A DNA stretch of 64,000 nucleotides from Roseivirga sp. E12 (GTDB taxonomy: Bacteria > Bacteroidota > Bacteroidia > Cytophagales > Cyclobacteriaceae). Numbering within the stretch: position 1 is the stretch's first letter; every line of letters starts with the position of its first letter. The stretch covers positions 1,178,001 through 1,242,000 of the forward strand of contig NZ_JAGFMD010000001.1 in assembly GCF_017592825.1 (NCBI RefSeq), given 5' to 3'. Below, piece after piece: positions 1-64,000 of this stretch. The position numbers and the translations under genes are program-made. Below the pieces are notes generated by a model. That model saw only the letters and a list, made by a program, of their open reading frames with translations. It did not search any database and had not been told where the DNA came from.

Positions 1-22
1 ATCGAATTTTAGAGATGACTAA

Positions 23-889
23 TTAAGCGCTAAGTGTAGCTAATACTCTTTTGATCAAATCGTCTACCGCAGACTCATGGTTCTTAGAGAACTCTTGACG
101 TGCCCGATTAGCAATTAAAGCATTGAGGCTAATCATTTCATGACCTAAAAGTTGTGCCATTGCGTAGTAGCCTGCTGTTTCCATTTCAAGATTGGTGAAC
201 TGGCCAAAGGGTGTATTCATAGCTGCGAGTCTATCTACCAGTCCATCCACTCTAGGCTTAAGTCTAACTTGGCGTCCTTGAGGTGCATAGAAACCAGGAG
301 CTGTGATGGTAACACCTTGATAGTAGTTATCACTGAAAAGGGACAAAAGTTTTTCAGAAGCTTTGGCAAAATATGGTTGAAAACTTAAGGAAAGCTCATT
401 TTGTATTTTTCGAGTGAAGTCTTCTGTAACCTTGTCACTAGTCCAATTATAGAAGTTCATCAGTGTATCCAAGCCTAATGCTGCCGTAGATACCAGAAAT
501 GCGTCAATTGGAATTTCTGGCTGCAGGCATCCCGAAGTTCCAATTCTAATTATCTGAAGGCTCTTCAAGTCTTCCTTAATCTCACGAGTTTCCAAGTTTA
601 CGTTTACCAAGGCATCTAACTCGGTCATGAGTAATTCTACATTGTCAGTACCCATTCCTGAGCTGATAACGGAAAGTCTCTTCCCTCCTAAAGTCCCTGT
701 ATGAGTGACTAACTCTCTACTGTTTACTTGGTGTTCTACTTTGTCAAAATAGCAACTCACCTTCGGTACTCTTTCAGGGTCACCAACCACTATAATGGTA
801 TCCGCGACCATTTCAGGAGATAGGTTCAGGTGATATACACGTCCCTGAGGAGTAAGTATTAATTCCGACTCAGGGATTCTTATGCTCAT
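23..889 (-). CDS. Nucleoside phosphorylase (uridine phosphorylase-like)
   Basis: A 288-residue cytoplasmic enzyme of the PNP/UDP phosphorylase superfamily, which cleaves nucleosides with phosphate to a free base and ribose-1-phosphate. Visible family marks are the N-terminal phosphate loop GDPERVPKV (about residues 36-44), the glycine-rich stretch SSGMGTDNVE (about 76-85), IRIGTSGCLQPEIP (about 114-127) and the nucleoside-binding LEMETAGYYAMA near residue 235. Length is a little above the usual 250-260 residues. The start overlaps the stop of the upstream trhO by four bases, so the two are probably co-transcribed. The class is well supported; the preferred base (uracil or purine) is inferred from general resemblance only. 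Confidence 0.85.
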   Translation of the reverse strand: MSIRIPESELILTPQGRVYHLNLSPEMVADTIIVVGDPERVPKVSCYFDKVEHQVNSRELVTHTGTLGGKRLSVISSGMGTDNVELLMTELDALVNVNLETREIKEDLKSLQIIRIGTSGCLQPEIPIDAFLVSTAALGLDTLMNFYNWTSDKVTEDFTRKIQNELSLSFQPYFAKASEKLLSLFSDNYYQGVTITAPGFYAPQGRQVRLKPRVDGLVDRLAAMNTPFGQFTNLEMETAGYYAMAQLLGHEMISLNALIANRARQEFSKNHESAVDDLIKRVLATLSA

Positions 890-1854
890 GAGTTAATTTT
901 TGCTGGTTCGCGCTTAACCCCCTTGAGAGGGTTATAATGGTTCGTATTCTTTTGATAGTACCCTGTACCATCATAAGGTCTTCTAGAAGGATTGTTTCTG
1001 CACTCGTCAGAACAGCAGCCATCCATTAACCAACCAGCCTCCTCGCTCATAGGAATGTGTGCATTACACTCAGAGTTTGCACAATTCACCATACGATCGG
1101 TAGGCTCTCCTGTAATATGACACCTAGAAAGAATACTTGGATTAACATGGTTAACGTCTGCCGTTATACGATTGTCAAACACGTAACACTTTCCTTCGAA
1201 GTCTTTTCCTTCAGCTTCAATTCCGTACTTGATAATACCTCCGTGAAGCTGATACACATTCTCAAAACCTTGTTCCAATAGGTAGGCACTCGCCTTTTCA
1301 CATTTGATCCCTCCTGTGCAATAGGTGATAACTTTCTTGTTCCTTAAGTGATCAAGCTCCTTAACCTTTTCTGGAAAGTCTCTGAAGTTATCTATATCTA
1401 GCGTCAGGGCATTTTTGAACTTCCCTACGTTATGCTCATAGTTGCTACGAACGTCAAGAATGACGGTATCTTCTGGCTGGTTTTCAAGAATTTCTTTGAA
1501 CTGGCCTGGCTCTACGTACTGCCCGGTCTCTTCCCTTGGGTTGAGATGTCTTAAACTAGAATGAACAATTTCTGGCTTAACGCGAACATGTAGCTTGGCA
1601 AAAGCCATTCTATCATGCGCTTCAACCTTAAATTCCGTATCTGCAAAACGCGCGTCTGACTGCACATAGCTCATGTACTTTTCACAATCTTCTCGCAGGC
1701 CTGAAACGGTGCCATTAAGTCCTTCTGGAGAGATGATGATTCTTCCTCTTAGGTTGTTATCGACACAAAAAAGGTGATGTTGTTCTCTGTATGCTTCAAA
1801 ATCCTTGATTTCGGCATAGCAGTAATAGAGTAATATTGAATACTTCTTTTCCAT
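886..1854 (-). CDS. trhO: tRNA uridine(34) hydroxylase, rhodanese family
   Basis: A 322-residue protein of the TrhO/YceA family, which hydroxylates uridine at the wobble position of tRNAs, the first step to 5-methoxyuridine-type modifications. An N-terminal UPF0176 domain contains RIIISPEGLNGTVSG (about 38-52). A rhodanese domain follows, with the active-site loop YCTGGIKCEKAS (about 178-189). A cysteine-rich tail comes next (CANSECNAH, CCSDECRNN), then a charged C-terminus. The order and length match the family. It overlaps the following phosphorylase gene by four bases. An older description as a generic rhodanese sulfurtransferase would also fit the fold. Confidence 0.9.
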   Translation of the reverse strand: MEKKYSILLYYCYAEIKDFEAYREQHHLFCVDNNLRGRIIISPEGLNGTVSGLREDCEKYMSYVQSDARFADTEFKVEAHDRMAFAKLHVRVKPEIVHSSLRHLNPREETGQYVEPGQFKEILENQPEDTVILDVRSNYEHNVGKFKNALTLDIDNFRDFPEKVKELDHLRNKKVITYCTGGIKCEKASAYLLEQGFENVYQLHGGIIKYGIEAEGKDFEGKCYVFDNRITADVNHVNPSILSRCHITGEPTDRMVNCANSECNAHIPMSEEAGWLMDGCCSDECRNNPSRRPYDGTGYYQKNTNHYNPLKGVKREPAKINS

Positions 1855-1889
1855 AACTTCTGCCCTATTGCTTGTAGGGTGAATTTATT

Positions 1890-2522
1890 CTAAACTTCTT
1901 TTGCAGGATTTCCGAATACCGTTTTGCCCTTTTCGACATCACCGATAACCACAGACCCTGCACCAATTCTGGCATTCTTGCCTATTTTAACGCCTGGTAC
2001 AATTGTTACACCAGAACCTATAAATACATTTTCTTCAATTTGGGCCTCAGCACCAACGGTACTTCCAGCACCTACTTGAACTAGATCACCTAAACTGGCA
2101 CTATAGTCTACAACTACATTACTATGCAGCATACAGTGATCACCAAGTTTTGCATTCGCTCCAATAATTACCCCACTATTGATGAATTCTCCATGACCAA
2201 TATGTGCTGATGGAGCGATCTCGGTATTACTGTGGACGGCATTTACTGGCATCATCTTTCTTCGCTCTTTCATGAGCTTTATAATCCCCTTACGCAGATT
2301 TCTATCGTCTGCGGCAATGAACCCTTCGCATTTCTTTCCGATCAACTTCAAGAAACCATCGTCATCTGTTCTGCCTAGAATAGATAACTCTCCTAGCTCA
2401 GTTCCATGTAGTTTTTCATTGTCGTCAAGGTAGCCGTAAACAATGATGTCGTTACTCTCAAAAATCTCTCTGGCTGCCTGCCCTAAAGCACTAGCTCCGA
2501 AAATGATTACAGGGTTTTTCAT
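1890..2522 (-). CDS. NeuD-like sugar O-acyltransferase (hexapeptide repeat)
   Basis: A 210-residue protein with a two-part build: an N-terminal nucleotide-binding-like domain starting MKNPVIIFGASALGQAAREI, then a left-handed beta-helix of hexapeptide repeats from about residue 100 to the end (for example GANAKLGDHCML, IGSGVTIVPGVKIGKNARIG). This matches the NeuD/PglD acetyltransferases, which use acetyl-CoA to acetylate sugars or sugar nucleotides for surface polysaccharides or glycoproteins. No glycan genes lie nearby, so the acceptor cannot be told. It sits alone between trhO and the DUF2851 gene with short gaps. Confidence 0.8.
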   Translation of the reverse strand: MKNPVIIFGASALGQAAREIFESNDIIVYGYLDDNEKLHGTELGELSILGRTDDDGFLKLIGKKCEGFIAADDRNLRKGIIKLMKERRKMMPVNAVHSNTEIAPSAHIGHGEFINSGVIIGANAKLGDHCMLHSNVVVDYSASLGDLVQVGAGSTVGAEAQIEENVFIGSGVTIVPGVKIGKNARIGAGSVVIGDVEKGKTVFGNPAKEV

Positions 2523-2584
2523 GCATTAATGAATTGGAGGGCAAAGATAAAGTATTTCGTAAGAATACGCCCAACTGACTAAGA

Positions 2585-3859
2585 TTAAGCCTTAATCAAT
2601 TCAGCACCAATGGTACATTCAATGCATCTCTTATGCTTACAAAAGGTGTTGTGCAATTCAATCAAGCCTTGACTATCAAATGCCGAAGAAACATTCCAGC
2701 CGATGGCATTCCAAAGTCGTGTAATCTTATTTTCTTCCTTCGAAAGTGCCATGAGCAAATTGAGCGCTTTATCCAATGGTTCTGAATTGTCTTTGTATTT
2801 GGCGTAGGCCACAAGCAATGGAACTGTTGTGTTGATCAAGAGATTCTCCTTGGCTGACTTTGTGAGCCCACCAATTTTAGTCTTACTCTTTTTGTCAATG
2901 ACCAAATGCTCTTGCCAATAACTGGATTGGGTTACTTGCAGCTGTTTGATTAACCCTTTTGGATCTTCAAACTCCGTAAAAAGGGAGAAAATATTCTGAT
3001 GATTAAACATCAATGCCGCTAGTTGGGCAATTCTTACTGTGGGGAAATTACTTGGACGTACACCTGAAAAATGCCATTGATTGTAACGCAACTCATGAGA
3101 GAGGCCATATTTGGTTGAGAGGTAATCGTATTCAGATTTGAGTGTTTTCAAATATGGGTCGATTACATCAACACTCAGCAAACCAGATGCTCCAAATAGA
3201 AGTGCTTCATAATGCATCAGCTGATTATGCTTAAACAGTACTTTTGAAGGCACCAAGCGCGCCAAATCCAACATAGACACTGAATTGGTCTTGAAGCCCA
3301 AGCCCTTGGACAGCCATTGATAGGCCGTCTCTTCCCAATCTGAATTATTAGCTTCCAGTAACTCTGTGACCGATCTTGCTTTATCTTCGATTCGACCAAT
3401 TAAGGCTCTTTCTAACATTGAAAGTCGGGTGATCACCTTTGTAGATTGGAGTTGATCCGCACAAGGAATTGGGTCACCGTTTTGGATCATTGCATTATAT
3501 CGATTCAACATTTTAGGTTTGATCAAACCCTTAAGCACAAGAGTGGGCAATGGTTTTTTATGGTCGTCAAGCACTTCTTTATCATGTTCATAGACAACAT
3601 GAAGAATGACATTGTCATAGTTTGGGTTTCCCTCATGCTTGTGCTGATACCAGTCAGAAGATTTCAAATGTATTTCGACTGCACCTGCCCATTTAATACC
3701 ACCTATGACTACGTGTGCTTCTTTGAAGTCAGGTCCCGCCAAATGATTATGGAAGCCAGTTTTTTGAATCGTAATGGGTTCACCACTGCTCGTGAAAAGG
3801 TCAGTCTTGTTGAAGTACTGGTTTTTCCACACAAAGTGCAGAAATGCTTCTTGAATCAT
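2585..3859 (-). CDS. DUF2851 family protein
   Basis: A 424-residue soluble protein recognisable as DUF2851, a family of unknown function largely restricted to Bacteroidota. Typical stretches are the N-terminal EAFLHFVWKNQYF, the motif GPDFKEAHVVIGGIKWAGAVEIHLKSSDW split over residues 42-70, and GLGFKTNS near residue 186. The C-terminus carries a conserved cysteine cluster, CKHKRCIECTIGAELI. There is no signal peptide or membrane segment. It lies just upstream of pyrF on the same strand, 25 bases past its stop. No function is proposed. Confidence 0.85.
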   Translation of the reverse strand: MIQEAFLHFVWKNQYFNKTDLFTSSGEPITIQKTGFHNHLAGPDFKEAHVVIGGIKWAGAVEIHLKSSDWYQHKHEGNPNYDNVILHVVYEHDKEVLDDHKKPLPTLVLKGLIKPKMLNRYNAMIQNGDPIPCADQLQSTKVITRLSMLERALIGRIEDKARSVTELLEANNSDWEETAYQWLSKGLGFKTNSVSMLDLARLVPSKVLFKHNQLMHYEALLFGASGLLSVDVIDPYLKTLKSEYDYLSTKYGLSHELRYNQWHFSGVRPSNFPTVRIAQLAALMFNHQNIFSLFTEFEDPKGLIKQLQVTQSSYWQEHLVIDKKSKTKIGGLTKSAKENLLINTTVPLLVAYAKYKDNSEPLDKALNLLMALSKEENKITRLWNAIGWNVSSAFDSQGLIELHNTFCKHKRCIECTIGAELIKA

Positions 3860-3884
3860 TGTGGTGCAGGTTTACACCAAGAAT

Positions 3885-4700
3885 TTAAAGGTATTTATCC
3901 AGAAACCCAGCCATTTGCGCTTGTAGTTCTTCGGCTTTTTGACCTGCAACAGCTGCAAAGTCTGCTGAATTATCAGCGTAGATAATACCTCTTGAGGAAT
4001 TGACAAGTAAACCACAATGGTTATTCATTCCATATTTAGAAACCTCTTCTAAACTTCCTCCCTGTGCGCCAACACCAGGAACTAGCAAGAAGTGGTCAGG
4101 CACTATATTCCTAATATTTTGTAATGCTTCGGCTCTAGTGGCACCCACAACATACATGAGCTGATCTGTATCTCCCCACTCTTGGCTTTTGCGGAGTACT
4201 TCTTCATAAAGCTCGCCACCTTTATTCAATCCAAGGTTTTGGAAATCCTTTCCACCTGCATTTGAAGTAAGTGCCAATAAAATCACCCACTTATTATCGA
4301 AGTCGAGGAAGGGCTTTACCGAGTCTTCTCCCATATAAGGAGCTACCGTAATTGAATCACAGTCCATTTGCTCAAAAAAGGCCCGGGCATACATTTTGGA
4401 GGTATTACCTATGTCTCCTCTTTTGGCATCAGCGATAGTAAAAATATCTTTGGGAATGTAGTCTATCGTCTTTTGAAGGCTCTTCCATCCTTCAATTCCA
4501 TGTGCCTCATAGAAGGCGATATTAGGCTTATAAGCCACTGCATATTTAGCTGTGGCGTCAATGATCTGCTTATTGAACTCGAAAATCGGATCTTCGAGGT
4601 CTAAAAGGTGCTTTGGAATCTTTTGAATGTCAGTATCTAAACCTACACAGAGGTAGGATGACTTCTTTTTAATTTGCTCAAAGAGCGCAGCTCTATTCAT
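3885..4700 (-). CDS. pyrF: Orotidine 5'-phosphate decarboxylase, subfamily 2
   Basis: A 271-residue TIM-barrel enzyme that decarboxylates OMP to UMP, the last step of de novo pyrimidine synthesis. The catalytic motif [19 protein letters not shown] (about 91-109) has the D-x-K-x-x-D arrangement. The early [14 protein letters not shown] and the late phosphate-binding [11 protein letters not shown] fit the longer subfamily 2 rather than the E. coli type. It overlaps lolA by four bases (ATGA), and pyrD, another pyrimidine gene, lies about 3 kb upstream on the same strand. Confidence 0.95.
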
Positions 4701-5338
4701 TCGTTACGCAAATCTTCTTTATGTTGTACTGGATTAGCTTCTTCATCAAATTCGAAATACTTAGCATCAAAAGCTTGATCCGGTTTGAAAGCTGAAACTT
4801 CAAAATTAGTTTTGGCTCCATCATAGTCGATCAGATCCCAAGCTTTTAAGTAAGCATCCTTCTGACCGATGTACATCACAATATTGGTGAAATCTGCATC
4901 CTCATCTGTAGAAATGAGCTCTACGACATCCACTAACTCTCCGTTGATATTGTCTTGACGCTTGTATTCGTAAGTGAAACCTTCCTTATAAATATCATAG
5001 ATATTCGCAGGGTTAATTGCTCCTTCTTCCGGTTCAAAATTACTGATGGTCAGTTCTTGAGATTCAACCAGGTAAGTCCATAATACAGGTCCATTACAAT
5101 AGATTTGCTGACCTTCAATTCTTAAAACAAATTTTTCCTTGGCTACCGAGGCTGATCCTGCCGTTCTGGCAATTACTTCAGCTTCACTGAAATTCTTCTG
5201 AACAAAGGAAATCTCAAACCCTGCCATTGCCTTATAAGTAGTGCTCATTCTATCGAGCACAGTCTTTGCATCTCCACTTTGGCCTTTAGCTGCTAAAGCA
5301 ACAACAGCTAAAATCAACACATATATTAACTTCTTCAT
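4697..5338 (-). CDS. lolA: LolA-like outer-membrane lipoprotein carrier
   Basis: A 213-residue periplasmic protein of the LolA fold, which carries lipoproteins from the inner membrane to the outer membrane. I chose the ATG at 5338, giving [20 protein letters not shown], a clean signal peptide, with an AGAAAG stretch just upstream. A longer frame from 5362 would add eight charged residues before it. The mature part has the family pattern: [19 protein letters not shown] at the N-terminus and a beta-rich body with [11 protein letters not shown] near residue 85. It follows ftsK by 20 bases, an arrangement common in Bacteroidota. Confidence 0.85.
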
Positions 5339-5358
5339 CTTCTTTCTATTCCGTGGAA

Positions 5359-7899
5359 TCAATTATCATCGATAGTATTCAATAACTGTTCCAAACTGTA
5401 TTCATCTGGTATTAAGACCTGCCTGGCCTTACTCCCTTCAAATGGTCCTACTATGCCAGCAGCTTCCAGTTGATCAATCAATCGTCCAGCTCGGTTATAC
5501 CCAAGCTTCAATTTACGCTGTATCAGACTTGTGCTGCCTTGTTGATGTGCTACTATTAATTTTGCAGCCTCCTCAAACAATGCATCCCTATCAGAAAGGT
5601 CAACATCTCCTGTACTAGAGTCTCCCTCGTCACCAGTAAACTCTGGTAACATGTAAGCAGTCTCATAACCTTTCTGCGAACCAATAAAGTCGCAAATTTC
5701 GTCTACTTCTGGCGTATCTACAAATGCACACTGCAATCTTGTAATATCGGAACCCATGGACAAAAGCATATCTCCTTGCCCTATAAGTTGATCAGCACCA
5801 CCAGCATCCAAAATTGTTCTTGAATCTACCTTCGATGTTACTCTGAACGATAGTCTCGCTGGGAAGTTCGCTTTGATAATACCAGTAATCACATTCACTG
5901 ATGGTCTTTGCGTAGCTACCACTAAGTGAATACCGATCGCTCGAGCCAATTGAGCCAAGCGTGCGATAGGTGTTTCCACTTCTTTACCAGCTGTCATCAT
6001 CAAGTCTGCCAACTCATCTATGACCAAGACGATGTAAGGGAGGAATTTGTGTCCCTTCTCAGGATTTAACTTTCTATCAACAAACTTCTGGTTGTACTCC
6101 TTAATATTCCGGCAAGCGGCATCTTTCAACAAGTCATACCGCTGATCCATCTCAATGCACAAGGAATTGAGTGTATAAATAACCTTCTTGGTATCAGTAA
6201 TAATAGGCTCATCATTATCCGGAAGCTTAGCCAAGTAATGTCTTTCGATCTTATTGAAAAGCGTTAGCTCCACCTTCTTCGGGTCAACCAGAATAAACTT
6301 CAGTTGAGACGGATGTTTCTTATAAAGTAAAGAAGCCAGGATAACGTTGAGTCCGACTGATTTACCTTGACCGGTAGCACCTGCCATTAGCAAGTGAGGC
6401 ATTTTAGCTAAATCAGCTACAAATACTTCGTTTGAAATAGTTTTACCCAGGGCGACCGGTAAGGCCATGTCAGAGTTCATGAACTTGTCAGTAGAAATCA
6501 CTGACTTCATGGAAACCATTTCCTTATTCTTATTTGGCACTTCTATACCAATCGTTCCTTTACCTGGAATTGGAGCAATAATTCTAATACCTAAAGCAGC
6601 CAAGCTTAGTGCAATGTCGTCTTCAAGGTTTTTAATCTTAGAAATTTTGACACCTGCCTCTGGTACAATTTCATAAAGCGTTACCGTAGGCCCTATCGTT
6701 GCCTTAATACTAGCAATCCCAATTTTGAAGTTGGTCAGTGTTTCGACAATCTTGTCTTTATTGGCTTGAAGCTCCTCTTTGGTAACAGATATCTTACCTG
6801 TGGAATATTCCCTCAAAAGGTCCACTTTCGGAAACTGGAACTTTGCCAGATCAAGAGTTGGATCATAATGACCCGCCTTCTCAACCAATTTTTCAGCCTT
6901 CTCATTGATTTCTACCTCAAAGGCAGGCTGAGCATCAGGCGCTTTTGGCTGAGGCTTGTTGACTGGTGTAACTTCTAACTCAAGAGCACTCTCTGCTGGT
7001 TCATCTGCAACCTCAGGTACCGCTTCCGTAACTTGTTCTTCCTTTTCTTCTACTATAGGCTCAGAAGACTTAGCGGCTTCCTTTTCTTCCTTCAAAGAGA
7101 CTACCCAGTCCTTTAGTTCAGCTTCGCTATCCACTACATCAGTGGCACTAGGATCTTCGATTGGGTCTTCCACCGAACTAGCATCAGTATCAACTGGTAG
7201 CACTTCACTCGACTCTTCGTTCGATTCTTCCTTCGAGACGGGGGCAATTGGGGTCTTCTTAAAAGAAAGTATTTCGGTGATATTGAAAAAGAAGATCACG
7301 AATACCAGCAAGGTAAAAGCCAGAAACAGAATTGTTCCAAAGCCCAAAAGGTTGTCAAAGAAGATTGACAACTGATAACCAAGACCTCCGCTATAAAAAC
7401 TCCACTCAGAGATAGATTCATCTCCTTTGATCATTGAGCCCATCAGTAGACTTATCCAGATCAAGAAGAAGAGTGTAAAAGTGATGGCTCTTGACAACTT
7501 GATAAGTGCTTTTCCCCAAATCACTTTGTAGCCAAAGATGAAAAGCAACGGTGGGATCAAAAATGCTGCTATTCCAAACCAGGAGAAAATGAGTTTATGG
7601 GCAACCAGCGCTCCAAGCAACTTCATCCAGTTACCTGCCTCTTGCCCTAATGACTTAACTGTTTCGTTCTGATCAAAGAAAGCTTCCACCACACTTTGAT
7701 CCATTTTACCCGTAAATAGGTAACTGACACAAGCCAAAAAGATGAACACGGAAGCCAGCAGAAGAAAAAAGCCAATCGACAATTGAAATCTCCTATCCCT
7801 TAGAAATGGGATATCGACTTTCAGCGAACGTTTCTTTTTTGGGCCTTTGTCCTTGGTGTTGGACTTAAAAGTGTTGGACTTATACGTGTTTTTAGCCAT
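5359..7899 (-). CDS. ftsK: DNA translocase FtsK/SpoIIIE
   Basis: An 846-residue membrane-anchored motor that pumps chromosomal DNA at the division septum and activates XerCD recombination at dif. It has about four N-terminal membrane segments (near 41-62, 100-124, 135-155 and 183-206). A very acidic, Pro/Ser-rich linker spans roughly 220-330. The RecA-like motor contains Walker A GATGQGKS (507-514) and Walker B YIVLVIDELADLMM. A C-terminal gamma winged-helix DNA-binding domain contains IQRKLKLGYNRAGRLIDQLE. Length is normal for Bacteroidota FtsK. xerD lies close by on the same strand. Confidence 0.97.
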   Translation of the reverse strand: MAKNTYKSNTFKSNTKDKGPKKKRSLKVDIPFLRDRRFQLSIGFFLLLASVFIFLACVSYLFTGKMDQSVVEAFFDQNETVKSLGQEAGNWMKLLGALVAHKLIFSWFGIAAFLIPPLLFIFGYKVIWGKALIKLSRAITFTLFFLIWISLLMGSMIKGDESISEWSFYSGGLGYQLSIFFDNLLGFGTILFLAFTLLVFVIFFFNITEILSFKKTPIAPVSKEESNEESSEVLPVDTDASSVEDPIEDPSATDVVDSEAELKDWVVSLKEEKEAAKSSEPIVEEKEEQVTEAVPEVADEPAESALELEVTPVNKPQPKAPDAQPAFEVEINEKAEKLVEKAGHYDPTLDLAKFQFPKVDLLREYSTGKISVTKEELQANKDKIVETLTNFKIGIASIKATIGPTVTLYEIVPEAGVKISKIKNLEDDIALSLAALGIRIIAPIPGKGTIGIEVPNKNKEMVSMKSVISTDKFMNSDMALPVALGKTISNEVFVADLAKMPHLLMAGATGQGKSVGLNVILASLLYKKHPSQLKFILVDPKKVELTLFNKIERHYLAKLPDNDEPIITDTKKVIYTLNSLCIEMDQRYDLLKDAACRNIKEYNQKFVDRKLNPEKGHKFLPYIVLVIDELADLMMTAGKEVETPIARLAQLARAIGIHLVVATQRPSVNVITGIIKANFPARLSFRVTSKVDSRTILDAGGADQLIGQGDMLLSMGSDITRLQCAFVDTPEVDEICDFIGSQKGYETAYMLPEFTGDEGDSSTGDVDLSDRDALFEEAAKLIVAHQQGSTSLIQRKLKLGYNRAGRLIDQLEAAGIVGPFEGSKARQVLIPDEYSLEQLLNTIDDN

Positions 7900-7972
7900 C
7901 TAAAAATCTAAAACCTGATAATACGAATTTAATCGAATATTATGAACCTATTCTGATCATTCATCAAACGAT

Positions 7973-9037
7973 CTAAGCCTTGTTTTCTTTCCATTTTGCA
8001 AGACCTTTATTAATTCTCTTAATCATACCCGGACCTTCATAAATAAAGCCGGTATAAACCTGAACCAAACTTGCACCTGCTTTTAATTTCTCAATTGCAT
8101 CATCTGCTGTCTGAATCCCTCCCACTCCAATAATCGGAAATGCTCCGTCAGACTTCTCATTAAGAAATCTAATCACCTCTGTCGATCTGGCCTTGACAGC
8201 CTTTCCACTCAATCCTCCTGCACCAATTTCTTCTATCGTATTCTTGGGTGTATTCAATCCTTCTCTCGAAATGGTAGTATTAGTAGCAATAACACCATCA
8301 ATACCCGTCTCATTGACAATTTCAACAATATCCAAAAGTTGTTCTTCGGTCAAGTCTGGTGCTATTTTCAGTAAGATTGGTTTCTTTTCTGAAAATGCCT
8401 TACCCGCTTCCTGAAGACTGTTTAAAATGTGTTTCAGGGGTTCTTTTTCTTGCAACGCCCGTAGGTTGGGCGTGTTGGGCGAACTAACATTAACTACAAA
8501 ATAGTCTACATAGGGATGCAGCCCATTGAAGCAGATTAGATAATCATTAACCGCTTCCTCATTAGGGGTTACCTTGTTCTTCCCGATATTCCCACCTATA
8601 AGGACATTTGTTTTTCGGTTTTTTAATCTTTCAATAGCCTCATCCAAACCACCATTATTAAAACCCATTCGATTAATAAGGCTTTGATCGTCTGGCAGCC
8701 TAAATAATCTAGGTTGGGGGTTTCCTGCTTGAGGCTTAGGAGTAATTGTACCAATTTCAATAAAACCAAAACCTAAAGCAGACAGCTCATTATAGAGCTT
8801 GGCATCTTTATCAAAACCAGCTGCAAGACCTACTGGGTTTTTAAATTTGAGACCGAAACATTCAGTTTCCAGCGAAGTGTATTTAGAATCATAAAGGCTC
8901 TGACTTATTGCCTGAACACCTGGGATTTTAAATAATCGCTTGAGCCACCTGAAGGCAAAATAATGAGCGGATTCTGCGTTTTTGGTGAAGAGAAAGGGGC
9001 GTATTAGGGTTTTGTACAATTGGGGGAATCTTTCCAC
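7973..9037 (-). CDS. pyrD: Dihydroorotate dehydrogenase (quinone), class 2
   Basis: A 354-residue FMN enzyme oxidising dihydroorotate to orotate with quinone as acceptor, at the inner membrane. The N-terminal amphipathic helix of class 2 enzymes is visible ([20 protein letters not shown]). Next come the FMN/substrate region [17 protein letters not shown] (about 67-83) and NRMGFNNGG (about 121-129). The catalytic serine loop is [12 protein letters not shown], and the C-terminal phosphate loop is [16 protein letters not shown]. The reading frame is complete. A short non-coding gap of about 70 bases separates it from ftsK. Confidence 0.96.
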
Positions 9038-9134
9038 AAAAATAGGGCTTAATATGGAAAGCTATAATGGTTTCTAAAGGAAATACTCAGGCTTATTTCT
9101 TATACCCGTGAAAGCGCCTCTATCAAGTCCATGA

Positions 9135-10034
9135 TTAGCTCCGAGGATGAAACTCTTGAATGACTTGTCGGAGATAATCTCTATCCAGATGCGTGTAGAT
9201 TTCAGTAGTGGTAATAGACTCATGGCCGAGCATTTCTTGCACTGCTCTGAGGTCAGCCCCCCCCTCTATCAAGTGAGTTGCAAAGGAATGGCGAAAGGTA
9301 TGTGGACTGATCGTCTTTTGAATCCCAGCTTTTGCCACTAGGTCTTTCAGAAAGGTAAAGACCATTTGCCGTGTCAACTGCCTACCTCTTCTATTTAGAA
9401 ACAAAAAGGCCTCATGACCGGGCTTCACATCCAAATGAACCCTGACCTCCTCACGATAAATATAGATATGCTTCAATGCTGTTCGTCCAATGGGCACCAA
9501 CCTTTCCTTATTACCCTTTCCAAAAACTCTAAGAAAACCAACATCAAAATGAATATTAGAGGTTTTCAAGCCGATCAATTCAGACACTCGGAGTCCTGAA
9601 CTATAAAGTGTCTCAAGCATTGCACGGTTTCTTGTCCCCTCGGGTGTGGAGTGATCGATGGCCTCGAGAATCTGATCTATTTCTTCTACGCTCAGCGTAT
9701 CCGGTAGTTTTCTACCGAGCTTCGGAGCCTCTAAAAGTGTGGTAGGATCAGTATCCATTTCCCCTTCATAAATGAGAAATTTATAAAATGACTTGAGCCC
9801 TGATATTATTCGAGCTTGCGAAAAAGCGCTCATCCCTACTTCATTGATCCACTCTACCATATCTTGAAGCTCTACAATCGTTACTTGCAAGGGATTCAGG
9901 TCTTTCTCTCTTAAAACCAGAAACTGCTTCAGTTTTACAATATCCCGCACATAAGCATCGACTGAATTTTCACTAAGCGACCTTTCAAGCTTTAAGTAGT
10001 TTTCATACTCCTGAATGTATACATCCCAAGACAT
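9135..10034 (-). CDS. xerD: Tyrosine recombinase XerD/XerC
   Basis: A 299-residue site-specific recombinase that resolves chromosome dimers at dif with FtsK. I chose the ATG at 10034 (MSWDVYIQEYENYLKLERSL), because the 43 extra residues of the longer frame are unlike the family and would run through the aroQ start. The core-binding SAM-like domain occupies about 1-85. The catalytic domain shows R149, H245, R248, H271 and Y280 in the motifs SGLRVSEL, PHTFRHSFATH, LGHESITTTEIYTH. Length is that of housekeeping Xer proteins, and no mobile genes are near. Whether it is the XerC or the XerD partner is not certain. Confidence 0.93.
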   Translation of the reverse strand: MSWDVYIQEYENYLKLERSLSENSVDAYVRDIVKLKQFLVLREKDLNPLQVTIVELQDMVEWINEVGMSAFSQARIISGLKSFYKFLIYEGEMDTDPTTLLEAPKLGRKLPDTLSVEEIDQILEAIDHSTPEGTRNRAMLETLYSSGLRVSELIGLKTSNIHFDVGFLRVFGKGNKERLVPIGRTALKHIYIYREEVRVHLDVKPGHEAFLFLNRRGRQLTRQMVFTFLKDLVAKAGIQKTISPHTFRHSFATHLIEGGADLRAVQEMLGHESITTTEIYTHLDRDYLRQVIQEFHPRS

Positions 10035-10101
10035 GACCAAGTATAAGCAAAACTTAGTATAGATTCTGAAAGAAATGCAGAATGGCTTAGATTTGTCCAT
10101 C

Positions 10102-10521
10102 ATGAAGGTAATCATCATCAACGGCCCCAACCTTAACCTACTCGGAACAAGGGAAAAAGACATTTATGGCAATGAGCGTTTCGAAGACTATATGGAAAAG
10201 TTAAAAAGCACCTTCACTGAAATGACTTTGGAATACTATCAGAGCAATGTTGAAGGTGAGTTAATCAATAAATTTCATGAGGTTGGTTTCTCCTATGATG
10301 GCATTGTCTTCAATGGCGGTGGTTATACGCACACTTCTGTGGCTATTTCTGACGCTATTGCAGCCATAAAAACACCCGTGGTTGAAGTACATATTTCTAA
10401 TATCCATGCCCGCGAAGAGTTCAGACATTTGAGTTTGATTACTAAGGAATGTGCAGGCTTAATTACTGGCTTTGGGATGAAGGGTTATGATATGGCGCTG
10501 GGATACTTGAAAGGTAATTAA
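10102..10521 (+). CDS. aroQ: 3-dehydroquinate dehydratase, type II
   Basis: A 139-residue enzyme of the shikimate pathway that dehydrates 3-dehydroquinate. The ATG at 10102 gives the family start MKVIIINGPNLNLLGTREKD; the frame could extend nine codons upstream, but that adds nothing conserved. The catalytic tyrosine lies in DIYGNERFEDY (Y22). FNGGGYTHTSVAISDAI and VEVHISNIHAREEFRHLS carry the conserved Asn, Glu and His residues. It is divergent from xerD with only 67 bases between the starts. Confidence 0.96.
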   Translation: MKVIIINGPNLNLLGTREKDIYGNERFEDYMEKLKSTFTEMTLEYYQSNVEGELINKFHEVGFSYDGIVFNGGGYTHTSVAISDAIAAIKTPVVEVHISNIHAREEFRHLSLITKECAGLITGFGMKGYDMALGYLKGN

Positions 10522-10528
10522 TGACTCT

Positions 10529-11830
10529 ATGATAAAATCAATGCACCTTCTTTTTACACTGGTGCTCTTTGTTTCAATACAGTCGTCCGGTTTGACCCAA
10601 ACTACCATAAAAGGACAAGTGGTTGACTCAGAAACTAACGAAGGGATTCCGTATGCTCACGTCTTGTTTCTTAAGGGTTCTGTGGGGACAGCAACCAATC
10701 TTGAGGGTTTTTTTCAACTCACTTTGAACAATGCTAATTCGCTTGATAGTATCGTCATCAGGAGCATCGGATATAGTCCAAAGAAGTTGAGAATAGACAA
10801 TTCTTTAAATAAACAGACATTCAAGTTAATACCTGACTTCCTTGCATTAGATGAAGTAGAAGTCGTTGGTGAAAAAGGTCGATTTGATATCCGCAAATTT
10901 ATGTTGGATGTGGTCGAGAAATACAACCAACAGCGTAACCAGAAGAGTCATATTGCCAAAGCTCATTACAAAGAATATGCATTGTTTAATGGCAAGCATA
11001 TCATGTATTTTCAAAGTCTCGGATATTCAATAATGACAGAATTGGCAGAGGATTTTTCTCCTATTGGTAACTATCGTTTCTTCTATGAAAATACACGAGC
11101 GCATATAGAAAATCCCAAATGGGCTGCATATGATGCTAATTTAAATGACGAATACAACAGAGGCAACGTGAGGCCATCAGGTTGGTCTATTCTAAATCTC
11201 TTTAGGAGAATTGAAGTCTGGGGGCTTCTTTCAGAAGAATTCGTTACCAAGTATAAATTCAAGTTTGAGAATGAATTCATTAAAAACTCAAAGCTCATTT
11301 ATCAGGTAAGTTACAAGTGGAAAGGTGATCGTGGACTTATAGATATAGATGCCAATTCGTTAGCAGTTATTTCGATTGCTGCAGAAACCAACAACTACTT
11401 TAGCAACGCTTTTAGCAAACAACTTAAAGCCAGCGCCAAGATTGACTTCAGTTACTATGACAACACTCCGTATTTATCTTTGGCTAATATCAAATACCAG
11501 CACAAAGGACTATCCCATCACTTGGAGTTGCAAATCATGAGTCAAAAGTTCAATGATTTTGAAATGAGTGCCGATGAGTTAAAAAGCCTTAGTCAATTTG
11601 AATCTAACCCACTTATTCAGTACAAACCTGCAGAATTCGAGTTCCTTGACTTTATTAGAAAGGGTCCAACCGAGCAAGTCGCTATAGACTTAGCTGGCTC
11701 TGGAAAAAGGCTCGAAGATTACTTCGTGGCGTATTCGGGCAAATGGCTAGGTTATGAGTTTAGGAAAACAAGGACAATTCCTTCAAACACCATTCTGGAA
11801 AAATTATCAAGCCTTAAAAAGAATTTCTGA
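10529..11830 (+). CDS. Exported CarboxypepD_reg-like domain protein
   Basis: A 433-residue exported protein. After a signal peptide (MHLLFTLVLFVSIQSSGLTQ) comes a carboxypeptidase-regulatory-like beta sandwich (about 25-110) with the usual pattern TIKGQVVDSETNEGIPYAHV, then VGTATNLEGFFQL and SIGYSPKKL. The remaining 320 residues are a family-specific, beta-rich domain of unknown function common in Bacteroidota and probably outer-membrane associated. Translation could begin at 10529 or at the ATG four codons later; both keep the signal peptide. It starts seven bases after aroQ. Confidence 0.75.
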   Translation: MIKSMHLLFTLVLFVSIQSSGLTQTTIKGQVVDSETNEGIPYAHVLFLKGSVGTATNLEGFFQLTLNNANSLDSIVIRSIGYSPKKLRIDNSLNKQTFKLIPDFLALDEVEVVGEKGRFDIRKFMLDVVEKYNQQRNQKSHIAKAHYKEYALFNGKHIMYFQSLGYSIMTELAEDFSPIGNYRFFYENTRAHIENPKWAAYDANLNDEYNRGNVRPSGWSILNLFRRIEVWGLLSEEFVTKYKFKFENEFIKNSKLIYQVSYKWKGDRGLIDIDANSLAVISIAAETNNYFSNAFSKQLKASAKIDFSYYDNTPYLSLANIKYQHKGLSHHLELQIMSQKFNDFEMSADELKSLSQFESNPLIQYKPAEFEFLDFIRKGPTEQVAIDLAGSGKRLEDYFVAYSGKWLGYEFRKTRTIPSNTILEKLSSLKKNF

Positions 11831-11865
11831 CTACCAATTTCTAGCTTTGCAGAAACATTTTTGTG

Positions 11866-12438
11866 ATGCTTAGTTTTAAGGAAATCATCTCGGTAACACT
11901 TATACTTTTTTCGGTAATCGATATTCTTGGCTCAACTCCTGTAATCATTGATTTAAGGAAGAAAAACGGACATATTCAGTCGGGGAAAGCTACTTTGGCG
12001 GCAGGTGTACTGATGATTCTTTTCCTCTTTGTCGGAGACAACTTGCTTGGGCTTTTCGGTATTGATGTTGGCTCATTTGCTATTGCAGGCTCATTGGTCA
12101 TGTTCATCATAGGTTTAGAAATGATACTTGGCAGAAACTTCTTTAAGAACGATGCCTCAGCAGCGGGAACTTCTTCAATTGTTCCGATTGCATTTCCTTT
12201 GATTGCAGGTGCCGGAACTTTAACTACGATTATCTCGATCAGAGCTGAGTATAGTGAATGGAATATTCTGATTGGCATTGTTGTCAACCTAGGTTTCGTA
12301 TATCTGGTACTTAAATCCACTAACTGGTTAGAGCGAAAAATCGGACCGGCTGGGTTAGGTGTTTTACAAAAGGTTTTTGGAATTATCCTCCTCTCCATTG
12401 CCATCAAATTATTTAAGGATAATATTGTCAATATATGA
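11866..12438 (+). CDS. MarC family membrane protein
   Basis: A 190-residue integral membrane protein of the MarC/UPF0056 family with about six predicted membrane helices. Family motifs are SVIDILGSTPVIIDL (about 17-31), FGIDVGSFAIAGSLVMFIIG (about 62-81) and FPLIAGAGTLTTIIS (about 107-121). Despite the historical name, transport of drugs has not been established for the family and its substrate is unknown. I prefer the ATG at 11866 over the GTG at 11863. The stop overlaps rnhA by four bases, indicating translational coupling. Confidence 0.88.
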   Translation: MLSFKEIISVTLILFSVIDILGSTPVIIDLRKKNGHIQSGKATLAAGVLMILFLFVGDNLLGLFGIDVGSFAIAGSLVMFIIGLEMILGRNFFKNDASAAGTSSIVPIAFPLIAGAGTLTTIISIRAEYSEWNILIGIVVNLGFVYLVLKSTNWLERKIGPAGLGVLQKVFGIILLSIAIKLFKDNIVNI

Positions 12439-12893
12439 TTGTAATCTATACTGACGGTTCTTCGCGTGGTAACCCAGGCCCTGGCGGCTACGGTACGGTA
12501 ATGAAATATAAAGAGCATCGCAAAGAGATGTCCCAAGGCTATCGTAAAACCACAAACAATCGGATGGAGCTACTAGCCATTATCGTTGGTCTGGAAACCA
12601 TCAAAGTCGAGAAGGCCAAAGTGAAGGTATATTCAGATTCAAAATATGTGATTGATTCTGTAGAAAAGGGATGGCTCTGGAATTGGATGAAGAAGGATTT
12701 CAAAGGCAAGAAGAATAAAGACCTTTGGCTTCGTTTTGCTGATATCTATAAGAAGCACTACGTCACCTTCCAATGGGTCAAAGGTCATGCAGGTATTGAG
12801 GAGAATGAACGTTGCGATCAATTAGCTGTTGAAGCTGCAGAAAGCAATAACCACCTCATAGACGAGGGCTTCGAATCAGGACTTTATTCTTAA
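12435..12893 (+). CDS. rnhA: Ribonuclease HI
   Basis: A 152-residue nuclease that removes the RNA strand of RNA-DNA hybrids. The four acidic catalytic positions are visible in IYTDGSSRGNPGPGGYG (D7), NNRMELLAIIVGL (E44), KVYSDSKYVIDSV and ERCDQLAVEAA. The basic-protrusion region WNWMKKDFKGKKNKDLW is present, and the family KGHAG motif precedes the last aspartate. Length is typical. It begins within the last codons of marC. Confidence 0.96.
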   Translation: MIVIYTDGSSRGNPGPGGYGTVMKYKEHRKEMSQGYRKTTNNRMELLAIIVGLETIKVEKAKVKVYSDSKYVIDSVEKGWLWNWMKKDFKGKKNKDLWLRFADIYKKHYVTFQWVKGHAGIEENERCDQLAVEAAESNNHLIDEGFESGLYS

Positions 12894-12901
12894 TATTCAT
12901 T

Positions 12902-13609
12902 TTGCCCAATAGTTACTTCCAATTCAAACAATTCCGAATCGATCAACCTGTCGATGGCATGAAAGTGACTACCGATGGGTGTCTGTTTGGAGCATCAATA
13001 GAACCCGTAGTAAATGGTCGAATTTTAGACATTGGTACTGGTACTGGTCTCCTTGCACTAATGTTGGCGCAAATAACCGATTCTGCAATTGATGCGATCG
13101 AAGTTGATAACGAAGTGGCTCGGCAAGCAGCGAAAAACATCCAAAACTCACCCTGGCGTGATCAAATACAGGTTATCCAAGAAGGTTTACAAAGCTTTCA
13201 ACCAGAAAGTGAATACGATCAAATAGTCTGTAACCCACCTTTCTTCAAAAGCGGTTATAAAGGGAAGTCCGAAACTAAAAATCTCGCTGTTCATGACGAT
13301 ACTTTGCCTATGCCATTGCTGGCTAGGCGTTCTTTTGAGCTATTGGATCAGAATGGCTCGTTTTGGGTAATGTATCCAGAATATGAAATGATCCAATTTG
13401 AATCCTTGGCCATCATAGAAGGATTTTCTTTAGCCCAGAAAACAATGGTTTATAATAAGAAAGATGGGCCAACCTTTCGTGTAATCTCAAAATTCATCAA
13501 GCACTCCGTTAGTTCCTTGACCGAAACAGAGCTTATCATCAAAGCTTCAAACAATTCTTACTCTAAAGCATTCATTCACCTTTTGAAAGACTATTACCTC
13601 CACTTGTAA
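12902..13609 (+). CDS. trmN6: tRNA1(Val) (adenine(37)-N6)-methyltransferase
   Basis: A 235-residue SAM-dependent methyltransferase that forms m6A37 in tRNA(Val). It starts at a TTG at 12902, which gives the family N-terminus MPNSYFQFKQFRIDQ; no ATG or GTG lies between the previous gene and this sequence. SAM-binding motif I is ILDIGTGTGLLALMLAQ (about 39-55), and the N6-adenine motif is CNPPFF (about 113-118). The gap from rnhA is eight bases, so it belongs to the marC-rnhA run. The TTG initiation is inferred from family alignment remembered, not computed. Confidence 0.88.
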   Translation: MPNSYFQFKQFRIDQPVDGMKVTTDGCLFGASIEPVVNGRILDIGTGTGLLALMLAQITDSAIDAIEVDNEVARQAAKNIQNSPWRDQIQVIQEGLQSFQPESEYDQIVCNPPFFKSGYKGKSETKNLAVHDDTLPMPLLARRSFELLDQNGSFWVMYPEYEMIQFESLAIIEGFSLAQKTMVYNKKDGPTFRVISKFIKHSVSSLTETELIIKASNNSYSKAFIHLLKDYYLHL

Positions 13610-13685
13610 AGTCAATTCATACGATAGCGCTTGAGGTTTGCACTCGCTAAATAATTCCGATATCTTGCGCCCTTTCAAAAATCAC

Positions 13686-14429
13686 ATGGAGATACTGGGC
13701 ATAGACGTTGGCGGAAGCGGTATTAAAGGAGCAATTGTCGATACCAAGTCAGGATATTTAATTTCAGACCGATTCAGAATACCTACACCAGAGGGACGTA
13801 GACCAGATGACATCGCTGATGTTATCAGTAATATTCAGGAGCACTTTAACTGGAATGACAATATTGGCGTAGCCTTTCCTACCGTAGTAGTTAACGGCAA
13901 AGCTAAGTATCACAGCAACCTTGATGAGAGCTGGAAAGGCCTGCAAATTGATGATCTCTTTAGAGGGCGCTGCAATCAAATTTTTAACGTCATCAATGAT
14001 GCTGACGCTGCTGGCTTAGCCGAAATGAAATTTGGAGCTGGGCGCCATCATTCAGGTGTTGTGCTTATGGTAACCATTGGCACCGGCTTGGGTAGTGGCC
14101 TTTTTTATGACGGTGTTTTGGTACCCAACTTTGAACTAGGGCACCTTTACTATAAGAATGGCGATCCAATAGAATTCTATGCTGCTGATTCTGCCAGAAA
14201 AAGAGAAGAATTGAGTTTTGAAAAGTGGGGTAAGCGTCTCAATAGATTCCTAAAACATATTGAACGGGTTATTAACCCTGACTTTATTATCCTAGGAGGT
14301 GGCGTGAGTAAACACATACACAAGTACCGAGACCAAATCACTATTCAAACTCCATTTGTGGTAGGTGAAAAAGAGAACAACTCAGGAATTATTGGTGCCG
14401 CTGCTTATGCCGCTGACCATCACAAGTGA
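13686..14429 (+). CDS. ppgK: Polyphosphate glucokinase (ROK family)
   Basis: A 247-residue ROK-family kinase that phosphorylates glucose to glucose-6-phosphate, typically using polyphosphate. The ATG at 13686 gives MEILGIDVGGSGIKGAIVD, the phosphate loop of the family. The signature TIGTGLGSGLFYDGVLVPN followed by FELGHL is characteristic of polyphosphate glucokinases. The frame could start at an upstream TTG, but that stretch is non-conserved. The last ten bases overlap the end of the opposite-strand VLRF1 gene. It would feed glucose released from storage glucans into metabolism, though it is 13 kb from the glg cluster. Confidence 0.88.
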   Translation: MEILGIDVGGSGIKGAIVDTKSGYLISDRFRIPTPEGRRPDDIADVISNIQEHFNWNDNIGVAFPTVVVNGKAKYHSNLDESWKGLQIDDLFRGRCNQIFNVINDADAAGLAEMKFGAGRHHSGVVLMVTIGTGLGSGLFYDGVLVPNFELGHLYYKNGDPIEFYAADSARKREELSFEKWGKRLNRFLKHIERVINPDFIILGGGVSKHIHKYRDQITIQTPFVVGEKENNSGIIGAAAYAADHHK

Positions 14430-15091
14430 TTTAAACTCGATTCAACCTCAGGAAAAGACTTAGCATCATAAATCAACTCCCCTTTATTCAGGAACCTTTG
14501 CATGCCAAGCATTACCTCAAAATTAGGTTGGTGTAGGTGTTTGGGGATTTTGTAAATCCGCTCATCTTTCCTTTCGAAAGGGGTTGTTACTTTTGAACCA
14601 AACAAGTAGGGCATCAGAATCTTTGAACAACTGAAGGCAATACGGTCAAACTCATTTTCCTTAAAGTGCCTGGTCAGGCGCTCATTGATATCTTCAAAGA
14701 ACAAAAGTGTCTTGGCCAACCTGACCCTAGACCCTGCACGTGATTTGCCTTTAGTCTTCAGGTGTTTAATTTGGCTTACCCCTTGTTTTTTCCGAACCAT
14801 ATAGGCGGTAAACACCTTGTGCTCTAGACATTTTTCTCCCTGAAAAACACCAATAGAAGCACTCCCCGTTTGAACTAAGAGCATCAAGTATTTTACTTCC
14901 GATTCAGAGACGATTCCCTCGGGGGAGATTTTAATTGTAATAGGTAGTCTCAGTTGGAATTCATCTGAACCATTATCAAAGAAATAAGAATGCTTTTCAT
15001 GGTCGTATTGGCAAGAAAAATCAGTCTTATCCATTTCCATCAAAAAATCGAGTACCTCTTGTCGCTTAAGAAAATGATGCTTCTGCTCCAC
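14420..15091 (-). CDS. Vms1/ANKZF1-type VLRF1 domain protein (bacterial release-factor homologue)
   Basis: A 223-residue protein that I recognise as a bacterial member of the VLRF1 group, the eRF1-like release-factor domain of eukaryotic Vms1/ANKZF1, which cuts the peptidyl-tRNA bond on stalled 60S subunits. The central block runs KVFTAYMVRKKQGVSQ (92-107), with the GxxQ catalytic loop G104-V105-S106-Q107. It is followed by SRAGSRVR (117-124), equivalent to the eukaryotic SAGxxLRR stretch, and PFERKDERIYKIPKHLHQPN (171-190), equivalent to the ANKZF1 GDPRLWDIP...RPTF region. The zinc finger, ankyrin repeats and p97-binding helix are absent. It starts at a GTG. Function in bacteria (ribosome rescue) is inference. 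Confidence 0.72.
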   Translation of the reverse strand: MEQKHHFLKRQEVLDFLMEMDKTDFSCQYDHEKHSYFFDNGSDEFQLRLPITIKISPEGIVSESEVKYLMLLVQTGSASIGVFQGEKCLEHKVFTAYMVRKKQGVSQIKHLKTKGKSRAGSRVRLAKTLLFFEDINERLTRHFKENEFDRIAFSCSKILMPYLFGSKVTTPFERKDERIYKIPKHLHQPNFEVMLGMQRFLNKGELIYDAKSFPEVESSLNHL

Positions 15092-15129
15092 TTGGCAATA
15101 ATCTTGATTTTAAGTCGAAAAACACAGCC

Positions 15130-15160
15130 TTTGAACAGGAAACATGAATAACTAACTTTA
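15130..15160 (+). promoter_or_regulatory. Predicted Bacteroidota promoter of the PBP1A gene
   Basis: TTTG at 15130-15133, a 19-base spacer and TAACTTTA at 15153-15160. This matches the Bacteroidota primary-sigma pattern TTTG, N19-21, TAnnTTTG with one mismatch, and lies about 50 bases upstream of the penicillin-binding protein start. Confidence 0.4.
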
Positions 15161-15211
15161 TGTCATCAACGCATAAGATGTACCTAAACACCGCGTTACC
15201 TACTAGACCTT

Positions 15212-17560
15212 ATGACCAAGAAAAAAACGAAACGTACCAAGCGATTGAAATGGCTGCTTGCCATCTTCGCTACCATTACCATTGGGGCATTGGGTTTCTT
15301 TTTGAGTGTTTATTGGCAGTTATGGGAGCCCCTTCCTTCCAGAGATCAACTTGCGGACATTAGGCAAAGCGAAGCCACAGAAATTTATGCTGAGGGCGGT
15401 GAGCTACTCGGTAAATATTTCATCTTCGATCGACAACCGATCAACTACGAGCAGATTCCTTCTCAACTGATTGATGCATTAATAGCGACTGAAGATTCAC
15501 GCTTTTTCAAACATAATGGTGTCGATCGAAGAAGTCTACTTAGGGTAATCTTTAAGACCATTCTTCTTCAAGATGAATCTGCGGGAGGTGGAAGTACACT
15601 TTCCCAACAGTTGATTAAGAATCTCTATCCCAGAAAAGATCATGGGGTCTTTTCGATGCCTGTGAGTAAAGTCAAAGAAGCCATTCTAGCTACCAGATTA
15701 GAAAAGATTTATTCAAAGGAAGATATCCTTACCCTTTACTTGAACACAGTCCCTTTTGGAGACAATACCTTCGGCATTGAAAGTGCTGCTGAGAAATTCT
15801 TCGGCAAGGCGGCTGTAGATTTATCACTCGAGGAGTCTGCGGTTATCGTGGGGATGCTAAAAGCGTCTTATCGCTATAACCCTCGACTTTTTCTTGAAAG
15901 GTCGCTACTCAGAAGGAATGTGGTATTGAACCAGATGCAGAAGTACGGTTATCTCACCACCGAAGAGTACAGCATTGTTTCCAAGAAAGCACTGGAGCTT
16001 TCTTACCGCCCCTTTAGTCATAACAAAGGTATTGCTCCCTACTTCAGAGCTTCTTTGAGAAAGAAGGTACAGGATTGGCTCCAATCGTATAACGACTCTA
16101 CAGGCAACGACTATAACCTCTTTACTAGCGGTCTCAAAATCTATACGACACTCGACTATGAGATGCAAAAGTTGGCAGAGGAAGCCACAAAGGAACACCT
16201 GTCCACCTTGCAGTCTGATTTTGAGAAGAGTTATGGAAAAAATGCACCATGGTTAAAGAATCAAGACATCATCAGAAGTGAAATTAAAAATTCCCCAACC
16301 TACATCAGACTAAATGCAAAAGGTCTATCAGAATCACAAATTCTTGATTCAATGAGCGCAAAACATAATGTAGAGCTCTGGGACTGGAATGGGAAGAAGG
16401 TCGTGCAGGTAAGCACCTTAGATAGCATAAGACATTATAAGAAGTTCCTCAATGCAGGTGTACTCTCGGTAAACCCATATTCAGGTCAGGTGAAGGCCTG
16501 GGTGGGGGGAATCGATTTTGAGCATTTTCAATACGATCATGTAAGGCAGAGTAAGCGGCAAGTCGGTTCGACTTTTAAGCCTATCGTTTATGCAACTGCG
16601 GTAGAAAACGGAATTGACCCTTGCAAATTCTACTCTGCCCGTCAAGTGACTTATGCCAATTACAACAATTGGACGCCAACCAATGATGGCGCTTCGGACT
16701 ATGACAAACGCTATGCAATGAAAGCTGCTTTGAGTGGTTCTGTCAATACTGTGGCGGTCAAGGTAATGGAAGATGGCGGTATGATGAACGTGATTGATCT
16801 GGCACATAACATGGGCATTGAGTCTGAAATTCCGGAAGTGCCCTCCATAGCCCTTGGCACTGCTGAACTGTCGGTAATGGAATTGACCAAAGCATATACC
16901 AGCTTTCTGAATAGCGGAAAACCCGTATCTCCCTATTTTATTTCAAGGATTGAGAATAGTGATGGCGAGGTACTAGCTTCCTTCAAGACTGAAACTGTCG
17001 ACTCTCCTGTCTTCTCTGAAGAAACCAGAGAAGTCATGATTGAGATGATGAAGGGCGTGATTGAAGAAGGAACAGGACAACGCCTTCGATGGTCATACGG
17101 ACTTCAAAACGATATTGCAGGTAAGACAGGTACTACACAAGATAACAAGGATGGTTGGTTCGTGGGCCTAACACCTAGACTGGTAACTGTAACTTGGGTG
17201 GGTGCTGATGATCACCGAGTTGGATTCAAAACAACCGCTATGGGGCAAGGGGCAAACTCAGCATTACCCATATTCGGAAAGCTTTTCCAAAAAATGAATG
17301 CCGACAGTCATTTTGATCGCTATACCAAAGTCCGTTTCCCTCCTGTTTCCATCAATACTTTGAATCGAATGTCCTGCATTCCGGAAAAGAAAGAAGGCTT
17401 GCTAAATCGAGTTTTTGTCAATAACGACAAACCTCAAGTGTCAGAGTTCAAAGGTGGTAATAAGACTGCTGAGCCAAAGAAGAAAGAAGGTATCTTCAAA
17501 AAGATTGGCAATCTCTTTAAGCGTAAGGACAAGAAAAAGAAAGACAAGAAAGGATCTTAA
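15212..17560 (+). CDS. Penicillin-binding protein 1A (transglycosylase/transpeptidase)
   Basis: A 782-residue bifunctional class A penicillin-binding protein that polymerises and cross-links peptidoglycan in the periplasm. A short basic cytoplasmic tail is followed by one membrane helix (about 13-35). The GT51 domain has the catalytic glutamate in ATEDSRFFKHNGVD (E94) and GGGSTLSQQLIKNLYP. The transpeptidase domain shows the active-site serine in RQVGSTFKPIVYA (S453), SGSVNTVAVK (SxN) and GKTGTTQDNKDGW (KTG). The last 40 residues are extremely lysine-rich. The stop interlocks with that of the opposite-strand saccharopine dehydrogenase gene. Confidence 0.96.
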   Translation: MTKKKTKRTKRLKWLLAIFATITIGALGFFLSVYWQLWEPLPSRDQLADIRQSEATEIYAEGGELLGKYFIFDRQPINYEQIPSQLIDALIATEDSRFFKHNGVDRRSLLRVIFKTILLQDESAGGGSTLSQQLIKNLYPRKDHGVFSMPVSKVKEAILATRLEKIYSKEDILTLYLNTVPFGDNTFGIESAAEKFFGKAAVDLSLEESAVIVGMLKASYRYNPRLFLERSLLRRNVVLNQMQKYGYLTTEEYSIVSKKALELSYRPFSHNKGIAPYFRASLRKKVQDWLQSYNDSTGNDYNLFTSGLKIYTTLDYEMQKLAEEATKEHLSTLQSDFEKSYGKNAPWLKNQDIIRSEIKNSPTYIRLNAKGLSESQILDSMSAKHNVELWDWNGKKVVQVSTLDSIRHYKKFLNAGVLSVNPYSGQVKAWVGGIDFEHFQYDHVRQSKRQVGSTFKPIVYATAVENGIDPCKFYSARQVTYANYNNWTPTNDGASDYDKRYAMKAALSGSVNTVAVKVMEDGGMMNVIDLAHNMGIESEIPEVPSIALGTAELSVMELTKAYTSFLNSGKPVSPYFISRIENSDGEVLASFKTETVDSPVFSEETREVMIEMMKGVIEEGTGQRLRWSYGLQNDIAGKTGTTQDNKDGWFVGLTPRLVTVTWVGADDHRVGFKTTAMGQGANSALPIFGKLFQKMNADSHFDRYTKVRFPPVSINTLNRMSCIPEKKEGLLNRVFVNNDKPQVSEFKGGNKTAEPKKKEGIFKKIGNLFKRKDKKKKDKKGS

Positions 17561-18900
17561 TCTAGGATCACTTCTTCCTCAACAAACTCAAAACCTAGGG
17601 TTTCTAACTCATTTAAGATGGGATTGTAAAACTCAGGCGTAATCGGAATCTGGACTCCCCTTGCTTCAATTTTCCCTTCCATCAATAATTTAGTGGCGAT
17701 TCCAAGTGGGAGACCTACTGTCTTAGACATGGCAGTATCAGTCGCATTCTCACCTGTAGCCACCATTGCTGAACGAATTCTCTTGGTCTGCCCTTTATCT
17801 TCATAATCAAAAAGATGCCACATCACAATTTGATCCTTTTTATCTGGACCAATGGTCCATTTCTTTTTCAGAATATGCTCTAGTACTTGAGCCGGTGTGC
17901 CCTTGAGCAAGCCTACTGATTCTTCATCAAACATTCCTAGCCACCTGAGTTTGTGCATCTCAGTACCGTCAACATCTAATTTCAAGTAATGCGCCAGTTT
18001 GAGCTCTACGGAATCATTGGGGTTATAAGAAAGAAAGGAGTTGATAAATTGACGATGGGTCATTTCGGGCACTCCCTCCATTTGATAGGTGTCATCAGTT
18101 GCACCTAATTGCACAAAAATATCCCAGGCTCTACAGAAGCCAGGTCTACGTAAAGTGCCGCGATACAGCGTGCTAATTCCATGAAGGCCATAAACGTCTA
18201 AATATTTTAGAGAGTCTCTATTGGCATAGCCTTCGAAATATCCATGACCGGGGATATGAATCATTTCAATACGCCTAAAGAGTTTGGGATAAGGAATGTA
18301 CTTGTATCGTCCTTCTTGAATAAACTTAACAGTACCCTGACCAGCCAACACTACATTTCTTGGATTCCAGGTAAATGCATACTGCCATGGGTTATCGTCT
18401 GCAGCATCAGGTGCTAACAGTCCTCCCGTGAAAGACTCGAAAGCTCTTAGTTCCAACCCTTTATCTTCGCGAATATGATCAATGACCTTTTTGGCCGACA
18501 TATGGTCAATCCCTGGATCTAAACCACATTCGTTTAAGAAAAGAAGTCCTTTAGATAGCGCTTGTTCGTTCAATCCTGTCATGTCATCCGAAACGTATGA
18601 TGCAGTCAACAAGTGCTTCCCGAATTTCAGGCAGGTCTCAGCAACAACAGGGTGAAAAGATGCTGGTAGCATTGAGATTACTACATCACATGCATTTATC
18701 AAGACATCTCTTTCTTCCTCTTTGTTAATATTAAAGGCTACCGCCTCACCATTGGCATGTCCATTCACCTTTTCCTGAGCTAGTTGAAGCGCGTAATCAG
18801 CAACTGTAACCTTCCAACCTTTAACTGTTGCTTCCTTGAGCAAGTACGAGATAAGTGAAGTAGCGGAGCGACCTGCTCCCAAAACCAAAATGTGATTCAT
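17557..18900 (-). CDS. Saccharopine dehydrogenase family protein
   Basis: A 447-residue soluble oxidoreductase of the saccharopine dehydrogenase/reductase (LYS9-like) family. The NAD(P)-binding Rossmann motif is at the very start, NHILVLGAGRSATSLISYLL. Further marks are NECGLDPGIDHMSAKKVID (about 123-141), which is characteristic of the family, and FESFTGGLLAPDAADDNPWQ split over about 155-174. The likely chemistry is glutamate-forming conversion between saccharopine and aminoadipate semialdehyde in lysine metabolism, but no lysine gene lies nearby. The stop codon shares the TTAA at 17557-17560 with the PBP1A stop. Confidence 0.85.
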   Translation of the reverse strand: MNHILVLGAGRSATSLISYLLKEATVKGWKVTVADYALQLAQEKVNGHANGEAVAFNINKEEERDVLINACDVVISMLPASFHPVVAETCLKFGKHLLTASYVSDDMTGLNEQALSKGLLFLNECGLDPGIDHMSAKKVIDHIREDKGLELRAFESFTGGLLAPDAADDNPWQYAFTWNPRNVVLAGQGTVKFIQEGRYKYIPYPKLFRRIEMIHIPGHGYFEGYANRDSLKYLDVYGLHGISTLYRGTLRRPGFCRAWDIFVQLGATDDTYQMEGVPEMTHRQFINSFLSYNPNDSVELKLAHYLKLDVDGTEMHKLRWLGMFDEESVGLLKGTPAQVLEHILKKKWTIGPDKKDQIVMWHLFDYEDKGQTKRIRSAMVATGENATDTAMSKTVGLPLGIATKLLMEGKIEARGVQIPITPEFYNPILNELETLGFEFVEEEVILD

Positions 18901-19023
18901 AGATGAGTTCGTTTAACCTCGAAATAGGCAAAAAGGATTCTAAGTTCAAATGATTAATTGAAATGCTTCTAGACAACCTTAGTTCAAAAGATTCGTATCT
19001 TCCAATCCGCTTCATATTACTAC

Positions 19024-19512
19024 ATGGCAAAAGAACTTAAACGAGAAGTTTCTCTTCTCATCTACAAAGAATCCGAGTTAGACACAACAACATTAGACCT
19101 AATAAATCGAGCAAGGTCGGCAGCCCAGAATGCCCGAGCTCCCTATTCTGATTTCCAAGTCGGTGCCGCCCTTATGCTTTCGGATGGTTCTATAGTCTTG
19201 GGAAATAACCAAGAAAATGCTGCTTATCCTGCCGGGCTTTGTGCGGAACGTGTTGCTTTCTTTGCAGCCAAAGCTAATAAGCCCGAAGCCAGCGTTCTTA
19301 AAGTCGCCATAGCAGCAGTCAGAATGGATGCTAATGAAAATAACATTCCAGCACCATGTGGTAGCTGTCGACAGGTAATGAGTGAATATGAGAATGATCA
19401 GGCATCACCTATCGAGGTTTACTTGACCGGTGGAAGTGGTGATATCATGAAGTCAAATTCTATTGAAAACCTATTACCCTTTAAGTTTTCATCTGACCAG
19501 TTGGGAGACTAA
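19024..19512 (+). CDS. cdd: Cytidine deaminase
   Basis: A 162-residue zinc enzyme that converts cytidine and deoxycytidine to the uridine forms in pyrimidine salvage. The substrate motif is PYSDFQVGAALMLSDG. The zinc site is split between GLCAERVAFFAA (Cys plus catalytic Glu) and PCGSCRQVMSEY (two Cys). The N-terminal 25 residues are longer than in minimal cytidine deaminases, which is common in Bacteroidota. Its stop overlaps the ATG of the next gene by one base (TAATG). Confidence 0.94.
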   Translation: MAKELKREVSLLIYKESELDTTTLDLINRARSAAQNARAPYSDFQVGAALMLSDGSIVLGNNQENAAYPAGLCAERVAFFAAKANKPEASVLKVAIAAVRMDANENNIPAPCGSCRQVMSEYENDQASPIEVYLTGGSGDIMKSNSIENLLPFKFSSDQLGD

Positions 19513-20156
19513 TGGAGCAGAGAGTTTCATTTGAGTTTAACGGGAGATATGAAGTACTGGGGGAACCGGGTAATCATATCGAGCAATTGTGGTTTGTTTG
19601 TCATGGACATGGTCAATTGGCAAAGTATTTCATTAAGAAATTCCAAGCGCTGGATGATGGCAAACATTTGATAGTTGCTCCTGAAGGTCTGTTTCGCTAT
19701 TATCTGCAAGGCTTTACCGGCAGGGTTGGTGCCACCTGGATGACAAAGGAAGATAGGACTTCTGATATTCAGAACTATCTCACTTTTTTGACCGCTGTTC
19801 TTAATCAGGCTAAGTCCCAACTAAAATCAGATGTTAAAGTAACCTTGTTTGGCTTTTCGCAGGGTGCCGCTACTATCTCGCGCTTCTCCACCCAGACAGA
19901 TGTTGCCTTTGATCGATTGGTCTTGTGGGCAGGAATCTTTCCTCCGGATCTGCCACCCTTAGAGAGTCGAAGGAAACTGTCAGACAAGGAATGCTATTTG
20001 GTTTACGGACTTGGTGATCAGTATTTAACTGAGGCAAGAATAAAAGAACAGGAATCCATCGCAGCCCAAATAAAAGTCACCCCCGAAGTATTAACCTTCG
20101 AGGGTGAGCACGAATTGAATGATCGACTCATTCAGCAAATCAGTCAAAAAGCTTAG
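19512..20156 (+). CDS. Phospholipase/carboxylesterase-like alpha/beta hydrolase
   Basis: A 214-residue serine hydrolase of the phospholipase/carboxylesterase group. The nucleophile elbow is VTLFGFSQGAATISRF (about 117-132). The likely acid is in YGLGDQYL and the likely histidine in FEGEHELNDR near the C-terminus. LWFVCHGHGQLAKYF near residue 27 is the oxyanion-hole strand, and there is no signal peptide, so it is cytoplasmic. It is translationally coupled to cdd. The substrate is unknown. Confidence 0.75.
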   Translation: MEQRVSFEFNGRYEVLGEPGNHIEQLWFVCHGHGQLAKYFIKKFQALDDGKHLIVAPEGLFRYYLQGFTGRVGATWMTKEDRTSDIQNYLTFLTAVLNQAKSQLKSDVKVTLFGFSQGAATISRFSTQTDVAFDRLVLWAGIFPPDLPPLESRRKLSDKECYLVYGLGDQYLTEARIKEQESIAAQIKVTPEVLTFEGEHELNDRLIQQISQKA

Positions 20157-21151
20157 CGCCAAAAACTGAATTTTCGAGTAAATTTTGTTACAATTTTACT
20201 AGGCACGATTGAGACAGGCCCTTCGTAAATACCTCCATTATCCCCTATATCTTCTACGCGCACGGCAACTGTATTCTTACCTGGCTTCAGTAGACCCGCT
20301 GGGATATCATATATTCTCAATTCTCTAAAACTTCTAGACGCTCCAATTCTTCTACCGTCTTTGGTCTCACCAATTTTTACACCGTTCACAAAGATTTCGT
20401 CAAAGTCATCAATGTATCCACCAATCAAGGTAAACTCTGTCTCCTTGCCTCCCTCTGGGATTGAGAACTCTTTCCGGTACCACGCAAAGCCTTTATAGTT
20501 ACGCATGCCGATCGTCTTCCAGTTTGAAGGCACTACGATATCTTCCCAGCGTGAATCATCAAAACCAACCTCAGCAAATTCATCACGATCGCGTCTCGAT
20601 ATTTTCCAGAGACCTTCTAAGGAATACACTTCATTGTACGCAGCATCTGCCACAAGCAAGCCTACCTCGCCACTATAGATTCCTCCTTCGCCACCTTTGT
20701 CATAAATGCGAACTGCAATAAGATTTTCGCCATTATAATTGAGTAACTCATTGGGAATTCTATACTCACGTTTAGCATTCCATGCAGTGTAATAGTCAGG
20801 TGGGAATCCTCCTGAGAAACCTATTTTAACACCATTGAAGAAGACCTCGTCAACATCGTCAATATAACCGAGTCGTAAATAGTGAGCTCCATCTTTTTCA
20901 AGCTCATCGCCACTGAAGGTTGTGCGGTACCAAGCATAGCCATCATAGCCGTTAAAACCTTCTCTCTCCCATCTTCTTGGCACATAAATCTCTTCCCAAT
21001 CAGAATCATCATAACTGACCTCTGACCATTCCTTATGATCCCCAATTGAAAACTTCCAATGACCTCTAAGGTTAAGAAGTCTATCAAGGTCTTGTGCCTG
21101 TGTAATTGCTGTGACCATTAGCAATACGACCGTAAATAATTTCTTAAACAT
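20153..21151 (-). CDS. Exported protein of two tandem GH2-type sugar-binding modules
   Basis: A 332-residue exported protein from the ATG at 21151, with signal peptide MFKKLFTVVLLMVTAITQAQ. The rest is two copies of a galactose-binding-like jelly-roll module of the kind found at the N-terminus of glycoside hydrolase family 2 enzymes. Copy 1 (about 28-170) has LRGHWKFSIGD, YAWYRTTFS and YIDDVDEVFFNGVKIG. Copy 2 (about 178-325) has LEGLWKISRRD, FAWYRKEFS and YIDDFDEIFVNGVKIG. No catalytic TIM barrel follows, so an enzyme activity is unlikely; carbohydrate or cell-wall binding is inferred. The stop interlocks with the esterase gene. Confidence 0.75.
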   Translation of the reverse strand: MFKKLFTVVLLMVTAITQAQDLDRLLNLRGHWKFSIGDHKEWSEVSYDDSDWEEIYVPRRWEREGFNGYDGYAWYRTTFSGDELEKDGAHYLRLGYIDDVDEVFFNGVKIGFSGGFPPDYYTAWNAKREYRIPNELLNYNGENLIAVRIYDKGGEGGIYSGEVGLLVADAAYNEVYSLEGLWKISRRDRDEFAEVGFDDSRWEDIVVPSNWKTIGMRNYKGFAWYRKEFSIPEGGKETEFTLIGGYIDDFDEIFVNGVKIGETKDGRRIGASRSFRELRIYDIPAGLLKPGKNTVAVRVEDIGDNGGIYEGPVSIVPSKIVTKFTRKFSFWR

Positions 21152-21352
21152 TTGTTCGCGTTTCAAAAAACTAACCGCCCCGTCCTTAGAGCGATTAGTT
21201 AGTTACTAGTTTAGTTGTAATTCGTTTTTGCCCCTGGGCATCGTTGTTATACTTCAAACATACGTGGCTTTAAGTGCGTGTATGTCACGTTGGGGTAAAG
21301 AGATGTCACAAAATGTCATAAACCAATTTACCGCTCTTCAAGCCATTAATTA

Positions 21353-22042
21353 TCAAGTATTTATAAACTTATATCCTACCCCATGTACGGTTAAAATATG
21401 CTTGGGTTCATTTGGATTCTCTTCTATTCTCTGCCGTAAACGCAGCATAAAATTATCAACAGTCCTTGTCGTGGGTTGACTTTCATAACCCCATACTTTA
21501 TTTAATAGGTCGTAACGACTGACTACTTCATTTTTGTGCTCCATCAGGTATTGCAGAATCTCATACTCTTTATGAGACATTCTAACATCGCCTTCGGCAT
21601 TCTGGGCTGTAAACTGTGAAAAATCAATTGTCAGATTACCGATTACCACTGGACCACTGACAGGTTGATTCTCTGGAGTCTTGATTCTTCTAAGAATTGC
21701 CTTCACCCTGGCGATCAACTCTCTCAAACTAAAAGGCTTGGTTAAATAATCATCGGCCCCAAGTTCTAGCCCTAATACTTTATCAATTTCTTCGCTCTTG
21801 GCGGTAAGAAAGATTATAGGTGTCATAACGCCCATTTTCCTTATAGCCTTACAGACATCAAAACCAGACATCTTGGGCATCATAACGTCTAATATGATCA
21901 GGTCAAAATCTCCATTCTTAACCTTTTCAAGGCCTTCTTGACCATCAATGGCTACCTCTACAGTATAGGATTCAAATTCTAAGTTATCCTTTAAGCCAAG
22001 GCGCATGGCTGGCTCATCTTCTACGATCAGAATATTAGGCAT
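21353..22042 (-). CDS. OmpR/PhoB-family response regulator
   Basis: A 229-residue DNA-binding response regulator. The receiver domain (1-120) has acidic residues in ILIVEDEPAMRLG, the phosphorylatable aspartate D52 in LIILDVMMPKMSG, and lysine in YLTKPFSLREL. A winged-helix domain follows from about 135 with LMEHKNEVVSRYDLLNKVWG and a tail LTVHGVGYKFINT. It overlaps the sensor kinase gene by eight bases and is its clear partner. No target genes can be read from the sequence; the neighbouring sugar-binding protein gene runs in the same direction about 200 bases downstream. Confidence 0.93.
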   Translation of the reverse strand: MPNILIVEDEPAMRLGLKDNLEFESYTVEVAIDGQEGLEKVKNGDFDLIILDVMMPKMSGFDVCKAIRKMGVMTPIIFLTAKSEEIDKVLGLELGADDYLTKPFSLRELIARVKAILRRIKTPENQPVSGPVVIGNLTIDFSQFTAQNAEGDVRMSHKEYEILQYLMEHKNEVVSRYDLLNKVWGYESQPTTRTVDNFMLRLRQRIEENPNEPKHILTVHGVGYKFINT

Positions 22043-23594
22043 CTAATTGTGTATAAAGTGGAAAAATCAATTTAAAAGTACTGCCTTTACCCGGAGTGCT
22101 GTACACCTCAACTTTGCCATCATGAGCATCCATAATGTGCTTCACAATAGTTAAACCAAGACCCGAACCTTTGGTATCATGAACATCACCATTAGGTACC
22201 CGATAAAACTTCTCGAAGAGTTTGTCTAGCTGGTTCTTAGGAATTCCCATTCCATGATCTGTAACCGATACAAAAGCCTTCTCTCCTTTACGACCAGTCT
22301 CTATAACTACTTTTTTCTCGTCTAGGCTGTACTTCATGGCATTATCAATCAGGTTGACTAAAACTTCAGTGACGGCCTCTGGATCGGCATTAATAGATAG
22401 ATCTTCCTTAGAGCTTTTTAGTTCATGCTGAAAGCCATTATTCTCTAAGTGATAAGAATAGGTGTTGAAAACATCACTTACAGCAGTATTGAGGTTCAAC
22501 TGTCGCTTATCATAAGTACGTTTACTAGCTTCGATTTTAGAGAAGCTTAGTATGCGGTTAATCATATTAGTCAAGCGACTGACTTCCTTAGTAATAATAC
22601 CGTAGTACTCCTTCTTTTTTTCTTCTGTTCTAACCCTATCCATCAGTAGGGTCTCTGCAAACATATTGATAAGCGCTAAGGGAGTTCTGATCTCGTGCGA
22701 GACATTGGACACAAAGTCAGCCTTCTTTTGAGCCAATCTCATCTCTTGCTGAATATTTCTAAAAACTAGATAAATCCCCATGATCATGACTAGCATCAAC
22801 AACCCAAGCGCCAAAAGGCTTTGGCTTTTTCTTTTGTTAACAGCTTGCTCAACAGTACCTCCTACTCTGTCTATACCTATTTCGTACTTGGGTAGTAAAT
22901 CTATAGGCTCTCTCTCATAATTGCCTGGTGTGTTCTCTGAAGTGGAATAGACCAAGTAGTTATCTGAAATTCTAGTGCATGACAATACAAAGTCATCTCG
23001 GGCGATTTCCTGGAATTTTGGAACGAGATACTGTTCTATCATCCAAACAGCATCAAAAAAGTAGATGCCAAACTTGGTTTCCTCTCCTGAGTCGAGGACA
23101 AAATAGAAGTAGTCCAATTCGACACCATTATGGAAAAAGGCCTGTTCGCCATTTTCAATTTTCAAAAACCCACCCGCGTCTTTGTATCGTGTAAGCCTAT
23201 TTACAATTGGTGAGTTTGCCGCATAGATACTATCCGCTCTTTGCGCGAACGAATCATCGAAGGATTCGTCAAAAGTAAAAAGTTGTTCGTAGGGCTTTTG
23301 AGTGCCTTTTAGATATAATGCATTAAAAAAATTGTAGGTACCCAATTCGCTTATCCATTCGTCCGTTCCAACATTTTCGATGTCATTGTCTAAGACTGTG
23401 GTAATAAGAGATACTTTATCTTGAACACTTTGATTGATTGAGAAGAGTACTGATTCGAGTTGACGCTCATATATTTTCTCTAATTCACGTTCATCAACCG
23501 TCAATGAATTCAATTCAAAAACTCCATATACAATCACAGGAATGATCAATATGGATAGAATAGCGATAAGAGGTCTGTTTGCGCGTTTTTTCAA
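22035..23594 (-). CDS. Membrane sensor histidine kinase
   Basis: A 519-residue sensor kinase. Membrane helix 1 (about 8-28) and helix 2 (about 258-278) enclose a periplasmic sensor of about 230 residues without a recognised fold. HisKA has the phosphorylated H300 in FVSNVSHEIRTPLALIN, and the HATPase domain shows NLIDNAMKYS (N box), DHGMGIP and KGSGLGLTIVK. It precedes its response regulator and overlaps it. The signal sensed is unknown. The start codon is 135 bases from the divergent ribosomal-protein operon. Confidence 0.93.
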   Translation of the reverse strand: MKKRANRPLIAILSILIIPVIVYGVFELNSLTVDERELEKIYERQLESVLFSINQSVQDKVSLITTVLDNDIENVGTDEWISELGTYNFFNALYLKGTQKPYEQLFTFDESFDDSFAQRADSIYAANSPIVNRLTRYKDAGGFLKIENGEQAFFHNGVELDYFYFVLDSGEETKFGIYFFDAVWMIEQYLVPKFQEIARDDFVLSCTRISDNYLVYSTSENTPGNYEREPIDLLPKYEIGIDRVGGTVEQAVNKRKSQSLLALGLLMLVMIMGIYLVFRNIQQEMRLAQKKADFVSNVSHEIRTPLALINMFAETLLMDRVRTEEKKKEYYGIITKEVSRLTNMINRILSFSKIEASKRTYDKRQLNLNTAVSDVFNTYSYHLENNGFQHELKSSKEDLSINADPEAVTEVLVNLIDNAMKYSLDEKKVVIETGRKGEKAFVSVTDHGMGIPKNQLDKLFEKFYRVPNGDVHDTKGSGLGLTIVKHIMDAHDGKVEVYSTPGKGSTFKLIFPLYTQLDA

Positions 23595-23695
23595 CCGATT
23601 ACGTATTATATCTGCTCGAAAATACGAAAAGGAAGAGGTGTCGATTAATTCTGTGACAATCTTTTACAAGAGGTGGATTTTTTAAGAGTAATTCA

Positions 23696-23703
23696 TATCT
23701 TTG
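23696..23703 (+). promoter_or_regulatory. Predicted -7 element of the rpsF operon
   Basis: TATCTTTG at 23696-23703 matches the Bacteroidota -7 consensus TAnnTTTG exactly and lies 26 bases before the rpsF ATG. No good -33 TTTG is visible at the expected spacing. The resulting leader would be only about 20 bases. Confidence 0.45.
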
Positions 23704-23729
23704 CAGGCCGAAAAACAAATACATTAAAA

Positions 23730-24092
23730 ATGTTAAACAATTACGAGACAGTATTCATTTTAAATCCCGTTTTGTCTGATGAGCAGATGAAGGATGCTGT
23801 CGGCAATTACGAACAACTCCTAAAAGACAATGGAGCAGAGATCGTGAACCTAGAAAGGTGGGGACTTAGAAAGTTGGCTTACGCCATCCAGCACAAGTCT
23901 ACAGGTTTCTACAACTTGATTGAGTTCAAAGCCGACCCAGCAACAGTAGCAACCCTTGAAGTAGAATTCAAAAGGGATGAAAAAATCATGCGATTCTTAA
24001 CCGTGTCTTTAGACAAGCACGCAGTTGAGTACAACGCAAGAAGAAAAAGTGGCGCTTTTAATAAGAAAAAGAAAGAGGAGGCAGCATCATGA
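23730..24092 (+). CDS. rpsF: 30S ribosomal protein S6
   Basis: A 120-residue small-subunit protein that pairs with S18 on 16S rRNA. The ATG at 23730 gives the family start [19 protein letters not shown]; the upstream extension of the frame runs through the promoter and is not real. [20 protein letters not shown] and the [15 protein letters not shown] region are typical. The C-terminus ends in a short Lys/Glu tail (KKKKEEAAS). First gene of an rpsF-rpsR-rplI operon; it overlaps rpsR by four bases. Confidence 0.97.
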
Positions 24093-24340
24093 CATTAGTA
24101 AACGAACCAATCAACAGAGAGCAGCAACGCAAGAAGTATTGCCGCTTTAAGAAAAACGGAATCAAATACGTTGACTACAAGAACCCAGATTTCTTGATGG
24201 CCTTCGTAAACGAGCAAGGTAAGATTCTTCCAAGAAGACTTACTGGTACAAGCTTGAAATACCAAAAGAAAGTGACTCAGGCTGTGAAAAGAGCAAGACA
24301 TATTGCTTTGATGCCTTACGTAGCTGACGGATTGAAGTAA
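24089..24340 (+). CDS. rpsR: 30S ribosomal protein S18
   Basis: An 83-residue basic protein that binds the platform of the 30S subunit together with S6. Conserved parts are [20 protein letters not shown] and [19 protein letters not shown], followed by [14 protein letters not shown]. It starts inside the last codons of rpsF and is followed by rplI after 20 bases. Confidence 0.97.
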
Positions 24341-24360
24341 ACCCTAGACTGTAAAGAAAA

Positions 24361-24804
24361 ATGGACGTTATATTAAAGACTGATATTAAAGGTTTAGGCT
24401 ACAAGAACGACACTGTAAGCGTAAAACCAGGTTATGGTAGAAATTACCTTATCCCACAAGGCTTTGCTGTATTAGCAAGCGAGTCAAACAGAAAGATGGT
24501 TGCTGAGAACATCAAGCAAGCAGCTCACAAAGCAGATAAAATCAAGGGAGACGCTCAGGCAATTGCTGATGCAATTGGCGATACTGCTCTTGAGATCAAA
24601 GCAAAAGCTGGAGACAGTGGCAAAATCTTTGGTGCTGTGACTACTTTGCAAATTTCTGATGCCTTGAAAGCAAAAGGAATTGATGTTGACAGAAAGAAAA
24701 TCTCTTTCAAAGGAGAAGTCAAAATGCTTGGCGAGTACGAATTAGAAATCGACCTTCACAAAGAGGTGAAGAAAGACTTAAAATTCGCGGTTATCGCTGA
24801 ATAA
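24361..24804 (+). CDS. rplI: 50S ribosomal protein L9
   Basis: A 147-residue two-domain protein of the large subunit. The N-terminal domain begins MDVILKTDIKGLGYKNDTVS and contains the RNA-binding VKPGYGRNYLIPQGFAV. A long helix (about 40-75) connects it to the C-terminal domain with GKIFGAVTTLQISDAL and KISFKGEVKMLGEYELEI. It is the last gene of the operon, which ends in a strong hairpin just downstream. Confidence 0.97.
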   Translation: MDVILKTDIKGLGYKNDTVSVKPGYGRNYLIPQGFAVLASESNRKMVAENIKQAAHKADKIKGDAQAIADAIGDTALEIKAKAGDSGKIFGAVTTLQISDALKAKGIDVDRKKISFKGEVKMLGEYELEIDLHKEVKKDLKFAVIAE

Positions 24805-24822
24805 GATAAAAACAATAAGTGG

Positions 24823-24857
24823 AAAGCCTGTTCATGCAAATGGACAGGCTTTTTTTG
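24823..24857 (+). terminator. Rho-independent terminator after rplI
   Basis: Inverted repeat AAAGCCTGT (24823-24831) and ACAGGCTTT (24844-24852) with a 12-base loop, running into a T tract to 24857. It closes the rpsF-rpsR-rplI operon. Confidence 0.9.
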
Positions 24858-24868
24858 TACCCAAGCAT

Positions 24869-24913
24869 TCCTAACTCCTAACTCCTAACTCCTAACTCCT
24901 AACTCCTAACTCC
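24869..24913. repeat. 7-bp tandem repeat (TCCTAAC)n
   Basis: Six full perfect copies of TCCTAAC plus a partial copy, 45 bases in all, lying between the rplI terminator and the first tail-fibre-like gene. It contains no stop-free coding potential of interest. Such arrays change copy number easily, so length may vary among strains. Confidence 0.95.
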
Positions 24914-24989
24914 ACATTACGGTAGCTTTACATAATAGAAATACATTTTATAAGAATAATTACTTAACTTTTTCATCTATAACTATTGA

Positions 24990-26132
24990 ATGAAAAATAA
25001 GATTTTTATGAAGAATTTAACCACACTCCTCCTACTTCTACTAGCTTCCTCACTTATACAGGCGCAGAGCTATGTAAACAAAGCTGGTGATACGATGACT
25101 GGTGACCTAACTATTGGCAACAGCAGCAAACAATCGATAAACTTAAATCTAACGGCAACTAACACAGCCGGTGCTCCAGCCATGACCACATCTATAAAAA
25201 TGACAGGTTATGAAGGCCGTGGTAAAGGCACCTTCTTCAGTGATATAACCTATGGAGGAGAGTGGTTTGCAGGAATACCCTATTCCACACCACATGATTT
25301 ATTTCAAATAGGTTTTGATCAAAGCGGTGGACAAGCCGAATATCAAGCCAACGCTGTTTTTAGTATTTCGAAACTTGGTGCTACAACTTTAGCCGGTAGT
25401 CTAACCACCAATGGTGGAAATAACATTGTGAACGCCACAACAAACGAATCGGGATTCATATTTAGAAATAATAATAGCACGCGAGCTCAATTCGCCTGGA
25501 TTGAAAGTGGTGGCTATATGGGTGTATGGAATGCAAACACGGGAGTTTGGCAGCAGCAATGGAAAAATAATGGGAATACGGAAATTAATGTAAACACTGA
25601 AATTAATGGACAACTGGTAATTGGAGAAAATGCTAACAGTCGGATAGCCATAAAGTATGGAACAACAGGAAATGGTCATTACATTGATCTAGGAGATACT
25701 GGAAATTCAGACAATGGCATAATAAGAGCTTACAGCCATAATGGACTTCAAGCCGAATTCAACTTAGGAGGAATCAAAACTGCTGGTATTAATGAATTGG
25801 GAGGCAACACAGCCATAGACGGAAATCTAGAGGCTAAAAAAGTAAAAGTAACAGCTCAACCTGGAACAGTTCCCGATTACGTCTTTGCTAATAATTATAA
25901 ACTAAGAACCCTTTCTGAGCTTGAGAAATACGTCAATACGAACAAGCACCTACCTAACATCCCTTCTGCCAAAGAAGTAGAAAAGAACGGTCAGGATGTG
26001 GGTGATATGCAGTTGAAGCTCTTGGAAAAGGTAGAAGAATTGGTACTCTATACCATTGAACAGCAGAAAACAATAGACAAATTATTGGATCGAATCGAAA
26101 AATTAGAAAACTCTAAGAAAGATGAAAAATAA
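24990..26132 (+). CDS. Exported tail-fibre-like protein with conserved C-terminal module
   Basis: A 380-residue exported protein with signal peptide ([12 protein letters not shown], then a Leu-rich core ending IQAQ). The region behind it opens with [19 protein letters not shown], a motif of phage tail-fibre-like proteins, followed by a repetitive Gly/Asn/Thr-rich, probably beta-helical body. The C-terminal 95 residues have [39 protein letters not shown] and a coiled coil ([18 protein letters not shown]). This tail is common to many Bacteroidota surface proteins. It is nearly repeated in the next gene. No phage genes surround it, so a cell-surface role (adhesin or fibre) is inferred. Confidence 0.7.
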
Positions 26133-27435
26133 AACCTACGACCTTATTAAAATCAAGATCACTATACTCTTAATTCTCTTCTCCACCCCTCTTAATGGCC
26201 AATGGAGTAATGTGTCCACCGGAATAAAATACACTTCAGGCAATGTGGGGATTGGTGTTACAATTCCATCTGCAACACTTGATGTTTTAGGGACAGCCAG
26301 ATTTGATGGTACAGTCAATTTTGTAGGAACAACAAACCTGACAGGTACCGTGCCACTCTTGGGAATCATCAATAGCAACCAGAGTATAACCACCAATAGT
26401 ATTATTGGCAAATTGGATTTTGCCTCTAACAACGAATACAATCTTTCAGGACAAGTCTCTTTCGGTACAATTCAATTAGTATCAGAAGGAAATGTCAATA
26501 CTTCAGGTTTAAACTCAGTCAATGGTTCCTTAGAGTTTCGCACAGCAGACTCAGGAACCAATAGTTTAGCGATGAAATTAAACTCAGACAACTCCGTTGA
26601 CTTTTTTGGTGACGGAAGTTTCAGCTCCGACCTGACAATAACAGATAGCAATGTACTTTTTGACTATAACCGGGGTCTAAAATTTGGTGGCTCAGCCTAC
26701 AATTTCATCAGGGCTGACGCATCAGGAAGTGAAGGAATGAAATTATCCTACGCAGGTCGTGCCTCGATAATAATAGATTCAGACAACAATGGAACCGGCT
26801 CATCTTTTCAAATCCTATCCAACAATACATCTGTTCCTGCTGCAACCAAATTGATGGAGATCGATGAATATGGAAGCACAAAACTATATAGTGACGGTTC
26901 AAATACACATGGTTCTTCCTTATACCTAAGACACACCAATAACAACTCGACAGACGTCATTGGCTCTATCTTTTTCCAGAACAATGTCGGTTCAGCGGCT
27001 AAAATCATTACTGAAACTTCAGAAGCAAACAATAATGGTGTTTTCAAAATACAGACTGCAAATGGAGGTTCATTAGGTGATAGGCTCACGATTGATCGAC
27101 ATGGAAAGACAGTTATCAATGGCAACCTCGAATCCAAAAAAGTAAAAGTCACGGCCACCCCTGGCTCTGTACCAGATTATGTGTTTGCGAATGACTATAA
27201 ACTAAGAACTCTTACAGAGCTTGAAAACTATATCAATACCAATAGGCACCTACCTAATATTCCTTCGGCCAAAGAAGTCGAAAAGAATGGTCAGGATGTG
27301 GGCGGTATGCAGCTAAAACTATTGGAGAAAGTAGAAGAGCTAGTACTCTATACTATTGAACAGCAGAAACAATTAGAAAGGCAACAAAAAGAAATTGAGG
27401 CGCTCAAGGAACAAGTCAAGAGCTTAAAAAAATAA
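26122..27435 (+). CDS. Exported tail-fibre-like protein, paralogue of the preceding gene
   Basis: A 437-residue exported protein; the signal peptide ends near STPLNGQ. The early [18 protein letters not shown] is the recurrent G-I-G-x-x-x-P-x-x-x-L-D-V-x-G motif of tail-fibre-like proteins. The middle is Asn/Ser/Gly-rich. The last 95 residues match the preceding gene almost residue for residue ([40 protein letters not shown]) and continue into a longer coiled coil ([20 protein letters not shown]). The start overlaps the previous gene by 11 bases, and both proteins begin MKNK, suggesting tandem duplication and divergence of the middle part. Confidence 0.7.
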
Positions 27436-27611
27436 ACAATATCCATCATGTCCATAGAAGTAGGACTCTCCATCCCTAAGATGGAGAGTCCCGCATTCGC
27501 GGGAATGACGACTGACTAGATTTACATTACCTCCTCACATTTTACTCATTCACCTCCTCACCTTTCACTTCATCACTTCCCTGCTCCCTAAAAACTCCCC
27601 TCTTGTCATAG
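27436..27611. other. Non-coding stretch with hairpins and C/T-rich sequence
   Basis: No gene is visible. A 12-bp perfect hairpin (27463-27474 with 27480-27491) is followed directly by a second small hairpin. Bases 27525-27600 are strongly pyrimidine-rich on the plus strand and contain the 9-base direct repeat CCTCCTCAC at 27530 and 27553. The stretch separates the tail-fibre-like pair from the glgE control region. Confidence 0.7.
27463..27503. repeat. Double hairpin, REP-like or terminator
   Basis: GGACTCTCCATC (27463-27474) pairs with GATGGAGAGTCC (27480-27491) across a 5-base loop. It is followed at once by CCCGC-ATTC-GCGGG (27490-27503). There is no T tract on either side, so it is not a classical intrinsic terminator. 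The second hairpin with its trailing AATGACG resembles short dispersed palindromes seen in many bacterial genomes; copy number cannot be judged here. Confidence 0.6.
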
Positions 27612-27648
27612 GCAACCGTTTGCACAAGAATTCATATGGGTAGGTTTG
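27612..27648 (+). promoter_or_regulatory. Predicted promoter of the glgE operon with overlapping LacI-type operator
   Basis: TTTG at 27619-27622, an 18-base spacer and TAGGTTTG at 27641-27648 fit the Bacteroidota promoter pattern. The near-palindrome GCAACCGTTTGC (27612-27623), one base from GCAAACGTTTGC, covers the -33 element. Such central-CG palindromes are typical operators of LacI-family regulators, so repression by occupancy of the promoter is a plausible inference. Transcription would start near 27655, leaving a leader of about 260 bases before glgE. Confidence 0.45.
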
Positions 27649-27692
27649 AATAGCCCATCAATTTTGCCTTATTTCCCAGTGAATCAGAAGCT

Positions 27693-27862
27693 TAATCCAG
27701 GATTATGCAATAGGAATCGTTATGAGGGCCTAACCCATAAAAAATCAGGAAGCTCGACTTTGAAACCATAGCAGCGCTATGGTGAAAAGGCAAGCGAAAC
27801 AAAGAGACTGATTTGAAATGAGTTAGGTTCGCAATAGAAAGCCTATTACATATTCCGGGATA
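27693..27862. repeat. 170-bp imperfect palindrome between promoter and glgE
   Basis: The two ends are inverted copies. TAATCCAGGATTATGCAATA (from 27693) corresponds to the reverse complement of the right end, TATCCCGGAATATGTAATAG (from 27862). Further in, GGCCTAACCCAT pairs imperfectly with ATGAGTTAGGTT, and AAATCAG (27741-27747) pairs with CTGATTT. The centre is the perfect hairpin ACCATAGC-AGC-GCTATGGT (27765-27783), placed almost at the midpoint. It has no coding capacity and no terminal transposase. It may be a small mobile palindromic unit, a structured leader RNA, or both. Confidence 0.75.
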
Positions 27863-27917
27863 GTTTATGTGAATTGAACCGAAAACCAACCTAGGAACCT
27901 CTAGTCATCACCTTATC

Positions 27918-29861
27918 ATGAAATCAGGACAAAAAAGAGTAGTTATTGAAAACGTTTCCCCTGAAATCAATTGTGGTCAACATGCATCCAAAAGAGCTGT
28001 CGGACAGGCCTTTCAAGTAACTGCAGACCTACTAGCCGATGGACATGATGTGCTAAATGCACACATCAAATATAAGTTTGGCAATGCGCGGACATGGAAA
28101 TATACGCCAATGCATTTGACTGACAATGATGTTTTTGCTGGAGAGTTCGTAGCAGAAAAACAAGGAAACTATGCCTACACTGTTGAGGCTTGGGTTGATT
28201 ACCCACTAACATGGCAGCACAATATTGAGCGCAAAATTGCCGATCAGCAACATGTGGATGTTGAACTATTAGACGGAATCCAATATCTGGAAACTGCCCT
28301 CAAGTCTGCGAAGGAAGAGAAAGCCTATTTAGAAGAGCTGATAGAAGCTTTCAAAAAGCCAGAGTCTTATAACTATGCGATTGCCGAAGCACAGTCTAAA
28401 AGGCTACACACTATCTTTTTTGAAAATCCTACCAAAGAATTTGCGACTACTTACGACAAGGAACTTCCACTTTATGTAGATCGAAAAAAAGCTCTTTTCA
28501 GTACTTGGTATGAGTTCTTTCCAAGATCAACCGCCAAAAAAGAAGGCAAACATGGGACTTTCAAGGACTGCCTGGATGTAATCCCGTATGTTAAGCAATT
28601 GGGGTTTGACGTCATCTACTTCCCTCCGATTCACCCGATAGGTACTGCCCATAGAAAAGGAAAGAACAATACAACAACTGCTCTACCTGACGATGTAGGA
28701 GTGCCATGGGCTATAGGAAATAAAGAAGGAGGTCATAAGGACATTCTTCCAGAACTCGGCTCGTTGGCTGACTTCAAAAAAGTAATCAAAGCAGCGGCAG
28801 AAAGTGGCATCGAAATAGCGCTTGATTTTGCACTTCAATGTTCTCCCGACCACCCATACGTTAAAGAACATCCGACCTGGTTTAAATGGAGACCCGATGG
28901 CACGGTACAGTATGCCGAAAACCCTCCTAAAAAATATCAAGACATCTATCCTATCTACTTCGAGTCTGCAGACTGGGAGCCGATGTGGGATGAGTTTATC
29001 AGTATAGTACTTTATTGGAACAAACTGGGTGTCAAAATCTTCAGAGTGGATAACCCGCATACTAAACCTTTCGGTTTCTGGGAATATCTCATTGCAGAGG
29101 TTAAAAAGGTAGATCAAGATGTACTCTTCTTAGCTGAAGCCTTTACCAAGCCGAAAACCATGCAGCGCTTAGCAAAAATCGGTTTCAGCCAGGGTTATAC
29201 TTATTACACTTGGAGGAATAACAAAGCTGAGCTTATTGAATATATGACTGAGCTGTCTAAAGGTCCGATGAAGGATTACTTTAGGCCTAACTTTTGGCCT
29301 AACACACCAGACATCAACCCATGGATGTTACAGGGAGGCAATGAAAACCTCTATATTATCAGGCATATGATGGCATCCACGTTGTCTTCGAATTATGGGA
29401 TGTACGGCCCCGTTTATGAGCAAATAGACAATGCGGCTTATATCGGTAAAGAAGAATACCTAAACTCTGAGAAATATGAGGTAAGGCAGTGGGATTGGAC
29501 TAAGACCAACAAACTGACGCAGCTCATCACAAGAATCAATCAGATCCGAAATGAGCAATCAGCCTTTCAGTTCACCAATAATATCGACTTCTGTACGATA
29601 GAAAACGATCAAATACTCGCCTATTTCAAACAAAGCGAAGATGGGCAAAACAATATACTCTGCGTAGTAAACCTTGATCCTTATAACAAGCAAGGAGGCT
29701 GGGTTCAAGTCCCTAGACATAAAATGGGGATCTCTGGTGACACACCAATGCGGATGACTGATTTGGTTACTGGAAGCAGCTATATATGGAATCAAGAGTG
29801 GAATTTCGTTGAGCTCGACCCTTATCAAGTTCCTTACCATATATTTTCAATTCACTACTAA
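27918..29861 (+). CDS. glgE: Alpha-1,4-glucan:maltose-1-phosphate maltosyltransferase
   Basis: A 647-residue GH13_3 enzyme that transfers maltose from maltose-1-phosphate to the end of an alpha-1,4-glucan, making glycogen-like polymer without ADP-glucose. The N-terminal DUF3416-type domain (about 1-190) is followed by the catalytic barrel with FDVIYFPPIHPIGTAHRKGK. The nucleophile is D378 in FRVDNPHTKP and the acid/base E407 in FLAEAFTKPK. Length matches characterised GlgE proteins. It leads a tight operon with a maltokinase and glgB. An AAACGTTT palindrome lies in its own early coding sequence (27950-27957), possibly a second operator. Confidence 0.95.
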   Translation: MKSGQKRVVIENVSPEINCGQHASKRAVGQAFQVTADLLADGHDVLNAHIKYKFGNARTWKYTPMHLTDNDVFAGEFVAEKQGNYAYTVEAWVDYPLTWQHNIERKIADQQHVDVELLDGIQYLETALKSAKEEKAYLEELIEAFKKPESYNYAIAEAQSKRLHTIFFENPTKEFATTYDKELPLYVDRKKALFSTWYEFFPRSTAKKEGKHGTFKDCLDVIPYVKQLGFDVIYFPPIHPIGTAHRKGKNNTTTALPDDVGVPWAIGNKEGGHKDILPELGSLADFKKVIKAAAESGIEIALDFALQCSPDHPYVKEHPTWFKWRPDGTVQYAENPPKKYQDIYPIYFESADWEPMWDEFISIVLYWNKLGVKIFRVDNPHTKPFGFWEYLIAEVKKVDQDVLFLAEAFTKPKTMQRLAKIGFSQGYTYYTWRNNKAELIEYMTELSKGPMKDYFRPNFWPNTPDINPWMLQGGNENLYIIRHMMASTLSSNYGMYGPVYEQIDNAAYIGKEEYLNSEKYEVRQWDWTKTNKLTQLITRINQIRNEQSAFQFTNNIDFCTIENDQILAYFKQSEDGQNNILCVVNLDPYNKQGGWVQVPRHKMGISGDTPMRMTDLVTGSSYIWNQEWNFVELDPYQVPYHIFSIHY

Positions 29862-29870
29862 TTTGTAGCT

Positions 29871-31493
29871 ATGTCAGGCAAAGCAGTAAGTTCTAAAATG
29901 AATTGGCAACAGCTTTTCGAAGAAGAAGCATACAGAACTCAACTAAGCAATGAGGTTCTGCCTGCTTACATGATGACTACTCGGTGGTATGCTGCAAAAA
30001 CTCAAAAGGCTAAGACTTTTAGGATAGAGCAGTACATGCCCTTTCCCATGGAAAATGGAGAGACAGCCTATTTCGTGACACTTGAAATCAACTTTGAAGC
30101 AGGTTTCACGGAATATTACTTTATAACACTGGCCTTTGTAGACCAGTCTATCGAAATAGAGGAGAAAGGCAGAATTCAGGCCACTGAAATCGGGAATGAA
30201 AAGGGATGGATCATTGACGCCCTATACTACGAAAGCTTTAGAAAGGCACTATATGATCAAATCATATCTCAGAAATCGATAACGAATGGTAATACCAAAC
30301 TTATCTTCGAGCGAGGCAAAGTTTTAAGGTCAAGCCCTCCCTACTCAAGTTCTCAGGTAATGGGCTTCGACCAAAGTAATACGTCTATAGAGTACAATGG
30401 ACAATTCTTTTTCAAGGTCTACAGACGTCTCTTCCAGGATGACAACCCAGACCTAGAGCTTACCAAGTTCTTATCAGATGACAGTGACTTTAAAAACAGT
30501 CCAAAGTACGGTGGAAGCATTAGCTGGATAAAGAATGAATACGCCACACTCTCCATTGGCATTATGCAGGAGAAGGTGGGAAACATTGGTGAAGCCTGGA
30601 ATCATACACTTGATATGATGAGGGGTTATTTCGAACGAATCGAAGCTACAGACATTGATATCGCAGATATTCAATCCATACCTAGTTTCAGTCTGTGTAG
30701 TCCAGATGATTTAAAGTCAGACTTTAGGCTTCTTATTGGCGATGATGTTTTATCGAAAGTCGAGCAAATGGCGCTGCGCGTGGCGGAAATGCACGTAGCA
30801 CTATTTAAAAATAAAGTCGACACGAAATTCAACCCAATTCAATTCAATGGAGATTACACAGTTTGGCTGAAGAACAGGATCATCTACCAGCTCAATGCCA
30901 GGTTTATCTTAGTCGAAGAAAACTTTGATAAACTCGAAGGTCTAGCTAGGCAGTATGCCGAAGACTTTGTGTCCGAAAGAGAGGAAATAACGGCTCGCTT
31001 TTTAGCCTTTGACGAGGTGGAGCTTAATAGTAGTAGAATTAGAATTCACGGAGACTTGCACCTCGGGCAAATTCTCATGACCGAAGCAGATGATTTTTAC
31101 ATCATAGACTATGAAGGTGAGCCAGAAAGCACCATTCGCGATAGAAAAGTAAAGCAAACACCTCTAAAAGATGTGGCAGGTATGCTTAGAAGTTTTCACT
31201 ATGCCGTGTATGCTACCATTTTCGGTTCTAAGAACAGTTTCAAACTATCTCGAGAAGAACTTTTCGAGGCAGGTGAAAAATATTACCAGGCCATTTCAGC
31301 CGTATTTCTCAACCAATATGTCACTACGGCAATGAGTGATAATTTGGACATCGGTTATCAATCAGAAATCAAATACCTCTTGAAGTATCATTTGCTAGAA
31401 AAAGCGGTTTACGAAATTGGCTATGAATTAAAAGCCCGACCTGATTGGGTCATAATACCCCTGACCGGAATCAGACAAATATTAGAAGACTAA
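29871..31493 (+). CDS. mak: Maltokinase
   Basis: A 540-residue kinase of the Mak/Pep2 family, which phosphorylates maltose to maltose-1-phosphate, the donor for GlgE. The N-terminal cap has [20 protein letters not shown] (about 30-49). The kinase-like core carries the catalytic loop [13 protein letters not shown] and the metal-binding IIDYEGEPE in place of HxD and DFG motifs of other kinases. In many bacteria this domain is fused to trehalose synthase; here it is a separate protein. It begins nine bases after glgE and ends two bases before glgB, so all three should be co-translated. Confidence 0.9.
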
Positions 31494-31495
31494 AT

Positions 31496-33448
<1,953 letters not shown>

Positions 33449-33457
33449 AGGAAGCGA

Positions 33458-35884
33458 TTGATGAATAGGTATTTATGTATTCACGGGCACTTTTATCAGC
33501 CCCCGAGGGAAAATGCGTGGTTAGAGAAGATAGAAATACAGCCCAGCGCATTTCCATATCACGATTGGAACGAGAGAATCACCAGAGAGAGTTATTATCC
33601 CAATGCTTTCTCCAGAGTGCTTAACGATCAGGGCAAGATCATAGATATTGTCAACAACTACTCCAAGATCAGTTTCAACTTTGGCCCTACCCTGCTTTCA
33701 TGGATGGAGCAGCATGCTCAAACCACCTATCAAGCGATCCTTGACTCTGACAAAGAGAGTATGGAAAACTTTGGTGGTCATGGGTCGGCAGTAGCACAGG
33801 TCTATAATCACATGATTATGCCTTTGGCCAACCGAAGAGACAAAGAAACTCAGATCGTTTGGGGTATTGAAGACTTCAAAAAACGTTTTGAACGCATGCC
33901 CGAAGGCATGTGGTTGGGTGAAGCCGCTGTAGATACTGAAACACTCGAACTAATGAGTGAACAAGGCATTAAGTATTCCTTGCTGGCTCCACGCCAGGCC
34001 GCTCGCTACCGAAAGGTTGGATCAAAAGACTGGATAGAGGGTATCGACCCCAACAAGCACTACAGTTATAAATTACCAAATGGAAAACGGATTGCTCTTT
34101 TCTTTTACGATGGACAGCGATCTCAAAATGTAGCTTTCAAGGGCATCCTACAAGATGGTAGACGTTTTGCCGAAGATCTAATGGAAGGCTATCGCGACAC
34201 CAACGAAAGAGAGTTTGTGCATATAGCGACAGACGGAGAAAGCTATGGTCACCATCACAAGAATGGCGACATGGCCCTAGCCTACTGTTTGAGGTACATT
34301 GAAGAAAACGACTTAACCAAACTGACTAACTATGGCCAGTACCTGGAAATGTTTGAACCAGAATACGAGGTTCAAATTCATGAAGACAGTTCATGGAGTT
34401 GTGTACATGGCGTAGAACGTTGGCGAAGCAACTGCGGTTGTCATACCGGTGGTGAAGGTCATTGGAATCAGAAGTGGCGTGAGCCATTGAGGACCGCACT
34501 TGACAATGCCCGCAATCATATGATTGACATCTATACAAAAGGCGTTTCAGGTTTCACTGAGGATCCTTGGGCCATGCGCAATGATTATATCCGAGTGATT
34601 ATGGATAGGTCAAAAGGAAACATGTCACAGTTCCTTAAGAAACATATCAAGCAGCAACTCACAGATGATGAAAGAACACATGTAATGCGTATGCTCGAAA
34701 TGCAACGCAACGCCATGTTAATGTATACGAGTTGTGGATGGTTCTTCAATGACATTTCGGGTATTGAGACACTTCAAATATTGCAATATGCCTGCCGCGC
34801 CATTCAATTGGCCGAAAGCGAGTCAGATCAAGAACTTGAAAACAAGTTTATCGAAGACCTAGCCAAAGCTGAAAGTAATGTACCAAGCGAAGGAACGGGA
34901 AAAGACATTTACCTGAAACATATACTTCCCTATCAGTTGTCCTTGACCCAGGTTGGTATGCATTACGCGGTGGCTTCACTCTTTGCTGACAATCCACAAA
35001 GTTTGACCGTTCTGAATTATGACTGCAAGAGTATCTTCTTTGAAAGAAAGAGTGCTGGACTACAAAAGCTTGCTTATGGCACAACAGTGGTTAATTCGAA
35101 AGTGACCACGTCTAAAAAAGAGTTCAGCTTTGTAGTCATCTATCTAGGACAACACCACCTCATTGGTGGAACCTCTAAAAGATTGTCTAAAAAGGAGTTC
35201 GAACCGATTTCATCAGCCCTTACGCAAGCCTTTGAGCGCAGTAATGTGGCCGAGGTAGTAGACATCATTAAAGAAAAATTCATAGCGCACACTTTCTCGT
35301 TTTTTGGAATGTTTAAGGATGAGCAAATGAAGTTGGTGAACCAATACCTTAAACAAAGTGAAGAACTGGCTTATGATTCCTATAGAAAGATCTATGATCG
35401 AAACTATGGTATCCTCAATGTCATGAAGGGTCAAAAGTTGCAAATTCCACCCACACTCAAGCAGAACATTGATGATGTTATCAATATTGAATTTAAAGAC
35501 CTTTTCACAAATGGTCATTTCAATATTGAACGGATGGAAGAGTTGGTAGATGAAACGCTCAAGTGGGATGTCAAATTGAACAATGAATTGATCGGTGCAC
35601 GACTCAATACCAAGTTGGACGAAATGTTCGACCAATTTGAGCAAGACAACGACATTAAACTCTTGGATGAAATTCTCAATGCACTCAAACTTGCCAAAAG
35701 AGTCAGTTTGAACCCACTACTGGTAAATCTCCAAAACGATGTCTTCGAATTGAGCAGGGATTTTCTTTCTGGAAGCAAAGTGCCTGTAGATGGAAACCAG
35801 ATAATTCTGGAAACCTTGGAGAATATCGCTATAGAAATAGGTGTTGATCTCAGCTTTATCAAAAGCCAAGCAATTGATGCCTAA
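33458..35884 (+). CDS. GH57-type alpha-amylase/DUF3536 protein
   Basis: An 808-residue cytoplasmic protein of the glycoside hydrolase 57/DUF3536 family. The N-terminal catalytic (beta/alpha)7 barrel has YLCIHGHFYQPPRENAW at the start, PEGMWLGEAAVDTETLEL (likely nucleophile Glu, about 145-162) and IATDGESYGHHHKNGD (likely acid Asp, about 263-278). A C-terminal DUF3536 region of over 400 residues follows. Known GH57 enzymes act on alpha-1,4-glucans as amylases, glucanotransferases or branching enzymes; the exact activity here is not known. As the fourth gene of the glgE operon, it probably trims or remodels glycogen and could release maltose. Confidence 0.85.
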   Translation: MMNRYLCIHGHFYQPPRENAWLEKIEIQPSAFPYHDWNERITRESYYPNAFSRVLNDQGKIIDIVNNYSKISFNFGPTLLSWMEQHAQTTYQAILDSDKESMENFGGHGSAVAQVYNHMIMPLANRRDKETQIVWGIEDFKKRFERMPEGMWLGEAAVDTETLELMSEQGIKYSLLAPRQAARYRKVGSKDWIEGIDPNKHYSYKLPNGKRIALFFYDGQRSQNVAFKGILQDGRRFAEDLMEGYRDTNEREFVHIATDGESYGHHHKNGDMALAYCLRYIEENDLTKLTNYGQYLEMFEPEYEVQIHEDSSWSCVHGVERWRSNCGCHTGGEGHWNQKWREPLRTALDNARNHMIDIYTKGVSGFTEDPWAMRNDYIRVIMDRSKGNMSQFLKKHIKQQLTDDERTHVMRMLEMQRNAMLMYTSCGWFFNDISGIETLQILQYACRAIQLAESESDQELENKFIEDLAKAESNVPSEGTGKDIYLKHILPYQLSLTQVGMHYAVASLFADNPQSLTVLNYDCKSIFFERKSAGLQKLAYGTTVVNSKVTTSKKEFSFVVIYLGQHHLIGGTSKRLSKKEFEPISSALTQAFERSNVAEVVDIIKEKFIAHTFSFFGMFKDEQMKLVNQYLKQSEELAYDSYRKIYDRNYGILNVMKGQKLQIPPTLKQNIDDVINIEFKDLFTNGHFNIERMEELVDETLKWDVKLNNELIGARLNTKLDEMFDQFEQDNDIKLLDEILNALKLAKRVSLNPLLVNLQNDVFELSRDFLSGSKVPVDGNQIILETLENIAIEIGVDLSFIKSQAIDA

Positions 35885-35894
35885 TGACTAGTCT

Positions 35895-35921
35895 GGAAAT
35901 TCTCATCACGTGAGAATTTCC
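35895..35921 (+). terminator. Hairpin closing the glgE operon
   Basis: GGAAATTCTCA (35895-35905), loop TCACG, TGAGAATTTCC (35911-35921): a perfect 11-bp stem ten bases after the GH57 gene. The T tract after it is weak, so it may protect the 3' end rather than terminate strongly. Confidence 0.6.
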
Positions 35922-35990
35922 GTATTTAGCTCATGGCTCAAGTTCGTCTATACATAATCTTTCTTAAAGTGTGCTAAAAGCAGTCACACT

Positions 35991-36059
35991 GTGTACGTTT
36001 TCAGTACACATAAAATTGTACGAAAACGATCATCATAATTTATATGTCTGATTATCAGA
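35991..36059. promoter_or_regulatory. Inverted repeats upstream of the sigma-54-like promoter
   Basis: GTGTAC-N7-GTACAC at 35991-36009 and TCTGA-TTA-TCAGA at 36047-36059 are two perfect inverted repeats, 13 and more bases upstream of the sigma-54-like promoter. Either could bind an activator of the NtrC type; no regulator gene lies nearby to support a name. Confidence 0.4.
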
Positions 36060-36071
36060 TAATTATAATTA

Positions 36072-36088
36072 TTGGCACAGCCATTGCA
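36072..36088 (+). promoter_or_regulatory. Sigma-54-type promoter (-24/-12)
   Basis: TTGGCACAGCCATTGCA at 36072-36088 matches the sigma-54 consensus YTGGCACGNNNNTTGCW at every fixed position but one (A for the G after GGCAC). The invariant GG (36074-36075) and GC (36086-36087) are separated by exactly ten bases. The predicted start near 36099 leaves a leader of about 22 bases before the ATG at 36121. No TAnnTTTG box is seen in the same interval. Confidence 0.6.
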
Positions 36089-36120
36089 AACTATTGGGCA
36101 GGTCAGTAAAAACAACAATT

Positions 36121-36516
36121 ATGAAAAGCCCAATAGTCAACAAAACAAAAAACAACAGTCGCTCAAATGTTCGCAACTTCAGTGCAATCATTGCCATAAT
36201 GCTTGCAGCTGTCACACTACTTCAAGCCAGCAACCTCAAGTCAAATGAGCTTGCAGAAAGTAAAATGTCAATATTAGAGATGGAGTTAATCTCAGAAATT
36301 GAACAGTTCTTGGCGGAAGAAGAACTCTCTTTAGAAGAAGAGATTGTAATGGAAATGGAAGAAGATGCTGCCCAGGAAATCAGTGTCTATGACAACGACA
36401 ATAATCTTCTTGCCTCTGGCAACCCTGAAAATAACGATGAACTTAGAAAGCTTGTGAATCAAGCAGAGTACCTAAGCAGCCTCGGAAACAAAGAATATTA
36501 CAGAATCGCTGAGTAA
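36121..36516 (+). CDS. Small exported acidic protein of unknown function
   Basis: A 131-residue protein, ATG at 36121. Residues 18-37 form a signal peptide or membrane anchor (NFSAIIAIMLAAVTLLQAS) after a basic start. Residues 51-85 are strikingly acidic (EEEL, LEEEIVMEMEED). The C-terminal half (EISVYDNDNNLLASGNPENN, then LRKLVNQAEYLSSLGNKEYY) looks like a compact conserved module and resembles short proteins I associate with other Cytophagales, but I cannot name it. It is transcribed from a sigma-54-like promoter and ends before a strong terminator, so it is a monocistronic gene. No function is proposed. Confidence 0.75.
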   Translation: MKSPIVNKTKNNSRSNVRNFSAIIAIMLAAVTLLQASNLKSNELAESKMSILEMELISEIEQFLAEEELSLEEEIVMEMEEDAAQEISVYDNDNNLLASGNPENNDELRKLVNQAEYLSSLGNKEYYRIAE

Positions 36517-36552
36517 CTTGGCGTAAGTCTATTAGGGTTAAATATTGGTTGT

Positions 36553-36578
36553 AAGCCGGTCGCAAGACCGGCTTTTTT
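36553..36578 (+). terminator. Rho-independent terminator
   Basis: AAGCCGGTC (36553-36561), loop GCAA, GACCGGCTT (36566-36574), then T to 36578. A strong GC-rich stem closing the small acidic protein gene. Confidence 0.92.
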
Positions 36579-36594
36579 AATGCCACAAAATGAA

Positions 36595-36623
36595 AAAGCG
36601 GTCGTCAAGGCAACGACCGCTTT
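36595..36623 (-). terminator. Rho-independent terminator on the minus strand
   Basis: AAAGCGGTCGT (36595-36605) pairs with ACGACCGCTTT (36613-36623). Read on the minus strand the stem is followed by a T run, so it ends the CBM48 gene. With the hairpin at 36553 it forms a back-to-back terminator pair. Confidence 0.88.
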
Positions 36624-36665
36624 AGAGTTCTCAACGAGAACCACCTATGGATTTTTACAAGAAGC

Positions 36666-36974
36666 TTAAACTGTAACTACAGAATTCTCTTCGTATGTCA
36701 AGTTATTCGACACATACTTATCGGCTTCCCAATCATTCTCCCAAGTCTCACCATCAATTAAGTATCTAAATTGATACTCTTTACCTGTCTCCAGTTTGAC
36801 GGTTGCTTTGAAAGCACCTGATTTCAATTTCTTCATTTCGATTGCTGACTCGTCCCAATCGTTGAACTCACCAACCACGGCTACTTTATTCGCTTCTGGT
36901 GCTACTTTTGCACTTAATTGAAAAGTTACGTTAGCCTCTGGCTTAGTTTTTAAGTATTGTTTCTTAATGCTCAT
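36666..36974 (-). CDS. Stand-alone CBM48 (AMPK-beta-like glycogen-binding) protein
   Basis: A 102-residue cytoplasmic protein made almost wholly of one CBM48/isoamylase N-terminal domain. Typical positions are VAVVGEFNDWDE (about 32-43), the strand pair GAFKATVKLETGKEYQFRYL split over 53-72, and a final DGETWENDWEADKYVSNNLT region. The Trp residues and N in FNDW are those that bind glycogen in AMPK beta and GlgB domains. No catalytic domain is attached. It lies beside the glg operon, so a role as a glycogen-binding adaptor or particle protein is a reasonable inference. Two LacI-type palindromes lie upstream. Confidence 0.82.
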   Translation of the reverse strand: MSIKKQYLKTKPEANVTFQLSAKVAPEANKVAVVGEFNDWDESAIEMKKLKSGAFKATVKLETGKEYQFRYLIDGETWENDWEADKYVSNNLTYEENSVVTV

Positions 36975-37046
36975 GTCAAAAATAATTTCCTAGACAAAGG
37001 TTGGCCCAATCTGAAATCAGCACAAACATGTGAGAAAAAAAGTGGT

Positions 37047-37057
37047 GAAACGTTTGC
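37047..37057. promoter_or_regulatory. LacI-type operator-like palindrome
   Basis: GAAACGTTTGC with the perfect core AAACGTTT, about 75 bases upstream of the CBM48 start on the minus strand. It resembles the site over the glgE promoter. Confidence 0.4.
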
Positions 37058-37103
37058 ACTGCCAACCAATCACTAACTCACTATAATACAGCCATTTCCA
37101 AAT

Positions 37104-37117
37104 AACAAACGTTTGTT
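37104..37117. promoter_or_regulatory. Perfect 14-bp LacI-type operator-like palindrome
   Basis: AACAAACGTTTGTT is a perfect 14-base palindrome with a central CG, the hallmark of LacI-family operators. It lies between the divergent CBM48 and GSCFA genes, 53 bases from the related site at 37047. Confidence 0.5.
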
Positions 37118-37207
37118 TTTTACCCAGACATAGGCAACCGATTCCATAGATCAGTCATTGTAGCCATGTCATCAAAACATGAGTCGCATTTAGCAAAAAA
37201 GATAAAG

Positions 37208-37215
37208 TATCTTTG
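37208..37215 (+). promoter_or_regulatory. Predicted -7 element of the GSCFA gene
   Basis: TATCTTTG matches the Bacteroidota TAnnTTTG element exactly but lies only three bases before the ATG at 37219. Either the transcript is nearly leaderless or translation begins further downstream. No clear -33 element is present. Confidence 0.35.
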
Positions 37216-37218
37216 ATC

Positions 37219-38199
37219 ATGTTTCGAACCGAAATTGAAAGACTCAAAACACCCTTTTCAATCAGTCATCAAGACCGGTTGATCACGCTCGGATCGTGCT
37301 TCTCAGATGAAATAGGCAAGCGCCTTAAGTCCAATAAATTTGAGACATTAACAAATCCGTTCGGGACAATTTTCGATCCCCTCTCCCTCTTTGAACTGAT
37401 AGATATGGCCCTGGAACCCTCAACAGTTCTGGAAGATGCTATGCTACACCGAGATGGCCTTTACTATAATTATAAACTCCACTCTTCCTTTAGAAGTGAA
37501 ACCAGAGAAGGATTACTCGAAACCATCCAACATCAAATGAGTCTTACAAATCAAAGACTGGTTGATGCAAAGGTGCTCTTTCTCACATTTGGTACGGCAT
37601 GGGTTTATCAGACCAAAGACACTCAAATGCTGGTAGCTAACTGTCATAAGCAGCCTCAAAAGAAATTCAGGAAGTATCTGCTCACCGTTGAAGAGATCAT
37701 GACGAGTTTCATGAGTATCAAGGAATCCATTCAAGAAATCAACCCAGATATTCAAATTGTATTGACAGTCAGTCCTGTTAGGCATACCAGAGAAACTTTG
37801 AGCCTAAATGCCACCAGTAAAGCAGTACTGAGACTTGCCTGCCATTACCTCTCTGATATGGCAGAGGACGTTCATTACTTTCCATCTTACGAAATCCTTA
37901 CAGATGATTTAAGGGACTATCGGTTTTACGAGAAAGACTTGATTCACCCAAATGAACAGGCCATTGATTACATCTGGGACATCTTCATAAATACGTTTTG
38001 TTCAGCGGATACCAAAAAGACATTAAATGAATGGGCAAGGGTCAAAAAGGCACTGGCCCATCGGCCTTTCAACCCAGAGGAGAAAAAACATCAGGACTTT
38101 CTACGTCAGACTTTGTCGAGACTCGAAAACTTAAAGAGTCGACTTAATGTTGAAGCTGAGATAAAAAGTATCAAATCACGACTAGAAACACATGGCTGA
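37219..38199 (+). CDS. GSCFA domain protein
   Basis: A 326-residue cytoplasmic protein of the GSCFA family, named for the conserved motif seen here as [13 protein letters not shown] (about 25-37). Further family stretches are [12 protein letters not shown] (about 46-57), [13 protein letters not shown] and [12 protein letters not shown], with the C-terminal [19 protein letters not shown]. The GSCF serine, D and H pattern is that of SGNH/GDSL-type hydrolases, so esterase activity is likely but unproven. The ATG at 37219 is used; the TTG two codons earlier is less likely. The end overlaps the next gene by eight bases. Confidence 0.85.
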
Positions 38200-40228
38200 C
38201 AAACCATTCACTAACAGACTTGCTGAAGCCTCGTCTCCATATCTTTTACAACATGCTCATAATCCGGTGGATTGGTACCCCTGGGGAGAAGAGGCACTCG
38301 AAAAAGCGAAAAAAGAAGACAAGCCAATCATTGTGAGTATTGGCTATTCTGCCTGTCACTGGTGCCATGTAATGGAACATGAGAGCTTCGAAGATGAGGA
38401 CATTGCCGCCATAATGAACGAGCACTTTGTCTGCATTAAAGTAGATAGAGAGGAAAGACCTGATGTCGATCAGGTATATATGGACGCTGTCCATGCCATG
38501 GGACTTCAGGGTGGATGGCCATTGAATGCATTCCTTCTACCAGATCAACGCCCATTTTATGGTGGCACCTACTTTCCGCCAAAGGGTTGGGCACAACTCT
38601 GTAATCAGATCGGAAAAGTCTTTAAAGAACAAAGAGCAGAACTGGAGAAATCTGCCACAGGCTTTATGCAGACGCTGGGGAGAAGCGAGGTAGAGAAATA
38701 TGGCCTTACCTCTACCGATCAACAATTCACTAAGGAAAAGCTCTCTGAAATGGCGAAGAAGTTTGCTGAAAACTTTGACCTCGACAAAGGTGGTAATAAT
38801 CGATCCCCAAAATTTCCAATGCCCGTCACCTATCGCTTTCTATTACGTGAGGGAGTGATTAACCAAAATCAAGAATCCTTGGACCATGTTGAAAGAACAT
38901 TGAACCATATGACTTGGGGTGGTTTGTATGATCAGGTTGGTGGTGGGTTCACCAGATATTCTACAGACATGGACTGGTTTGTTCCGCACTTTGAAAAAAT
39001 GCTCTATGACAATGGTCAATTGGTTACACTCTATTGCGAGGGGTATCAGGTTTTCAAACATCCGTTGTATAAGCATACTGTCTACCAGACCATCGATTGG
39101 CTAGAACGAGAAATGACGAGTCCGGAAGGTGGCTTCTATTCTGCCTTGGATGCCGATAGTGAGGGAGAAGAAGGGAAATTCTACTTGTGGACGGACTCGG
39201 AATTCGAATCCTTACTCGGCTCCGATGCCGACCTTATGATTGACTTTTATAATATCACTTCTGGGAATTGGGAACCCCAAAAGAATATCCCTTTTAGAAG
39301 TGATACGAATGAAGCCTTTGCCAAAAAACACAGTATAGATTTAGATGAGTTGGAAGACATTGTTCGGTCAACTAACCATAAACTCCTTCAAGCAAGAGGC
39401 CAGCGTATAAGGCCAGACCTTGACGACAAAATATTGACGGGATGGAATGGGCTTATGCTCAAAGGACTTTGTGATGCTTTCGCAGTTTTTGGCGAAGATA
39501 AATTCTTGAAGCTAGCACTAAAAAACGCACATTTCCTTCTTGAAAACATGTATACCGAAGGTCGGTTAAAGCGAAGCTTCAAGAATGGTCAAGCCTCGAT
39601 AGACGGATATCTTGAAGATTATGCCGCAGTAACCCAAGGGTTCATGGCCCTATATGAAGTCACCTTTGACGAAGACTGGTTGAGGCATGCTGATCAATTG
39701 ACGCAAACTACGCTCGAAGAATTCTATCATGCCGAAGAGGAGCTATTCTTCTTTACGGCCAATACTGCTGAAGCATTAATTGCTAGAAAGAAGGAGATTT
39801 TTGACAATGTAATCCCTTCTTCAAATGCGCTTATGGCAACAAACCTTTATCACCTTGGAATGCTATTGGACATTGAAGACTATGTTGAAAAAGCCCATGC
39901 CATGCTACGGAGAATTGACCGCATAGTCACCATGGCACCACAAGACCTTGCACATTGGGCTACTTTTTATAGTCAGAAGACTTATCCAACAGCTGAGATA
40001 GCCATTGTAAGCAAAGACCTAAGTCAGGACCTGTATCAGCTTTTTCAACGTTTCATCCCTAACCGGGTGATTGTTGGTAAGAATCCTCATGTCAAGTCAA
40101 GTCTGCCGCTCTTAGAAGGTCGTGAACTAGTTGGTGACAAAACAACTTTCTACTTGTGTTATAACAAGGCTTGCCAATTACCAGTAAATAATGCAGACCA
40201 GCTCTTTGAACAGCTACAAAAAAATTAG
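38192..40228 (+). CDS. Thioredoxin domain-containing protein (DUF255, YyaL/SPATA20 family)
   Basis: A 678-residue cytoplasmic protein of the YyaL/SPATA20 family. An N-terminal thioredoxin-fold domain (about 1-165) begins with [19 protein letters not shown] and has the CxxC site [18 protein letters not shown] (C53/C56 region). A long (alpha/alpha)6-barrel-like domain follows, with [16 protein letters not shown] and [20 protein letters not shown]. That second domain resembles N-acylglucosamine 2-epimerase/cellobiose epimerase folds. Its biochemical role is unknown. It is coupled to the GSCFA gene by an eight-base overlap. Confidence 0.9.
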
Positions 40229-40314
40229 AAAGTTCACCGTATGGAATTATTTCACCTTACTGTTCACTTTCAGTTGAATTACACTTACTTTCAAATTCTT
40301 TAGTTTCTGACTTA

Positions 40315-42831
40315 TTGGGGGAATTACAACTTAATATCGATGCACCAGATAGCGGTGAAGTCTACTTTGCAGATATTGCACTACCACTCCCTATCCCTCA
40401 GTTATTTACCTATCGCATTCCGAAAGAGTTTTTAGAACTATTACAACCAGGCATCAGAGTGATTGTCCAGTTTGGGCGTCAAAAAGTAGTCACTGGTATT
40501 ATTGATAACATTCATCAAAACGCTCCTGAAGTTTATGTAGCCAAGCCAATTTTGGATGTGCTGGATGCCGAACCTGTGGTAACCCCTGAGCAGACGGCAT
40601 TAATGAAATGGATGGCCGGTTACTACATGTGCACATTGGGTGAGGTTTTGAATGCAGGCCTGCCTTCGGGGCTTAAACTAAGTAGCGAATCCAGGATTCA
40701 ACTACATCCCGATAGAGACTGGAATGACACTGACTTCCCCCTAGATGATAGAGAACTCATCCTACTGCATGCCTTAGATAATAATGACTCACTTACCTAT
40801 CGCGAAGCTGCAGATTCTCTAGGGCTCAAAAGTGCCTATAAGTACATCAAATCCTTAGTCCAAAAGGAACTGATCATCATTTATGAAGAAGTAAAGGAGA
40901 GATACAAGCCTAAAAAGATCAAACGGGTCCGGTTGAACCCTGAGTTTCTCACTTCTGAAGCACACATAGAAGAGTTATTCAAGACCCTTGAAAAACGACC
41001 TAAGCAAACCGATATCCTGCTTAGGTACTTGCAAGAAGTTCCTGTTTATCAAGAACCAGAAAAGAACGAGCAGGGCATTGATAAATCTATATTCAATGAG
41101 GGAGAGCTCTCGCTCTCATCTCTGAACACGTTGATTAAGAATCAAATCTTTGAAAGCTTTGAGGTCATTATCTCCAGGTTTGGAGAATCTACAGAGCAGG
41201 CTTTAAAAGAAGTCAACCTTACAGACAAACAAGAGGCTGCTAGAGATGAAATACTTGGGCATTTCCAGACTAAGTCGACTGCACTACTTCACGGGATAAC
41301 GGGAAGTGGCAAAACAGAGGTTTATATCAGCCTGATTCAAGATGCCCTTGATAGTGGAAACCAAGTACTCTATTTACTTCCTGAAATCGCATTAACAGCT
41401 CAAATTGTCAATAGACTGCAGGCAGTTTTTGGAGATAGAATGGGTGTTTATCATTCAAAGTTTTCTGACAACGAACGCGTTGAAGTATGGCATGGACTAC
41501 TAGAAGGTCGGTTCGATTTCATAATCGGTGTTAGAAGTGCGGTCTTTTTGCCTTTCAAGCAGTTAGGCCTAATTATAGTAGACGAGAGCCACGAGAATTC
41601 TTACAAGCAATTTGATCCAGCACCAAGATATCACGCCAGAGATGTAGCTGTTTATCTGGCCCATCTTCATAAAGGAAAAACACTTTTAGGATCTGCGACA
41701 CCTTCGTTAGAGTCTTACACCAACGCTCTTCAAGGAAAGTATGGGCTAGTAGAACTCAATAGTCGATTTCATGATGCACATTTACCTGACATTCAGATTG
41801 CTGATATCCGAAGTGAAAAAAAGAAGAAAACCGCGATTGGAGATTTCACCTCAGAACTTATTGGGGCGCTAAAAGAAGTAATTGAGAAGGGCGAACAAGC
41901 GATTATTTTTCAAAATAGACGTGGTTTTTCAAACTACCTTACTTGTGAAGACTGTGGTTACATTCCAGAATGTCCACACTGTGCCGTTAGTCTTACCTAT
42001 CACCAATATAAGAACCAGCTCAATTGTCATTATTGTGGGCACAAACAGCCTGTACCACTGGTTTGCCCTGCCTGTGGTGGAACTCGCATTCACACGGTAG
42101 GGATAGGGACAGAAAAGATCGAAGAGGAACTGAAGCTAATTCTGCCCGAGGCTAGGATTCAGCGCATGGACCTTGAGACAACCAGAGCCAAGTATGCCTA
42201 TCAAAACATCATTCATGACTTTGAAAAGGGAAACATAGACATCTTGGTGGGTACTCAAATGGTCAGTAAAGGGTTAGATTTTGACAGGGTTAGTTTGGTG
42301 GGAGTCTTTGACATTGACCGCATGATACACTTTCCGGATTTTCGCTCACTCGAGCGCACCTTTCAACTAGTCACCCAAGTGAGTGGTCGAGCTGGACGAA
42401 GAGATGTGCAGGGGAAAGTGATTATTCAGACAAGAGACCCTGATCAGGGCATTCTTAGACTTATTCAAAACCATCAGTTTCTCACTTTTTATCAAGGAGA
42501 GATGTTTGAACGTGAGAAGTATGACTACCCTCCTTATACTAGGATGATATACCTATTGATAAGGAGTAAGGACAAGAAGCTTACTAATGAAACGGCACGT
42601 TTTCTTACCAATATCTTAAAAGAAGACCTTGGTCAAAAAAGAGTTCTGGGACCACAAGAACCTTTGATCAATAAAATTAGAGACAAATACTTGATGGAAA
42701 TCTACCTCAAAATTGAGCGCAAGTATAAAATCGAAGCAGTCAAAGACATCATTAAAGCTGCCCAAATGGAACTTCTGAAAAAGAAAGAGTTCGCTTCAGT
42801 CGAAGTGATTGTGAATGTGGACCCTTATTGA
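40315..42831 (+). CDS. priA: Primosomal protein N' (replication restart helicase)
   Basis: An 838-residue superfamily 2 helicase that reloads the replisome at stalled forks. The N-terminal 3'-DNA-binding domain has YFADIALPLPIPQLFTYRIP (about 17-36). Walker A is HGITGSGKTEVYISL, the DEAH-type Walker B is IIVDESHENSYKQ, and the zinc region retains all eight cysteines in CEDCGYIPECPHC and CHYCGHKQPVPLVCPACGG. Motif VI is QVSGRAGRRDVQGKVIIQT. No ATG is available before the conserved N-terminus; the TTG at 40315 is the earliest start. The stop runs into the opposite-strand antiporter. Confidence 0.95.
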   Translation: MGELQLNIDAPDSGEVYFADIALPLPIPQLFTYRIPKEFLELLQPGIRVIVQFGRQKVVTGIIDNIHQNAPEVYVAKPILDVLDAEPVVTPEQTALMKWMAGYYMCTLGEVLNAGLPSGLKLSSESRIQLHPDRDWNDTDFPLDDRELILLHALDNNDSLTYREAADSLGLKSAYKYIKSLVQKELIIIYEEVKERYKPKKIKRVRLNPEFLTSEAHIEELFKTLEKRPKQTDILLRYLQEVPVYQEPEKNEQGIDKSIFNEGELSLSSLNTLIKNQIFESFEVIISRFGESTEQALKEVNLTDKQEAARDEILGHFQTKSTALLHGITGSGKTEVYISLIQDALDSGNQVLYLLPEIALTAQIVNRLQAVFGDRMGVYHSKFSDNERVEVWHGLLEGRFDFIIGVRSAVFLPFKQLGLIIVDESHENSYKQFDPAPRYHARDVAVYLAHLHKGKTLLGSATPSLESYTNALQGKYGLVELNSRFHDAHLPDIQIADIRSEKKKKTAIGDFTSELIGALKEVIEKGEQAIIFQNRRGFSNYLTCEDCGYIPECPHCAVSLTYHQYKNQLNCHYCGHKQPVPLVCPACGGTRIHTVGIGTEKIEEELKLILPEARIQRMDLETTRAKYAYQNIIHDFEKGNIDILVGTQMVSKGLDFDRVSLVGVFDIDRMIHFPDFRSLERTFQLVTQVSGRAGRRDVQGKVIIQTRDPDQGILRLIQNHQFLTFYQGEMFEREKYDYPPYTRMIYLLIRSKDKKLTNETARFLTNILKEDLGQKRVLGPQEPLINKIRDKYLMEIYLKIERKYKIEAVKDIIKAAQMELLKKKEFASVEVIVNVDPY

Positions 42832-44186
42832 CCCTCTGGCTCATCCCCATCTGTATCACTATCACCCAAGACCTCATCTGGAGCCTTAGACTCACTTTCA
42901 GCTTTGGCATCTTCGCTCATTCTTGAAACAAAGTAAGAGACCTCTCCACTATCACCTGTTTGATTTAGTGCTTCGGCAATGACTTCTTCCGCTTCCTTGG
43001 GTGGCTCCACGTTACTGTAGCGAATAAGCCCCCAAGTCATTATAATACTAGTCGCCAAGATGGTAATCAAAATGATATCGGAGTTGAAAGTTTCAGAAGC
43101 CAACTCTACGGGAATGGAAAAGAATAAGAGCACTGTAATTAAGCCTCTAGGCGTAATAAATACCTCGGGTAATATGCTCTTCTTCAAGAAGAACACCTTG
43201 AGTAAAAGGAATCTCGAAGCATAAAAGACAGCAACAATAATTAAACTTACACCGACAATTTCAAGGTCTAGCAATGCCCTAAAATCGATCGTTGTTCCAA
43301 AGACAACAAAGAAGAAAGTCCGTACAACAAAGGCCGACTCTCTGGTCACTAAATGTAGATCTTTCAGTATCCCATTAATCATTTTGGCATCAAGCCAAGC
43401 CTTTAGCTTTCCAAAGAAGAATAAGTGCGTATTGTTCAGCAGTAAACCGAAAACTAGAATTATGACTAATGAAGATAGATGCAATTGCTTTCCAATAGCA
43501 TAGAGCAATATGAGCACAGCTATCAGCATAAATAACTTCACATCCCCCACTATGCGCTGAAAAAGCATAACAAGTGCATAGCTAATGGCAATCGAGACAA
43601 CTATTGTGATAACAATATTTCCGATGATACTATAAACAACAGTACCAGTGTTTTCTGCCCCCACATTTTCTATTAGAAAATAGAAAAACATAATACCGAG
43701 AATATCAGAAAAAGTACTCTCATAGATCATAAACTCCTTCTTATCCTCAAATAGGCCATTCACGCTAGGAATAACTATGGCACTACTCATGATAGAGAGC
43801 GGTACAGCATAAACTAGTGAGATGATTGGGTCTTCATGAAAAACCTGATTGATGATAAAGGAAATAGCAAATGCGCAGACTAGCAGTGACAACAAGGCAA
43901 CAGTAAACGACTTCCATATGATAGGCCATTTTTCTTTTGAGAGCTCTAAATCAATAGCAGCCTCTAGTACAATCATAATAAGACCAACAATACCCAGCAC
44001 TTCTAAAGTACTGAATATCAGAGCATCCTGATTGTAGTCGTTGTAATCCATCACCAACTTGATACCAATACCTAAAAGGATCAGCAGAATTACGCTCGGT
44101 ACTTTAGTTCGCTTAGAAACAAAGTTGAAAATGTGTGAAAAAATGATCACACAAGACAATGCTATAATGAGGTTGTACGCATTCAT
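42825..44186 (-). CDS. Cation:proton antiporter
   Basis: A 453-residue membrane protein with about 12 predicted helices, of the monovalent cation:proton antiporter superfamily (Na+/H+ exchanger domain). The first helices read MNAYNLIIALSCVIIFSHIF, followed by TKVPSVILLILLGIGIKLV. Charged residues inside helices, such as VLEAAIDLELSK near residue 75 and STFSDILGIMFFYF near 160, are at the places of the ion-binding acids. The last 45 residues are a cytoplasmic, highly acidic tail (for example EVLGDSDTDGDEPEGQ). Ion specificity cannot be told. Confidence 0.88.
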   Translation of the reverse strand: MNAYNLIIALSCVIIFSHIFNFVSKRTKVPSVILLILLGIGIKLVMDYNDYNQDALIFSTLEVLGIVGLIMIVLEAAIDLELSKEKWPIIWKSFTVALLSLLVCAFAISFIINQVFHEDPIISLVYAVPLSIMSSAIVIPSVNGLFEDKKEFMIYESTFSDILGIMFFYFLIENVGAENTGTVVYSIIGNIVITIVVSIAISYALVMLFQRIVGDVKLFMLIAVLILLYAIGKQLHLSSLVIILVFGLLLNNTHLFFFGKLKAWLDAKMINGILKDLHLVTRESAFVVRTFFFVVFGTTIDFRALLDLEIVGVSLIIVAVFYASRFLLLKVFFLKKSILPEVFITPRGLITVLLFFSIPVELASETFNSDIILITILATSIIMTWGLIRYSNVEPPKEAEEVIAEALNQTGDSGEVSYFVSRMSEDAKAESESKAPDEVLGDSDTDGDEPEGQ

Positions 44187-44401
44187 ATTTTAAGTATAGG
44201 AAAAAGTCTCTGTATTGTATTACTGATGGAAAGAATAATCATGTAGATGATTCCTGTTATTCCAATTTTTACCAGTAATGAGGAAGAGTTCTTCTTAAAA
44301 AAACGGACAGAAATTCTTAGCTTAAACTTCCCAATAACTAATTGAGAGCTAGAAGTCAATATGCGCTTATCAAAATTCGAATCATTACCTAAGAACTACT
44401 T

Positions 44402-45355
44402 ATGAAATTTTTTAAGAGACTCGTTGTAATAGTCACTGTTTCACTTTTTTGGCACAATACTCATGCACAATTTTTTACTGGTGAAATAAAGTACAAGACT
44501 ACTCTCACTGCTAAAAATGATTCATTCAATATTGAAGATATAGACAGAATAGCCACGAACGATGAATACAGGTATAAAATTACAAGTGGCTATTACAAAA
44601 CCTCATATTTCAAAGCGGGTGCCCCTACCTATTCCTATACATACCATGGAGACTCCAAGAGGATGTATGATGAACAAATAAAAGACGGCTACATCAGCTA
44701 CAGAGATTCCAGGCGTTATGATGTACCACTCCTAGGCTTTCAGGTTGACCGAGATAGCACAATTACTCACCTCGGTAAAGAGTGTTTTCTTGTCAAAGAG
44801 AAACACCCAAACTACACAAGCTAAGCCTTTTACGCAGAGGGTTTAAAGTTTGATTTTGTGTCCTTTAAAGAACATAAAGTTGGAAACTGGTATGAAACCT
44901 CCAAATTGTTGGACGGTCGGATCGCATTTAAAACAATTAATGATTACCCAGAGTACACCGAAGTTATTGAGATTACAGAAATTATACCTAGAGAAGTCTC
45001 TTCATCAGAATTCGATTTACCTCAGAATAAACCGATATATGCGTCTTATCAGGCACTGGATACTCAGGTATCAATGATGCAAGTGAGTCAAGAAAGTTTT
45101 GACTGCTATTCAAACAAAAAAGGTGCAGCCCCCATACCTTCTGACGGAACTACCAAGCATACGTCTTATGTTGAAATGGTGGTTTTAAAAGATGGGAGCT
45201 TAAAAGTTCTAGGGTCTTTAGAGGAAGACCCTCATGGCTTATACAAAGTAGCAATTGACATTGCAAAATCTTGTGGTTTCCAATTTTCCGCTGGTAAGAT
45301 TGGTGATGAACAGGTTGACTCAATCACTTACTTACCAATTGAATTCTCATTTTGA
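44402..45355 (+). pseudogene. Exported GLPGLI/DUF4412-like protein gene interrupted by an in-frame stop
   Basis: The first part (44402-44824, 140 codons) encodes a signal peptide ending THAQ and a beta-rich domain beginning FTGEIKYKTTL, then stops at TAA 44822-44824 right after ...KEKHPNYTS. The same frame is open immediately afterwards (AFYAEGLKFDFVSFKEHKVG) and runs on without a break to 45355, giving a C-terminal module (TSYVEMVVLKDGSLKVLGSL) with a TonB-C-like look. One base change in that TAA would restore a single 317-residue protein. I therefore call one broken gene rather than two. Readthrough, or a sequencing error, would also explain it. Confidence 0.7.
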
Positions 45356-45388
45356 CAACATTTTGATCAAATCGAAGGTAAAATTGAG

Positions 45389-45419
45389 TTTAATCATAGC
45401 TGATTAAATAGTACTTTTG
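45389..45419 (+). promoter_or_regulatory. Predicted folE promoter
   Basis: TACTTTTG at 45412-45419 matches TAnnTTTG, with TTTA 19 bases upstream (45389-45392) as a weak -33 element. A 10-bp palindrome TTTGATCAAA lies at 45362-45371 just before it. The folE ATG follows about 57 bases after the -7 element. Confidence 0.45.
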
Positions 45420-45476
45420 CCAAACTTTTCTGTCAATCAAGAGTACAATGACAGATACAATAAGAATACCATTCGA

Positions 45477-46169
45477 ATGGACGATAAACCTAATAAAACA
45501 TCAGAGGAATTATTGCGAGAAATTGAGGAGATGGGTGATGCGCATATTATGTCATCTATTGCCACTCCATTAAGAGAGGACGCTTTTGACCTTTCTGATG
45601 TTGAAAAAATAGAGCTTATACAAGGTTACTTCGAAAAGATCATGCATACCCTTGGTCTTGACCTGACTGATGACTCTCTTCAAGGCACACCAAAGCGTGT
45701 TGCCAAGCTATATGTAAACGAGTTATTTAAAGGTCTGAATGAGAAGCACAAGCCTTCTATGTCAACCTTTGAGAATAAGTACCAATACAAAGAAATGCTT
45801 GTCGAAAAAGACATCACTGTATACTCTAACTGCGAGCATCACTTCCTTCCAATTGTGGGTAAAGCACATGTAGCTTATATCCCTAATGGAAAAGTCATTG
45901 GGCTTTCAAAGATTAATAGGATTGTTGACTACTTCTCAAGAAGACCTCAAGTGCAAGAACGATTAGCATTGCAGATTCTAAATGAATTGAAGAGTGCCCT
46001 GAATACTGAACATGTAGCGGTCTTTATTGATGCTGAGCATATGTGTGTAAGTTCTCGAGGAGTCTCAGATCAATCTTCTTCAACAGTGACTGTTGAATAC
46101 AGCGGTAAGTTCAAAGAAGAAAATACTAGAAACGAATTTTTAGCATACATCAATAATAAGCTTAAATGA
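45477..46169 (+). CDS. folE: GTP cyclohydrolase I
   Basis: A 230-residue enzyme that converts GTP to dihydroneopterin triphosphate for folate or pterin synthesis. The ATG at 45477 (MDDKPNKTSEELLREIEEMG) follows the predicted promoter at a sensible distance; the longer frame would start inside it. Conserved parts are LQGTPKRVAKLYVNELF, the zinc and active-site motifs YSNCEHHFLPIVGKAHVAYI and EHMCVSSRGVSDQSS, and GLSKINRIVDYFSRRPQ. It overlaps cysS by four bases. Confidence 0.95.
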   Translation: MDDKPNKTSEELLREIEEMGDAHIMSSIATPLREDAFDLSDVEKIELIQGYFEKIMHTLGLDLTDDSLQGTPKRVAKLYVNELFKGLNEKHKPSMSTFENKYQYKEMLVEKDITVYSNCEHHFLPIVGKAHVAYIPNGKVIGLSKINRIVDYFSRRPQVQERLALQILNELKSALNTEHVAVFIDAEHMCVSSRGVSDQSSSTVTVEYSGKFKEENTRNEFLAYINNKLK

Positions 46170-47677
46170 AACTCTACGAACAGTATCCTGTAAGCGTTCA
46201 AAACACTCTAACCAAGCAAAAAGAAAAGTTTGAGCCTCTTTCTGAGGGAAAGGTGGGAATGTACGTATGTGGACCTACTGTTTATAGTGATGTACACTTG
46301 GGCAATGTGCGAACCTTTTCATCGTTCGATATCATCTTCAGGTACCTCACATACCTCGGCTACAAAGTACGTTATGTCAGAAACATCACTGATGTCGGCC
46401 ATTTGGTTGGTGATGCAGACGAGGGCGAAGACAAGATTGCTAAAAAAGCAAGACTGGATCAGCTAGAACCCATGGAAGTTGTGCAGAAGTACACCAATGG
46501 GTTTCATGATGTAATGCAGCTTTTCAATACCCTTCCGCCATCAATAGAGCCGACCGCTACAGGTCATATCATTGAGCAAATTGAATTTATCAAGCAGATC
46601 ATCGATAATGGCTACGCTTACGAAGTAGATGGTTCAGTTTATTTCGATGTCAAAAAATACAATGATGATCAGCCCTATGGGGAACTCTCTGGAAGAAATG
46701 TCGAGGAGATGATGTCCAACACAAGAGAGCTAGCTGGTCAAGATCAGAAGAAAAACCAATTGGATTTTGCACTTTGGAAGAAAGCTGAGGGTGGACACCT
46801 AATGAAATGGCCCTCCCCTTGGGGCGAAGGCTTCCCCGGGTGGCACTTAGAATGCTCCGCGATGAGCACCAAATACCTAGGTCAGGATTTCGACATTCAT
46901 GGTGGTGGTATGGACCTAAAGTTCCCACATCACGAGGCGGAAATTGCCCAGAATAAAGGATGCAGTGGTCACGGAGGGGCTAAGTACTGGGTTCATGGAA
47001 ACATGCTCACAGTGAATGGCCGAAAAATGGCCAAAAGCGAAGGTAATGGGTTTACCCCAGAAGAATTACTCACTGGAAATCACAAGCTTCTAGAGCGTGG
47101 TTATAGTGCGATGACAGTGAGATTCTTTATGCTTATGAGTCACTATGCCAGTACACTAGATTTCTCCAACGAAGCGCTTCAAGCAGCAGAAAAAGGTTAT
47201 AAAAGGTTGATGGCGAGCGTCAATCTATTAGAAAAACTTCCGCCAGCTGGCACAGGCAATGTTGATGAGAAAAAGTCAGCGGAGTTTAAGGGCTTAATCG
47301 AGAAAGCACTAAACGACTTGAGTGACGATTTCAATACAGCCAAAGCGATTGCCTCCCTATTTGAGATTTGTAGTAGAATTAACACTTTCTACCAAAACCC
47401 AAAAGAGCTTGCTATTATAGATCAATCGATCTTTGAAGAAACCATAGGCCACTTCAAGGGCATTATTGCAGACGTATTAGGACTTAGAAACGAATTGGTT
47501 GGCGGCCAGGATGGTGATGTACTTGATGGTGTAATGGAGGTACTCATTGAACTGAGAAAGCAGGCAAAATTTTCTAAGAATTATGCGCTTTCCGATAAGA
47601 TCAGAGATGATCTAAAAGAAAAAGGCGTACAAATAAAGGATGAAAAGGGAGGCGGTATGTCCTACTCCATAGACTAA
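46166..47677 (+). CDS. cysS: Cysteinyl-tRNA synthetase
   Basis: A 503-residue class I aminoacyl-tRNA synthetase. The HIGH-type motif is [18 protein letters not shown] after the zinc-ligand Cys of [10 protein letters not shown]. The zinc site continues in [17 protein letters not shown] and [22 protein letters not shown] appears as [10 protein letters not shown]. The C-terminal helical domain is complete. It is flanked by folE and dcd with a four-base overlap and a five-base gap, an operon of unrelated housekeeping genes. Confidence 0.96.
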
Positions 47678-47682
47678 TCAAC

Positions 47683-48201
47683 ATGATTCTATCAGGTAAG
47701 GAAATCAAGAGAGAAATTGGCAAAGGGATCAACATTGAACCCTTTAGTGAATCTCAGCTTAATCCCAATAGCTATAATCTTAAGCTACATAATGAGCTGA
47801 TGGTTTATTCCAATCCGGTATTGGATATGAAGCATCCAAATCCAGTTGAGCCCCTAACTATTCCTGAGGATGGACTTCTTTTGGAAACCGGAAAGCTGTA
47901 TTTGGGTAGAACTGTTGAGAAAACTGAAACTTCCAAGTTTGTACCTATGCTAGAAGGCCGCTCTTCTATCGGAAGATTAGGGCTTTTTATTCACGTTACC
48001 GCTGGTTTCGGTGATGTGGGTTTTAATGGATTTTGGACACTTGAAATCTTCTGCGTTCAACCAATCAGAATTTATGCAGGTGTGGATATCTGCCAAATCT
48101 TCTATCATACGATTGAAGGTGATTTTGACACGTATAAGAACGGTAAGTATCAGAACAACGAGGGAATCCAGGCAAGTATGCTCTATAAAGACTTCAAGTG
48201 A
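47683..48201 (+). CDS. dcd: dCTP deaminase
   Basis: A 172-residue trimeric enzyme that turns dCTP into dUTP. Its marks are [16 protein letters not shown] near the start, the substrate motif [20 protein letters not shown] (about 90-109) and [18 protein letters not shown] with the catalytic Glu. The C-terminal tail [17 protein letters not shown] is the closing lid. The TGA stop overlaps the ATG of yidD by one base. Confidence 0.93.
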
Positions 48202-48437
48202 TGAAGAAGGTCATCAAGACCATATTCATTTTCCCAATTCGCGTTTACCAATACGCGATCTCACCCTTGTTAGGGGCTAACTGTAGATTTAATCCTACCT
48301 GTTCGGCATATACTGTCGAGGCCATTCAAGAATGGGGACCGATCAAAGGCATTTGGTTAGGTATCAAAAGATTCAGCAAGTGCCACCCGTGGGGCGGACA
48401 TGGTTATGATCCAGTCCCTAAAAAGGACGAAAAGTAA
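48201..48437 (+). CDS. yidD: Membrane protein insertion efficiency factor
   Basis: A 78-residue inner-membrane-associated protein that aids insertion with YidC. The amphipathic N-terminus [20 protein letters not shown] is followed by the three-cysteine core [19 protein letters not shown] and [16 protein letters not shown], diagnostic for the family. I prefer ATG 48201 over GTG 48198. It ends the folE-cysS-dcd-yidD run. Confidence 0.95.
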
Positions 48438-48542
48438 ACTGTTCTAATACCACAAATCGAACACCCAAACCTTCTATCTAAAAATATTAAGTTATTATTG
48501 GAAAAATTATATGATTGTAAGCCCTCTAGTTATTTTTAGACC

Positions 48543-49736
48543 ATGAAGTTAAGGTTAGTTGTTTTCATAGGAATACTTTCAGTAATGAACCTATTTCTAT
48601 CGGCACAATCTTCTTGGAGAGAAGGTTATGTCATTGAGTTAAATGGCGACACAACCAATGTTCTGCTCAAAAACACTCCAAATAAAAGTCGCTTTCTAAA
48701 CGTTCAGGTAAAGAAGGAGGAGAGTTCAATACGATACCTTCCCCAACAATTGAAAGGTTATGGCTTTTATAAAGGCAAGAGTTATTCTTCAGAATTAATC
48801 GATTCCCTCTTTATTGAAACTCTTGTTCTTGGTGAAGTTGAGCTCTATCGCCACCGTGGTGATTTTTTTGTTCGAAATCAGTCCAAAAACACCTTAAAAC
48901 TTTCTGAAGGTACCATCGAGTATGCAGGAGAAGGAGGTTTCAAGAGAAAAAACAAACAATGGAAAGGGGCTCTTTTTGAATTTTTATCGGACTGTGGGGT
49001 TGTACTCGAAGAAGTACAAAGTGCCAGCCTTAACGAATCAGAACTCACTCATCTAATTATAAAATACAATAAATGTAAAGGCTCGTACTTTAAAGAAGTG
49101 AAGAGTGGCATTCCTAAGTTAGCAATTAACTATGGTGTGTCGGCCGGTATAAGAAAATCAACCCTTAAAGTTTTCAATGAAAACTATCTAGCGGGTATAT
49201 TGAATAACAATTACGAGTCTAGTGATTTGTTTTTTGGTTTAAGTGCAAGTTTCTTATTCCCGAGGCTCTCAGAGAAATCACACTTTGAGACTGAACTAAG
49301 GTACACAGCTAGTCGATATACCAATTTTGTGACTAACAGTCCCCCTGGTTCTATAGCAGACCAATATGAAACTATTCATGATATCGATTTTATTCAAATT
49401 CCACTCTCTCTGAGATACTATATAATAAGGGACAAAGTTTCCTTCTTTGTTCAACCGGGAATAGCATTTAGTTTCGTCACTAACTTTTCAAGCAATATAC
49501 TTTATGACAATATCACACAATCGTTCATAACAACAGAGAATCGTGATTATTTGGACATAATAAAGCGGTTTTTTACAGCTTGGGTACGAACTGGAGTAAC
49601 TTTTCAAGTCCAAAACTTCGAGATAGGGCTGATTGGAGAATTGTTTTCTCCAATCACGAACTTTGTTGTCGCGCCTGATGGCTTCATTAGTTCTCTTAAA
49701 CAATCATCAATTGGAATCATAATCAGCTTAAAATGA
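48543..49736 (+). CDS. Outer-membrane beta-barrel protein with N-terminal extension
   Basis: A 397-residue exported protein (signal peptide ends near NLFLSAQS). Residues 25-170 form a domain with WREGYVIELNGDTTNVLLKN and IRYLPQQLKGYGFYKGKSY, seen in Bacteroidota surface proteins and of unknown role. Residues 195-397 alternate as outer-membrane strands (for example HFETELRYTASRYTNFV and IPLSLRYYIIRDKVSFFVQP) and end in the barrel-type IGIIISLK. It overlaps the following lipoprotein gene by four bases, so the two probably act together at the outer membrane. Confidence 0.7.
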   Translation: MKLRLVVFIGILSVMNLFLSAQSSWREGYVIELNGDTTNVLLKNTPNKSRFLNVQVKKEESSIRYLPQQLKGYGFYKGKSYSSELIDSLFIETLVLGEVELYRHRGDFFVRNQSKNTLKLSEGTIEYAGEGGFKRKNKQWKGALFEFLSDCGVVLEEVQSASLNESELTHLIIKYNKCKGSYFKEVKSGIPKLAINYGVSAGIRKSTLKVFNENYLAGILNNNYESSDLFFGLSASFLFPRLSEKSHFETELRYTASRYTNFVTNSPPGSIADQYETIHDIDFIQIPLSLRYYIIRDKVSFFVQPGIAFSFVTNFSSNILYDNITQSFITTENRDYLDIIKRFFTAWVRTGVTFQVQNFEIGLIGELFSPITNFVVAPDGFISSLKQSSIGIIISLK

Positions 49737-50104
49737 GAATTGGCATTTGTATTTTCTGTTTGACCCTACTTACAAACTGTGAGCAAGACACTTTATTCGA
49801 CAGGGAATTTCCACGGATTCAGACCATCTCTATGGAAGTTTTGTCACCCACTTCAATAAGAATTTTTGGAGCAATCACACAAAACAGTTTAAATGAAGAA
49901 ATAGTTGAATATGGCTTTGTTTGGTCTAGTGGTATTCCAAACATATTCGGGAATAAGGTTGTAGCAAAAAATCTAGATGGAAATCAATTCTCTGAGGAAA
50001 TTCTTAACATACCAACAAACGCAGCTCTGAGAGTACGGGCTTATGCGATCACAGCAAACAATACCATATATGGCGATACAATTCCTTTCTCGCTTTCAAA
50101 CTAG
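49733..50104 (+). CDS. Small lipoprotein
   Basis: A 123-residue lipoprotein with lipobox LLTNC (Cys about 17) after a short hydrophobic core. The single beta-sandwich domain contains VEYGFVWSSG and ALRVRAYAITANNTIYGDT, the fibronectin-like pattern common in Bacteroidota surface lipoproteins. The function is unknown. Translationally coupled to the barrel protein before it. Confidence 0.65.
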   Translation: MRIGICIFCLTLLTNCEQDTLFDREFPRIQTISMEVLSPTSIRIFGAITQNSLNEEIVEYGFVWSSGIPNIFGNKVVAKNLDGNQFSEEILNIPTNAALRVRAYAITANNTIYGDTIPFSLSN

Positions 50105-50118
50105 CTAGCAAATTTTAG

Positions 50119-50895
50119 TCAAAGATCCCAGTCATCATTGATCTGGGCAATGGCGTGGTGAGCGGTTAAATCGTACTGACATGGTACCACACCCACATAA
50201 TTGTGATCAACTGCCCAAACATCAGTATCCTCTCCCTTATCATTGTTAACAAAATTTCCAGCGAGCCAGAAATATGGTCTACCATAAGGGTCTTTGCGAT
50301 GATCGAATTCTTCTTCCCAGTGGGCCTTCGCCTGACGACAAATCTTTATCCCTTTTATCTTCTCATTTTGCTTGGGAGGAAAGTTAACATTGAGAGCAAC
50401 GCCTCTGGTCAGTCCATTTTTTAGCACTTGCTCTGCTATATGCTTTACAAATTCTTCTGTGTGCGAGAAGTCTGCGTTATGGGAAAAATCTGAGAGAGAA
50501 TACCCTATGGCTGGGAAGCCCTCTATAGCGCCTTCAATAGCAGCAGACATAGTACCCGAATACAGCACACTTACGGCAAGGTTACTTCCGTGGTTTATCC
50601 CACTCACAACCAGATCAGGATTTCTATCTTTCAAAACATGGTGTTTTGCGAGTTTCACGCAGTCCGCTGGAGTACCAGAGCATTCGTACGACTTCACTCC
50701 CAGGTCATCAAAAAGAGATGTCTTGAGAAGTCTTAGTGGCTCACCGATGGTAATGGCATGCCCCATACCGGACTGAGGGCTGTTAGGTGCGACTACCACT
50801 ACTTCACCAATGGTGCTCATCACCTCAACTAGAAAGCGAATACCATTCGAGGTTATACCATCGTCATTAGAAACAAGAATTAGTGGTTTGGACAT
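50119..50895 (-). CDS. surE: 5'/3'-nucleotidase SurE
   Basis: A 258-residue survival protein SurE, a metal-dependent phosphatase of nucleoside monophosphates. The metal site is formed by LVSNDDGITSNGI (D10, D11), the serine in NSPQSGMGHAITI and the asparagine in VVSGINHGSNLAVSVLYSGT. ALNVNFPP and VVPCQYDLTAH complete the fold. It is convergent with the lipoprotein gene, 14 bases apart. Confidence 0.95.
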   Translation of the reverse strand: MSKPLILVSNDDGITSNGIRFLVEVMSTIGEVVVVAPNSPQSGMGHAITIGEPLRLLKTSLFDDLGVKSYECSGTPADCVKLAKHHVLKDRNPDLVVSGINHGSNLAVSVLYSGTMSAAIEGAIEGFPAIGYSLSDFSHNADFSHTEEFVKHIAEQVLKNGLTRGVALNVNFPPKQNEKIKGIKICRQAKAHWEEEFDHRKDPYGRPYFWLAGNFVNNDKGEDTDVWAVDHNYVGVVPCQYDLTAHHAIAQINDDWDL

Positions 50896-50982
50896 AGTGC
50901 TATTATTGAAGTCCTAATTTCGAAACATTAGACTTTCTAAGCGCAATGAACCTTGTCTTTTTATGAAAAAAATCAGAAAATC

Positions 50983-51687
50983 TTATTGATCCATGAGCTG
51001 ATTGTAAGCTTGGACTAATCTCATTACATCGCGCACATCATACATATCAAGTCGCTCTCGTTTGGCTATCTGTTTCAGTTCGTCATACTTACCATCAAAA
51101 GACTGGATGACCTGACCTCTTCTTTTTTTAATTCGAGTAATCTTTCCCTCCGGATTTTTGAGATACAATTTACGATCGGAGTACCTAGTACCATAAACCC
51201 ATCTCCTGAGCAAGCTCGTATTACCATCAACCACCATTTCAAATAGTTTGGGTCTTGAGTAGCCGTTCCTTATGACATACGGGAGGCTATAGTATTTGGC
51301 CTTTATGGCCCTTGTGTCAACACTGTTGCGTCTTACCCGGGGTAAATTCTTGTAAACTTCGAAATGCTGAATTTGGTTGGCTGCGAGTATTCGGACAGTA
51401 TCGCTTGAGTTAATTCGAACTATGTCTCTAGCCACATTATAGTTTATCACTCCCTCTAACAAACTACCGTCTGAAAGTAAAACTGACCCGTGATTCCAGA
51501 CAGGAGGAAAGGCTTGAATTCTCTGACGCCTGTTAGGCTTTCGGTGGCTTGAACCATCAGAACGACTTGTACTTGGGCTATTCAAGGGTCGCCAAGTTTC
51601 ATCTATCCAACCGTTTAAATCTGAGATCTGAGCATTGGCACACAAAGCGAACAGAAGAAGACAAACAGTTATCGATACCCTATTCAT
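50983..51687 (-). CDS. Exported protein of unknown function, paralogue 1
   Basis: A 234-residue exported protein; the signal peptide ends near LCANAQ. After a basic Ser/Arg-rich linker (about 35-57), the domain begins WNHGSVLLSDGSLLEGVINY and contains DTVRILAANQIQHFEVY and RPKLFEMVVDGNTSLLRRWV. It closes with a helical end (YDELKQIAKRERLDMYDVRD). The LSDG start resembles the N-terminal part of the barrel protein at 48543. It is a close relative of the next gene on the same strand. No function is known to me. Confidence 0.65.
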   Translation of the reverse strand: MNRVSITVCLLLFALCANAQISDLNGWIDETWRPLNSPSTSRSDGSSHRKPNRRQRIQAFPPVWNHGSVLLSDGSLLEGVINYNVARDIVRINSSDTVRILAANQIQHFEVYKNLPRVRRNSVDTRAIKAKYYSLPYVIRNGYSRPKLFEMVVDGNTSLLRRWVYGTRYSDRKLYLKNPEGKITRIKKRRGQVIQSFDGKYDELKQIAKRERLDMYDVRDVMRLVQAYNQLMDQ

Positions 51688-51743
51688 TCCATAAGATTTA
51701 GCACACAGTAATTTATCCTAAGTTCAGGACTGGCCTGAAGCAC

Positions 51744-52391
51744 CTATTGATCACCCAACTTATTATACTCCGCTACCAAGGTGGCTATGTCATCAATGCT
51801 ATTCATTTTCAGCCGATTGCTTTTGATGATCTTTTTAAGATCAGAATATTTATCATCGAATGAATAAATAACATCCTTTCTCTTTTTTGTGAGTTGTGTG
51901 ATTTTGCCTTTGTTGTTCATCAAATAAAGCTCATGATCAAGCACTCTAACATTACTGGTAAGCCCATAAGGATTGTACCTTCGACCACCTGAAAAGTAAG
52001 GATCACGTGGTGGCCGTGTTGTCACCAGAATCATCTCTCTCGCTAAGAGACTAGTCTCTCCCTCAAAAATCAACTCGAAAAATGATGGTCTCCTATAACC
52101 ATTCTTGTTTAAGAATGGAATGGAGAAAAACAGTCTAAATCTTGCGATGTCTTCTTGAAAAATCTTGAACTGCTGGATTTGACTTGCTGCGAAAGTTTGA
52201 ATCTTTTTATCCTGATCAACTTGAATTACGTCTCCAGAGATATCATATTTTATGATTCCTCTGACTGTATTTCCATCTGATAAAACCACTTCTCCACTGT
52301 GCCACATTTCACTGGGAAACTGAAACCCAAAGCGCTGAGCTTGAACGCTTAAAGCACTGAATACAAGTATCGTGGTTAAGAATAGCCTCAT
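51744..52391 (-). CDS. Exported protein of unknown function, paralogue 2
   Basis: A 215-residue exported protein with signal peptide ending LSVQAQ. It shares with its neighbour the order HSGEVVLSDGNTVRGIIKYD, AASQIQQFKIF, RRPSFFELIFEGETSLL, LYLMNNKGKITQL and the C-terminal SFDDKYSDLKKIIKSNRLKM. It lacks the basic linker and has an extra loop (about 137-160, RPPRDPYFSGGRRYNPYG). The two genes are 56 bases apart and look like a tandem duplication. Confidence 0.65.
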   Translation of the reverse strand: MRLFLTTILVFSALSVQAQRFGFQFPSEMWHSGEVVLSDGNTVRGIIKYDISGDVIQVDQDKKIQTFAASQIQQFKIFQEDIARFRLFFSIPFLNKNGYRRPSFFELIFEGETSLLAREMILVTTRPPRDPYFSGGRRYNPYGLTSNVRVLDHELYLMNNKGKITQLTKKRKDVIYSFDDKYSDLKKIIKSNRLKMNSIDDIATLVAEYNKLGDQ

Positions 52392-52501
52392 CGTAATAGT
52401 AACAACGATATCTATACTTTTTGTTACAGAAAAAGGCTGCTTTTCGAAAAAAAATAAAAGGTTTTAATAAAATCTATCAGATGTTAGACCATAATCGGGT
52501 C

Positions 52502-53662
52502 TTAAATCACGCTTTGAGAAGCGTTTTGACCCTTTAGAGCCACATACTCGGTAATCTCAAGGCCATAACCAATGATACCAATTCTCTTTTGAGGATTGTT
52601 CGATATCAATTTCAACTTTGATACACCTAAGTCGCGAAGAATCTGAGCGCCAACTCCATAGTCCTTCTCATCCATTTTAATACCAAATTTTCGATTAAGA
52701 GGCTTATCCGTAATTCCTTCTTTCTTAAGGGCTTGAATCTCATGCAGTAGTCTTTGTCCACGAGCATTCTGATTCATGTAAAGCACAACTCCTTTTCCTT
52801 CCTCTTCAATCATTCGCATGGCATACTTGATAGGATTACCGGCATCAAACTTAAAACCGAAGATATCACCCAAAGTGCTGGATGAGTGCACACGAACCAA
52901 AACCGATTCGTCAGGCTCCCATTCTCCTTTGACCACTGCCAAATGAACTTCGCCAGTATTGATCTGCTTATAGGCCTGCAGGTGGAAGTCACCATATTCT
53001 GTCGGCAGGTCAATCCCGATCTCTTTTTCAATTAAGCTCTCGTTTTCAAGACGATAAGAAATCAAATCTTCAATCGAGACCAACTTCAAATTGAATCGGT
53101 CTGCAACAAGTTTTAGATCAGGGAGTCTGGCCATTGTGCCATCCTCATTCATAATTTCGACCAGCACACCGCCAGGCTTGAGTCCTGCCAAACGAGCAAA
53201 ATCAACCGCGGCCTCCGTGTGACCCGTCCTTCTCAATACGCCTCCTTTTTTTGCCCGAAGCGGGAAGATATGCCCTGGCTTACCCAGTTCCTCTGGCCTT
53301 GTATCAGGATTTATAAGGGCTTGAATAGTTTTTGATCTATCAGATGCCGAAATGCCTGTTGTACAACCATGACCAATTAAGTCAACGGAAACTGTGAATG
53401 GCGTCTCATAGGCTGCGGAATTGTTTCTAACCATTAGGTCAAGACCTAAATCGTTGCAACGGTCTTCATAGAGTGATGCACATATAAGACCTCTACCGTG
53501 AGTTGCCATAAAGTTGATGATTTCAGGAGTCACTTTTTCCGCAGCGCAGATAAAGTCTCCTTCATTCTCGCGGTTCTCATCGTCAACAACTATGATTACT
53601 TCACCGTTCTTGATAGCTTCAATAGCCTCTTCAATGGTATTTAATCTGATTTCTTCAGCCAT
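52502..53662 (-). CDS. ribB: 3,4-dihydroxy-2-butanone-4-phosphate synthase with degenerate GTP cyclohydrolase II domain
   Basis: A 386-residue riboflavin-pathway protein. The N-terminal half (1-205) is a normal DHBP synthase with the acidic motif DDENRENEGDFICAAE (27-42) and GHTEAAVDFARLAG. The C-terminal half (about 215-386) has the GTP cyclohydrolase II fold, but its three zinc cysteines are replaced: S262, F272 and A274 in HSSSTLGDIFGFKFDAG. The catalytic arginine equivalent is K333 (DEKDYG). I therefore expect DHBP synthase activity only, as in proteins described as RibBX. A true GTP cyclohydrolase II should exist elsewhere. Automatic annotation would call it ribBA. Confidence 0.88.
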   Translation of the reverse strand: MAEEIRLNTIEEAIEAIKNGEVIIVVDDENRENEGDFICAAEKVTPEIINFMATHGRGLICASLYEDRCNDLGLDLMVRNNSAAYETPFTVSVDLIGHGCTTGISASDRSKTIQALINPDTRPEELGKPGHIFPLRAKKGGVLRRTGHTEAAVDFARLAGLKPGGVLVEIMNEDGTMARLPDLKLVADRFNLKLVSIEDLISYRLENESLIEKEIGIDLPTEYGDFHLQAYKQINTGEVHLAVVKGEWEPDESVLVRVHSSSTLGDIFGFKFDAGNPIKYAMRMIEEEGKGVVLYMNQNARGQRLLHEIQALKKEGITDKPLNRKFGIKMDEKDYGVGAQILRDLGVSKLKLISNNPQKRIGIIGYGLEITEYVALKGQNASQSVI

Positions 53663-53712
53663 TCCTCTGATTTAAGCGATGCAAAGGTAATAAGTATATG
53701 ACCTCCACAAAA

Positions 53713-55650
53713 CTACCTGGAAATTACCACGCCCAACTCCGTACTAACCTCATCAAACATAGCTTTCAAATGCATCTTCATTTTGAGCAATTCATCTTGT
53801 TCGGCAATGTTCTCTGAGTCTTGAGCCTTTTTTAAAGCATCATCATTCTGTTGAATAAGAGAATTCAACTTTTTCCACTTCAGACGGAGCACAATTTTGT
53901 AGGACGCTTCTGCTAAATCCTCAGACTCATGAATAATGGAAATTCGATGTTTTTCCTGCCACCCTTCACTGACAAAGTACTTCATCTCTAAAAGGTCAAT
54001 CACTAGTTGACTCATAGATGGGTCTTGTGGACCAATAAACTGATCAGGCTCAATTCTCTTTCCTTTGCTTACCAGATGGGCCGCATGATTGAAGGTCTTT
54101 TCGATCATTTTATCCTCAAAGTTCACAGATTCCGTCTCGTGGAGCACGAACTCAGCAACCGTCATCTCATCATCATAAGGGTCATTGCCGTAATTGACAA
54201 GCAATCGAAGGCACTCTCTCTCTACATGATATGAAGTAAGTTTTAACTCTTGCTTCTGAGTAGCAACCTCTGGTTCTGGTAACAAATCTACTGCCTGAGC
54301 TTCAGCCCTATCACGGCTTTGTCGATCCTTACGCTGCTTTTGAATAAGAATTTTATTCAACTCGCTTATTAAGACTTGCTCCTCAATTTCCAGCTGATCG
54401 GCACAACTACGGATATAGACAGACCTTTTGATGCCATCAGGTATCAGAGAAATGCTCTCGATAACGTCACGAATAACCTGAACCTTCTTGACAGGATCAA
54501 TTTGCTTTCCACCATCGGTAAGCACATTGGTTTTGAAAGTGATGAAATCCTGAGCATTGTCTTCCAGATATTGCTGAAAGGCCTCAGAGCTCATACTTCT
54601 TGAATAGCTATCAGGGTCTTCACCTTCAGGGAACACCACTGCCTTTACATCCAGATCATTCTCCAGAATCATGTCGATCCCTCGAAACGATGCTTTTATA
54701 CCAGCACTATCACCATCATAGAGGACGGTGATATTCTTAGTATATCGACTAATTAGACCAATCTGTTCTTTTGTTAGTGAGGTACCGCTAGATGAAACCA
54801 CATTTTCGACACCCGATTGATGTAGGGATATAACGTCAGTATAGCCTTCTACTAAGAAACATAAATCAGCATTTCGAATCGCTTGTCTAGCCTGATGAAT
54901 ACCATAGACGATATTACTCTTATGGTATACTTCTGTCTCCGGAGAGTTGAGGTATTTCGGTTGTTTCTTATCGCTTCGTAAGGTTCTGGCTCCAAAAGCA
55001 ATGACTTTTCCAGCTACGTTATGAATTGGGAAAATCACCCTTCCCCTAAAGCGATCGTATTTCTTTTGCTCTTTTTCAGAGGTCAGAATGAGACCTGCCT
55101 TTTCAAGCATGGCTTCCGTATGCCCTCTTTCCTTTGCTGCTTTTAGCAGTCCGTCCCAAACGTCAAGCGAGTAACCCAGGTCGAACTTATTGATGATCGC
55201 TTCCGTGAAACCTCTTTCCTTGAAGTAACTCAGGCCAATTGATTTTCCCTCATCACTTTTATGTAGTAAATCTTGAAAATACTCGCTAGCAAAGTTGAGT
55301 ACTATAAACAGACTCTCTCGCTCATTCTGAGCTTCAATCTGCTCATCAGTCAGCTCCTCTTCCTGAATTTCTATGCCATACTTGTTGGCAAGGTATTTCA
55401 AGGCTTCTATATAGCTGATTCCTTCTACTTCCATTACAAAGGAAATTGCATCCCCACCTTTTCCAGAAGAGAAACACTTGTAGATTTCTTTGGAAGGAGA
55501 AACGTAAAAGGAAGGTGTCTTCTCGTTGGTGAATGGGCTCAGCGCACGGTAGTTTCCACCTACTTTTTTGAGTGTGACAAAATCTCCAATAACATCGACT
55601 ATATCGATGCGATTCTTGATGTCTTGGATGGTAGCGTCATTGATTGCCAT
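53713..55650 (-). CDS. dnaG: DNA primase with degenerate zinc motif
   Basis: A 645-residue primase that makes RNA primers at the fork. The ATG at 55650 gives MAINDATIQDIKNRIDIVDV, the normal start; the longer frame is not conserved. The zinc-binding domain is present as a fold (NYRALSPFTNEKTPSF), but the CPFH/CFGC ligands read S38, T41, C59, S62, so three of four are lost. The TOPRIM core is intact, with LVEGYTDVISLHQSGVENVV and VLYDGDSAGIKAS. A DnaB-binding C-terminal helical region follows. Divergent from mrp. Confidence 0.92.
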   Translation of the reverse strand: MAINDATIQDIKNRIDIVDVIGDFVTLKKVGGNYRALSPFTNEKTPSFYVSPSKEIYKCFSSGKGGDAISFVMEVEGISYIEALKYLANKYGIEIQEEELTDEQIEAQNERESLFIVLNFASEYFQDLLHKSDEGKSIGLSYFKERGFTEAIINKFDLGYSLDVWDGLLKAAKERGHTEAMLEKAGLILTSEKEQKKYDRFRGRVIFPIHNVAGKVIAFGARTLRSDKKQPKYLNSPETEVYHKSNIVYGIHQARQAIRNADLCFLVEGYTDVISLHQSGVENVVSSSGTSLTKEQIGLISRYTKNITVLYDGDSAGIKASFRGIDMILENDLDVKAVVFPEGEDPDSYSRSMSSEAFQQYLEDNAQDFITFKTNVLTDGGKQIDPVKKVQVIRDVIESISLIPDGIKRSVYIRSCADQLEIEEQVLISELNKILIQKQRKDRQSRDRAEAQAVDLLPEPEVATQKQELKLTSYHVERECLRLLVNYGNDPYDDEMTVAEFVLHETESVNFEDKMIEKTFNHAAHLVSKGKRIEPDQFIGPQDPSMSQLVIDLLEMKYFVSEGWQEKHRISIIHESEDLAEASYKIVLRLKWKKLNSLIQQNDDALKKAQDSENIAEQDELLKMKMHLKAMFDEVSTELGVVISR

Positions 55651-55761
55651 TTCGGATTTCAAATATAGCGATTGGAAACACTTTTCTTGAACTAATATCT
55701 CACTCAACTGTTAATGAAAAGTAAATCGAATGCATTTTATTTGCATCTGAAATCGAAAGCA

Positions 55762-56856
55762 ATGGAGTTGACTAAAGAGAGTGTTATAAATGCCTTAAGA
55801 CATGTAGATGATCCTGACATTAAAAAGGATCTTGTTACGTTGAATATGATTCGTGATATAGCGGTGGATAGCAACAAATTGTCTTTTACCGTGGTATTGA
55901 CGACTCCGGCCTGCCCATTGAAAGAGGTTATTAAAAATAACTGTCTTGATGCTATCAGCGAGCATATTAGCCCTGATGTGGAAGTGGAGATTGAAATGAC
56001 CTCTGATGTCACCACCACACGTGACAACACACCTTTGCTCCCTGGCGTGAGAAATATTATCGCTGTAGCCTCAGGAAAAGGCGGAGTTGGAAAATCTACC
56101 GTTACCGCTAACTTGGCAGTCGCCCTTGCTCGACAAGGTGCCAAGGTAGGTGTTATAGATGCAGATATCTTTGGCCCATCTATGCCCACTATGTTCAATT
56201 GTGAGCATGAGCAGCCGGGCATTAAAAAAGTAGGCGAAAAGAACCTCATCATCCCTATTGAGCAATACGGTGTCAAGCTAATTTCAATTGGCTTTCTTAC
56301 CCCAGCCGAAAATGCCGTGGTTTGGAGAGGCCCGATGGCGAGTAGTGCTTTGAAGCAATTTATTGCCGATACGGAATGGGGAGACCTTGACTATTTGTTG
56401 ATCGACCTTCCTCCAGGAACAAGTGACATTCATTTGACTATGGTACAAACCGTGCCTGTTACAGGAGCCGTGCTTGTTACCACTCCTCAAAAAGTAGCCC
56501 TTGCAGATGCGCAAAAAGGACTGAATATGTTCTTACAGCCTCAGATCAACGTTCCTGTACTTGGGGTGATAGAAAATATGGCTTACTTTACACCTGAAGA
56601 ACTACCTGATAATAAATACTATATCTTTGGTAGAGACGGTGGTAAGAAGCTTGCTGAAAAGCATGAGGTACCTTTCTTAGGTGAGATACCATTGGTGCAA
56701 GGTATTAGAGAAGGTGGCGACATTGGCTACCCTGCTATAATGCAAGAAGGAACTACAGCAGATGCCTTTATAGGTATAGCTGAAACAGTAGCACAGCAAA
56801 TAGCGATAAGAAACGCTGAAAAAGCTGAAACGAAAAAGGTTGAATTAAAAGTTTAA
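55762..56856 (+). CDS. mrp: Mrp/NBP35-type iron-sulfur cluster carrier ATPase
   Basis: A 364-residue P-loop ATPase for iron-sulfur cluster delivery. The ATG at 55762 gives MELTKESVINALRHVDDPDI, the start of an N-terminal MIP18/DUF59 domain with TTPACPLKEVI (48-58). The deviant Walker A is SGKGGVGKST (104-113), followed by DADIFGPSMPTMF and DLPPGTSDIHLTMVQ. In the position of the CxxC pair that bridges the cluster in many Mrp proteins, this one reads ENMAYFTPEELPDNKYYIFG without cysteine. It is coupled to the NifU-like gene, supporting the Fe-S role. Confidence 0.9.
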   Translation: MELTKESVINALRHVDDPDIKKDLVTLNMIRDIAVDSNKLSFTVVLTTPACPLKEVIKNNCLDAISEHISPDVEVEIEMTSDVTTTRDNTPLLPGVRNIIAVASGKGGVGKSTVTANLAVALARQGAKVGVIDADIFGPSMPTMFNCEHEQPGIKKVGEKNLIIPIEQYGVKLISIGFLTPAENAVVWRGPMASSALKQFIADTEWGDLDYLLIDLPPGTSDIHLTMVQTVPVTGAVLVTTPQKVALADAQKGLNMFLQPQINVPVLGVIENMAYFTPEELPDNKYYIFGRDGGKKLAEKHEVPFLGEIPLVQGIREGGDIGYPAIMQEGTTADAFIGIAETVAQQIAIRNAEKAETKKVELKV

Positions 56857-56860
56857 TAAT

Positions 56861-57097
56861 ATGTTGGACAGAGTCGAAGCAGCCTTAGAGAAAATCAGGC
56901 CATTTCTCATTGCCGATGGCGGTAATGTGAAAGTATTGGAGATTACCGATGACATGATCGTCAGACTAGAATTAGAGGGCGCATGCGGAACTTGTCCTAT
57001 GTCACCGATGACGATGAAAGCTGGTGTGGAAGAGGCTATAAAACGTGACGTTCCTGAAATTCAGGGCGTTGAGGCTGTGAACGTTGCCGAAGTTTAA
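56861..57097 (+). CDS. NifU C-terminal domain (Nfu-type) Fe-S scaffold
   Basis: A 78-residue protein consisting of one NifU-like domain: an N-terminal helix (VEAALEKIRPFLIADGGNVK) and the cluster-binding CxxC in LEGACGTCPMSPMTMKAGVE (C46/C49 region). It lies four bases after mrp, so the pair very likely assembles or hands on Fe-S clusters together. Confidence 0.93.
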   Translation: MLDRVEAALEKIRPFLIADGGNVKVLEITDDMIVRLELEGACGTCPMSPMTMKAGVEEAIKRDVPEIQGVEAVNVAEV

Positions 57098-57158
57098 AAA
57101 CAGGCCATCTACCATGAGGTATCCTGACTTTTGGATGCCCGGTTGATTCCCCTTAAAA

Positions 57159-57188
57159 TTTGTCAGTTTTACTTAATAACTATCTTTG
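57159..57188 (+). promoter_or_regulatory. Predicted promoter of the PASTA/T9SS/rhodanese genes
   Basis: TTTG at 57159-57162, an 18-base spacer and TATCTTTG at 57181-57188 fit the Bacteroidota promoter. The first gene starts about 60 bases downstream. Confidence 0.5.
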
Positions 57189-57248
57189 CCAATAACTTCT
57201 CGTACCGCATAAAATGAACAACGCTTGCGGACGTTACTTTTACTGAAG

Positions 57249-58046
57249 ATGAGCAATAAGCCTTTTACCATTATCCGTTTCTTAAAGAACATTGGTATCA
57301 TGGTAGGTATTTCGGTGGTTCTACTACTATTCTTTTTTTACATATACCTTCCAGCCAGTACTAACCACAACGAAACCATTACGGTACCCGATTTGGTCGG
57401 TACCCCATTCGAGAGCATAGATGAGTTTCTAACCAACAGGGACCTTCGATATGAGGTAGTGATAGACTCGGGATACTCAGAAAACTTTGAGGCAGAAGTA
57501 ATCCTCAGTCAAAATCCAAAAGGCGGGGCCAAAGTGAAGGAAGACCGCAAAATCTACTTGACCCTAAATGCCAACGTCCCTCCTCAAGTAAGAATGCCCA
57601 ATTTGATCAATACAGATCTGCTAAACGCGGAAGACATATTGAGTAGCAATGGCCTTAAGAGAGGAGAAATCACCTATGTCCCAGACCTTCGGGAAAATGC
57701 GGTGATCAAACAAGAAGTAGAAGGTGAAGAAATTGTACCAGGTACCATGCTGTACAAAGGTTCAGTGGTTGATCTTGTTATTGGAAATGGTATTGGTATT
57801 GAAACCTTCCCTATTCCGGATTTCATTGGCAAGACACTAGACGAAGCAAAATTTCAGATTGAAGCAGCAGAATTACGTTTAGATATCGTTAACTACATTA
57901 AAAACGATACTGTGCCGGAAAACACCATATACAAGCAATTACCTCCATTGGGTACTGTCGTGAGAAAGAATCGAATCATTGAACTTTGGATCAATGGTGA
58001 CGAGCCTCCAAAAGAGGAAGAAGAAAAAGAGAATAGCGGCAATTGA
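57249..58046 (+). CDS. PASTA domain membrane protein
   Basis: A 265-residue inner-membrane protein. The ATG at 57249 gives MSNKPFTIIRFLKNIG, then one membrane helix (about 18-39). The periplasmic part is three PASTA domains: VPDLVGTPFESIDEFL (about 52-118), MPNLINTDLLNAEDIL (about 122-190) and IPDFIGKTLDEAKFQI (about 194-255). The C-terminus is very acidic (PPKEEEEKE). PASTA domains often sense peptidoglycan fragments; there is no kinase or transpeptidase domain here, so the role is unclear. The next gene begins two bases after the stop. Confidence 0.88.
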   Translation: MSNKPFTIIRFLKNIGIMVGISVVLLLFFFYIYLPASTNHNETITVPDLVGTPFESIDEFLTNRDLRYEVVIDSGYSENFEAEVILSQNPKGGAKVKEDRKIYLTLNANVPPQVRMPNLINTDLLNAEDILSSNGLKRGEITYVPDLRENAVIKQEVEGEEIVPGTMLYKGSVVDLVIGNGIGIETFPIPDFIGKTLDEAKFQIEAAELRLDIVNYIKNDTVPENTIYKQLPPLGTVVRKNRIIELWINGDEPPKEEEEKENSGN

Positions 58047-58047
58047 C

Positions 58048-59922
58048 TTGAGGATAAAGGCAATCATATTATCTCTATTTGTGGTCTCACTTTCCGTGAC
58101 TGGCCAAATTGTGGAGAGACCACTACCAAATACCTTCAATAGATCCGGAGGCGTTAGGTATGCAAGAAGCCAGACAAGTCAGACTTTAGCTACAGTTAAC
58201 ATCCCCTTCTGGGAAGACTTCTCGACCAGCAATCTTATCCCATCGGTAAGCAAGTGGTCAAATTCAGATAACGTTAGAATTAGCAATGGTTTAGGTAGAA
58301 ACGCTCCCACCATAAATGTAGCTGTATTTGATGGCGTAGATGTAAATGGGGCGCCTTATGATGCCAACAGCCTAATCAATGGAGCAACAGATAGTCTCGT
58401 CTCACAACTGATTGACTTATCAACTCTTGGTGCTGATCAGGTCGACTCGGTATACCTAAGCTTCTTTTGGCAACTCAATGGTAATGGAGAAATACCAGAC
58501 CTTGAAGATTCTTTGGTCTTGCAATTCAAAGATGCTCTGGGTCAATGGCAGAATGTCTGGTCACAAGTGGGGGGAAGAGAAAATGAGTCCGATGATTTTA
58601 CTCAGCAGCTCATCCAGGTACCTCGAAACTATTTCTTTGATAGCTTTCAGTTCAGATTTCAGTCTTATTCAAGATTGGCTGGAGCTTTTGACACATGGCT
58701 GTTAGATTACATTTTTCTGAACGACTCTCGACACGCAAATGACATCGCCCATCCTGATAGGGCCTTAACGCGCAAACCATCTTTCTTAATTGCTCCCTAC
58801 TCGGCTATGCCAACCGAGCAATTCTTTGCCAATCCGGGTCGCTACTTGGTTGAAACAGATGCCGAGTTCTATAACCTCAACGAGTTCTTTCAACCCATAC
58901 AGTTCAACACAATCGTAAGAGAAACTTCTGGAGACACTGAGATCGAAATCCTAAATAACGAAACGATCGCCAACCCTATACCTGATGGCTTTGAAAGGAG
59001 AACCTTTACTTCTCCGGCATTAAATAGTAACCTCTTAAATGTTAATGCCGATTCACTCCTGCTCGAGACCACCTATTTCATACGGTCTGGAGATAACTTC
59101 CTGATTGAAGCCATTGACCCTGGAGTTGATACCACTTTCAATCAATCTGTCGACTACAGGCTTAATGACACCGTGAGAGTCACCACGGTTATTGATGATT
59201 ATCTAGCTTATGATGATGGAGACCCTGACTTTGCAGCAGGTATTAATCAAAGAGGTGGTCAGATTGCCTATGCCTTCTTTGCAGAACAGCGTGCTCTTTT
59301 AACACATATCGATATTAATTTTCCATTCACTCAGCAGGCAGGCGAACCCATTGAATTATTAGTTTGGAGCGATCTGGACGACAACCCTGAATCTGTATTA
59401 TTTCAAGACTCCTATAGCGTCATCAGGCCATCGAGTATTGGAGATTTAAGGGCTTACGCACTAGATACACCCGTCTTTGTGCAAGACACATTCTACATTG
59501 GTTTTCAACAGGCGACAAATGAGTTTTTGGCCGTAGGCCTTGACAAGAACAATGACACTGGGGACAAACTATTCTTTAACGTCAGTGGCGACTGGAGACC
59601 CAATGAATTCGTAAGGGGTAGCCTAATGATGAGACCAAGGTTCGACAAGGAAGTGGCTGACAACTTTGTTCCCGCAAGCCAGCCAAGTGAGGTTGCACCA
59701 AGCGTCTACCCCAACCCAAGTAATGGTCGGGTCTTTATTGCTCATTCAAATATCGAGACACTAAAAGTTTATGACAATTGGGGCACCGAAGGTGCTTATG
59801 AGCTCACCGAAACCACCGGTGGCATTTATATCGATCTGAGTAAAAATAAAAAAGGAATATATTTGCTGAAATTCTCCATCGGTGGAGATGTATTTACCAA
59901 ACGAATTATTCTAAATAACTGA
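58048..59922 (+). CDS. T9SS type A sorting domain-containing cargo protein
   Basis: A 624-residue secreted protein. The best start is the TTG at 58048 (MRIKAIILSLFVVSLSVTGQ, a clean signal peptide), just after the PASTA stop; the longer frame from 57979 lies inside that gene. The body is beta-rich, with an MAM/jelly-roll look in the first 230 residues (VNIPFWEDFSTSN, VYLSFFWQLNGNGE). The last 80 residues are a type IX secretion sorting domain: PSVYPNPSNGRVFI, TLKVYDNWG, KGIYLLKF, KRIILNN. It is therefore exported to the surface by T9SS. Ligand or activity unknown. Confidence 0.82.
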   Translation: MRIKAIILSLFVVSLSVTGQIVERPLPNTFNRSGGVRYARSQTSQTLATVNIPFWEDFSTSNLIPSVSKWSNSDNVRISNGLGRNAPTINVAVFDGVDVNGAPYDANSLINGATDSLVSQLIDLSTLGADQVDSVYLSFFWQLNGNGEIPDLEDSLVLQFKDALGQWQNVWSQVGGRENESDDFTQQLIQVPRNYFFDSFQFRFQSYSRLAGAFDTWLLDYIFLNDSRHANDIAHPDRALTRKPSFLIAPYSAMPTEQFFANPGRYLVETDAEFYNLNEFFQPIQFNTIVRETSGDTEIEILNNETIANPIPDGFERRTFTSPALNSNLLNVNADSLLLETTYFIRSGDNFLIEAIDPGVDTTFNQSVDYRLNDTVRVTTVIDDYLAYDDGDPDFAAGINQRGGQIAYAFFAEQRALLTHIDINFPFTQQAGEPIELLVWSDLDDNPESVLFQDSYSVIRPSSIGDLRAYALDTPVFVQDTFYIGFQQATNEFLAVGLDKNNDTGDKLFFNVSGDWRPNEFVRGSLMMRPRFDKEVADNFVPASQPSEVAPSVYPNPSNGRVFIAHSNIETLKVYDNWGTEGAYELTETTGGIYIDLSKNKKGIYLLKFSIGGDVFTKRIILNN

Positions 59923-59923
59923 A

Positions 59924-60223
59924 ATGCAGGAAATTACAGTTCAAGAATTAAAACAACGACAAGCGAACGGTGGCAATTTGAATATTATTGATGTTCGCGA
60001 GGAATGGGAATTCGATGAAGATAATATTGGTGCCCAACTATTACCACTGGGAGATTTGCCAAAGAGATTGTCTGAAATCACCCATTTAAAAGATGAAGAA
60101 GTAATTGTTCATTGCAGAAGTGGTGCAAGGTCGGCAAGAGCCCAAAAGTACCTGATGTCTCAGGGATTCAGTAATGTAATTAACCTTGCTGGAGGGATTA
60201 TGGCCTATAGAGAAGACGCCTGA
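59924..60223 (+). CDS. Single-domain rhodanese-like protein
   Basis: A 99-residue rhodanese domain with IIDVREEWEFDEDNIGAQLL and the active-site loop VIVHCRSGARSARAQ (C66 region), ending in NLAGGIMAYR. There is no signal peptide, so it is a cytoplasmic sulfur carrier or sulfurtransferase. It starts one base after the T9SS protein gene. Confidence 0.9.
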   Translation: MQEITVQELKQRQANGGNLNIIDVREEWEFDEDNIGAQLLPLGDLPKRLSEITHLKDEEVIVHCRSGARSARAQKYLMSQGFSNVINLAGGIMAYREDA

Positions 60224-60283
60224 TCAAGGCTTTTAACAAGACAAAAGTTTATTGAAGGCTATAAGCCGAAGTAGTGAGACTAC

Positions 60284-60796
60284 TTAGAAAGCGTACCCTA
60301 CAGAAACGTATGTGTATCGAGGGTGACTTGCGCCAACCCGAAAGACAAATTTTCCATCGGGCTTTTGAAACCTATAACCCAAGTTTGGATAAATATCCCA
60401 ACTGTAGTCTCCTAAACAGCAATAAATATTTTCGATACCCTCCGTTCTTACCACTCCAAATCCGAACTCTAGATGGTTCTTCCCTTTTCCTGTAAGGCCA
60501 GAAATTGACAGGGCGTAGAATGAATTAAAATCCTCCTCATCGTTCCATGCATAAGCCAAAGCGGACCGAAAGACACCGCCTTCAAATCTGGCGGTGATGG
60601 TTTTAAAAAAGGGGGCCTGCTTCTTTGGATGCCATAACTTACGTTCATAGCCTATGGTAGCTCCTTGTAGACCAGGTATGAAATGTACCATGTTACTTTT
60701 CAAACCCTTAAAATGTGATTCTGCATCTTGTCCTAAACAAAACCCGGAGATGAAGGTGATCAATAGTACTGTCAATATGGCCTTTCTCAGTTTCAT
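60284..60796 (-). CDS. Small exported, probably outer-membrane barrel protein
   Basis: A 170-residue exported protein with signal peptide ending SGFCLGQ. Its alternating strands (GATIGYERKLWHPKKQAPFF, KNHLEFGFGVVR, YPNLGYRFQKPDGKFVFRVG) and the aromatic final residues VSVGYAF fit an eight-stranded outer-membrane barrel. Such small proteins are common in Bacteroidota and have no assigned function. Confidence 0.6.
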   Translation of the reverse strand: MKLRKAILTVLLITFISGFCLGQDAESHFKGLKSNMVHFIPGLQGATIGYERKLWHPKKQAPFFKTITARFEGGVFRSALAYAWNDEEDFNSFYALSISGLTGKGKNHLEFGFGVVRTEGIENIYCCLGDYSWDIYPNLGYRFQKPDGKFVFRVGASHPRYTYVSVGYAF

Positions 60797-60878
60797 AAGC
60801 TTCTTACAAGTTAGAAGGTAATACAGAATAGAAAAACAGGCCGATAAAAAAACTCCCTTTAAAGCACTGTGTTCGAGT

Positions 60879-61469
60879 TTACCCTAAGACTTCCAAAAAT
60901 GGCTGAGCAGCCTCTTTCAAGTTTTCGCCAAAAGCAATCAGGCCACCCTGATGGCCGGCCATTGCCAGAAGATTGAAAGAATTATTCTCTTTGAATAGTC
61001 TAGCGATTTCGAAAGCCATCTCTGGCGTTCCGTATGGTACATCTTTGTTTGTTGTTGGGATTTGGTCCAACCAGGCCTCCCATTGCTGATCGTGATGGAT
61101 ATGAATGACCGCACGAATATTTTGATCAGCCTCGTAGATGGCAGCATGGGTTAAAGACTCTGAAGATGCTTTGACTGGACCAAGGCAGGACAGCTGGTTT
61201 TTGGTAATGCTATAGTCAGTTACTTCCGTAAAGTGTTCAGCTTTTAACCTTTCAATATGGCCCGTCTGTGTTCCAGAAATAATGAAGTTTTTGTTAATTG
61301 AGGGAAGTATGCTGATGTTTCCGAAACCGACCTTGTAGTTTTCATCATAACCGATCAAACCCATATCATACATGCGATCTCGCCACATGATCAAATCATC
61401 CATTTCTGGATAATCGGGTGCACTCCCCTCCTGCCAATCAATCTTAAATTTGATATACCCATCATCCAT
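60879..61469 (-). CDS. Class II aldolase/adducin protein, MtnB-like
   Basis: A 196-residue class II aldolase fold protein. The ATG at 61469 (MDDGYIKFKIDWQEGS) lies four bases after the mtnA stop; a longer frame would run inside mtnA. GFGNISILPSINKNFIISGT is the phosphate-binding part, and AVIHIHHDQQWE carries the HxH zinc ligands. The third zinc histidine is likely in MAGHQGGLIAFG. Next to mtnA it is probably methylthioribulose-1-phosphate dehydratase (MtnB) or the aldolase of the alternative dihydroxyacetone-phosphate shunt; the sequence alone does not decide. Confidence 0.75.
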   Translation of the reverse strand: MDDGYIKFKIDWQEGSAPDYPEMDDLIMWRDRMYDMGLIGYDENYKVGFGNISILPSINKNFIISGTQTGHIERLKAEHFTEVTDYSITKNQLSCLGPVKASSESLTHAAIYEADQNIRAVIHIHHDQQWEAWLDQIPTTNKDVPYGTPEMAFEIARLFKENNSFNLLAMAGHQGGLIAFGENLKEAAQPFLEVLG

Positions 61470-61473
61470 AGTC

Positions 61474-62562
61474 CTATGCTCTTTCAGGGTACAAGCCCAA
61501 CAAACCTTCTTTGGAAGCAGCACAAACTCCCCGATCCGTAATTAATCCGCTGATCAATCGTGCTGGTGTTACGTCAAATCCATAATTAGCAGCAGGAGTT
61601 CCAAGGGGGCTCAAGCGCACTTTCTGCATTTTTCCTTCTGACCACCCTGAAATTGAGGTGACCTCCTCTTCACTTCGCTGTTCAATCGGTATTTCCTTAA
61701 TACCATCATTCAAAGTCCAGTCAATGGTTGAAGAAGGCAAGGCTACATAAAAAGGGACATTGTTATCCTTAGCCGCTAAAGCCTTTAAATAGGTACCGAT
61801 TTTGTTGGCCACATCTCCTTGAGCAGTAGTTCTATCTGTGCCAACAATAACAATGTCTACCATTCCGTGTTGCATCAAGTGGCCACCTGTATTATCGACA
61901 ATCAAGGTATGCGGAATTCCCTGCTGCAATAGCTCGTAAGCTGTAAGGTTAGCACCTTGATTGCGTGGTCGCGTTTCATCTACCCACACATGAATTGGAA
62001 TTCCGGCTTGAGCGGCCTGATATATAGGCGAAGTAGCCGTACCCCAGTCGACCGTTGCCAGCCAACCCGCATTACAATGGGTAAGAATGTTTATAGTCTC
62101 CTTTTTCTCCTCGTAGAGTTTCTTGATCAATTCGAGTCCATGAACACCAATCATTCGACAAATCTCAATGTCTTCAGCCTTAATCCTATCAGCTGCCGTT
62201 AGTGCCACAGAAGGCCTTTGATCAATCGGTGTATTGAGCAGCTTATCCATCACCAAATCAACGGCCCAGGCTAAGTTTACTGCTGTAGGTCGACTTTCTT
62301 TGAGCATACTGGCTATTTCTTTCAGCTCATCACTATCAGCATTTCGCAAACAAGCCAGGTAAAGTCCATATGCTGCCGTTACACCGATCAATGGTGCACC
62401 TCGCACAATCATATCTGAAATGGCCACCGCTGCCTCTTCAGGACTGTTAATATCATGAATGACTAGCTGATGCGGTAAGACACGCTGGTCAATAACCTGA
62501 ACAGTATCGGGCTCACCCTCCTTTACCCAAATGGTATGGTATGCCTTGCCATTAATATTCAT
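61474..62562 (-). CDS. mtnA: Methylthioribose-1-phosphate isomerase
   Basis: A 362-residue isomerase of the methionine salvage pathway, of the eIF2B-like fold. Family motifs are DMIVRGAPLIGVTAAYGLYL (about 47-66), ILTHCNAGWLATVDWGTA (with the catalytic Cys, about 158-175), VWVDETRPRNQGANLTAYEL and IVGTDRTTAQGDVANKIGTY (with the catalytic Asp). FDVTPARLISGLITDRGV closes the protein. It overlaps the HAD phosphatase gene by 11 bases and is followed at once by the class II aldolase. Confidence 0.95.
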   Translation of the reverse strand: MNINGKAYHTIWVKEGEPDTVQVIDQRVLPHQLVIHDINSPEEAAVAISDMIVRGAPLIGVTAAYGLYLACLRNADSDELKEIASMLKESRPTAVNLAWAVDLVMDKLLNTPIDQRPSVALTAADRIKAEDIEICRMIGVHGLELIKKLYEEKKETINILTHCNAGWLATVDWGTATSPIYQAAQAGIPIHVWVDETRPRNQGANLTAYELLQQGIPHTLIVDNTGGHLMQHGMVDIVIVGTDRTTAQGDVANKIGTYLKALAAKDNNVPFYVALPSSTIDWTLNDGIKEIPIEQRSEEEVTSISGWSEGKMQKVRLSPLGTPAANYGFDVTPARLISGLITDRGVCAASKEGLLGLYPERA

Positions 62563-63190
62563 TGGACTGATTCAAAAGTTCTACAATAGATTCATCAGGT
62601 TTTAAGTGATGACCTTTCCAACCTAAGTTTTTCGCAGTAGTTATGTTTTCTTCCAAGTCATCGATAAAAAGTGTCCTATCAGGTGCTAAGTCTGTTTCAT
62701 GCATTAGGTGCTCGTAAAAGCCAACATTCGGCTTGCGTTCACCGACTTCACATGAGAGAAAAACCTTGTCAAAATACTTATAGAAATGCTTTTCAGACGA
62801 TATATGGTTCGCAATGCGTAAGATTCTCTTCATATGAATCTCATTGGTATTACTCATCAGGTAAAGTTTGTGTGTTGAGCTTAATTGGTCAAGAAGCTCA
62901 AACTTGTTCTTTGCTATTGGCCCAATCATAGCATTCCATGCCTCATCCAAGATATCTTCAGCTCCTTTGAACTCGAGTTCTTCTCTAAGGTGTGCCCTAA
63001 AGGTAGGATCATCGATATCGCCCGTTTCGTATTGTTTGAAAAAATCTAGATTGGATAGCTGTTTAACCTCTTCCAAAGACAAATCACCAAGTCCGGCAAA
63101 AGCCTGATAAGTCCTTTCTATATGAAGGTCTAGGATCACTCCTCCAAGGTCAAAAACTATTGCGTCAATTTCAGTAATATCTAAGGCCAT
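62552..63190 (-). CDS. HAD-family phosphatase (YihX-like)
   Basis: A 212-residue HAD hydrolase. The ATG at 63190 is followed by motif I FDLGGVILDL (about 15-24), in which the second Asp of DxD is Gly, as in the YihX glucose-1-phosphatase branch. Motif II is LYLMSNTNEIH, and motifs III/IV are GERKPNVGFYEHL and LFIDDLEENITTAKNLGW. It precedes and overlaps mtnA, so it may act on a phosphorylated salvage intermediate or simply be co-transcribed. Its substrate is unknown. Confidence 0.85.
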   Translation of the reverse strand: MALDITEIDAIVFDLGGVILDLHIERTYQAFAGLGDLSLEEVKQLSNLDFFKQYETGDIDDPTFRAHLREELEFKGAEDILDEAWNAMIGPIAKNKFELLDQLSSTHKLYLMSNTNEIHMKRILRIANHISSEKHFYKYFDKVFLSCEVGERKPNVGFYEHLMHETDLAPDRTLFIDDLEENITTAKNLGWKGHHLKPDESIVELLNQSNEY

Positions 63191-63265
63191 TGGAGGTTGT
63201 TTAATTAGCAGCAAATATGTAACATTGCAATCCAATTTTCAAAGGCCTTCGACAGCTTTTGGATA

Positions 63266-63339
63266 GGGCCTATAACTCAGTTGGTTAGAGTATCTGACTC
63301 ATAATCAGAAAGTCCCTGGTTCGAGCCCAGGTGGGCCCA
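63266..63339 (+). tRNA. tRNA with CAT anticodon (Ile2 or elongator Met)
   Basis: A full cloverleaf. Acceptor GGGCCTA (63266-63272) pairs with TGGGCCC (63332-63338), the discriminator is A63339, and CCA is not encoded. The anticodon arm CTGA-CTCATAA-TCAG gives CAT, and the T arm CCTGG-TTCGAGC-CCAGG is intact. The anticodon stem lacks the three GC pairs of an initiator, so it is not tRNA-fMet. The GGGCC acceptor resembles tRNA-Ile2, whose C34 would be changed to lysidine by TilS; elongator Met is the alternative. Confidence 0.95.
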
Positions 63340-63340
63340 C

Positions 63341-63383
63341 AAAACAAAATGACTCAGCCCTTAGGTTGAGTCATTTTTGTTTT
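63341..63383 (+). terminator. Terminator after the tRNA
   Basis: AAAATGACTCA (63346-63356) pairs with TGAGTCATTTT (63367-63377), and the flanking AAAAC/GTTTT extends the stem; a T-rich tail follows. It ends the tRNA transcript and, being nearly symmetric, could also serve the converging minus-strand gene. Confidence 0.85.
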
Positions 63384-63413
63384 AAGACTATTTGTGCGAG
63401 ACGCGTCTTTATT

Positions 63414-64000
63414 TCATTTAGGCTGTTGTTGGGTAACACAGTGTATAGCACCTCCATCTTTCCATAATTCAAGTACATTAACACCAACAACCGTTTTGTT
63501 TGGATAAAGCCCTTGAATAATCGCATTAGCCTCTGAGTCGGTAGATTCATTAAAGTTTGGCACCACCACTACTTCATTCCCCACATAATAATTCAAATAG
63601 CTACCTTCTGACTGCCAAGCCAAAGGCAATTCGACTATTGTATAAGATTGACCAACAGCATTTTTGGCGGTTTTCAATACTTCATAATCCTTGATAATAA
63701 TATCCTCTCCAAAGTTTTCCACAACCTCTTTTGAATATGTAGCAATGGTATGATTTCCTACAAATCTGGCGACTCCATCAATATGCATATCCGTAATGTC
63801 CAGGCCTGCTATACCATCCAACCATACAAAGTTGGTAACCCCTAGGTAATGTTTGAAAAAGGTTTCTGCCTGTTCCTGAGTTAGACCTGGATTTCTGTTG
63901 CTGTTCAAAATAGAACTCCTGGTGGCCATTAGTGTACCGTGACCATCCACTTCAATGGCACCTCCTTCCAGTACCATATTCACATCAATTTTTGAAACGC
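63414..64000 (-). CDS. Agmatine deiminase/peptidylarginine deiminase family protein (3' part)
   Basis: The C-terminal 195 residues of an amidinotransferase-fold deiminase; the frame stays open to the window edge, so the 5' part lies beyond 64000. Family motifs are NMVLEGGAIEVDGHGTLMAT, DITDMHIDGVARFVGNHTI (catalytic His), and the final GGAIHCVTQQQP with the nucleophilic Cys. The likely reaction is agmatine to N-carbamoylputrescine and ammonia, in polyamine synthesis. Confirmation needs the missing N-terminal part. Confidence 0.88.
   Translation of the reverse strand, partial: VSKIDVNMVLEGGAIEVDGHGTLMATRSSILNSNRNPGLTQEQAETFFKHYLGVTNFVWLDGIAGLDITDMHIDGVARFVGNHTIATYSKEVVENFGEDIIIKDYEVLKTAKNAVGQSYTIVELPLAWQSEGSYLNYYVGNEVVVVPNFNESTDSEANAIIQGLYPNKTVVGVNVLELWKDGGAIHCVTQQQPK

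Follow-up and report, generated by a model that had tools for sequence, protein, structure and literature searches.

What does a bacterial protein related to the catalytic domain of Vms1/ANKZF1 do in a host that appears to lack RqcH, given that Vms1 works with Rqc2 in yeast and that RqcH is the bacterial counterpart of Rqc2? The question is raised by a gene in a 64,000-nucleotide stretch of the genome of Roseivirga sp. E12 (the whole of which is referred to here as the window), for which an initial annotation, made from the sequence letters, had proposed a bacterial homologue of the VLRF1 domain with a role in ribosome-associated quality control (RQC) in a member of the Bacteroidota. The host is indeed a member of that phylum, and below we consider to which family the protein belongs, which residues it shares with Vms1, which partners its genome offers and which function is then the most plausible.

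Family membership

The gene (14420..15091, minus strand) is a 223-codon frame with a GTG start at 15091 and its end at 14420, encodes a protein of 223 aa and is present as a single copy in the host genome, as judged by a genome search. In Pfam-A, the protein matches PF18826 (bVLRF1, 'Bacteroidetes VLRF1 release factor') over residues 69-202 with an E-value of 6.6e-29 and a score of 101.2 bits, where the cut-off is 27, and this is the sole Pfam family above its cut-off. bVLRF1 was described in 2019 by Burroughs and Aravind, who, in the accessible text of their paper, place it nearest to eukaryotic Vms1/ANKZF1 and characterize its members as carrying a GxuQ motif, being found mostly in Bacteroidetes, standing alone and likely being active (PMC6514570). 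The window protein resembles this family in its score far above the cut-off, its GxuQ loop, the arginines in the following helix, its Bacteroidota host and its stand-alone architecture, and it has no feature that sets it apart. Judged by its sequence, it is a member of bVLRF1 and as such a stand-alone bacterial relative of the Vms1/ANKZF1 catalytic domain; it is a rediscovery of a family that already has a published description and a Pfam model, and is not new. Vms1/ANKZF1 itself has a zinc finger, ankyrin repeats and a VIM, whereas the 223-aa window protein has none of these in Pfam searches, in agreement with the earlier expectation that the zinc finger and p97-binding parts would be missing. 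It had also been expected that annotation pipelines would call the protein hypothetical, which holds for NCBIfam, where no model names it, but not for Pfam, where bVLRF1 does. When 26 aligned rows including the window protein were compared with NCBIfam, two weak and unrelated-looking matches were obtained (E 0.006-0.007). The NCBIfam model for acVLRF1 (NF041024), a family assigned to the same VLRF-1 clade in the accessible text of PMC6514570, gives the window protein 11.7 bits, below its cut-off of 125; acVLRF1 carries GGxSQ according to the same source, whereas the window protein carries KQGxSQ.

Conservation was read from an alignment of 63 hand-picked rows, made up of the window protein, 25 proteins from named loci, which came from a search requiring one of two conserved motifs, and 37 proteins from a search with the Pfam model that used no motif filter; all 63 rows match Pfam bVLRF1. 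Before this alignment was made, 133 rows had been extracted (54 from family-level genomes and 79 from named loci), and rows obtained later from the genus lie outside it. The family-level genomes with bVLRF1 number 58, namely 56 of 118 together with G111 and G194 from a phylum sample, and 54 of them were fetched; the other four are G331, G370, G377 and G391, of which G370 scores low (E 7e-15). Genes were extracted by motif patterns, to which none of the 54 family-level rows was lost.

The catalytic loop and its chemistry

All three segments quoted in the initial annotation are present in the 223-aa frame: KQGVSQ in the catalytic loop (residues 102-107; 14771..14788, minus strand), SRAGSRVR at the start of the basic helix (residues 117-124; 14720..14743, minus strand) and the C-terminal block ERKDERIYKIP (residues 173-183; 14543..14575, minus strand). 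When the window is translated in all six frames, the pattern KQG.SQ occurs once. In the family-profile alignment, the yeast Vms1 segments YTTRRKQGGSQ, SAGSALRR and NKGDERIKSFP lie over these three blocks in the same order, which is the order that had been claimed for the segments of ANKZF1. R288, G292, S294 and Q295 of Vms1 align with R100, G104, S106 and Q107 of the window protein. In the accessible text of PMC5989216, the R288A and G292A/G293A variants of Vms1 abolish release, and release is strongly impaired by Q295L, by G292A and by loss of S294. Across the 63 rows, R100, G104 and Q107 are invariant, so that the loop glutamine singled out at the outset is found in every row, and S106 is conserved in 62; among the 37 rows obtained with the Pfam model only, the first three residues are conserved in all 37 and S106 in 36. 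The counterpart of Vms1 G293 is V105, in a variable column, and the GxuQ motif of the window protein reads G104-V105-S106-Q107. Further along, R122 and R124 occur in 63/63 rows and lie in a helix that spans residues 118-145 in an AlphaFold model. Residues 96-125 contain ten lysines or arginines and no aspartate or glutamate, and mean column identity is 0.92 over residues 91-125 compared with 0.49 elsewhere.

Bond cleavage by bVLRF1 would be either ester hydrolysis or CCA removal. The latter, in which the CCA end of P-site peptidyl-tRNA is taken off by tRNA cleavage, is compatible with the release function proposed below, and we regard it as a serious possibility while leaning slightly against it. 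The accessible parts of two reports (PMC12868832, PMC11317155) assign to Vms1/ANKZF1 an endonuclease activity by which the CCA end is removed, whereas ester hydrolysis has been argued from the GxuQ motif (PMC6514570) and peptidyl-tRNA hydrolysis by Vms1 has been reported (PMC5989216), again in the accessible text of these sources; sequence alone cannot decide between the two chemistries.

Predicted fold and likeness to Balon

In a single-sequence search of PDB sequences, only Vms1 chains were matched (best E 0.0031), and a profile of the 63 rows likewise matched only Vms1, with E-values of 1.9e-8 to 3.8e-8; at E up to 10, the matches comprised three distinct chains, all of them Vms1. At the sequence level, the likeness of the window protein to Vms1 is far beyond chance, and together with the Pfam match it bears out the homology first proposed. 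The AlphaFold model of the window protein has a mean pLDDT of 91.1 and a pTM of 0.84, but pLDDT falls to 52-55 at residues 101-120, the catalytic loop, and the placement of Q107 in the model is therefore not usable. In a Foldseek search with this model, ranks 1-3 are taken by Vms1-60S complexes (E 1.5e-5 to 9.3e-5), ranks 4, 5 and 7 by Balon, rank 6 by the Vms1 crystal structure, rank 8 by eRF1 and rank 12 by 2hst, the eRF1 middle domain (E 2.2e-3, TM-score 0.50 of the target). The TM-scores are moderate, with a best value of 0.52 of the query at an rmsd of 4.7, and the rmsd at ranks 2 and 3 is near 12. As to the N-terminal extension that bVLRF1 would share with eukaryotic VLRF1, the model is confident over residues 1-66, and the top Foldseek alignment spans 193 columns, counted over the protein as a whole. 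The structural comparison suggested earlier thus ranks Vms1 first and also finds the eRF1 middle domain, and neither of the two outcomes named beforehand as refuting the homology, namely no match to VLRF1 and a fold unlike that domain, occurred.

The Balon chains in this ranking bring up another reading, in which bVLRF1 would occupy ribosomes as a non-catalytic hibernation factor in the manner of Balon, which is likewise a bacterial protein of the eRF1 superfamily. A weak second Pfam match of the window protein, to baeRF family 10 (E 0.0055), would fit this reading, as would matches of 6/63 rows to the same family at E up to 0.001. The window protein nonetheless stays under the cut-off of baeRF family 10 (17.4 compared with 27.1 bits) and retains the invariant loop glutamine, which baeRF families usually lack, with family 10 being an exception, according to the accessible text of PMC6514570. 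In addition, a Pfam scan of nine neighbouring genes, one of which had no match at all, found no hibernation factor. On this evidence we consider a Balon-like role unlikely, and favour a catalytic release factor.

Search for RqcH, and rescue factors present in the host

The genome of the host gave no match to NFACT_N, a profile that was positive in 11/14 control genomes, and no match at E up to 1 to an RqcH profile of 15 rows. The latter profile detects ten genus members that are not among its rows, each with an E-value of 6e-141 or lower (a match of 3e-238 in G273 is to one of its own rows), so a normal RqcH would not be missed in the host. Since RqcH is the core bacterial RQC factor, the role in RQC put forward in the initial annotation is weakened in its usual sense, and what stands of it is a possible RqcH-independent release on split 50S subunits. 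Other rescue factors are present in the host: a tmRNA with the tag GERQYALAA, two long frames for release factors and ArfB, which is recognizable as a GGQ protein of 139 aa whose tail is basic. Because the host has both tmRNA and ArfB, it is not evident why it should need yet another rescue factor. Like the proposed activity of bVLRF1, that of ArfB is the Gln-dependent activity of a bacterial rescue hydrolase, but the ArfB domain is unrelated to bVLRF1 and binds stalled whole ribosomes. The host also encodes an Smr domain in a frame of 788 codons, which is the size of MutS2 (only the Smr part was scanned); such domains lie in frames of 788-814 codons in 18/19 genomes of the genus and in a frame of 577 codons in the remaining one.

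Distribution of bVLRF1 with and without RqcH

Among 19 genomes of the genus, bVLRF1 was found in 16 and RqcH in 10. Assemblies of four and five contigs at 99% completeness are among the nine genomes in which RqcH was undetected, and loss (or regain) of RqcH has therefore taken place inside the genus. Mapping the RqcH label on a gene tree of bVLRF1, built from 15 rows of the genus and five outgroups, takes three changes, two of them forced by well-supported branches; the tree left out G419, from which the gene could not be extracted, and it cannot date the losses of RqcH. bVLRF1 occurs in 8/10 RqcH-bearing and in 8/9 RqcH-less genomes, and in all seven of the RqcH-less genomes that are more than 90% complete, the two others being 80-84% complete. 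The loop is intact in each of the seven genes that were extracted from the eight RqcH-less genomes with bVLRF1. Between G000 and G414, both RqcH-less, the gene has changed at 13% of its nonsynonymous sites and at 82% of its synonymous ones; raw proportions are quoted here in place of dN/dS, since synonymous sites are saturated in most pairs. As the gene is kept, with an intact loop and under strong constraint, in genomes without RqcH, bVLRF1 seems to work independently of it.

These observations bear on an alternative in which bVLRF1 is the dedicated termination factor of RqcH-based RQC, as Vms1 is with Rqc2, and in which the RqcH-less carriers merely retain it as a leftover. Within the family (118 genomes), bVLRF1 was found in 56 genomes, NFACT_N in 110 and both in 52, and the presence of NFACT_N in 52 of the 56 genomes with bVLRF1 is what such a partnership would predict. 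The bVLRF1 carriers among the 110 also have weaker NFACT_N scores than the non-carriers (Mann-Whitney p 1.2e-6), which could mean co-evolution, but the test ignores phylogeny and we do not rely on it as a sign that RqcH has diverged together with bVLRF1. G373, scored as lacking NFACT_N, carries a partial RqcH at a contig end, so the RqcH-less genomes among the 118 number seven; three of these have bVLRF1, two of them belonging to the window's genus, and one of the seven is only 52% complete. Against the alternative are the near-equal presence of bVLRF1 in RqcH-less and RqcH-bearing genomes of the genus, the intact loop and the constraint between two RqcH-less species, all given above, as well as the statement, in the accessible text of PMC6514570, that in prokaryotes the members of the family occur independently of the remaining RQC components. 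We therefore hold a dedicated role in RqcH-based RQC to be unlikely, and return to release that is independent of RqcH.

Proposed function

In the model that we favour, bVLRF1 would resemble its eukaryotic relatives in cutting peptidyl-tRNA on large subunits that have been split off, and in the window's host this release would proceed without RqcH and hence without alanine tails. We consider it probable that bVLRF1 acts in this way, here with neither RqcH nor alanine tailing, on the basis of its family, its predicted fold, its residues shared with Vms1 and its retention in RqcH-less genomes. Points that count against the model are the failure to detect RqcH in the host, the presence of tmRNA and ArfB there, the low confidence of the modelled loop, the moderate TM-scores, the valine in place of Vms1 G293, the lack of a shared operon with translation genes and the narrow distribution of bVLRF1 in the phylum. 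A more specific version is offered tentatively, as a possibility rather than an expectation: in RqcH-less Roseivirga, bVLRF1 alone would clear the 50S-peptidyl-tRNA left by MutS2, with release taking the place of both tailing and Pth, while in relatives that have both RqcH and an acidic C-terminal Trp tail, this tail may tie bVLRF1 to RQC or to the ribosome. If this holds, quality control in RqcH-less Roseivirga would run in two steps and dispense with alanine tailing. More broadly, some of the Bacteroidota have in bVLRF1 a candidate release factor, first predicted in 2019. The genus, in which 10/19 genomes have RqcH and 16/19 have bVLRF1, offers a natural experiment for telling the two apart. 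A search of the open-access literature, which leaves most subscription journals and preprints outside its range, found no biochemistry on any bVLRF1 member.

Gene neighbourhood

At its 3' end, the bVLRF1 gene overlaps by ten bases with a convergent ROK-family gene (13638..14429, plus strand; PF00480), and on its other side lies a divergent gene for a class A penicillin-binding protein (15212..17560, plus strand; PF00912 and PF00905); both are outside the bVLRF1 system, and no operon partner is seen at the window locus. Promoter-like and terminator-like matches are about as numerous as in shuffled sequence. Neighbourhoods were clustered for 80 loci with 6-kb flanks, comprising the window and 79 of 80 named loci, which are the best 80 of 211 and come mainly from Pontibacter, Rufibacter and Roseivirga; L084 was left out, as it lies at a contig end where no whole gene is readable. 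Apart from a frame antisense to bVLRF1, which appears in 33/80 loci and is counted as an artefact, no neighbour family is present in more than 22/80 loci, and an operon link between bVLRF1 and translation genes was rejected for this reason. The genes that flank bVLRF1 in the window are found again in 10 to 13 of the 80 loci. Among the best 80 of 211 named loci, the eight best are from Roseivirga, with 60-68% identity (R. pacifica is lower, at 52%), and carriers beyond the genus include Pontibacter, Rufibacter, Adhaeribacter, Fulvivirga, Echinicola and Belliella.

RqcH in the phylum and a C-terminal tryptophan tail

In a phylum sample of 296 genomes, bVLRF1 was found in five, all in the window's own family, and NFACT_N was matched in 223, in 219 of them above the cut-off. 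For the FCB group, rqcH was counted in 404 of 1,956 genomes in a published survey (Table 1 in the accessible text of PMC11633108), a count that differs from ours in sampling as well as in method; divergent RqcH proteins of the Bacteroidota may be under-counted in print.

A separate observation concerns the C-terminus: in 32/54 family-level bVLRF1 proteins, Trp is the very last residue and follows acidic ones, mostly as [DE][DE][DN]W (for example, L002, L010, L016 and L027). In 31 of these 32 proteins, the Trp lies 104-113 residues past the basic helix motif. The tail looks like a docking tail and may tie bVLRF1 to another component of RQC or of the ribosome in RqcH-bearing relatives. In contrast to these relatives, the window protein ends without such a tail, which is also missing from 14/15 genes of the genus, the exception being that of G412, which ends in EIAW. 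Of the 79 proteins from named loci, 20 also terminate in Trp, and several from Pontibacter have longer acidic tails that end in EW or WD.
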